Of a DNA stretch of 38,862 nucleotides, positions 1-38,862 are shown in pieces. Every line of letters begins with the position of its first letter. Within the stretch, counting starts at the first letter, position 1. The notes beneath the pieces were generated by a model. That model ran no database searches, was not told where the DNA came from, and saw only the letters and a program-made list of their open reading frames with translations. Position numbers and translations under genes: made by a program. The DNA is from an uncultured bacterium (GTDB lineage Bacteria; Myxococcota_A; Polyangia; Polyangiales; Houyiibacteriaceae): positions 1 to 38,862 of the forward strand of contig CALJYC010000267.1 of assembly GCA_937984275.1 (NCBI GenBank), read 5' to 3'.

Positions 1-2334
1 CTTCGAGGGGATGCACTCAGTGAAGAAAGCGACGCGGGAGCAGGCGACGCCTACGAGCCAGCGCTCGACCACCCCGCCACTGCGCTTGCCGCCGCGGTCG
101 CTCTGCTGTCGGTACCGACCCGGCTCACGACCGCCGAACAACGCTTGGCCGCCGAAGAGGCCCTTGCAGATGCCGGAACCGCACCGACTGAGGTCGCCCA
201 TGGCTTCGGCGATGCCTATGGGACGCTGAGGGCCTCGCTCGGTAAAGCGCGCGCGTCGGCCGGCGAAGCTTGGCTTCAGCTCGCCGCGCTGGCACCAACC
301 GACGACTTGCAGGCCGGGACGCTCCTGCAGGGTCTACGGGCCGAACGCATCGCCCGAGGAACCGAGGCCACGGATGAGCTCTTCATGCTTTCCCACGAAG
401 CCGAAGGCCTGGCAGAGGTGCACGCCGAGGCGGCGGTTGCCATCGATGAAGCGATCGCACCCGGTGACGACCCAGAGTTCCGCGCCAATGCGCTCGAGCG
501 AAAGTTGCAGCACAGTGAAGCGGTCGGACGGGGTGCGCTCGACGCCGCGTACTGCCGCGCGCTGGTCGAAGCCGATCGGGGTGCGGAGGCGGTCGCGTTG
601 CTCAGCGCCGCGGTCGATGGGCGGCCCGACGACCTCGCCCTGTGGGAGACGCTCCGTGGCGCGGCGCGCCAAGCTCGACAGTGGCCGCTAGTCGCTCAAG
701 CTTGCGAGCGGCTCGCGCCTTTTGTCGAAGGCACACTAAAAGGCGATCTCTTGGAGGAGGCCGGCGTCGTTCGGTTGGATTGCCTGGAGCAACACCAGCA
801 AGCGGAAGACCTCTTCCGCCGCGCACTTGCAGAGGACCCCAAGCGCGACATCGCTTTCCGGCGGCTGCACGACCTGCTCGCGGAGCAAGAGGACGCCAAA
901 GCGCTCGAAGAGCTCGTGTCCGAACGGATTGCCCTCGGGGGTCCGAAGGATCGACTCGACCTGCTGTACGAACGCGCCCGCCTTCTTCGTGGGTTCAGCG
1001 ATCGACCCGGCGCGCTCGAGGTGCTCGACGAACTATTCACCTCTGAGCCGGAACATACTGGTGCGTTGGCTCTCGCCGCCGAGGTTCACGTTTCGCTCGA
1101 ACAATGGGCGGAAGCCGTCGAGTGCCTGCAGCGCCTCTCCAAAGCGGGCATCCCCGAGGAACAACGCCGGGTCGCCCATCTGGGCGCCGCAGACTTCCTC
1201 GAAACGCACCTCGAGGCGAAAGACGCTGCGCTCGGAGAGTTGCGCGCGGTCGAAGCGCTGGGCCTCGCCGACGCGCAAGTCTGGACACGAATCGGCGCGC
1301 TCGAGGCAGAGTTCGACAACCGCGGGGCAGCGATCGACGCCTACACACGTGCCCTCGAAGCGGAGCAGACACACCCGGTCGCGATCTCCCGCCTGATCGA
1401 ACTCGTGGACGAAGCGGGCAAGGTCGCCGCCCTGACGACCTACGAGCGGGCAATTTGGGAGTGCGTGGACCGCGGCGACCTCGATGCCTCGCTCCTCGAA
1501 GGCTTGAGCAACGCCGCAACGTGGCGAGGCCATACAGAGCGCGCAGCCGCAGCGCGGGCGACGCGACGTGCACTCGGGCTTGCGGTGTCAGCCAACGACA
1601 CCGGGACCGCTGACTTCGACAACATCTCGGCCGCCGCACTGTGGGATCCCGACGCCAACCCGGTTCTCCAGCAGGTCACGCTTCGCGCGGGCCCCGGCCT
1701 TTCGAAGGATCGCCTGCGCAGCAAGAAGGTCGCACCAAGCGATCCCATCGTTGGTGAGCTCGAGCGAATCTCCCAGCGCTTTAGCTCCCGACTGGGGTCG
1801 ATCGGACTGTCGGACGACCTCGTTTCGGTGATCGCCCGCACCGGCCGCGACGGCGAGATCGACTGGGTTGTTCCGCGGGGCGCACGAGGGGGTCTCGATA
1901 GTGTGGGGCGGTTTGTCGTGGGGCGTCTCGCATGGGCAGCACCGCACGGCGCTGCAGTGTTCCTGGACGACTCACCTCAGAAAGTGGCCGGCACCCTGGC
2001 GGCGGTCCTTCGCGTCGCGGGCTGCCAGGTCGTCGGTGAAGAGCCCACCCTACCCGCCGCCGACGTCAAGCTGCGCAGAGCGGTGCGCAAAGCCGTTCAC
2101 GAGACGGTCGGCGACGAGAAGCTGACGTCCTCGTCGCTGCTCGCGTTCGCGCGAAGCCTCCAGCGCAGCGCCGACCGAGCCGGGCTTCTCGTGTCGGGCG
2201 ACATCGCCGCCGGGGTCGCCACATTGCTCGACGGAAGAGCCAATCTCGACGCGTTGAGGGCGTCTCCCCGAGGCCTCGACCTTCTGCGATTTTGGCTCGA
2301 CGCCGAATCACCACTATGGGGGAACGATGGCTGA
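1..2334 (+). CDS. TPR-rich protein, 5' truncated by window edge
   Basis: Frame 1 is open from base 1 (LRGDALSEESDAGAGDAYEPALDH...) into the 145..2334 ORF; repeated helical TPR-like segments; C-terminal non-TPR domain. Confidence 0.8.
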   Translation, partial: LRGDALSEESDAGAGDAYEPALDHPATALAAAVALLSVPTRLTTAEQRLAAEEALADAGTAPTEVAHGFGDAYGTLRASLGKARASAGEAWLQLAALAPTDDLQAGTLLQGLRAERIARGTEATDELFMLSHEAEGLAEVHAEAAVAIDEAIAPGDDPEFRANALERKLQHSEAVGRGALDAAYCRALVEADRGAEAVALLSAAVDGRPDDLALWETLRGAARQARQWPLVAQACERLAPFVEGTLKGDLLEEAGVVRLDCLEQHQQAEDLFRRALAEDPKRDIAFRRLHDLLAEQEDAKALEELVSERIALGGPKDRLDLLYERARLLRGFSDRPGALEVLDELFTSEPEHTGALALAAEVHVSLEQWAEAVECLQRLSKAGIPEEQRRVAHLGAADFLETHLEAKDAALGELRAVEALGLADAQVWTRIGALEAEFDNRGAAIDAYTRALEAEQTHPVAISRLIELVDEAGKVAALTTYERAIWECVDRGDLDASLLEGLSNAATWRGHTERAAAARATRRALGLAVSANDTGTADFDNISAAALWDPDANPVLQQVTLRAGPGLSKDRLRSKKVAPSDPIVGELERISQRFSSRLGSIGLSDDLVSVIARTGRDGEIDWVVPRGARGGLDSVGRFVVGRLAWAAPHGAAVFLDDSPQKVAGTLAAVLRVAGCQVVGEEPTLPAADVKLRRAVRKAVHETVGDEKLTSSSLLAFARSLQRSADRAGLLVSGDIAAGVATLLDGRANLDALRASPRGLDLLRFWLDAESPLWGNDG

Positions 2335-5300
2335 AGACGACTTGTCTCCGGCGAACCGCGGGTCGGATCCCCCCTCGTTTGATTTCGATGAGGACGCCAT
2401 CTCCACGCTCCTCGACACTTTCGTCGAGACGCAAACCGGCCCGCAAGCAAAGCGCGTCAGCCGCCCTCCCGACCCCTCGGACTCCGGCGCACAGGCGGCG
2501 CAGCGTACGGTCTTCCAGCACACGTCGCGCCACGAGGCGCTTCCTCTCGTCGGCGACGCCCCCGAAACGAAGGGCCGGCGCGTGGAGCTGCTCGAGGGGC
2601 TGGCGGAACACACCGTGGGTTCGGCGCGAGCACGGCTGCTGACGTCAGCTGCGGAGCTCCACGAGCAACTTGGCAATACCGACGCCGCTGCGGGCAACTA
2701 CGCGCGAGCACTCAACGCAGATGCCCGGGACGTCGTCGTGCTCCGTGCGTTGCGCAGGCACGCCATGCTGCGCGAAGACTGGACGGCCGCCGCGGACGCC
2801 TTGGAGAGGGAGGCTGGGCTCGACCTGAGCGTGGCGGAGCGGGTATCGGCGCTCAAACTGCTCGCGCGGCTTCAGCTCTCGAAGCTCGGTGATCCGGCGG
2901 CGGCCGAACAGGCCGCCGCGCACGCTGCGGAGCTTCGACAAGAGGACTTCGTGGCCTGGGTCCTGACGGCTTCTGCCCGCCTCGCGCGAGGCGACGCAAC
3001 GCGCGCTGCACAGGCTCTCACCACCGCCGCGGAACGCTGGCCGGACGCCAAAGCGCAGGCCGTCATGCTCTTGCACGCAGGCCAGCTCTTGGAGAGCGCG
3101 GGCGCGCTCGAAGCGGCCAAGGGCACATTCGGCCGCGTCCTCGAGCTGCAACCCACCCTGCTCGCAGCACACCTCGGGGTGGTTCGGGCGGCCCGTGGGC
3201 TCGGCGAGACGGAGGCAGCGAAGGAATTGCTGCGCTCGGCGGCGGAGCATGCCTCTGGTCCGGTCGCGGCCGCGCTTCGCCGAACTCTCCTCGACCAAGC
3301 GGACGACATGGCGTCGCTTTGGACTCTGGCCGAGGCTTCGGCGCTTGCCGGTGATGCCCAAAGAGCCATCGAAGCCCTCGGCAGCGCCTCCAACCAAACC
3401 GCCGAAGCCCTTGCGGTGAGCAGCGCGCGGCGAGCACGTCTGCACGCGGAGCTGGGCGGTCACGCGGCCTACGAGCATGCATCACGCGACGCGCAGCAAG
3501 AGCGGAGCCTCGACGCCTACCTCCGGGCCTCAGGGCGCTTGGTCATGGCGGACGTCGAGGACGGAAGCGAGATTCGGCGACTGCTAGAAACGATGTCCGA
3601 CGAGGCAGCAGGCGTTTCGTCGCGCATGGTCCGCGCCGACGATGACGCACTCGGCGGGGACGGTGCGTCGTTCGTAGCCTCGCTCGAGCGTGAGCTCGAG
3701 GACGCGCCGTACGAGCTCGCCGCCGGGGCAGCCCTCGCGATCGCAGAGCTCGCGGTCGGTACCGGTGTGACCGACCGCCGAACGGCGTTGCTTCGCGCAG
3801 AGGAGCGCGTTCCGGGCGACGCGATGATCGGCACGGCCCTGCTTCTCGAGGACGATGATCTCGAGCGCGCCGCCAGGCGATGGACAGACCAAGGCAGGGC
3901 GACGACAGGCTCACGCAGCGCATTTGCCTTCACCATGGCCGCACGCCTCGCGCCGCCAGGCACCGAAGCGGCGATGAGTGCGTGCGAGGACGCGTTGGCG
4001 CAGGAGGCGGACTATTGGCCCGCCCTGTGGGAGCTCGAAGGCACCATCGGCTCGCGAGAAACGCGGGCGCAGAGCGCCGCCGCCCAGGCTGAGCTCGACC
4101 CGGCGGATGCGGTTTCGCACACCCTGCGCGCCTCGATGTGGGCACCGTACGTAGACCAGGGAGGCGAAGACGGAGGGCGATTGGCACATGCCGAAGCCGC
4201 GTTGAATCCGGACGCTCCCGACCCCGTCCTGGTCGAGCACCTTTTCGAAGCCGCCGGCGGCGCCACCGAGGCGGCTGGCGACCTCATGCTGCTGGCTGCG
4301 CAACGGCTGGGCTCGGTCCCGTACCTCGAGCGCGCCGCCGCCTCTTACCGTTCCGCCGGCCTTCCCGCGCGGGCGGCGAAGGTGCTGAGAGAGGCCTCTG
4401 CGGCGCGCCCGGACGACCAAGCGATTCGCGTGCAGCAAAAGGCCGCAGAGCTTCAAGCTTCCGAGTTCGCGCGCTTGGCCGACTCGGCGATGCGCCGCGC
4501 GCGCGAGGCCACCGACGACGCAGAGCGACTCGGCGCGTTTTCTGCGATGGCCGAAGTCGATCGCCTCGCGCGGCGCGACATGCAAAGCGCGCGCTTGTCG
4601 CTGCAATCGATCGCCGAGTTGCGCCCGGAGCACATCCCGACCGCCCGCGCCCTCGAATGGGACGCCCTTCGGGAGGACGACCCCGAGCGCATCCGTTCGA
4701 GCGCCCGCCGGCTCTTGGAAGCTCTTCCTTCCGACTCCACAGACCGACTCGCGAGACATAGGCTCGTGCTCGAGCTGCTCCGAACCGACCCGGACATCAT
4801 GCAGGCCGACATCGACCGGCTCCTGCATGGCATCGACGACGCGCTCGAAGCCGACCCAGCCTTGGCGAGAGAGGTCCTTGGCGCGGCGTACGCAAAGGGC
4901 GACTCCTTGCTCAGTCTGCAGGCGCTCACGGCGCTCCATGCCTCCATCGATGACGAATTGGAGCGGGGCGCGCTCGCTCTCGATACCGCGCAGGTGCTCC
5001 ACCGGTTGGGGGACCCGGAGCGAGCGCTCGAAGTATTGGAGGCGGCCCAGAGCCATCCTCTGGCGCGCGAGGCGGAAGCACGACTCCTTCACGCCGCCAA
5101 GCGGTGGGAGGATGCCGCGAGCGTCTATCAGGATGCTGCCGGCCGGGCCAAGGACACCCATCGCGCCGCATCGTTGTGGCGGGAAGCTGCATGCATCTTC
5201 GAAGAAGAGCTCGATGATCAACGCCGCGCGGTCGACGCCTGGGTCGCCGCTGCGAGTTGCGACCTCACCTACCTCGATGTGTACCGTCGCCTCGCTGCCC

Positions 5301-7000
5301 TCTACCGCAGCCAAGGCCAGCTCGACTCGCTCGCCGCCCTCACCGATTCGCGCATCGACGCTGGCGCCGACACCCCGACGCTCGTGGGGCTCTTGCTCGA
5401 AAAGGCTCGCCAGAGTCGTGAGCGGGGAGACATCCAGGGCGTTACCGACGCGTTGCACGAATGTCTGGAGCTCGATCCGCACAACTTCGCCGCGCTCCAG
5501 GAGCTCGTGGACACGCACCGCGCAGCAGAGGACTGGCAGGGCACCGCCGAAGCACTGATTCGCATCGCGCGTTTGAACCGCACGACCGATGAACAGATTT
5601 GGGCCTTTTCGCAGCTCGCGGAGACCTATGATGTGCATCTTCAAGACCTCCCGCGCGCCGAGGCCTCGCTACGCCGCGTCGCCAAGCTGGCTCCGGCGCA
5701 CATCGAAACGCTGGACCGGCTCGCATCGGTACTGAGCCGCCAGGACAAAGCGGTCGAAGCCGCCAGATTGCTCGAGGAGCTCGTTCGGAGAGCTGGCAGT
5801 GATGTGCAGGACCGCGACTATCGCGTCCGGCTAGCGAGTGCCGTCGAGTCGGCAGGGCAAGCGCGACAGGCCGAGCTCATGCTCGAGAATCTTCGGGGCG
5901 AGCAGCCGACCGAGCCCGACGTGATCCTCGCGGTCGCGGACTACTATCAACGCCAGGGCGCCGGCCCCGCCGAAGCCATGCATCTCAACCGCGCCGTCAG
6001 CGACCTGCGAGCGGCTATCGATGGGAATCCCGGCAGCGAAGCCCTGTGGACCACTCTGGTGCGTGTGCTCAAACGGCGACATGGTCCCGGCCCCGCTTCC
6101 AGCGCAGCCAGTGCGGCAATCGCGATTGGTCACCCGGCGTCACTCTTCGAAGGCGACGTCACGCCTCGCGATGAAGCTTTGGGCGAACCCAAGGTTCCGC
6201 TGTCCACCGTCGTCGACAGCATCGTTGCGCCGCCGGGCCTGCCACAAACGGTTCGCCGCCTGTTTTCGTTGTGTGAGCACCCGTTCGACAAAGTGTTGCC
6301 ATTCGACGCCAGCGCGTGGCGTCTTCGCCGACCATCCGGCGAGCATCGGAGCCTGATCGAAGAGGCGGGCGCCGTCGCCGAGGCACTCGGGATCAGCGAG
6401 CCGCGCTTGAAGGTGACCTACGTCGCGCCCACCGCGTGCATGCCGATCGACGGCGACCCGCCCACCGTCGTCGTCGGAGGAAACCTGCACGAAATGACCA
6501 CTCCACGGGAACGAGTGTTCCTGTTCGCCCGCGCGCTGAAGGTCGCGAGCAACCATCTCGCACCTGCGCTGCGCGCCCGCCCGGAGGACCTCGACGCCGC
6601 GCTACTCGCCCTTCTTCAAGGTCACGAGGCGAGCCGCGCACAGCAACCGGAGCCTCGGCAGATGCAGGACCTTCGCAAGAAGCTGCTCAAGGCCGTGCCT
6701 CGGCGCTGGCGCGACGAGGTGGAGAGCTTGGTGCTCGAATTGCGGGGCAATGCCGAGTTCTCCACGCGAGTCGTTCCGTTCGCGATCGCCGAGCTGGGAG
6801 ACCGCGCCGCCCTGACCCTAACCGGGGACGTTCCCTCTGCAGTGAACGCGCTCCTCAAGATTGCCGGGCACGACGTGCCTACCAACGATGCCGGCCGCTT
6901 AGACGCGATCCGGGAAACTCCCGAGGCCTGGGCCGTGATCCGCTTCGCGATCAGCGACGCACATTTTGAAGCTCGGGCCCAAGCTGGTGTAGACCCCTAG
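2327..7000 (+). CDS. Very large TPR repeat protein with unassigned C-terminal domain
   Basis: 1557 aa ORF, many A/L-rich TPR-like units (e.g. RAIEALGSA, AAKVLREASAARPDDQA, LDPHNFAALQELVDTH); overlaps the upstream CDS by 8 nt. Confidence 0.85.
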   Translation: MAEDDLSPANRGSDPPSFDFDEDAISTLLDTFVETQTGPQAKRVSRPPDPSDSGAQAAQRTVFQHTSRHEALPLVGDAPETKGRRVELLEGLAEHTVGSARARLLTSAAELHEQLGNTDAAAGNYARALNADARDVVVLRALRRHAMLREDWTAAADALEREAGLDLSVAERVSALKLLARLQLSKLGDPAAAEQAAAHAAELRQEDFVAWVLTASARLARGDATRAAQALTTAAERWPDAKAQAVMLLHAGQLLESAGALEAAKGTFGRVLELQPTLLAAHLGVVRAARGLGETEAAKELLRSAAEHASGPVAAALRRTLLDQADDMASLWTLAEASALAGDAQRAIEALGSASNQTAEALAVSSARRARLHAELGGHAAYEHASRDAQQERSLDAYLRASGRLVMADVEDGSEIRRLLETMSDEAAGVSSRMVRADDDALGGDGASFVASLERELEDAPYELAAGAALAIAELAVGTGVTDRRTALLRAEERVPGDAMIGTALLLEDDDLERAARRWTDQGRATTGSRSAFAFTMAARLAPPGTEAAMSACEDALAQEADYWPALWELEGTIGSRETRAQSAAAQAELDPADAVSHTLRASMWAPYVDQGGEDGGRLAHAEAALNPDAPDPVLVEHLFEAAGGATEAAGDLMLLAAQRLGSVPYLERAAASYRSAGLPARAAKVLREASAARPDDQAIRVQQKAAELQASEFARLADSAMRRAREATDDAERLGAFSAMAEVDRLARRDMQSARLSLQSIAELRPEHIPTARALEWDALREDDPERIRSSARRLLEALPSDSTDRLARHRLVLELLRTDPDIMQADIDRLLHGIDDALEADPALAREVLGAAYAKGDSLLSLQALTALHASIDDELERGALALDTAQVLHRLGDPERALEVLEAAQSHPLAREAEARLLHAAKRWEDAASVYQDAAGRAKDTHRAASLWREAACIFEEELDDQRRAVDAWVAAASCDLTYLDVYRRLAALYRSQGQLDSLAALTDSRIDAGADTPTLVGLLLEKARQSRERGDIQGVTDALHECLELDPHNFAALQELVDTHRAAEDWQGTAEALIRIARLNRTTDEQIWAFSQLAETYDVHLQDLPRAEASLRRVAKLAPAHIETLDRLASVLSRQDKAVEAARLLEELVRRAGSDVQDRDYRVRLASAVESAGQARQAELMLENLRGEQPTEPDVILAVADYYQRQGAGPAEAMHLNRAVSDLRAAIDGNPGSEALWTTLVRVLKRRHGPGPASSAASAAIAIGHPASLFEGDVTPRDEALGEPKVPLSTVVDSIVAPPGLPQTVRRLFSLCEHPFDKVLPFDASAWRLRRPSGEHRSLIEEAGAVAEALGISEPRLKVTYVAPTACMPIDGDPPTVVVGGNLHEMTTPRERVFLFARALKVASNHLAPALRARPEDLDAALLALLQGHEASRAQQPEPRQMQDLRKKLLKAVPRRWRDEVESLVLELRGNAEFSTRVVPFAIAELGDRAALTLTGDVPSAVNALLKIAGHDVPTNDAGRLDAIRETPEAWAVIRFAISDAHFEARAQAGVDP

Positions 7001-7004
7001 AACG

Positions 7005-7598
7005 ATGCGAATGGGTTTCATCGGTCCTGCCAATACGGACGCGGCCGCCCTCGAGCAGGCCGCCAAGCTTCTCATTTGTGACCTCGAGGTCGACACGGTC
7101 ATCTATGTCGGCGAAGACGACGCCCTTCGCGACTTCGTTGCCGCGCACGAGTCGGAGGACAGCGCCCATACGATCGAGCAACGAGTCGCCGAGGTCGCGG
7201 CCACAGGCTCCGCGGACGACATCGAAGAGGTGCTTCGAAGGCTCCGGGGAGCGCGCTACCTCGCCAAGCTGCGCGTCGCGCCACCCCCACCGACACGCGC
7301 CATGGAAATGCTCGACGATCGCATCGTCCTCATCGTTCGAAATAAGTCCACCATCGGCGAAGAGGACGTCATCAACTCGAACGTCGTCGTCTACGGCGAT
7401 GCCACGGAGCTCATGTTCAAACGCTTCGGGCCCCGTTGCTTCTTCAGCCCAGGACCTCTCGATGGTGGGCACGTCGGCCTCCTCGACGACCGCTCCGAGT
7501 CCGGCGGTGTCGTGCTGAAGGCGATCGACCTCAACGGCGAGGTCTCGTGGACCGAACCGATTCAAGGCCGAGGCGCCAAGGTGATGGTGGCACCGTGA
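7005..7598 (+). CDS. Conserved hypothetical protein, possibly a degenerate YfcE/MJ0936-like phosphoesterase
   Basis: 197 aa ORF immediately after the TPR gene; C-terminal pattern VVVYGDATE...FFSPGPLDGGHVGLLD resembles the GHTH...NPGS region of phosphoesterases without the metal ligands. Confidence 0.6.
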   Translation: MRMGFIGPANTDAAALEQAAKLLICDLEVDTVIYVGEDDALRDFVAAHESEDSAHTIEQRVAEVAATGSADDIEEVLRRLRGARYLAKLRVAPPPPTRAMEMLDDRIVLIVRNKSTIGEEDVINSNVVVYGDATELMFKRFGPRCFFSPGPLDGGHVGLLDDRSESGGVVLKAIDLNGEVSWTEPIQGRGAKVMVAP

Positions 7599-8155
7599 CG
7601 CGCCGGGTCGCGATCTATGGGGGAAGCTTTGATCCGCCTCACCTCGGGCACGTCCTATCGGTCGCATGGACGCTCTCCGCAGCGGACGTCGACGCGGTGT
7701 GGATCATCCCAACCTGGAAGCATGCGTTCGACAAAGAGCACGGGGCATCGTTCGAACAGCGCATGTTGATGTGCGAGCTCGCCTTCACCCTCTTCCGGGA
7801 GGTGGAGGTCTCCGACATAGAGCGGCGCCTGGGGGGCGTCAGCAGGACGCTCCATACCCTCGAAGCGCTCGAGAGCGAGCACCCCGACACGGTCTTTCGC
7901 CTTCTCGTCGGCGCTGACGTCCTGTCTGCGACCGATCGCTGGCACCGGTGGGACGAGGTCATGAGGCTTGCACCGCCCCTCGTGATCGGCCGTCAAGGCT
8001 CTCCGGTTCCGGAGGGTTGCCCAATCTCGATTCCAAACATCAACTCGACCGACATCCGCTCCAGCCTCGCCAACGCCGCTGACATCACAGGGCTCGTACC
8101 GACCGCCGTCCTCGAGCACATCCGATCGCATGGGCTGTACCAAGGCGAAGGATGA
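7595..8155 (+). CDS. nadD: Nicotinate-nucleotide adenylyltransferase
   Basis: GTG start overlapping the previous stop; N-terminus VTRRVAIYGGSFDPPHLGH is the nucleotidyltransferase GGSFDPxHxGH motif; C-terminal STDIRSS. Confidence 0.93.
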   Translation: MTRRVAIYGGSFDPPHLGHVLSVAWTLSAADVDAVWIIPTWKHAFDKEHGASFEQRMLMCELAFTLFREVEVSDIERRLGGVSRTLHTLEALESEHPDTVFRLLVGADVLSATDRWHRWDEVMRLAPPLVIGRQGSPVPEGCPISIPNINSTDIRSSLANAADITGLVPTAVLEHIRSHGLYQGEG

Positions 8156-8949
8156 ACATCCTCATCATCGGGCGCGGCCGGGTCGGTGGGGCGTTGCGGC
8201 GCTCCCTGGAATCGAGCGGACAGCACGTCGTTGTCGCGGCAGGCCGCCGGTGGAAGCCTTCGGCTGTGCAATGCGCCGATGCGGTGGTCCTCGCGGTCTC
8301 CGATGACTCGATTGAAACGGTCGCCGAAAAGGTCGCACCCGACCTGAGCCCCGGCGCGACAGTGCTCCATTGCGCAGGCGCTCGGGGAACCGAAGACCTT
8401 CGGGCTTGCGCCACGCGGGGGGCCGCCGTGGGGATCATGCATCCACTGGTGTCGTTCCCGAGCAGGCGCGGCAACCCGAGCCTTCGAGGAACGACTTTCA
8501 CCGTGAACGGGTCGCGGAGCGCCATCGCGGCGAGCCGCCGCATCGCCCAAGCGTGCGGCGCAGGCATCGTAGTCGCCCAGACTGGCGACGCGGGCTACCA
8601 CGCCGCCGCTGCTCTGGCGGCAAATGGTGCTGCTGCGCTGGCATTCGTGTCGGTTGGCGTGCTCGAGGGCCTCGGGTTCGACAAGCGCGCTGCTGAGCGC
8701 GCGATCGGGGGACTGCTGCGGAGCGTGGGCGAGAACGTTCAGAGCCTCGGCGTTCCCGGCGCCCTCACAGGTCCGATCGCGCGGGGCGAGGCAGAGGCCG
8801 TGGCAAACCACCGGAAGGCGCTCCGACGCATCAGCCGCGATGCGCTCGCCACCTATGACGCCGTCGTTCCAATCATCGTCAAATGCGCGCTGGCCGCGGG
8901 CCTGTCGCAAGCCAAAGCGTCGAAGATCCTTCGCGCGACGAAGACCTGA
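8152..8949 (+). CDS. Rossmann-like/DUF2520 domain oxidoreductase
   Basis: N-terminal MNILIIGRGRVGGALRRSL NAD(P)-binding motif; VVLAVSDDSIETVAEKV; HPLVSFPS typical of Rossmann-like + DUF2520 proteins; ATGA overlap with nadD. Confidence 0.85.
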   Translation: MNILIIGRGRVGGALRRSLESSGQHVVVAAGRRWKPSAVQCADAVVLAVSDDSIETVAEKVAPDLSPGATVLHCAGARGTEDLRACATRGAAVGIMHPLVSFPSRRGNPSLRGTTFTVNGSRSAIAASRRIAQACGAGIVVAQTGDAGYHAAAALAANGAAALAFVSVGVLEGLGFDKRAAERAIGGLLRSVGENVQSLGVPGALTGPIARGEAEAVANHRKALRRISRDALATYDAVVPIIVKCALAAGLSQAKASKILRATKT

Positions 8950-8958
8950 ACGCTGACC

Positions 8959-11382
8959 TCACTCTGCGGCTTCGACTGAGCCTTCGAGCGGCTCGAAGCG
9001 AACGCCTTGTGCGTCGCCCACCGCGAGAATGCGGTCGCCGCGCTCAAAGTCCCCACCTAGGATCGCTGCGGCCAACGGCGCCTCGACCATGCGCCCGATC
9101 ATGCGTCGCATCGGACGCGCGCCGAGTTCGGCATCGTATCCACCGAGCGCGACGAGTGAATCGATGGCGCTGGCATCGACGCTGAGCTCGACCCCTTGTC
9201 GCTCGCGGAGCTGCTGGACCACGCCGGCAATCATGCGATGCGCGATCTCGCCGACCTCGTCCCGACTGAGCGGCCCGAAGAACAGTGGCTCATCGATACG
9301 GTTCCAAAGCTCGGGCGGAAGCGCACGCCTGGCAGCCGCCAAGGCGGCGGAGAACCCCTCGTCCGATCCGGCCGAGGCGCCCTGGAAGCCTATCGAGGTC
9401 TGGCTGCGACTCGATTGCTGCGCGCCTAGGTTCGAGGTCATGACGACGATCGTATTCGTGCAATCGACGGTCCGGCCCTTCCCGTCGGTCAGGCGGCCGT
9501 CTTCAAGGAGCGGCAAGAGCGACTGGAGCACGTCCATGTGGGCCTTTTCGATCTCGTCGAGCAAGACGAGCTGGTAGGGCCGATGACGAATCGCTTCGGT
9601 GAGAACCCCGCCGGTGTCGTGACCGATGTAGCCCGGAGGGGCACCGACCAGCTTGGCCACTGCATGGGACTCACTCAGCTCGCTCATATCGATGCGAGTC
9701 ATCGGGCATCCCATGAAGAAGAGCTCGTTCAGTGCGCGGGCGGTTTCGGTCTTGCCGACGCCCGTCGGGCCGAGGAACAAGAACGTCGCGAGCGGACGCT
9801 GTCCATGAAACCCCGCTGCGCCTTTGCGAAGCGCATCTGCGACCCGTGTCATGACGCCGACGTGACCTACCACGTGCTCGGCCAGGTGCTGCTCGAGCTC
9901 GAGGAGCTTCTGCGAGTCGGTCACCAAGAGCCGCTCGACCGGGACGCGCACTTTTTCGGCGACGACCTGCGCTACGGCTTCGCGGTCGACCACAGCTCCG
10001 CCCCGCCGACGCGTTCGCGCACCGGCCAAATCGAGAAGACCGATCGCTTTGTCGGGAAGCGTCTGCTCGGGCATGTACCGCACGGAGAGCTCAACCGCGG
10101 ACTCGACGGCCGACGGCTCGTACGCGATGGCGTGGTGGACCTCGTAGCGCGGCGCAATGCCACGAAGAATCTCGATCGCGTCTTCGGCGGTTGGCTCGGC
10201 GACGTGAATTGGTGAGAACCGGCGAGCCAGGGCAGCGTCTCGTTCCACGTACTTGCGGTACTCCACCTCGGTGGTCGCGCCGATGCAAGGGAGCTCTCCC
10301 CGCGCAAGCGACGCCTTGAGCTCGTGCGCGAGATCGTCCGGTGACTCCCCTCCGATGAAAAGGGTGTGCACCTCATCGATGAACAGCACGATCTTGCCGT
10401 TGGCACGTTTCACCTCGAACTGGAGCCGGCGCATCCGCTCCGAGAGCGCGCCGCGCACACCGGTGCCGGACACCAGTCCGCCAGCGGAAAGCTCGACGAG
10501 GATGGTGCCTTCGAGACCGCGCACGCCTTCGCCGCCTTGCGCCAACCTTCGCGCGAGACCTTCGGCGATCGCGGTCTTGCCCACGCCAGGTGGGCCCACG
10601 AGAATGGGGTTGTTCGAGCGCCTGCGAGCCAACACATCGAGGAGCCGTTCGATTTCGTCGTCTCGGCCGATGACCTCGTCGATACGCCCCAACGAAGCCA
10701 TCTCGGTGAGGTTCCTGCCGAGCTTGGCCAGCGTTGGGTACTTGCCCGCATCGAGGCTGAATGGCGACGACGACGGAACGATCAGCTCTTCTTCCAACGC
10801 TTCGACGGGAGCCTCGAACGACCCCTCGAGCATGGGTTCCTCATCGGGCTTCTCGATGCGAAGCTCGATCAGCGGCGCGGGCTCAGCCGCTCTACGCGCG
10901 GATGGGCGCGAAGGCTTCACCTCTGGTTGGGCCGGGAACGATGCCGCTGGCCTGATGTGCGTGGAGGTTGGCGCGGCGTGTGCGTCTTCTGGTTGAAGCA
11001 CGTTCTGCACGGCTTCTTGCACACGCCGGGAGCCGGCGCCGATCACTTCGAGGCTTCGGTGCCCAGCGCTCCGCGAGTCGCGTGCAATCGCAAGCAGAAG
11101 GTGCGCCGGCAGCACTTGCGCAGCTCCGGTCGCTTTGGCGAGCCGGTACGCCCGCTCCACCGCACGTTCGAGCGCGCTCGTCGGCTCCACGTCTACGACG
11201 CGAATCGCACTCAGCAGATCGCTCTCCTTTACTCCGAGCTCGGACAGGAGCCTCCCCATCGGTCCCCCGGTCTGCAGCATGACGAGAAGCAGATAGGCCG
11301 TGGACGGGCTCTGCGCGCGCCTCTGCGCCTCGCGCTGCGCGCGCGCGACCAGTCCTTTGACACCCCCACCGACCGTCGTCAT
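8959..11382 (-). CDS. ClpA/ClpC-type AAA+ unfoldase (ATP-dependent Clp protease ATP-binding subunit)
   Basis: Two AAA+ modules (VGPPGVGKTAIAEGLARRL; FLGPTGVGKTETARALNELFF), N-domain, no ClpB-type long middle domain, and an IGF tripeptide after TSNLGA at the position of the ClpP-binding loop. Confidence 0.9.
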   Translation of the reverse strand: MTTVGGGVKGLVARAQREAQRRAQSPSTAYLLLVMLQTGGPMGRLLSELGVKESDLLSAIRVVDVEPTSALERAVERAYRLAKATGAAQVLPAHLLLAIARDSRSAGHRSLEVIGAGSRRVQEAVQNVLQPEDAHAAPTSTHIRPAASFPAQPEVKPSRPSARRAAEPAPLIELRIEKPDEEPMLEGSFEAPVEALEEELIVPSSSPFSLDAGKYPTLAKLGRNLTEMASLGRIDEVIGRDDEIERLLDVLARRRSNNPILVGPPGVGKTAIAEGLARRLAQGGEGVRGLEGTILVELSAGGLVSGTGVRGALSERMRRLQFEVKRANGKIVLFIDEVHTLFIGGESPDDLAHELKASLARGELPCIGATTEVEYRKYVERDAALARRFSPIHVAEPTAEDAIEILRGIAPRYEVHHAIAYEPSAVESAVELSVRYMPEQTLPDKAIGLLDLAGARTRRRGGAVVDREAVAQVVAEKVRVPVERLLVTDSQKLLELEQHLAEHVVGHVGVMTRVADALRKGAAGFHGQRPLATFLFLGPTGVGKTETARALNELFFMGCPMTRIDMSELSESHAVAKLVGAPPGYIGHDTGGVLTEAIRHRPYQLVLLDEIEKAHMDVLQSLLPLLEDGRLTDGKGRTVDCTNTIVVMTSNLGAQQSSRSQTSIGFQGASAGSDEGFSAALAAARRALPPELWNRIDEPLFFGPLSRDEVGEIAHRMIAGVVQQLRERQGVELSVDASAIDSLVALGGYDAELGARPMRRMIGRMVEAPLAAAILGGDFERGDRILAVGDAQGVRFEPLEGSVEAAE

Positions 11383-11475
11383 CGAGCTCCGTTCCTGCGT
11401 CGGAGTTAGCGGTCACCGCCTTGGGGCACAACTTTTTGGCGGACCCTCAAACGAAGGGAGGGGAAAATCCTACAT

Positions 11476-11505
11476 TTGACTACCTTATCACCCTGTCACT
11501 GTAAA
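11476..11505 (+). promoter_or_regulatory. Possible sigma-70-like promoter (TTGACT - 18 nt - TGTAAA)
   Basis: TTGACT at 11476-11481 and TGTAAA at 11500-11505 in the divergent intergenic region upstream of the 11552 CDS. Confidence 0.35.
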
Positions 11506-11551
11506 GTTCCAGTTGCTAACTTGACTCTGGACCGCAACCCAGGAGCAAGCT

Positions 11552-12088
11552 GTGAATCCACGTCTCGCACTCGTCGCAACCGTTTTGGCCGCCGTCGTTT
11601 CAGCCGCCACCCCGTGGCAGGATGCCGAAGCCGCCACCGGCCTCAAGGCGCGGATCTATCTCACACAAAAGGGCGTTCCGCGCTCGCTTTCCGAGTCAGG
11701 GGTCATCCGCTTCGCCCAATCGAACAAGGCGACCCGGCTTCGCGAAACCACCGATGCACCGGTCGAGGACCGCCAGTGGAGAGCCACCCTCGTGGCGAAC
11801 TTCAACGCGCCCGTGGGCGACTCCGAGTTCGAGGTCCTGTTCTATGACATTCAGACCGCCGAACGGAAGTTCATCGCGCCGACGATGACCGTCTTCGTCA
11901 ACGACCGGAATCAGCGCACGATCGTGCACAAGCTTCGGCTCAATCGCCCTCAGTTCGAGCCCAACCGGAGGCTCGAGATGGTGGTAACCGTGCGCCGGCA
12001 AGAGGTCGGTCGTTACCGCTTTCAAATTCTCGGGGACAGGGTACAACACAGCGGCGAAGTCACCTTCTCGGATGACGAAGCCCGCTGA
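11552..12088 (+). CDS. Secreted hypothetical protein
   Basis: GTG start preceded by AGGAG (11541-11545); N-terminal signal-like MNPRLALVATVLAAVVSAATPWQDAEA. Confidence 0.75.
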   Translation: MNPRLALVATVLAAVVSAATPWQDAEAATGLKARIYLTQKGVPRSLSESGVIRFAQSNKATRLRETTDAPVEDRQWRATLVANFNAPVGDSEFEVLFYDIQTAERKFIAPTMTVFVNDRNQRTIVHKLRLNRPQFEPNRRLEMVVTVRRQEVGRYRFQILGDRVQHSGEVTFSDDEAR

Positions 12089-12091
12089 GTA

Positions 12092-13093
12092 GTGCCAAGC
12101 CTCAATGACGTCACCAAGAGGGCCTCGAAGGGCTCGCTCGACCCGGTCTACGTTCTGGTCGGAACGGAGCGCCTGCTCATCGAGCGCGTGGTCGACGCCG
12201 TGCGCAAAGCGGTCGACTCGATGGGTGTGCCCGGCTTCAACGTCGAGGTGTTCGATGGCAAAGGCCTCGACGCGGCGCGCGTGATCTCGGCGGCACGGAC
12301 GCTTCCCATGATGGCGGACACCCGCCTCGTGTTGTTGCGTCACGTCGATGCGATGACACCGACTGAGCAGACGAATCTCGTGGAATACCTGGACGATCCG
12401 AGCGACTCCACGTGTTTTCTCGCCACAGCAACCAAGCTCGACGGGCGCGCCAAGCTGGCAAAAGCAGCAAAGAAAAAGGGCTATCTCATCGAGGCCAGGC
12501 CGCTTCGCGGTGGAGAGCTGCGGGAGTTCATCCGCGCGGAGGCTACAGCGCGCGAGCACAACATTGCACCTCAAGCGATCGAAGCATTGCTCGACGCGGT
12601 GGGCGACGACCTCGCCGCGATCGACGACGCGATGGAACGGCTGTCCTTGTTCGTCGGCGCAGGTCAGCGCATCGACGCCGAGGCCGTGATGATGTGCGTG
12701 ACCCGCATTCGGGTGGAGTCGATTTGGAGCCTGGTGGACGCCATAGGGCTCAAGGATCGCCGCAAAGGCATCGCCGCTGCACAGTCGCTTCTCGACGATC
12801 GCGAGCCACCGCTGCGCCTGCTCGCCATGGTGGCCCGACAGCTACGGATCGTCGCCCGCATGCGCGAGGCGCTGTCCGAGGGCCTCCGCCCCCAGGAGGC
12901 GGCGAAGCGCGCGGGCGCCCCACCCTTCAAAGCTGGCGACCTCACCGAGTCGGCTCGGCGGTTCACCGCGGATAGCCTCGGACAGGCATTCACGCTGATC
13001 GCAGAAACCGACCGCGCACTCAAGGGCAGCAAACGCCCGCCGGACGTCATCCTGCAGGACGCAGTGCTCGAGCTCTGCGCGGACCCTCGCTGA
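12092..13093 (+). CDS. holA: DNA polymerase III subunit delta
   Basis: DPVYVLVGTERLLIERVVDAVRKA..., DTRLVLLRHVD, LRLLAMVARQLRIVARMREAL typical of HolA. Confidence 0.9.
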   Translation: MPSLNDVTKRASKGSLDPVYVLVGTERLLIERVVDAVRKAVDSMGVPGFNVEVFDGKGLDAARVISAARTLPMMADTRLVLLRHVDAMTPTEQTNLVEYLDDPSDSTCFLATATKLDGRAKLAKAAKKKGYLIEARPLRGGELREFIRAEATAREHNIAPQAIEALLDAVGDDLAAIDDAMERLSLFVGAGQRIDAEAVMMCVTRIRVESIWSLVDAIGLKDRRKGIAAAQSLLDDREPPLRLLAMVARQLRIVARMREALSEGLRPQEAAKRAGAPPFKAGDLTESARRFTADSLGQAFTLIAETDRALKGSKRPPDVILQDAVLELCADPR

Positions 13094-13110
13094 CGCGGCC
13101 TTTGGGGGCC

Positions 13111-13377
13111 TCAGCCCTGAAGCGCGTTGACTTGGTGGGTCAGCCTGGAGATGTAACGCGATCCGGTCCTACGATGGAAGATGCCCTTCGACACCGCGCC
13201 ATCGATACGGCTCTCGGCCTCGATGAGCGCCTTCTTCGCGGCGTTGGCGTCCCCGGCCTCAATCGCGGCGCGCACGCGCTTCACACACGTACGCACGTAG
13301 GTGCGGATTTGCCGGTTGCGCGCGGTTCGCTTGACGGTCTGACGGACTCGCTTTTTTGCTGAAGCGTGGTTGGCCAC
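13111..13377 (-). CDS. rpsT: 30S ribosomal protein S20
   Basis: MANHASAKKRVRQTVKRTARNRQIRTYVRT...; typical S20. Confidence 0.96.
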   Translation of the reverse strand: MANHASAKKRVRQTVKRTARNRQIRTYVRTCVKRVRAAIEAGDANAAKKALIEAESRIDGAVSKGIFHRRTGSRYISRLTHQVNALQG

Positions 13378-13483
13378 TCTGATATCCTCCCCGTAGGGAC
13401 GCGGGTGGTAGCCCTGCCAGGCAAGGCTGTCAAGCCGGTGAGAAGAACCTTGCGAGCCCCGCTCCTAACAGGCATACACGCTC

Positions 13484-16066
13484 GTGTCCCGACGCCAACA
13501 AACCTTGAATTGGCTTGCAAAGCTCGTCACCGAGCGCCGGAAGCTCGTGGTCTGGGTCTCGGTTCTGGTCACCCTCGCGTTCGCGACCCAGATCCCCAAG
13601 CTGACCGCTGATCCAGCCCCGGAAAGCCTTCTTTCCTCCTTCGAAGGCGAGGAATACGCGCTGATCCAGCAGCGATTCCAGGAGTGGTTCGGCAAGCGGC
13701 GCGAGGCGGTCCTCATCCTGGTCGAGGCGGACGACGTCCTATCCCGGGAGACACTCCAGCAGGTCCACGATCTATCGCTCTACTTCGCCGACAAGCCCTG
13801 GGTCGCGAAGGTCGCGGGCATCACCACGCTCAACATCCCGCGGCGGGTCAAAGCGGCCACCGACGAGGGCGATCTCGACGACCTCGATGACCTGGACGGC
13901 CTCGAAGAGGTTGGCGGCCTGGAGGACGAAGGCGATCTGGATGATCTAGACGACCTGGACGATCTGGATTCCCTCGACGAAGAGGAGGACCTGGCGGACG
14001 CCCAGGGGGATCTCGAGGACGACGCATTCAACGCCCTCCTCGACATCATCGAAAGCGATCCCGATCGCTTCCCAGGCGGTATCGCCAAGCTGGGTCCCGC
14101 GCTTTCCTCGGAGCTCCAAACCGACCCGATCGTGGAAGGCACCGAGGTCACCGACGAGGAAGCGGCCGAGCTCGCCACGGCGATCGCGGGCAACCCGCTG
14201 CTCGTGGGCCGGCTGATCGACGAAGACCACACCGTCGCCGGCGTCGCCCTTCAGCTGCCCGAGCTCGGCCCGCGCGAGATGCGCAAGGCGATGGACGAGC
14301 TCCGCGAGGGGCTGGAGCGACCCGAGTTCGAGGATATCCAGCTGCACGTCGGCGGCTTGCCTTATCTGCGCAGCGTCATCGTCAGCAAGATGCGGGAGGA
14401 CAATCTAAGGCTGATTCCGCTGACCCTGGTGGTGTGCTTGGCCCTTCTGATGTTGTCGTTCCGCTGGGTGCCTGGGGTCCTACTGCCCTTTGGCGCGGTC
14501 GCCATCACCGCTGTGGTGACAGTTGGCGGCATGGCACTCGTCGGCGAGCCCATGAACATCCTCAACAATGTCATCGTGCCGCTACTGATCATCATCGGAA
14601 TCAGCGATGCCACGCATTTAATTCAAAGGTATCGTGACGAAGTACACGCCGATGACAACCCAGACCGTCGGGCTGCCGGGCGTCGGACGGTGCGCGCGAT
14701 CGCCGTGGCCTGTATGCTCACCTCGGCAACGACGGCAGTCGGCCTCGCATCTCTCGTCGTCTCGAAAACGGTGATGCTGCGCCACTTCGGGCTCACCTCC
14801 GGCCTTGGCGTGATGGTCTCCTACGTCGTCATCATCACGTTCGTCCCCGCGATTCTCACCTGGGTCACGCCGCCCAAGCGCGAAGAGGTTCGGCGGGAGC
14901 GCACCAGCATGTTTACCAACGTGACGAGCAGCCTGGTCGCGAAACTGCTCCGATGGCGATGGGCCGTGCTCGGTGCAACTGCGGTGTTCACCGTCGGCGC
15001 GGGCTATGTGGCCAGCCAAATCACGGTCGATCATGCCCTGCTCGACCAGTTCGACGAAACCGACCCGGTCTACACCACGACGCTCTTAATCGAAGAGAAG
15101 CTCGCCGGCGTCCGGCCGCTCGAGCTCGTGCTGGTCAGCACGGAAGAAGACCACTTCATGGACCCCGAGATGGTGCAAACCATCCAGAGAATCCGCAATT
15201 GGGCAGCCCTTCGCCCCGAGATCATCCGCACCTTGAGCTACGGCGACATGCTGCGCGAATCGTACGCACTCCTCGCCGACGACCCCAGTGTGAGGTCCGA
15301 GAACTTCAAGAGCGCCAAGCAGGTCAAAGGGCTCGTCACCATGATGAGCCAGCGCAAACCCAGCCCGCTGTCCGACTGGCTCACCGAGGACGGTAAGAAG
15401 GCGCGCGTTCAATTCAAGCTGCGAGACGTGGGCGCACAAGCGACGATGCGGTTCCTCGACATCCTCGAAGGGGTCATTCAGTCCGAAGTCGGAGATGACG
15501 ACACGGTGTCCGTCTCGTTCACGGGAGAGGCCTACACCGGCTCGCGCGGGCAAGCGGCGGTCGTGAACGACCTGCTTGGGAGCCTGCTCGTCGCTGTCGT
15601 GGTGATCTTTCTGCTCCTGGCCTTCTTCTTCCGAAGCATCCGGCTCGGCCTGTTGAGCATCCCACCGAACTTGATCCCTTTGGTCGCGACGATGGCCTAC
15701 ATGGTGTGGCGTGAGATCCCGCTCAACGTATCGACGGTCATCATCTTTTCGATCAGCCTCGGCCTCGCGGTCAACGGCACCATTCACGTGCTCGCGCGTT
15801 TCCGCGAGGAGATGCACACGGGGATCGGGCGGGAAGCCGCGTTGGTTCGCGCCGCGCGCGGCACTGGTCGAGCGATCGTGATCTCGTGCGTGACTCTGAT
15901 GGCCGGATTCAGTGTGCTGGGGCTGAGCTCGTTCGTCCCGGTTCGGAACTTCGGAGAGCTGATCGCAGTGACGATCGGCGGCTGCCTCGTCGCAACCTTG
16001 ATCGTGCTCCCCCCCCTGCTTCGGGTCGGCGGTGGGAACGCTGGGGTTCGCGACTCGGACGACTAG
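13484..16066 (+). CDS. RND/MMPL family transporter with acidic DDL-repeat insertion
   Basis: 860 aa; two sets of TM segments (VIVPLLIIIGISDATHLIQRYRDE; LGLAVNGTIHVLARFREEM) typical of MMPL/SSD exporters; acidic repeat in the large loop. Confidence 0.88.
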   Translation: MSRRQQTLNWLAKLVTERRKLVVWVSVLVTLAFATQIPKLTADPAPESLLSSFEGEEYALIQQRFQEWFGKRREAVLILVEADDVLSRETLQQVHDLSLYFADKPWVAKVAGITTLNIPRRVKAATDEGDLDDLDDLDGLEEVGGLEDEGDLDDLDDLDDLDSLDEEEDLADAQGDLEDDAFNALLDIIESDPDRFPGGIAKLGPALSSELQTDPIVEGTEVTDEEAAELATAIAGNPLLVGRLIDEDHTVAGVALQLPELGPREMRKAMDELREGLERPEFEDIQLHVGGLPYLRSVIVSKMREDNLRLIPLTLVVCLALLMLSFRWVPGVLLPFGAVAITAVVTVGGMALVGEPMNILNNVIVPLLIIIGISDATHLIQRYRDEVHADDNPDRRAAGRRTVRAIAVACMLTSATTAVGLASLVVSKTVMLRHFGLTSGLGVMVSYVVIITFVPAILTWVTPPKREEVRRERTSMFTNVTSSLVAKLLRWRWAVLGATAVFTVGAGYVASQITVDHALLDQFDETDPVYTTTLLIEEKLAGVRPLELVLVSTEEDHFMDPEMVQTIQRIRNWAALRPEIIRTLSYGDMLRESYALLADDPSVRSENFKSAKQVKGLVTMMSQRKPSPLSDWLTEDGKKARVQFKLRDVGAQATMRFLDILEGVIQSEVGDDDTVSVSFTGEAYTGSRGQAAVVNDLLGSLLVAVVVIFLLLAFFFRSIRLGLLSIPPNLIPLVATMAYMVWREIPLNVSTVIIFSISLGLAVNGTIHVLARFREEMHTGIGREAALVRAARGTGRAIVISCVTLMAGFSVLGLSSFVPVRNFGELIAVTIGGCLVATLIVLPPLLRVGGGNAGVRDSDD
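13868..14020 (+). repeat. Imperfect 9-nt coding repeat encoding (D-D-L)n acidic tract
   Basis: Translation GDLDDLDDLDGLEEVGGLEDEGDLDDLDDLDDLDSLDEEEDLADAQGDLEDD. Confidence 0.85.
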
Positions 16067-17094
16067 CGCCCCATCCGCTCGATGAGGGCAGAAGCGAACT
16101 CTTCCGTTCCGAGGTTTCCCCCCAGGTCCCTCGTCTTCTGATCATCGGACAGCGCTCGATTGTAGGCCTCGCGAACCCGAGTGGCGGCGACACGGCAACT
16201 CTCGTCTGCCCGCGTATCGGCGATGTGATTCAGCATCATCACCCCCGACATGAGGAGGGCCAACGGGTTCGCGACGCCCTTGCCTGCGATGTCGGGCGCC
16301 GAACCATGCACCGCTTCGAACACCGCGTAGTCGTTTCCGATGTTCGCCCCGGGAATGACGCCGAGGCCGCCGACGAAGCCCGCACAAAGATCGCTGAGCA
16401 CGTCACCATAGAGATTTTCGAGTAACAGCACGTCGAACTGCGTTGGGTCCTGCACGAGCTTCATGCACCCCGCATCGATGATGACCTCCTCGTAGTCGAC
16501 GTCCGTGAAGCCCTCGCCTTCCCAGACCGCGCGCGCACAGCGGATGAACATCCCGTCGGTCATCTTCATGATGTTGGCTTTGTGCATCACGGTGACCTTC
16601 TTGCGCCCACGGTCTCGGGCGTATTGAAAGGCCGCCTGGGCGATGCGCGTGGAGGCCGTCTCCGTCGCGACCTTGAGGCTCGTCACGACACCCTTGGTCA
16701 CCTCGTTTTCGATGCCGCTGTAAAGCCCTTCGGTGTTCTCCCGAATCACGACCAAATCGACGTTTTCGTACCGCGTGCGAATGCCGGGTAGGTTGCGAAC
16801 CGGACGAACTGCGGCGTAGAGGTCGAGCCGCTTGCGCAGCTGCACGTTGACCGAAGTGAAGCCTTCACCCACCGGCGTCGTGCAGGGCCCCTTGAGAGCG
16901 ATGCCCCGCTCGCGAACCGCGTCGAGGGTCTGCTCCGGGAGCACCTCACCCAGCGTCTGCAGCGCAGCGATGCCGGCATGATGCTCCACCCATTCGACTG
17001 GCGCCTGGGCCGCTTCGAGGACACGAACCGTGGCGGCGGCGACCTCCGGGCCGATGCCGTCACCCGGGATGAGAACAATCTGATGCGTTGTCAT
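16063..17094 (-). CDS. icd: NAD-dependent isocitrate dehydrogenase (IDH/IPMDH family)
   Basis: MTTHQIVLIPGDGIGPEV..., SVNVQLRKRLDLYAAVRPVRN, GNDYAVFEAVHGSAPDIAGKGVANPLA. Confidence 0.88.
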   Translation of the reverse strand: MTTHQIVLIPGDGIGPEVAAATVRVLEAAQAPVEWVEHHAGIAALQTLGEVLPEQTLDAVRERGIALKGPCTTPVGEGFTSVNVQLRKRLDLYAAVRPVRNLPGIRTRYENVDLVVIRENTEGLYSGIENEVTKGVVTSLKVATETASTRIAQAAFQYARDRGRKKVTVMHKANIMKMTDGMFIRCARAVWEGEGFTDVDYEEVIIDAGCMKLVQDPTQFDVLLLENLYGDVLSDLCAGFVGGLGVIPGANIGNDYAVFEAVHGSAPDIAGKGVANPLALLMSGVMMLNHIADTRADESCRVAATRVREAYNRALSDDQKTRDLGGNLGTEEFASALIERMGR

Positions 17095-17157
17095 TTCGAT
17101 CTCCCGGCCCAAGCGTAGCTCTTGCCAACCGATCGCCAATGCGCTTCAAGAGGAAAC

Positions 17158-18018
17158 ATGACGGAAAATGACTCGGTCATGCGAGCGATGACCAATGATG
17201 GGGCTTTTCGTGTGGTCGCCGCAAGGACAACCGACACCGCACAGGCGGTGGTCGCCGCCCAGAATCTCTCTGGCCCGCTGGCTCACGACATGGCGGACCT
17301 GTTGACGACGGCCGTGCTCTACCGCGAGACGATGGCGCCGTCGCTGCGCGTGCAGTGCATCGTGCGCTTCGAAGACGAGGCCGGGCAGCTCGTCGCTGAC
17401 TCACATCCGGACGGCTGGACTCGCGGTCTGTTGCAGCCGGGCCCGGGTGACGCCCCACCCGACCTTCGTCAGACTCGTGCGACCCTTCAAATGATGCGGA
17501 CTCTCCCGAACTCCGATCTCCACCGCGGCGTGGTCGAGGTGCCCGAAAGCGGGAATCTTTCGGAAGCCTTCATGCGTTACATGCAGTTATCGGAGCAAAT
17601 CGTCTCGATGATTTCGTTGGGTTCGGCGGTCGAGGGCGACTGTCCCGCGGCTGGAGGCTTCGTCGTGCAGCTCCTGCCCGAAGCTGCCGAGGCCGATGCC
17701 GCCATGGACACCATGACCCGGCGCCTCGAAGATTTCGTGGAGATTCGCGAACGCCTGCAGAAGTTCGACGGCTCACCGTCTCAGCTGATCGAGCAGATCT
17801 TCGAAGGCATGCCGTTTACCTGGTTGGACAACAGCGACATCCGCTTTGGCTGTCAGTGCAGCGAGGTCCGAGTGATGACGACGCTCAGCGTCCTCGACCG
17901 CTCGGACATCCAAGAGCTCGTCGACGAGGGCGAGCCGCTGAGCATTGGCTGCGACTATTGCGGCGCCTCGTACAGCGTGGAAATCGCGCAGCTTCGAGGC
18001 CTGCTGCGATCGAGCTGA
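17158..18018 (+). CDS. hslO: Hsp33-family redox-regulated chaperone
   Basis: Hsp33-like fold signature plus C-terminal CQC ... CDYC zinc-binding cysteines. Confidence 0.88.
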   Translation: MTENDSVMRAMTNDGAFRVVAARTTDTAQAVVAAQNLSGPLAHDMADLLTTAVLYRETMAPSLRVQCIVRFEDEAGQLVADSHPDGWTRGLLQPGPGDAPPDLRQTRATLQMMRTLPNSDLHRGVVEVPESGNLSEAFMRYMQLSEQIVSMISLGSAVEGDCPAAGGFVVQLLPEAAEADAAMDTMTRRLEDFVEIRERLQKFDGSPSQLIEQIFEGMPFTWLDNSDIRFGCQCSEVRVMTTLSVLDRSDIQELVDEGEPLSIGCDYCGASYSVEIAQLRGLLRSS

Positions 18019-18051
18019 TCGACCCTCCTTTCTTGCCGGGATCGGCACCTC

Positions 18052-19662
18052 GTGCGCATCCTTCCGCCGATGTCCGATAAGCCAGCTAAAACCTCCGGCG
18101 GCGAGATCGTCCGCCGTGCGGGCGTGGTGGCCACGGGCACTCTGACGTCGCGAATCCTAGGCGCGGTGCGGGACGCAGTCGTCGCTGCGGTGTTTGCCTT
18201 GGGCGCCACCGATGCGTTCTGGCTCGCCTTCACGATCCCAAATGCACTACGGGTGCTGCTCGGCGAAGGTGCAGTCTCAGCAGCCTTCGTCCCGGTGTTC
18301 ACCGAGGTGCGCGAACGCGAAAGCATGGCGCGCGCCAAACAGTTCTACGGGAACCTGATCGGCGCCATGGCGGTCGTCCTGCTCGTAGTCACGGTGCTGG
18401 GCATTGCGTGCGCCCCCTGGATCGTCAAAGCCTATGCGTGGGGCTTTCAGCGTGACGAAGCCTTGTTTGAAACCACGGTCGCTCTCACGCGACTGCTCTT
18501 TCCCTACATCTTCCTGATGGGGATCTCGGCGCTGATGATGGGCGCCCTGTACGCGAGCAAGCGATTCGCAGCCCCCTCCTTCGCCCCCGCACTACTCAAC
18601 ATCTGCCTCATCGCCGCCGCACTGCTCCTCGCACCGATGCTCGTCGAGCTTGGCTGGCCGGCGATCTTTGCACTCGCCGTCGGCGCCCTTCTCGGCGGCG
18701 TTCTCCAGATCATCGCACAGCTCCCATCGCTGCGAAAAGCGAACCTGATCGTCCGCCCGCGGATCGGCTTCGGCGACATTCACGTACGCAAGTGTGCGCG
18801 TCTCATGGTCCCGTTGCTGGCGGGCCTCGGCGTCTATCAGCTCAACGTGCTCCTCTCTCGACTGTTCGCGTCCTTCCTGCCCACCGGAAGCGTGAGCTAC
18901 CTCTACTACGGCCAGCGCCTGGCTGAGATTCCGCAGGGAATGTTTGCGCTGGCGATCGCCTCCGCCGCCCTTCCCTCGTTGAGTGATGCCGTCGCGAAGG
19001 GCGACGAAGAGGAAGCCAAGCGCCTCTTCCGGCACGCACTTCGCCTTTCGCTGTTCGTCGCGGTGCCGGCGGCCGTCGCCTTGGCGGTGCTGGCGGAGCC
19101 GACGGCCACGGTCTTCTTCGGACGCGGCCGCTACGACGCGGCTGCCATTCATGAAACCACACGATCGTTGGTTTGGCAGGCAGCGGGCATTTGGGCGGTC
19201 GCATCGGTGCGCACCATCGTTCCAATGTTCCACGCACATAACGACACGCGGACCCCAGTCATTGCGAGCGCCTTCAATCTCGTCGCCTTCGTCGCCCTCA
19301 GCCTCGTCCTGATGGGACCGATGCAGCATGCTGGCCTCGCTGCGGCGACGACCGCGGCTGCCACCATCCAGCTCGTCGCACTGCTGTGGCTTCTTCACAA
19401 GAGGTCCGGGGACCTCGGCCTGGCGGAGGTCAACGCGAGCGTCCTTCGCATCGTCGTCGCTAGCGCCGTGATGGGTGCGGTCGTCTGGACGGGAGCCAGC
19501 CTCGGACAATGGAGCAATGGCGGCAATGACCCGCGCAACGTGGCGGTATTTGGCGCGACCGTCGTGATCGGGCTTCTGACGTACCTCGGCGTGGCTGCCG
19601 CCCTCGGCTCACCCGAGCTTCGAGACCTCAAAGCCGCTATTGAGCGCCGCATACGTGCGTGA
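18052..19662 (+). CDS. murJ: Lipid II flippase MurJ (start could be ATG at 18070)
   Basis: GTLTSRILGAVRDAVVAAVFALGATDAFWLAFTIPNALRVLLGEGAVSAAFVPVF is a MurJ/MviN hallmark; about 14 TM segments. Confidence 0.95.
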   Translation: MRILPPMSDKPAKTSGGEIVRRAGVVATGTLTSRILGAVRDAVVAAVFALGATDAFWLAFTIPNALRVLLGEGAVSAAFVPVFTEVRERESMARAKQFYGNLIGAMAVVLLVVTVLGIACAPWIVKAYAWGFQRDEALFETTVALTRLLFPYIFLMGISALMMGALYASKRFAAPSFAPALLNICLIAAALLLAPMLVELGWPAIFALAVGALLGGVLQIIAQLPSLRKANLIVRPRIGFGDIHVRKCARLMVPLLAGLGVYQLNVLLSRLFASFLPTGSVSYLYYGQRLAEIPQGMFALAIASAALPSLSDAVAKGDEEEAKRLFRHALRLSLFVAVPAAVALAVLAEPTATVFFGRGRYDAAAIHETTRSLVWQAAGIWAVASVRTIVPMFHAHNDTRTPVIASAFNLVAFVALSLVLMGPMQHAGLAAATTAAATIQLVALLWLLHKRSGDLGLAEVNASVLRIVVASAVMGAVVWTGASLGQWSNGGNDPRNVAVFGATVVIGLLTYLGVAAALGSPELRDLKAAIERRIRA

Positions 19663-19689
19663 CTTGCCAGGGGCGCTACAACGCCTGCC

Positions 19690-20313
19690 ATGGACGTGCT
19701 CGACGCAGAATTCGTCGCCGGAGCAACCGTGCTCGGACAGTTGCCGGCGCCGACCTTTGCGGAGGTCGCCTTCGCGGGACGATCGAACGTCGGTAAGTCG
19801 AGCCTCATCAACAACCTCGTCCGTCGCAAGAAGCTCGTGCGCACCAGCAGCGCACCGGGTTGCACCCGCGCGATCAACATCTTTCGTGTACGTCTGCGGG
19901 CCAACGACGATGAGGCACATCTCGACTTGGTGGACCTGCCCGGGTACGGCTATGCGCAGCGGAGCAAGGCCGAGCGCAAGTCGTGGGGCCCGCTGATCGA
20001 AGGATTCCTCAGTGAGCGACCGGGGCTGCGGGGTGCGGTGGTCATCGTCGACATTCGGCGGGGGGTGCAAGACGACGACCGTCAGCTCCTGGAGTTCCTC
20101 GAAAGCGTCGGCGTCACACCGATTTTGGTTGCCACCAAGATCGACAAGCTGCCCGCAAGCAAACGAAAGCCGGCAGTCGCGAAGCTTCAGCGTGAGCTCA
20201 GCCACCGCGTGATCCCCTACAGCTCGGTCACCGGAGACGGGCGGGATGCGCTGTGGAAGCGGGTCTTGTCCGTGAGCAGCATCGACCGGCCGGACGAGGC
20301 CGCTCAACCCTGA
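19690..20313 (+). CDS. engB: Ribosome biogenesis GTP-binding protein YihA/YsxC/EngB
   Basis: FAGRSNVGKSSLINNLV, LVDLPGYGYA, ATKIDKL G-motifs. Confidence 0.94.
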   Translation: MDVLDAEFVAGATVLGQLPAPTFAEVAFAGRSNVGKSSLINNLVRRKKLVRTSSAPGCTRAINIFRVRLRANDDEAHLDLVDLPGYGYAQRSKAERKSWGPLIEGFLSERPGLRGAVVIVDIRRGVQDDDRQLLEFLESVGVTPILVATKIDKLPASKRKPAVAKLQRELSHRVIPYSSVTGDGRDALWKRVLSVSSIDRPDEAAQP

Positions 20314-20320
20314 GTGTCCG

Positions 20321-21880
20321 CTACTCGTCGAGATCGAGCTTCAGGTCCTGGCCTGGCTCGCGCAGGCGCAGGTTCGACGGGTCTCCAAGCATCAACGCCG
20401 GGTCGGGGAGATCGGGGTTGGGGTCGGCACCCAATGCTCCCGACCCCATCATCTGCTCGGCGAGGCGCCGGACCTCGGGACGTTTGTCACGCGGCACCAA
20501 CCGTAAAGCCGCGCCAACATGCTCGATCGCCGCCTCGTCATCGCCCGCCTCCTGGAAGATGTGCGCCGCTTGAAGGCGCAGCTGCCAGTTGTCGGGATCG
20601 AGCTCGACCGCGCGTTTCATGTTCCCCGCCGCTGCGATCGGATCACTTCGAGTAAGATGGTACTGGGCCCAAACCGCCCACAGCATGGGCGCATCCGGGG
20701 TGAGTGACTCCGCCGCCTCGAGGTCCAACCGAGCTCGCTCTGGCTCGTCCAGGCCCAAATGAATCGTCGCCAACATGACATGCGCACGGCCATAGCGAGG
20801 CCACTTTTCGATGACCTCCCCAACGACTCGACTGCCCTCACTGAACTGCGCTTCCGCTGCGGCCTGCTGACCATTCATCTCGAGCATCCCCGCTTGGGCT
20901 AGATGAAGCTGCACCAGCTTGAGCTGGCGAGGCCCGTCGGGTCGGAGCTGAGTCGCGCCTTCGAACTCCTTCGCCGCCTGATCGATCGCGCCCGACTCGA
21001 GCAGGACCGTACCGCTCACCGTGCGAAGCGAGGGCGACACCGGATCGAGTAGGAGCGCCGTCTCGATCAGCGGCAGCGGCTTCGCTTCATCGCCCGAGCC
21101 TGCGACGATGCGCATTGCCTCCGTCCCGAGGGCAGCAGCCAACACCTCGGTGTCGCGAAGCACGCGAACCGACGAGACCTTCACCTCGCCGCGACCTCCC
21201 CAAGGATCGAAGTACGCCGAGGGCTGATCCGAAGCGCTCTGCGCGTACACGGCCGTCACGAAGTACCCCAACATGCCGGATGGGTCGGCCGGCGCGCGCG
21301 CACCTTCGAACTCCCACACTTCTGCGACCATCGCGTTCGCCCCGTGCGTCCGGAGAAGTGCGGTCATCGCGGTTGCCAGTTCCAGTGGGTAGAGCTCCAC
21401 GCGCTCTTGATGTGCGTCGATGATCGCAAGCGTCTGGTCAGCGGTCAGGACCTCGCGAGACAGCGGCCGCTCGAGCGACCAGGACGAGGACTCCGCGTGC
21501 AGCCGCGCGGCGATCTCGGCGGCGCCCTCGGGCCACCCCGCGACGTCATCGGGGAGCGTCATCATCGACTCGTACACGCCAACCCGAATCTGGTCGCGCT
21601 CCAGGTACGCCGCGAGCTCACGTGCGTCGAGCGGGCGCAGCGGGGGTGTTTCCTCGAGCGTTACCGTCGTAGACCGATACACCCCGTACCCGATGCCCGC
21701 GGCTACGATGACCAGCGCAACGACGAACAGCCACGGATGGCCCACGGCACCCGGGGGTGCAACCTCCTTCACCAACTCGACACCGCCCCTTCGCATGCAC
21801 TGAGGGCAGCGCGGCTTATTTCCCGGTTCTTCGGGGACGAACTCCTTGTCGCAGTGCGCGCAGAAATACTTCGTGGACAT
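20321..21880 (-). CDS. Zinc-ribbon + TM + TPR protein
   Basis: MSTKYFCAHCDKEFVPEEPGNKPRCPQCMRR (CxxC...CxxC), one TM segment (WLFVVALVIVAAGIGYGVY), C-terminal TPRs. Confidence 0.8.
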   Translation of the reverse strand: MSTKYFCAHCDKEFVPEEPGNKPRCPQCMRRGGVELVKEVAPPGAVGHPWLFVVALVIVAAGIGYGVYRSTTVTLEETPPLRPLDARELAAYLERDQIRVGVYESMMTLPDDVAGWPEGAAEIAARLHAESSSWSLERPLSREVLTADQTLAIIDAHQERVELYPLELATAMTALLRTHGANAMVAEVWEFEGARAPADPSGMLGYFVTAVYAQSASDQPSAYFDPWGGRGEVKVSSVRVLRDTEVLAAALGTEAMRIVAGSGDEAKPLPLIETALLLDPVSPSLRTVSGTVLLESGAIDQAAKEFEGATQLRPDGPRQLKLVQLHLAQAGMLEMNGQQAAAEAQFSEGSRVVGEVIEKWPRYGRAHVMLATIHLGLDEPERARLDLEAAESLTPDAPMLWAVWAQYHLTRSDPIAAAGNMKRAVELDPDNWQLRLQAAHIFQEAGDDEAAIEHVGAALRLVPRDKRPEVRRLAEQMMGSGALGADPNPDLPDPALMLGDPSNLRLREPGQDLKLDLDE

Positions 21881-21897
21881 GGCGCGCGAGCATACGG

Positions 21898-22392
21898 CTA
21901 CGGCGACGGCTCGTCGACCGGCGGGTCGGGCACGAAACCGTTGCCGTGGATCCGAGCGAATGCAAATCCGCACTCCCGGGCGCGGCCCTCACGCCACTCC
22001 CTATCCCAAAGCTCGATGTCGCACTTCACATCGCCAAAGTTAATCTCGAGTTGCGGCTTCGCCTCGCCGGGCTCGGAACGCTCTTTCGAAGTTGATGACA
22101 GTGAGCAACATTCGAGCCCGCGCAGACTTCCAACGAGCTTCGCGTAGTCGTCCTCGGACACGGTGCGGGTGACGCTCATCATCGTGCCGGTCGATGATCT
22201 GGTCGTCGTGATCAGCTCTCGAGCACTATCGAGCACAACGTGCATGCTGCGTCGATCGGGGCTCCGGCTGATCACGCTCCACGAGACGACCACCGTATCC
22301 GGCGGGACCGTCGGCAACGCGACCTCTTTCTTTGGCTCGTTCTGCGAGCAGCTCGACAGCAGCATCGTCACGCAAAGCATCCAATTTCGCAT
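21898..22392 (-). CDS. Putative lipoprotein
   Basis: MRNWMLCVTMLLSSCSQNEPKKE with lipobox LSSC; 164 aa; longer upstream ORF extension lacks support. Confidence 0.65.
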   Translation of the reverse strand: MRNWMLCVTMLLSSCSQNEPKKEVALPTVPPDTVVVSWSVISRSPDRRSMHVVLDSARELITTTRSSTGTMMSVTRTVSEDDYAKLVGSLRGLECCSLSSTSKERSEPGEAKPQLEINFGDVKCDIELWDREWREGRARECGFAFARIHGNGFVPDPPVDEPSP

Positions 22393-22469
22393 TCCACGCA
22401 CTAGATCACGCTTGCCCCGCAAAGTCCACCGCGTGCACCCGACCCCCAGCGCGCCATAATCTCCAACCG

Positions 22470-22781
22470 ATGACCGAAGAGCTCGACTGCCTGTCTTGCG
22501 GGGCGTGCTGCCGGACAGGAACCGACGGGCGCATCTTGATCCCGCCAGAGGACTTGATGCGTTGGCGTCAGATCGGCCGGGATGACATCGCGAAAGCGGT
22601 GCAACCAGGCCACTTTGGAATGGTGGGCTTCGCGACACGGGGGGATGGGTCCTGCGTGCATTTGGGAACCGACCAGAGCCCGAACGCCTGCCGGATTTAC
22701 GAGATTCGAGGAACGACCTGCCGGAAGTTCGAGCGGGGCAGCCCACAATGTCTGGAGTTTCGACGTGAGGCCGGCATCTGA
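22470..22781 (+). CDS. YkgJ-family cysteine cluster protein
   Basis: LDCLSCGACCRTG ... C...C..YE.RGTTCRKFERGSPQC: typical YkgJ CxxCxxCC cluster. Confidence 0.85.
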   Translation: MTEELDCLSCGACCRTGTDGRILIPPEDLMRWRQIGRDDIAKAVQPGHFGMVGFATRGDGSCVHLGTDQSPNACRIYEIRGTTCRKFERGSPQCLEFRREAGI

Positions 22782-22842
22782 CGCTGGCGCTGGCCCGTGA
22801 GGGTATTGCCAGGTGGGCCGACGATCGGGTACCACCTTCTCC

Positions 22843-24078
22843 ATGACTCACCGGGCAAAGCTGTTCGGGGCGCTCGGCCTCGGCGCGTGCTTTGTTGCCC
22901 TGACACTCCGAGCGAGTGCCGACCTCCCCCCCGAAGAAGTGGGTCAGGTGCTGCGGCTTCCGGACACGGTGAGTGACCACTGGCTGTGGGTCCCCGACCG
23001 CGTGTTTCGCCATTCGATCTTGCTCGACGGAGACAGTGGGAAGATGCTGGGCGCCGTCGACAGCGGCGCACAAATCACGCCGAAGCCGCCGCTGTGGGCG
23101 CGCACGCGCAACGAAATTTTCAACGTCGACACGATCTACTCACGCGGCCATCGCGGCGAACGGCATGACTACGTGGTCATCTACGACTCGCGCACCCTCG
23201 CGGTGAAGGGTGAGGTCGAGATTCCGCCGAAGGCAGCCGAGACGAGCACCGGCATCGCGTTGGTCGGCCTGCTCGACGGCGAGCGATTCGTCGCCGTGCT
23301 CAATCAGTCCCCAGGCGCATCCGTCTCTGTCATCGACGTTGAAACGAGACGGGTGGTGGCGGAAGTCCAGACTGCCGGTTGCGCCGCAGTGTTTCCCGCG
23401 GGTCCAACTCGCTTCGGCATGCTGTGCGGCGACGGTACCGCGATCACGGTCCACTTGAAAGACACCGGCGAGCTCGATCGCATCGCACGAAGCGCGCCAT
23501 TCTTCGACGCCGTCGCCGACCCGATCACCGAGAAAGGCGTTCGCGACGGCTCGACTTGGTGGTTCGCCTCCTTCGGCGGGCTCCTCCACCAAGTAGATTT
23601 TGGTGGCGAAAACCCAGCCGCCACCGCACCGTGGCCACTCTTCACCGACGCTGAGCTCAACGACGAATGGCGAATCGGCGGAGCGCAACACCTCGCCTAT
23701 CATCGGGGCACCAAGCGACTCTACTCCGTGGTGCACCAAGGCGGGCCGGGCTCTCACAAGGATCCGGGCACTGAGATTTGGGTCTATGACGTGCCCGCGC
23801 GGAATAAGATCGACGTGATTTCGGCTCCGAATCTCATCGCCGCGTTCCTCGGCCCGCAGGCCGGATTCGATGCCCAAGGCACCTTGGGAAAGATCCTGAA
23901 CTTCTTGGTGCCTAATTCGGGTGTGCACAGCATCGCGGTGACCCAAGACGACCAGCCCCTGCTCTTCATGCGTCACGGAGACCTTGGCGCAGTTGGGGTG
24001 GTCGACGCGATGAGCGGCGAGCATCTCCGGGACATCGAGGAAACCGGGCTGTCCGGCGTGTTATTGGTGGTGCCATGA
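22843..24078 (+). CDS. TTQ amine dehydrogenase heavy chain (MauB/AauB-like)
   Basis: Signal peptide, beta-propeller-like repeats (SVIDVETRRVVAEVQTAGCAAVFPAG), followed by MauE, MauD and MauA homologues. Confidence 0.85.
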   Translation: MTHRAKLFGALGLGACFVALTLRASADLPPEEVGQVLRLPDTVSDHWLWVPDRVFRHSILLDGDSGKMLGAVDSGAQITPKPPLWARTRNEIFNVDTIYSRGHRGERHDYVVIYDSRTLAVKGEVEIPPKAAETSTGIALVGLLDGERFVAVLNQSPGASVSVIDVETRRVVAEVQTAGCAAVFPAGPTRFGMLCGDGTAITVHLKDTGELDRIARSAPFFDAVADPITEKGVRDGSTWWFASFGGLLHQVDFGGENPAATAPWPLFTDAELNDEWRIGGAQHLAYHRGTKRLYSVVHQGGPGSHKDPGTEIWVYDVPARNKIDVISAPNLIAAFLGPQAGFDAQGTLGKILNFLVPNSGVHSIAVTQDDQPLLFMRHGDLGAVGVVDAMSGEHLRDIEETGLSGVLLVVP

Positions 24079-24614
24079 TCGACCCCGTCGTCGAGCTATC
24101 GATTTGCTTCGCGCTGGCGCTCCTCTTTGCTGCGGCCGCCTGGCACAAGGTGTCGGACCGGGTTCGATTTGGAGCCACGGTGGGCGCGTACAGCCTGCTG
24201 CCGCCGTGGCTGGTGTCGCCAGTCGCGCATGTTCTGCCATGGCTGGAGGCATGCATCGCGGTCGGGCTCCTATACCCGCCGACGCGATCGGCCGCCGCGC
24301 TTGCCGTGGTACCGCTGCTGATGCTGTACACCATCGCCATCGCTGCAAACCTCGCCCGCGGGCGACGCGAGATCGACTGCGGATGCTTCGCCTCCTCGGC
24401 GCGTGTTCCGCTAAGCAAGTGGCTCCTCCTGCGTAACGGGATTTTGATCGTCGCCTCCTGCCTGCTCCTCCTCCCGATACGGACGCGAGCGCTGGTGTGG
24501 GTCGACGGAGCAACCATAGTCATGACACTCGCCACGTTGTCTCTCCTCTGGGCATCCGGACAGCGGCTGGCGCAAACCGGCCCAGCGCTCCGCCACTTCG
24601 GAGGCGTCCGATGA
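24075..24614 (+). CDS. mauE: MauE/DoxX-like membrane protein for amine dehydrogenase biogenesis
   Basis: 4-TM protein with AAAAWHKVSD and EIDCGCFA motif; position between heavy chain and MauD. Confidence 0.85.
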   Translation: MIDPVVELSICFALALLFAAAAWHKVSDRVRFGATVGAYSLLPPWLVSPVAHVLPWLEACIAVGLLYPPTRSAAALAVVPLLMLYTIAIAANLARGRREIDCGCFASSARVPLSKWLLLRNGILIVASCLLLLPIRTRALVWVDGATIVMTLATLSLLWASGQRLAQTGPALRHFGGVR

Positions 24615-25210
24615 TCGACGCCCTGCTCATTTCGAACGGCGTCTTGTGGCTCCTGGTCATTGGGCTCGCCCTGACGGTACTCGCCCTCACCCGCCAAGTC
24701 GGATTGCTCCACGAACGCATCTCACCCGTCGGCGCCCTTTCTCCTGAAGCAAAGATCAAAGTCGGCGACCCTGCGCCCGAGCTGGCGTTAATCGACCTCC
24801 ACGATCATCCGGTGCAGATCGGAGGAGCCTCGAAAGACGAGAGCCGGACCCTCTTGTTTTTCCTTTCCCCGACATGCCCGGTCTGCGACACGCTCCTGCC
24901 GACGGTCGAGCGCGTCGCCCGCACGGAAGTGCCGCGCGTCCGGGTCATCCTCGTGAGCGACGGCTTGCCCGACGAACACCGCGCATTCGTGGCCGAGAAA
25001 CGCATCTCTCACTTGCCGTATATCTTGTCGGCGCCCCTCGGCATGACCTATGGGGTGGCGAAGCTCCCCTACGCAGTGCTCATCGACGCAAACGGCATCG
25101 TTGCCGCCCAAGGTTTGGTCAATACGCGCGAACACCTCGAAAGTTTGTTCGAGGCGCAACGACGCGGAGTCGCATCGATCCAGGACTACCTCGAGGAGAA
25201 GGCCAAATGA
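24611..25210 (+). CDS. mauD: MauD thioredoxin-like disulfide protein
   Basis: N-terminal TM anchor, FFLSPTCPVCDTLLP active-site CPVC. Confidence 0.87.
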   Translation: MIDALLISNGVLWLLVIGLALTVLALTRQVGLLHERISPVGALSPEAKIKVGDPAPELALIDLHDHPVQIGGASKDESRTLLFFLSPTCPVCDTLLPTVERVARTEVPRVRVILVSDGLPDEHRAFVAEKRISHLPYILSAPLGMTYGVAKLPYAVLIDANGIVAAQGLVNTREHLESLFEAQRRGVASIQDYLEEKAK

Positions 25211-25746
25211 GTCGGCTCGATCGTTGGTTCGAAGGGATGACACGGCAGTCGGCGCGCCGGGTGTCGCGTCGCAACTGGCTGTCGCGCTTCGGTGGAGTGC
25301 TCGTGGGTGGAGCCGCCCTTCCGCTGCTGCCTGTTGCCCGCGCCGCAGAGAAGCACACCGTCGGCGAGGATGGGGTCAAGGGCCGCGAAGGCGACCCCAG
25401 CCGCTGCGAGTACTGGCGTCACTGCGCCATCGACGGCTTCCTGTGCAGTTGCTGCGGGGGCTCCCACACCGCCTGCCCGCCCGGAACCGAAATGTCCCCA
25501 GTGACCTGGATCGGCACCTGCCGAAACCCAGCGGATGGTAAGGACTACATCATCTCGTACAACGACTGCTGCGGAAAGACGTTCTGCGGCCGCTGCATGT
25601 GCAACCGCAACGAAGGCGAGCGCCCCCTCTACCACTGGTACCGCAACAACGACATCAACTGGTGCGGTGGCGCGCAGGCTCAAACCTACAGCTGCTCGAC
25701 CGCAGTCGTGGTCAAGACCGCCAAAGAGGCGCAGCCGGAGAAATGA
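25207..25746 (+). CDS. Aromatic amine dehydrogenase-like light chain (tryptophan tryptophylquinone subunit)
   Basis: Tat-like SRRNWLSRF leader; CEYWRHCAIDGFLCSCCGGS...WIGTCRNPADGKDYIISYNDCCGKTFCGRCMCN...NDINWC; Trp pair W101/W152, 51 residues apart as in MauA W57/W108. Confidence 0.92.
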   Translation: MSRLDRWFEGMTRQSARRVSRRNWLSRFGGVLVGGAALPLLPVARAAEKHTVGEDGVKGREGDPSRCEYWRHCAIDGFLCSCCGGSHTACPPGTEMSPVTWIGTCRNPADGKDYIISYNDCCGKTFCGRCMCNRNEGERPLYHWYRNNDINWCGGAQAQTYSCSTAVVVKTAKEAQPEK

Positions 25747-26132
25747 AGCTCGCGCTCGGCACGGCCGCATTTCTGCTAATGGCGCACCCCGCTGCTGCAG
25801 ACTCATATGAAGAGCACGACTACACGTTGAACTGCTCGGGCTGCCATCGAACCGACGGTTCCGGATCGAGGGTAGTCCCGTCGCTTCAGGCGATGCCGGA
25901 GCTCAGCGCAAAGGCCGGCGCCCGTGAATACTGGGTGCAAGTGCCGGGCGCGGCGCAAGCGCCGCTTTCCAACGCGCGGCTGGCGGCGTTGATGAACTGG
26001 TTGGTGGAGCGGTTTGTGGGGAAGCGACCGGAGCCTGCGTACACCGCGCAGGAAGTCGGACGACTACGCCGCAACCCGCTAAGGGATCCGATCGCCCGGC
26101 GTACCGAAATCCGCCGAGCGACCCCTCACTGA
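25743..26132 (+). CDS. Small secreted monohaem c-type cytochrome
   Basis: Signal peptide then LNCSGCHRTDGSG (CxxCH); ATGA overlap with light-chain gene. Confidence 0.8.
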   Translation: MKLALGTAAFLLMAHPAAADSYEEHDYTLNCSGCHRTDGSGSRVVPSLQAMPELSAKAGAREYWVQVPGAAQAPLSNARLAALMNWLVERFVGKRPEPAYTAQEVGRLRRNPLRDPIARRTEIRRATPH

Positions 26133-26134
26133 CA

Positions 26135-26176
26135 CCCCGTAAAGTCGACGCTCTGCGTCGTCCACGGGGCTTCGCT
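26135..26176 (+). repeat. REP-like hairpin element, copy 1
   Basis: CCCCGTaaagtCGACGCtctGCGTCGtccACGGGGcttcgct; identical 42-nt unit at 26775-26816. Confidence 0.9.
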
Positions 26177-26185
26177 GGCACCTAG

Positions 26186-26214
26186 CCCCGTGGCGACGAA
26201 GTCGCTCTACGGGG
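26186..26214 (-). repeat. Diverged inverted relative of the CCCCGT hairpin
   Basis: CCCCGTgGCGACgaaGTCGCtctACGGGG, resembling the reverse complement of copy 1. Confidence 0.65.
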
Positions 26215-26274
26215 TGACGCCGCTGGGCGTGGTATTTGCTCGGGTGGGGTGCGGCGGCCTAATATGAAAAGATA

Positions 26275-26772
26275 ATGTTCAGCGCAGATGATCTCCTCGG
26301 GGACGACCCGCGGCGCGAGTTCGAGCGACTGCTCGTGACGCGCTGCCGCGCAGGAGGTGCTTTCGCGCTGATGCTGGTCGACCTCGACGGCTTCACCGAC
26401 GTGAGCGCGCGCTTCGGGGCGCCCACGGCGGACCTCCTCCTCTACGAAGTCGCCTCACGCCTTCGCGAGATGTTGAGCGAACATGATGCCGTCATGCGTA
26501 GCGGCCACGGTGAGTTCGCGATCTTCGTCCGAGGCATGGAACGGGTACAGAACGCCGAGCGGCTCGCCAACGAGCTGATCGAAAGGGTGGAGCGCCCACT
26601 GACAGTTTCGGGCACCCGCTTCCGTCTCAGCGCAAGCATCGGCATCACGCTATCCCCGCGGCAGAGCGGGGAGTGGCGGCTACTACTGCAGGACGCAGAC
26701 GAGGCCGTCTACGACGCAAAGAAGCAGGGCCGCGGGCATATCAGCATAAGCTCCGCCCCCCCGAAACGCTGA
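26275..26772 (+). CDS. GGDEF-domain protein with degenerate signature (GHGEF)
   Basis: ALMLVDLDGFTDVSARFG...VMRSGHGEFAIF...LSASIGITL...ADEAVYDAKKQGRGHI. Confidence 0.87.
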   Translation: MFSADDLLGDDPRREFERLLVTRCRAGGAFALMLVDLDGFTDVSARFGAPTADLLLYEVASRLREMLSEHDAVMRSGHGEFAIFVRGMERVQNAERLANELIERVERPLTVSGTRFRLSASIGITLSPRQSGEWRLLLQDADEAVYDAKKQGRGHISISSAPPKR

Positions 26773-26774
26773 CG

Positions 26775-26816
26775 CCCCGTAAAGTCGACGCTCTGCGTCG
26801 TCCACGGGGCTTCGCT
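26775..26816 (+). repeat. REP-like hairpin element, copy 2
   Basis: Identical 42 nt to 26135-26176, again starting 2 nt after a stop codon. Confidence 0.9.
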
Positions 26817-26845
26817 CGCACATGAGCGAGTCCATCTCACCTTTG

Positions 26846-26866
26846 AAAAGGGGTCTGACCCCTTTT
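26846..26866 (-). repeat. Palindrome AAAAGGGGTCTGACCCCTTTT (copy A)
   Basis: Perfect 10-bp inverted repeat; related copies at 37507 and 38137; flanks match copy B in reverse orientation. Confidence 0.88.
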
Positions 26867-29800
26867 ATTCGCTGAAGAGGTTCTCGACGTCGGCCTTGGT
26901 GAGGCCCTTGAGCGGGCTGCCTTCTGTCGAGAGGACGTTGCTTACTAGGGCTCGCTTCTTGGCGGAGAGCTCTAGGATCTTTTCCTCTACGGTGCCGGCG
27001 GCGATGAGTTTGTAGACGTTTACATTCTTGGTTTGGCCGATGCGGTGGGCTCGGTCGGTGGCCTGGTCTTCGACCGCGGGGTTCCACCAGGGGTCGAAGT
27101 GGACGACCGTGTCAGCGCCGGTGAGGTTGAGGCCGGTGCCGCCTGCCTTGAGTGAGATCAGGAAGACGGGGACGCTCGTGTCTTCGTTGAAGCGGTCGAC
27201 CCGATCGATGCGGTCCTTCGTGGAGCCGTCGAGGTATTCGTATTGGACGCCATCGGTGTCGAGGGCGGCGCGGATGTGGTTGAGCATTTCTACGAACTGG
27301 CTGAAGACCAACACCCGGTGATTGCCGTCCACCGCTTCGTCGATGATCTCGCGAAGCGCGCCGAGCTTACCACTGTCGTCCGCGTCGAAATCGGTGTCGG
27401 GCAACTTCATCAACCGCGGGTCACATGCGACCTGCCGCAAGCGAGTGAGCGCGGCGAGAATCTGAATCTGCGCCTTGCTGACGCCCTTCTTCTCGACCTC
27501 GCTCAGCACGCTCTTGCGCACCTGACCAAGGACCTGCTTGTAGAGCTTGGCCTGCTCCTCAGCCAGCGGCACGATCATCTCCTGCTCGATCTTGTCTGGC
27601 AGATCCGCAGCGACGTCGATCTTCAGGCGCCGCATGACGAAGGGCTTGATCGTCGCCCGTAATCGCTGGGCGGTTTCCATGTCTCCGCGATCGATCGGCC
27701 GCGCAACGCGCTCCTCGAACGTCTTGAGCTGGCCTAGCAGCCCGGGCGACACGAAGTCGAAGATACTCCACAGCTCACTGAGGCGGTTTTCGATCGGCGT
27801 GCCCGTCAGCGCAAGCCTTCGCTCGCTGCTCAGCTTCTTGGCAGACCGCGCCGTCTGGCTCATCGGGTTCTTGATGTGCTGCGCCTCGTCCAAAATCACG
27901 TAGCGGAGGTCGAGCGCCTGAAGCAGCTCCTCGTCGCGGCGAAGCAACGCGTAGCTGGTGATCATCACGTCGGCCTTTTCGAGCTCAGGCGCGCGCTGGC
28001 TGCGATTCGGGCCCTGCCACACAACGGTCTTGAGCCCAGGCGCGAACTTGTTGATCTCACGCTCCCAGTTCGGCACGACCGACGTCGGCGCGACGACGAG
28101 GTTGAGCTTGCGCTTGTACTTACCCTTGGCCCACAAGAGCAACGCAATCGCCTGGACGGTCTTACCGAGGCCCATGTCGTCCGCGAGAATGCCGCCGCTG
28201 TTGAGCTCGTGGAGAAACACGAGCCAGGAAAAGCCGTCTTTCTGGTACGGACGCAGATCGGCCTTGAGTGTTCGAGGCTTGGGGACGTTGGGAATCTCGT
28301 CGATGTCTTCGATCTTCGCAAACAGGGACTTCGCCGACGCCGACACCTTCGCGTTGTCGACCATCTTCAGGAGGTCCTGTACGCGCCCGGCCTGCGAGAG
28401 CGGAAGCTTGTCTTTTATCCCGGCAGTCGCGTAGATCTCGGCCATCCGCGTGAGCACATCGCCCACCTTCTCGGGATCGATCGGCGCGTAGGTGCCGTCT
28501 TCGAGCTGAACCAGCCGCCGCCCGTGCTCGAGGCAAGCCCGAAGCTCCTCTTCGCGCACGACGGCGCCGCCCGACTCGAACTTCATGTCGAGGTTGAGCC
28601 AATCGACTCCGCTCGACACGCGCATCTGCGGCATCACCGATTCGTCGCGGATGGTGACATCCACGAGGTCGTCCGGAATGAAGCGATCCCAATCCTCGGG
28701 AAGCTCGCCGATCCCATTCGTCCAAAACGCGATCGCGTCGCCGCCGGAAGCCACGAGCTCCTCACCCGACTCCGAGACCTCGAAATTCTGGTTGAGCAAT
28801 GCCTGCACGCCGGCCATTTCTGCGCCGACATCACGCCGCACGACGCGCGGCCGCCCTTTGCCGCTCTTTGGGGGCAGGAACGCCAACGGCGAGGGGAAAT
28901 CGTCCGGCGGAACGTCGAACTCCTGATCTTCGTAGCGCACGTACAGCCGAACCCGCGCATCGATGATGTCGCCGTTGGCCTTGAGCTCGAAGCGCGGCGT
29001 CTGATCGACCAGGTCCGCCACAGAGCTCAAGTCTGGAAGGTCCGCACCAAGTAGCGCCGCAACACGAGGAATCGACTCGCCGAGCAACTCCGGAAGATCT
29101 TCGTGCGACTGCACCATCGCCGGCGAGCGGTAGAGCCGCTGCAGCCAAGCCGGGGTGACCAGCTCGCTCACCGGCCGCGCCACGCCTTCGGTGGTGTCGA
29201 TCTGCCAGCCGGGCGTCCCCTCGAACCAGGCGCCGCTCGAAAGCGCGAAGCGCCGTTTGTTGCTCTCGAGGTAGAACACGACGCGCACCCGGAGGCTGTC
29301 ACCGTTGGCGGGGTCGAGCTCGATCCGAGGTTTCAGCGCCTCGTTTGCAAAGCGCAGCTCCATCGACGCGGGCTCGAGCAGCACGCGCCGGTCGCTGAGC
29401 ATCTCCAAGACTTCCGCCGCATCTTCGCCTCGAAGCTCGGCGGTCGTGGGCTGCCCACGGTTCATGTTCCGGGCGAGCGCTCGAAAAAGCGGGCGCTCGT
29501 CGATCGACACCATATTGAACGCGCCCAGCGCCTCGGTGATCGGCACCGCGCTCCGCGAACCCGCAAGAACGGGTGTGACCGTGATCGAAGCCGAGCGAAC
29601 CGTCATGCGGTATTCGAACTCGAGGGGCTTGGGGAGTGCCTCCGCGGGCAGCCAAGCGTCCATCGGCCCACGCGCCTCTCCGCGCCGCGCCTGAAGCTCA
29701 CGGGGTGACAGGACCTCGAGTGCGCCACCCTCGGCGCCACCGGCGCCACGCCGACGACGTCGAGACCGCCGCCTCTTGCCACCGGCAGAGACCGTCCCCG

Positions 29801-30266
29801 GAACATGCACCGGCTCCGCCTTCTTCTTCTTACTCGGCTGCTGTTGCGGACCCTTCGCCCGTGGCGGCCGTACCTCGTCACGCAACGCCACCATCACCGC
29901 GGCAACATGCTTGCAGTGCCCCGTCGGCCCACGCCAACCCGGGCATGTACAGCTCGATTCCCACGTGTCGCCCTCTGCGCCGTAGGTGACCTTCGTGCGG
30001 TAAGGCTCATCGGCCGTGCGCACCGAGATCTCCCCACTGGCCGAATCCCCTCCCTCTTTGAGGTTCTCGACCGCCTTGCGACGCGCATAGAGACGACCGC
30101 GCAAGAACGCATTGCCGCCCGTGACGCGTTGAATCGCCCGGTCGCTCATCGAGGCGAGCTTCTTCGCCACCTCGGTCGTCGGCTCGCGCCACGTCGGCGC
30201 TTCTTCGGCCGGCGCCTCGAGCGTGGCTTCTTCTTCTACCGTTTCTTGGAGAGCAGTTTCGGCCAT
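26865..30266 (-). CDS. SNF2/DEAD-like helicase with N-terminal SWIM zinc finger
   Basis: CTCPGWRGPTGHCKH SWIM motif; ILADDMGLGKTVQAIALL; LDEAQHIKN; HRIGQTKNVNVYKLI. Confidence 0.95.
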   Translation of the reverse strand: MAETALQETVEEEATLEAPAEEAPTWREPTTEVAKKLASMSDRAIQRVTGGNAFLRGRLYARRKAVENLKEGGDSASGEISVRTADEPYRTKVTYGAEGDTWESSCTCPGWRGPTGHCKHVAAVMVALRDEVRPPRAKGPQQQPSKKKKAEPVHVPGTVSAGGKRRRSRRRRRGAGGAEGGALEVLSPRELQARRGEARGPMDAWLPAEALPKPLEFEYRMTVRSASITVTPVLAGSRSAVPITEALGAFNMVSIDERPLFRALARNMNRGQPTTAELRGEDAAEVLEMLSDRRVLLEPASMELRFANEALKPRIELDPANGDSLRVRVVFYLESNKRRFALSSGAWFEGTPGWQIDTTEGVARPVSELVTPAWLQRLYRSPAMVQSHEDLPELLGESIPRVAALLGADLPDLSSVADLVDQTPRFELKANGDIIDARVRLYVRYEDQEFDVPPDDFPSPLAFLPPKSGKGRPRVVRRDVGAEMAGVQALLNQNFEVSESGEELVASGGDAIAFWTNGIGELPEDWDRFIPDDLVDVTIRDESVMPQMRVSSGVDWLNLDMKFESGGAVVREEELRACLEHGRRLVQLEDGTYAPIDPEKVGDVLTRMAEIYATAGIKDKLPLSQAGRVQDLLKMVDNAKVSASAKSLFAKIEDIDEIPNVPKPRTLKADLRPYQKDGFSWLVFLHELNSGGILADDMGLGKTVQAIALLLWAKGKYKRKLNLVVAPTSVVPNWEREINKFAPGLKTVVWQGPNRSQRAPELEKADVMITSYALLRRDEELLQALDLRYVILDEAQHIKNPMSQTARSAKKLSSERRLALTGTPIENRLSELWSIFDFVSPGLLGQLKTFEERVARPIDRGDMETAQRLRATIKPFVMRRLKIDVAADLPDKIEQEMIVPLAEEQAKLYKQVLGQVRKSVLSEVEKKGVSKAQIQILAALTRLRQVACDPRLMKLPDTDFDADDSGKLGALREIIDEAVDGNHRVLVFSQFVEMLNHIRAALDTDGVQYEYLDGSTKDRIDRVDRFNEDTSVPVFLISLKAGGTGLNLTGADTVVHFDPWWNPAVEDQATDRAHRIGQTKNVNVYKLIAAGTVEEKILELSAKKRALVSNVLSTEGSPLKGLTKADVENLFSE

Positions 30267-30474
30267 CGAATGAGGGCTGTGATCAGCCTGAATGGTCTTG
30301 GGTTGAAGGCTAACGGGACCTACACGGGACTACGCGCGTTGCGTCTTTCCCCTCGCGGCGCCGTTGCTCGTTCTACCGTGTTACCCCGGTGTAGGCCGCA
30401 ACCGCCGCTAGATCGTGATCTTACACACCCCACAGAAGACTGCAACTCCCGGCAGCCCGCCCGGGGGAAACTGG

Positions 30475-32862
30475 CTAGCCTGAGGCGCGGACCAGGGCCT
30501 CAGGCAGCAGGAGCGAGGGGGTCCCCGTCGAACATACCCACAGCTGGTGGGCCGCGCGGGTGGCAGCGATGTGGAGCAGGTGCCGGGTCTCGTTGTCGGT
30601 CGGGAAGGTGGATCGATTGCACTCGACGATGACGACGTAGTCGAATTCGAGGCCTTTGACCTGACGAACGTCCGTCACGTCGACCCCCGGACGGAAGGGA
30701 AAGTCCTGCTCGGCGATGCGCCGAAGGTTCGGCACCTCCCCGTGGCGAAGGCCCTTGTAATAGACGTCAGCCTGCTCGGGATAGCGGGAAATGACCGCGA
30801 CCGAGGACAGTGGCTCGGAGCTGACGAGCTTCCGAAGCGCCTCCGAAAGAAAGCCCACGGCCTCACCGCTGCCGCCAAACTGGAACAACTCGACCGGTGC
30901 GCCGTAGCGGGTGGCCTCCCCCGAGACTTCGTTGCGAAGCGGCCCGAGAACGTCCGTCGCAAAGTCGAGGATCTCATGGGTCGAGCGGTAGCTCAGCTTG
31001 AGCGGCTCGATCTCGATGTGGTCGAGCTTCAGCTCCTGGAGCACGTGCCGCCAATCCGAAAAGCCGTTGTCGAGATGGAGCTTCTGCGCGATGTCGCCCG
31101 CGAGCGTCACGCTCTGTTGCTCGGCCGCCGTGTCGAGCACGACCGCCAGCTCGACCGGGCTCATGTCCTGCGCCTCATCGACGAAGATGTGCTCGTACTC
31201 CAGCGCCGCACGCCGCCCCGAAAGCGGACCACGTAGCGTTTGAAAAAGTCGAAGCAGAAGCGCGTCGTCCTCGCGATCGAGCTCGGCTGGCTCGTCTTCG
31301 TCGACACCATCCGCCCCGACCGTTCGGGTGTGAGAGTCGTCATTTTCGTCGATCGCCTCTTCGTACGCCATCAACGCACGGGTCGAATGCCGGCTGCACC
31401 ACGAATGTGCCCACTCGATCTGCTTCTCGCTCAACGCGTCGGGAGCCCAGCGAGCAAACGCGTCGGTCAGGCGATTCCGATCGGTCACCAGGTCGGCCCA
31501 CGCCGTCACCACGTCTTTCGTTCGCAGCGACCAACGCTGGCAAATGCGCCCCACCGCGTGCCGGATGCCGATCGGTACTTGCTGCGCATCGCCGTCGCGC
31601 TCCTGGAGCCACTGCGAGAGCACCTCGAGGCGCACACCGAGAGGCTCGGCTGCGGTGCCCCTCCAAATCCGCGCCACCAGCGCACCCTCCTCGCCTTGCT
31701 TGCTTTGTTCGAGGATTTCCGTCTCGACCCGATCCGCAAGGTCGGCAACGTACTGATCGATCGCGCGCAGCATCGCCGGATGCTTCTTCATCCGGACCAC
31801 ATGCGTTGGCGTGTCCTCCACGTAGCGAGTGGTCAGCTTCGGAATGTGTCGGCGCCGCTGCTGCTCGGCCCACCGCTGGAAGGTCTGGACGGGCATGTCA
31901 CTGACACCCAAAGCCGGCAGGACGCGCGAGATGTACCGCACGAGCGCATCGTTGAAGACGATGACCAGCATCTGATCCGAACGGAACCGCTGCGGGTCCT
32001 GGAACGCAAGATACGCGAGGCGGTGGAGTCCAATCGTGGTCTTGCCGCTACCCGCGCCGCCTTGAATGACTACGAGGCCTGACGTGGGCTGGCTGATCAG
32101 GTCGAACTGGCGTGGATCGATGAGCGCCGTGATCTCCGAGAGATGCTTGTCCTCGCGCAGATCCTCGTCACCTATCCCAAGCTCGCCGGGCCGATGATGC
32201 GACTCGGGACGCATCGCCGCGCCCTGCCCGCCCGAAAGCTTCGTCGCCTGATCGGCCACACGCCGCCACAGGTCGTCGCGTGAGCGCCGAAAGGTTCCTT
32301 GCGGGGTGCCAATGCGGCGCAGCTTGCCGGTCGTGATCGACAGGTTGCGGCGGACGAGCACTTCCCCCTCGACCTCGCGGTCGCCGAAGATCTCGTCGTA
32401 GTCGTCGCCTTCTTCGTAGCGGTAGTAGACCCGGCTCACCGGCGCGTCCCGCCAATCGACGATGCGCACGCCGGTCTTGGGATCGAGGAACGTGCTGCGG
32501 CCGATCAAGATCTCCCGCTTGCGGCCTTCCTCCTCGAGAATCATCCGGCCGAAGTAAGGCGACGCCCGGTCGACGGCGCCTTCGGTCACCCTGGCTCGAC
32601 GCTGCGCGACCTGCTGAAGCCGCTCCATCTCCTCGACCAGCGGCGGGATGTCCTCGAGCCGGGCCTCACGAATCTGGTCGCGGAGCGCAATCAGCTCGGC
32701 GTCGTAGTCGATGAGGTGGCCGCGTTGCGTCGGACGCTTCGTTTCGGCGGTCCGGTGCACGCGCGCGAGGACTTTCTCCTCCTGAGCGACGATTGCATCC
32801 ATCTCCGCATCTGCGGGGGGCGCTTCCGCTCCAGGGCGTGGATTGAGCTCAGCCTGCTTCAT
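30475..32862 (-). CDS. UvrD-like superfamily 1 helicase, HelD-like
   Basis: VIQGGAGSGKTTIGLHRLAYLAF Walker A; FVDEAQDMSPVE; VKGLEFDYVVIVE; HelD-type N-terminal coiled coil and YFGRMILEEEGRKREILIGRSTF segment. Confidence 0.85.
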   Translation of the reverse strand: MKQAELNPRPGAEAPPADAEMDAIVAQEEKVLARVHRTAETKRPTQRGHLIDYDAELIALRDQIREARLEDIPPLVEEMERLQQVAQRRARVTEGAVDRASPYFGRMILEEEGRKREILIGRSTFLDPKTGVRIVDWRDAPVSRVYYRYEEGDDYDEIFGDREVEGEVLVRRNLSITTGKLRRIGTPQGTFRRSRDDLWRRVADQATKLSGGQGAAMRPESHHRPGELGIGDEDLREDKHLSEITALIDPRQFDLISQPTSGLVVIQGGAGSGKTTIGLHRLAYLAFQDPQRFRSDQMLVIVFNDALVRYISRVLPALGVSDMPVQTFQRWAEQQRRRHIPKLTTRYVEDTPTHVVRMKKHPAMLRAIDQYVADLADRVETEILEQSKQGEEGALVARIWRGTAAEPLGVRLEVLSQWLQERDGDAQQVPIGIRHAVGRICQRWSLRTKDVVTAWADLVTDRNRLTDAFARWAPDALSEKQIEWAHSWCSRHSTRALMAYEEAIDENDDSHTRTVGADGVDEDEPAELDREDDALLLRLFQTLRGPLSGRRAALEYEHIFVDEAQDMSPVELAVVLDTAAEQQSVTLAGDIAQKLHLDNGFSDWRHVLQELKLDHIEIEPLKLSYRSTHEILDFATDVLGPLRNEVSGEATRYGAPVELFQFGGSGEAVGFLSEALRKLVSSEPLSSVAVISRYPEQADVYYKGLRHGEVPNLRRIAEQDFPFRPGVDVTDVRQVKGLEFDYVVIVECNRSTFPTDNETRHLLHIAATRAAHQLWVCSTGTPSLLLPEALVRASG

Positions 32863-32977
32863 TTTGTGCGTATCAAGGACGAATCAAGTCCCGTTTAGGC
32901 GAATTCGGGGACGAGTAGCACGATTCGCGCGCCTCTCCAAGCATGAACGGAAAGCCCAATGCTTTGGCGTAGATGCG

Positions 32978-34297
32978 TCAGCCGAGCGGCTTGAGCAGGA
33001 TCTTGGACCGGCGGCCCTGATCGTAAGCTGAGCGCCGCGTCTCAGGCAGCTCGTTCAGCTCGCAATTCTCGAAGCCGCGCTCCCGAAACCAGTGCGAAGT
33101 CTGCGTCGTGAGAACGAACAAACCGCGCAAGCCCTGCGCATCACATTGCCGTTCGAGGTAATGCAGGAGTTGATCGCCGCGACCGGACGTTCGGTAGTCC
33201 GGATGAACGACCAGACAGGCGAGCTCGGCGATCGAATCGTCCGGATGCGCGTAGAGCGCGGCGCACGCCACGATCATCCCGTCCCGCTCGATCACCGTGA
33301 ACCGGTCGAAGTCGTTTTCGAGCATCTCCTGAGAGCGACGCAGTAAGATTCCCTGCTCTTCGAGCGGCTCGATCAGCGCAAGAACCCCGCCAATGTCACT
33401 TTGAGCAGCCGGGCGAACCCCTTCGAACGTCTCGGAGGTGACCATCGTGCCGACCCCGTCGCGCGTGAAGAGCTCGCGGAGGAGCGAACCGTCGCTTTGC
33501 CGCGCAACCAGATGCGCGCGTGGCACCCCTCCTCGACAGGCCTGAATGGCGGCGGCCAAGTGGCGCTCCACATGGTGACCAAGATCGCGACCCGACCGCA
33601 GGATCTGCTCGGCCTCGTGCGGGGTGAGCTGTGACGGAGGTAGGCCCTCCGCATTGAGCACCCCTTCGCCCTCGAGCAGGCCGATCAACTTGTCGGCGCC
33701 GAGGGCCGTAGCCGTTGCAGCCGCGACATCATGACTGCTGATGTTGAACGCTTCTCCCGTCGCGGAGTATCCAATCGGGGTGAGCACCACGATGGCGCCA
33801 TCATCGAGCCGCTGCCGGATTGCATCGGCGTCCACGCGCCGCGGCTTGCCGGTGTACTGATAGTCGACCCCATCGACTACGCCGACCGGCTGCGCCATCA
33901 CGAAGTTACCGGTAGCCACCCGGAGCCGCGCTCCGGCCATCGGTGAATTCGGCAAGCCCATCGACAAGAGCGCCTCGAGCTCGACCCGAGTCGCACCGAC
34001 GGCCTCTTTCACGCACTGAAGCGCCACATCGTCGGTCACCCGCAAATCGCCCTCGAACCGGGGTTGTGCACCACGCCGAGCCAAGGCCTCGTCGATCTGA
34101 GGCCGTGCGCCGGCCACCAGGACGACACGCACGCCGAGCGAGTGCAGCAGCGCCACATCATAAAGGAGCGTCCGCAAGTCCTTCGATGCCACGGCCTCAC
34201 CGCCGAACATGATCACAAACGTCCGCCCGCGATGCGCGTGGATGTAGGGTGCGCTCGCTCGGAAGTGTTGGACGAATGGGTCGACTTTGGGGCTCAT
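32978..34297 (-). CDS. argA: Amino-acid N-acetyltransferase (N-acetylglutamate synthase)
   Basis: Amino-acid kinase domain (FVIMFGGEAVASKD) plus C-terminal GNAT domain (VHPDYRTSGRGDQLL). Confidence 0.92.
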   Translation of the reverse strand: MSPKVDPFVQHFRASAPYIHAHRGRTFVIMFGGEAVASKDLRTLLYDVALLHSLGVRVVLVAGARPQIDEALARRGAQPRFEGDLRVTDDVALQCVKEAVGATRVELEALLSMGLPNSPMAGARLRVATGNFVMAQPVGVVDGVDYQYTGKPRRVDADAIRQRLDDGAIVVLTPIGYSATGEAFNISSHDVAAATATALGADKLIGLLEGEGVLNAEGLPPSQLTPHEAEQILRSGRDLGHHVERHLAAAIQACRGGVPRAHLVARQSDGSLLRELFTRDGVGTMVTSETFEGVRPAAQSDIGGVLALIEPLEEQGILLRRSQEMLENDFDRFTVIERDGMIVACAALYAHPDDSIAELACLVVHPDYRTSGRGDQLLHYLERQCDAQGLRGLFVLTTQTSHWFRERGFENCELNELPETRRSAYDQGRRSKILLKPLG

Positions 34298-35445
34298 GCG
34301 GACTCGATGCAGAAGCGTTGAATCAGGTTTGCGTAGACGTCGGTGGCACGCTCGATAGCCGCAATGGTGACATATTCATCGGGTTGGTGCGCAACGGCGA
34401 TATCTCCGGCGCCGAGGACGAGCGTCTGCAGCCCCAATTCCGCGAGAAACGGCGCTTCGGTTCCAAACAGCGCGGTCTTGGCTGAACACCCGCACAAGGT
34501 CTCGACCACACCAGAAAACTCCGCGTCGGAGGGCCCCTCAAACGCGTCCGCGTAGCCGCCGACCGCGCTCACATCAAACGTCCAAGGCCCGCCCTCGAGC
34601 GCGTTCGCTACGACGTCTCGGAGTTCGGCCACGACCGCCGGGCGTTGCATCCCCGGCAGCAAGCGGATGTCGAGATCGAGCTTACACTCGGCACAAATTC
34701 GGTTGGGACTGTCTCCGCCGATGATACGTCCAAAGTTGAGGGTCGGCGTCGGAACCTCGAAGTCGTCGTCCCGATACCGCTCTCCGATCGTGTCGCGCCA
34801 AGACTGCAGCGCGGTAAGGACCAAATGAAGCCCGTCGATGGCATTCACGCCAAGCGCCGGATTGCTCGCGTGCCCGGCTTGGCCTCCCACCGTGACCTGC
34901 ACGTAGAACACCCCCTTGTGTTTTCGAATGGGCTGAAGGCCCGTCGGCTCCCCGATGATCGCGTACCGGCCGAACCGCTCGCCCGTTTTGGCCAAGGCCC
35001 GTGCCCCGTCCATCGTGCTCTCTTCATCTGCGGTGCCGAGGAGCGTGATCGGCCGCCCAAGCCGTGCTGGCTCGAACCGCCCAATCGCGTGAAGCGCGGC
35101 CGCAAAAAAACCCTTCATGTCCGCGGTGCCGAGGCCGTGAAGCTTGCCGTCCCGCTCGGTCAGCACGAACGGGTCGTCAGTCCAGCGCTCGGCATTGTAG
35201 GGAACGGTGTCGGTATGCCCCGACAGTACGAGACCGTCCTCGCCCGCTCCGAGTGTGGCGATCAGATTGGCCTTCCCCGAATCGCCGGGCAGCGAGTCGA
35301 TCCGGACCGCAAACCCGAGCTCGGCGGCCCACTCCGCCACCAGGTCGACGACCCCTCGGTTCGACTGGTCAAAACGATCGTCCGGTGAGCTCACGGACGG
35401 CGTGGCGACCAACTGGCGAACCATGTCGAGGGCGGGCGGCAGCAT
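34294..35445 (-). CDS. argE: Acetylornithine deacetylase (M20 family)
   Basis: LSGHTDTVP, GLGTADMKGF, GTADEES motifs; ATGA overlap with argA; start ATG at 35445. Confidence 0.9.
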   Translation of the reverse strand: MLPPALDMVRQLVATPSVSSPDDRFDQSNRGVVDLVAEWAAELGFAVRIDSLPGDSGKANLIATLGAGEDGLVLSGHTDTVPYNAERWTDDPFVLTERDGKLHGLGTADMKGFFAAALHAIGRFEPARLGRPITLLGTADEESTMDGARALAKTGERFGRYAIIGEPTGLQPIRKHKGVFYVQVTVGGQAGHASNPALGVNAIDGLHLVLTALQSWRDTIGERYRDDDFEVPTPTLNFGRIIGGDSPNRICAECKLDLDIRLLPGMQRPAVVAELRDVVANALEGGPWTFDVSAVGGYADAFEGPSDAEFSGVVETLCGCSAKTALFGTEAPFLAELGLQTLVLGAGDIAVAHQPDEYVTIAAIERATDVYANLIQRFCIESA

Positions 35446-35520
35446 CTTCCCAACATAGCGCCGAACCGGCCCCGTCAAAATCCGGATTGCAGGCGGGCGC
35501 GGAGGGACTAGGTTGAACGG

Positions 35521-36144
35521 ATGAGCGACGATTTTGCGACGCGCGCAATCACCATCATCGAAGAGACACACCGAGGCGAGCGAGCCTGGGACATCTACAG
35601 CCGGCTGCTCAAGGACCGAATCATCTTCCTAGGCACGCCGATCAACGACTTCGTCGCCAACGCGATCATCGCCCAGCTCCTCTATCTAGAGAGCGAAGAC
35701 GCGGACAAGGAGATCACCCTCTACATCAATAGCCCTGGCGGCATGGTGTCTTCAGGCCTCGCGATTTACGACACCATGAGCTACGTGCGCTGCCCCGTCG
35801 CGACGGTGTGCCTCGGGCAAGCCGCGTCGATGGGCGCGTTCCTGTTGGCGGCCGGCACCGAGGGTCTGCGCCGCGCACTGCCGCACAGCCGCGTCATGAT
35901 TCACCAGCCGCTCGGCGGGTATCAGGGGCAGGCGTCGGACATTGAAATCCACGCCAGAGAGATCCTCAACACCAAGAAGCGGTTGAACGAAATCCTGGCA
36001 CGCCACACCGGTCAGGACGTCGAAAAGGTCCGCCACGACACCGAGCGCGACAAGTTCCTTTCGGCCCTCGAGGCCAAGGAATATGGCATCGTCGACGACG
36101 TGATCATGCCCCGCAAAGAACAGGGCGTCGCCCCAGCGGCATGA
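35521..36144 (+). CDS. clpP: ATP-dependent Clp protease proteolytic subunit
   Basis: [45 protein letters not shown]. Confidence 0.97.
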
Positions 36145-37064
36145 GCACGGTCGAAGTCTGCCTGGTTCGGCACGGTCAGTCGGTGTCGAACGCCCGCGGA
36201 GTCTGGCAGGGTCACGGGGACTCCCCGCTGAGCGACGTCGGACGGACGCAGGTCCATGGGCTCCGCCGCGCACTTGACGGACAACGGTACGACCTCGTCC
36301 TGAGCTCGGATCTGAGCCGGGCTGCGGACACCGCCAAGGCTTCGGGCGTCGAGGTGGAGCACGACCGCGCTTGGCGCGAAATCCACGTGGGCGATTGGGA
36401 GGGGCTCACGATGGAGCAGGTCGTCGAGCGCTTCCCGGAGCAAATCGAGGCTCTCAAAGCCCGGCAGACGTTCGCCATCGGCGGGGGCGAGAGCTGGCCG
36501 GAGGTATTCGAGCGGGCCGACGCGTCGCTGGCTGCCCTTCGGGCGCGGATGCCCCACGGCGGCCGGGCTATCGTCTTCACGCACGGCGGCATCATCGCCG
36601 CCCTCCTCTCGGGGCTCCTCGGGGTCCGCGACCAGTTCCCGTGGCCTCTCGGGCGCATGCGCAATACCGGCCGAACGACGCTTCGCTTCTCGGGAAGCCG
36701 AGTTGAGTTGGTTTCGCACAACGACGACACCCACATCCCGGCCAACCTCCGGCAGAAATACGAACCTCGCCCTGACCAGGTCATCGTCCGAATGACCTCC
36801 ATCGCTGGCGATGGTGAGCCAGCCGATACAGGCACAGCGGATTTCAACTCTGCAATCAAATCTGCACGGAAAACGGGTGCAGGTGGGGCGGTGTCGGTAT
36901 CAGGCACGTCACAACAGATCGCTGACCTTGCCCAGAGGACGGCAGGCGCTTCAGTCAATGAATTCCGGTTTGTGGAGCCAGTGCAGGGTCGCTCGAGCGA
37001 GCTGCTGATCTCGGAGAGCCATCAGATGTTACTCGACTACGGGCTCCCGATGATGCAGATTTGA
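36141..37064 (+). CDS. Histidine phosphatase family protein with ~100-aa C-terminal extension
   Basis: [14 protein letters not shown] (RHG), [23 protein letters not shown] overlap with clpP. Confidence 0.9.
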
Positions 37065-37323
37065 AAAATCTGTTGCAGAAATGAAAAGTAAGCAGGCTCA
37101 CGTCTGTACAGCTCGAATACACTTGTAATTCATCTGTAAGGGTTATTCATCACATGTCTCGTTTGTGATCCACCCCACATATGGACCCCCCACTTCGGTC
37201 GATCGGGTGCAATTTAGGGGTTAAACACGCAGAACCTCAAAAATTTTTCAGATCTGAACGATCTCCCATTCCGAGGATCCGGCAACCCCTATGAGATCAT
37301 TCATGATTCCAAGCGCTACAGAG

Positions 37324-37340
37324 TTGGCACGGTCGTAGCA
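37324..37340 (+). promoter_or_regulatory. Sigma-54 (RpoN) promoter
   Basis: TTGGCACGgtcgTAGCA T; GG (37326-27) - N10 - GC (37338-39) spacing exact. Confidence 0.75.
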
Positions 37341-37350
37341 TATAGAAAAC

Positions 37351-37497
37351 TCGACAGAAGCGCTGCGGCGATGACGTACCCCCCACGTCCCCCGTAGCGC
37401 TGTTAGACCGGTGATTTGGCTTGTTTTCCCCCCACTTCATCCAAATCACCATCTCTCTAACGGCCCGAAAGCCCCCCCTTTCGGGCCGTTACTTTTT
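37351..37497 (+). ncRNA. Predicted structured small RNA with three C6-loop hairpins
   Basis: Hairpins at 37359-37401, 37402-37461 and 37459-37490 downstream of a sigma-54 promoter; last is an intrinsic terminator; no credible ORF in the interval. 5' end inferred from the -12 element. Confidence 0.72.
37459..37497 (+). terminator. Intrinsic terminator
   Basis: AACGGCCCGAAAG-CCCCCC-CTTTCGGGCCGTT (13-bp perfect stem) followed by acTTTTT. Confidence 0.92.
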
Positions 37498-37506
37498 AAT
37501 TCCCCG

Positions 37507-37529
37507 AAAAAGGGGTCAGACCCCTTTTT
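37507..37529 (+). repeat. Palindrome AAAAAGGGGTCAGACCCCTTTTT (copy B)
   Basis: Perfect 11-bp inverted repeat around a central base; same family as 26846 and 38137. Confidence 0.9.
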
Positions 37530-37574
37530 GAAGGGGTGAGTTTCTAATTTGGTGGTGTTGGTCGGGGATCAGAG

Positions 37575-37590
37575 AGGGGACAGTCCCCCT
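37575..37590 (+). repeat. Second palindrome type, aGGGGACaGTCCCCct
   Basis: GGGGAC-A-GTCCCC inverted repeat just downstream of the sspB stop. Confidence 0.7.
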
Positions 37591-37599
37591 TGTCCCTAC

Positions 37600-38091
37600 T
37601 TACTTCACTACCTTCAAGTATGGGGGGCGGTCGCCGGGCTTGGGCGGGGTTGATGGGGGTGAGTCGCCCTCCTCTACTGCAGGCAGAACCCTTAGCGATG
37701 GGCGCTCCTCTACCAGCGGCGGTGGGGGCTCTCTGCCCGCTTCTCGCTCGATTTCCTCGGAAATCTCCTGCGGCATCGAGTCCGGCCAGACCATGCCCCG
37801 GCCGTCGTCACCGGCGAGCGCGAATACCGCGTCCCACTGAATCTGGCAGGTGAAGGGCGAGCGATTGAACGACAGGGTGCCGTAGATGCCGTCCGCATCG
37901 ACCTCTAAATCCCGAATAGGTACGGGCATGTCGAAGCCAATCTGCAACACCAGCTGAGGTTCTGAGCGGTACCACTGCGGGACGACCACCGTGTCCACGC
38001 GCGGGTCGAGATGCACGAACAGGCTGCCCTGGGCCAGGAGGTAGCGGGCAACGTCGAGCTTTGGCGGAAGCGGTTTTTCTTCTTCGGCCAC
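37600..38091 (-). CDS. sspB: SspB-family ClpXP adaptor
   Basis: ARYLLAQGSLFVHLDPRVDTVVVPQWYRSEPQLVLQIG...DADGIYGTLSFNRSPFTCQIQWDAVFAL; C-terminal RPPYLKVVK resembles the SspB ClpX-binding tail. GTG start. Confidence 0.88.
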   Translation of the reverse strand: MAEEEKPLPPKLDVARYLLAQGSLFVHLDPRVDTVVVPQWYRSEPQLVLQIGFDMPVPIRDLEVDADGIYGTLSFNRSPFTCQIQWDAVFALAGDDGRGMVWPDSMPQEISEEIEREAGREPPPPLVEERPSLRVLPAVEEGDSPPSTPPKPGDRPPYLKVVK

Positions 38092-38136
38092 CCTTCACCA
38101 TTAGCGGATTCCGCAAGCCTCCGCCACGGACCAACG

Positions 38137-38159
38137 AAAAAGGGGTCTGACCCCTTTTT
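38137..38159 (+). repeat. Palindrome AAAAAGGGGTCTGACCCCTTTTT (copy C)
   Basis: Perfect 11-bp inverted repeat; 3' flank TTGAAAGGG shared in part with copy B. Confidence 0.9.
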
Positions 38160-38185
38160 GAAAGGGTTAATTCGCTCGTAGGTGG

Positions 38186-38862
38186 TTAAACGAAAGCCAG
38201 CAGGGCCGTCCCGCCTACCATCAGGACAACCGCGGCCACCTTTCGGCCGGTGATCGGTTCCCCGAAGAAGAGCCGGCCGAAGACAACGCTACCGAAGGCC
38301 CCGAAGGCGCGCTTGAGCGTCTCGACCACCGCCACCCACAGCCACTGAAGAGCGATCAACTGCAAGGCCACGGCGGCCACCGCAAACGCGATTAAGGCGG
38401 CAAGCAGGGCACTGGGCGCCAGGACGACCTCCCGGAGCTCCCTCTGCTTCCCACTCAAGAGGATCCAAGAAAGCAGAATCGTGGCGCTTCCCCCGGAGAG
38501 AAGGAAGGCGTGCGAGGCAGGGGATGCGTGTCCGAGGGCACGTTTGTCGAGGGCTGTCGAGCACGCCCAGAGGAACGCGACCGCAATCATGTAAGGCGCG
38601 CCCTTCTCGTGTGAGACCGACCTCCACCACGAATCCGACAAATCACTATTGAGCACGAGGGCGCCGAGGACCACGAGCGAGATGCCCGCCCAGTGCATCG
38701 AGCCGGGCACCTCCCCGAGCAGCGGCATCGCGGCAAGCGCGCTGATCACCGGCGTGAGCGAGAGGAACGGAACCGTCCGGCTCAACGGTGACAGCTGTAC
38801 CGAGCGCATGAAGAACACGTTGGCAATCGCATTCATCGTCATCGAGGCCACGGCGGGAGGCC
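38186..38862 (-). CDS. DMT/EamA-family transporter, 5' truncated by window edge
   Basis: Multiple TM segments, SPLSRTVPFLSLTPVISALAAMPLLGEVPGSMHWAGISLVVLGALVL; frame open to window end. Confidence 0.82.
   Translation of the reverse strand, partial: PPAVASMTMNAIANVFFMRSVQLSPLSRTVPFLSLTPVISALAAMPLLGEVPGSMHWAGISLVVLGALVLNSDLSDSWWRSVSHEKGAPYMIAVAFLWACSTALDKRALGHASPASHAFLLSGGSATILLSWILLSGKQRELREVVLAPSALLAALIAFAVAAVALQLIALQWLWVAVVETLKRAFGAFGSVVFGRLFFGEPITGRKVAAVVLMVGGTALLAFV

Follow-up and report, generated by a model that had tools for sequence, protein, structure and literature searches.

The terminator hairpin of the 6C RNA B11 has a C loop that pairs with guanine tracks located at ribosome-binding sites, and terminator C-loop regulators have been described as rare in Gram-negative bacteria (PMC12395582). 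The RNA sX13 of Xanthomonas presents three C-rich loops, requires G-rich motifs in its targets and acts independently of Hfq (PMC3771888). Among myxobacterial sRNAs, the literature searched contains an in-depth treatment of Pxr alone, and it has not been settled which targets this RNA acts on directly (PMC11928866). LuxO sites of the form TTGCAW3TGCAA are located upstream of several sigma54-driven qrr sRNA genes (PMC11443567). The Qrr RNAs themselves are not known to be C-run-loop RNAs.

The window analysed here is a stretch of 38,862 nucleotides from an uncultured myxobacterium. Based on fold, genus conservation and covariation, positions 37351-37497 of its + strand, from the estimated transcription start to the end of a T5 tract, very likely encode an undescribed small regulatory RNA of about 147 nt, with no transcript shown so far. 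Three hairpins were found on this strand, each with a C6 or C7 apical loop. Hairpin 1 (HP1, 37359-37401) carries the loop ACCCCCC between GACGT and ACGTC and is supported by covariation; it is also the only match in the window of a model made from single-hairpin RNAs of other genera (R2, see below). Hairpin 2 (HP2, 37410-37450), also supported by covariation, consists of a 10-bp inner stem (37410-37419 with 37441-37450) and a 21-nt loop containing CCCCCCACTTC, its C6 run being located at 37428-37433. Hairpin 3 (HP3, 37458-37497) represents an intrinsic terminator according to pairing and covariation, with a 14-bp stem at 37458-37491 that includes a U-A closing pair, a C-run loop and a T5 tract ending at 37497.

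In the preferred reading this RNA is almost fully structured and displays its three C6/C7 loops. Its 147 nt fold at -63 kcal/mol compared to -32.0 +/- 3.3 kcal/mol in shuffled sequences (z = -9.3). On both strands of the whole 38.9-kb window six hairpins with a run of C6 or longer in the loop were detected, three of which are those of this RNA, as against 0.77 on average and at most three in shuffled windows.

An optional outer stem of HP2 (37402-37461, + strand), formed by GTTAGA at 37402-37407 and TCTAAC at 37456-37461, was inferred from complementarity. It overlaps the terminator stem by 4 nt (37458-37461), so that the two stems compete. An earlier note on the same DNA, prepared without database searches, had claimed both the three C6-loop hairpins and this competition. 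All three hairpins held at the positions it gave, as did the overlap. Since the nearly invariant columns of the outer stem hardly vary, covariation speaks neither for nor against the pairing itself, which remains undecided.

The covariation alignment comprised 14 distinct sequences of the genus and is shallow, its members being similar to each other (92% mean column identity). Across the 14 sequences 98.4% of the cells pair and nine pairs changed on both sides, giving 25 two-sided compensatory cells vs 7.3 +/- 2.9 in shuffles. Sliding the partner strand destroys the pairing, leaving only 37-49% paired in the slid structures. Most of the evidence comes from HP1, in which five of 16 pairs changed on both sides with 98.7% of cells paired; HP2 and HP3 each contribute two such pairs (95.7% and 100% of cells paired, respectively). 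The C loops are nearly invariant in the genus while the stems drift. Conservation and covariation in relatives, the absence of which would have refuted the earlier note, were thus both found. Its proposal of a new sRNA with functional C6 loops is supported by the conserved and covarying stems that drift while the loops stay, the function of the loops being inferred and a transcript not shown.

The genes upstream of the RNA are predicted to encode ClpP and a histidine phosphatase, and the downstream sspB-like gene is encoded on the opposite strand. The RNA was detected in 15 of the 19 genomes of the genus (E 3.8e-42 or better), 3' of the same phosphatase gene and in the common setting clpP-phosphatase-RNA-sspB. 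Among the four remaining genomes the phosphatase gene is missing from the assembly in three and cut by the contig end in one; therefore, no real absence of the RNA is known in the genus. The exact RNA core also occurs in the public genome collection, in 14 metagenome-assembled genomes titled Myxococcales, Deltaproteobacteria, Polyangiaceae or uncultured bacterium. In four further genera of the family the region 3' of this phosphatase gene contains no such RNA, and within the genus a C6ACTTC run at 37184 lacks conservation.

Within the genus the mean pairwise identity amounts to 0.91 in the promoter and to 0.84, 0.92 and 0.95 in HP1, HP2 and HP3, whereas the spacers reach only 0.40-0.49 and the sequence 3' of the T tract 0.21. 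This profile of conserved promoter and hairpins between variable spacers and 3' flank fits an independent RNA gene, an inference made from sequence alone. In the preferred reading the window RNA is a three-hairpin form that appears to be single-copy in its genus.

Two observations concern the surroundings of the locus. A REP-like short palindromic repeat, AAAAGGGGTC(A/T)GACCCCTTTT, occurs in three copies (26850-26862, 37512-37524 and 38142-38154), two of which flank sspB, and similar copies are located near the RNA in some relatives. At 22813-25743 the window contains genes matching the methylamine dehydrogenase heavy chain, MauE and the methylamine dehydrogenase light chain, which we did not expect in a myxobacterium.

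A sigma54-type (-24/-12) promoter, TTGGCACGGTCGTAGCATA, is predicted on the + strand at 37324-37342, about 260 nt beyond the upstream stop codon. Within it, TTGGCACGGTCGTAGC at 37324-37339 shows the GG-N10-GC spacing of sigma54 promoters, and the mean identity of 0.91 contrasts with 0.40-0.44 in the flanking spacers. The suggestion of a sigma54-type promoter in the earlier note is thus supported by the spacing and by the conservation of the box in the genus, and similar boxes also precede other C-loop RNAs of the order. Since at least ten activators with a GAFTGA-type sigma54-contact motif are encoded in the own genome, a sigma54 system is inferred to be present; rpoN was not directly searched.

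Three palindromes resembling TTKCA-N4-TGMAA, to which no strand is assigned, lie upstream of the promoter at -271, -251 and -78, and deviate by at most one mismatch across the genus, except in one genome, in which the -271 site does not reach this level. The putative enhancer site nearest to the promoter, TTTCAGATCTGAAC (37246-37259), is a one-mismatch version located 78 nt upstream of the -24 box and is identical in 15/15 loci of the genus. The exact match TTGCAGAAATGAAA (37073-37086) was found at the same position in 15/15 loci, its middle 4 nt varying at the -251 position while the half-sites are kept (at most one mismatch). The third site, ATGCAGATTTGAAA (37053-37066), has one mismatch, overlaps the end of the phosphatase gene and is found at the same position in 14/15 loci. 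Between enhancer and promoter lies a conserved block, TGAGATCATTCATGATTCC (37292-37310), to which no role could be assigned; its positions 37294-37309 are the best conserved among the stretches compared (0.955 mean identity).

A further strongly conserved block around CTGTACAGCTCGAATACACTTGTAATTCATCTGTAAGGG was noticed between the enhancer sites (37104-37141) and possibly represents another binding site. Moreover, a second sigma54 promoter that is nearly identical to the sRNA promoter is conserved in the genus (L057 in G000:C253, L058, L059, L061 and L062). These near-copies (L057-L062) were considered as further C-loop RNAs and rejected, as they lead into a protein gene starting MEIFLNKRAM.

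In a comparison with Rfam 15 no family reached its gathering score for the window RNA, so that the match to a described family which would have counted against novelty was not found at the cut-off. The scores were 32.1 bits for 6C (RF01066; gathering score 47), 28 of 60 for ar7 (RF02342) and 14.5 of 80 for Pxr (RF01812). As all three are C-loop RNAs, the likeness is regarded as one of design; membership fails on score in each case. Searches with the Pxr model, which covered 34 family genomes as well as 209 genomes of the phylum, returned nothing above its cut-off, and three weak matches in the phylum were rejected as ordinary terminators. The earlier note had left it undecided whether the RNA is a relative of Pxr, an analogue or a separate class. 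Common descent is unsupported by the sequence, while a separate but Pxr-like class is supported.

Evidence of such a class was obtained with a model of the genus RNA (R1). Its matches in other genera are weak (E 3e-5 to 0.03 per genome), and these loci have their own sigma54 promoters and their own C-loop hairpins; twelve loci derived in this way showed no match in Rfam, and one match (L050, 36 bits) was discarded for lack of a C6 run. The order-wide pattern was defined as TGGCAC-N7-GC, 20-50 nt, C6, 8-38 nt and T5, the assignment of the compared genomes to class and order resting on kinship labels. This succession of sigma54 box, C6 and T5 occurs in 51 of 184 genomes of the order, in many of them in several copies, vs 4/184 for a G6 control and few matches for the reversed pattern. 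A hand count gave at least about 90 distinct places, including nine in G120 and six in G118. The window RNA itself is missed by this single-hairpin pattern because its T5 follows only after hairpin 3.

Of 30 representative loci, 27 fold into a terminator hairpin whose apical loop carries the C run. In 380 genomes of the phylum, matches resembling C-loop hairpins by eye were confined to the own class, and six sporadic matches outside of it are unlike them. A second model (R2), built without the window from the single-hairpin RNAs of other genera, matches only HP1 in the window (E = 0.031) and contains only five pairs. Because the MAFFT alignment of these RNAs yields a poor consensus structure, R2 is mostly a sequence model.

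The window RNA meets the features by which we define the class, namely a TGGCAC-N7-GC promoter, hairpins with C6 or longer apical loops, a T tract and an upstream TTKCA-N4-TGMAA. Since several C-loop hairpins follow in a row in some relatives (L063, L064 and L130-L132), its three-hairpin form is one arrangement among several; elsewhere in the order the class is, in the preferred reading, often multicopy and usually single-hairpin. In L064 (G104:C71) tandem arrays of C6-loop hairpins were observed; one stretch contains at least four hairpins in succession, the stems of which alternate yet are related. The class appears to be undescribed in the literature searched, which was limited to open-access papers.

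The palindrome TTKCA-N4-TGMAA (up to one mismatch) was found upstream of 25 of 31 loci of the class, at a distance of 48 to 126 nt from the -24 box, whereas 0.6 would be expected from shuffles, permuted motifs gave 0-1 and a control region gave one. It has to be taken into account that the motif was derived from the same 31 loci; for this reason its conservation at fixed positions in the genus and a search free of the C condition weigh more. This latter search, for palindrome and promoter only, returned 38 places in 30 of 184 genomes and none for the reversed control. Twenty-three of 30 of its loci lead into an apical hairpin with C5 or more, some of them overlapping the earlier set. By eye, no shared activator gene was seen among the varied upstream genes of ten other loci of the class. 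Both the shared enhancer palindromes and the order-wide multicopy class are absent from the earlier note and are new here. The promoter type, upstream motif and loop chemistry that the window RNA has in common with dozens of further RNAs of the order suggest, from sequence alone, a large unnoticed RNA regulon.

We presume that the window encodes a trans-acting, sigma54-driven sRNA which is controlled by a palindrome-binding activator and uses its C loops as anti-G seeds, and we consider this reading likely (probability roughly 0.72). The structure and its covariation, the motifs of promoter and enhancer, the conservation in the genus and the wider class with its common upstream motif are shown by computation; transcription, a single activator family for all loci and pairing of the loops with mRNAs are inferred. 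An enhancer-binding activator would recognise TTKCA-N4-TGMAA and switch on the sigma54 promoter on demand, one such activator inducing the C-loop RNAs by a logic like that of Qrr and LuxO. Base pairing of the C6/C7 loops with G tracts located at or close to ribosome-binding sites would then block translation or accelerate the decay of several mRNAs.

For targets, five genomes of the genus were searched for GTGGGGGG-N2-14-ATG. No target set was recovered, four of the genomes (G004, G012, G013 and G016) being not clearly above the reversed control. One G-run motif conserved in four genomes was rejected as a target because it is located near the end of a reading frame and not at its start. The sole target lead is a TolQ/ExbB-type gene, which in two genomes has a G6 run as its Shine-Dalgarno sequence.

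The main rival, although rather unlikely, is that the C loops bind a protein such as an RNA-binding regulator or a nuclease, and that the RNA acts as a sponge or decoy of the CsrB type and not by antisense pairing. Identical loops on unlike stems and the tandem C-loop arrays of L063 and L064 would suit the titration of one ligand, and the G-run search revealed no enriched targets. However, RNAs with the same loop chemistry, 6C/B11 and sX13, pair with G tracts (PMC12395582, PMC3771888), and our analysis provided no candidate protein.

It seems unlikely that the window RNA is a divergent true homologue of Pxr, the developmental sRNA that blocks fruiting-body formation in Myxococcus xanthus. Such a relationship would be in agreement with the sigma54 promoter, the three stem-loops and the C run which the Pxr model consensus shows in stem-loop 1; in Cystobacter, tandem paralogues of Pxr occur as well (PMC5568312). 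However, the match to the Pxr model reaches only 14.5 bits (E 1.7), far below the cut-off of 80, and the neighbouring genes are clpP, the phosphatase gene and sspB instead of the NtrC-like regulator gene pxrR and a NADH dehydrogenase gene (PMC5568312). A cis-acting attenuator or leader, or a mere 3' terminator array of the upstream operon, could be suspected from the position after the phosphatase gene and from the typing of 6C as 'Cis-reg' in Rfam. This reading is very unlikely, since the RNA has a conserved promoter of its own, located about 260 nt beyond the stop codon of the upstream gene, since sspB downstream is oriented in the opposite direction and since conservation drops to 0.21 immediately behind the T tract.

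Beyond the preferred reading of a trans-acting sRNA with anti-G loops, a bolder version may be as easily wrong as right. It holds that a single sigma54 activator family governs an undescribed lineage-wide regulon consisting mainly of C-loop sRNAs, up to about nine per genome, across the genus's class of Myxococcota. Such a switch would operate several sRNAs in the manner of Qrr, but by means of anti-G loops, and Pxr is perhaps its distant counterpart in the Cystobacterineae. If the class described here is correct, a whole order would gain an sRNA regulon that can be recognised by a defined promoter, activator site and pairing motif, and its activator, signal and targets could be tested directly in those members of the order that can be cultivated.

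Among the known systems, 6C/B11 of Actinobacteria resembles the window RNA in having two hairpins with apical loops of C6 or more, one of which is the terminator, and the 6C model aligns end to end over HP2 and HP3. It belongs, however, to a different phylum, and the window RNA has three hairpins and a sigma54 promoter with enhancers. The ar7 RNA of Alphaproteobacteria is similar in its C-run loops, its length and its full-length alignment, whereas hairpin 1 of the ar7 model pairs poorly with the window sequence. With sX13 the window RNA shares three stable stems and three apical C-rich loops (4C, 4C and 5C in sX13); in contrast, sX13 stems from an unrelated lineage, the window loops are C6/C7 behind a sigma54-type promoter, and no sX13 entry appeared among the Rfam matches of the window.

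Pxr of the Cystobacterineae likewise comes from myxobacteria, is preceded by a sigma54 promoter and has three stem-loops, the first of which carries a C run in its loop. This loop is essential for the function of Pxr, which we count as a likeness although the function of the window loops is inferred. The Pxr model has one clear C-run loop compared to three in the window RNA, and the gene neighbours are different. The regulatory logic resembles that of Qrr and LuxO in Vibrio, where several sRNA genes depend on sigma54 and one activator, with a TTGCA...TGCAA palindrome about 90-120 nt upstream. The LuxO spacer comprises 3 nt, whereas the window sites have a 4-nt middle and TTK/TGM half-sites, do not meet the criterion TTGCAW3TGCAA and belong to an unidentified activator. 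By analogy, the window RNA would be part of a system that works like Qrr without being a member of it.
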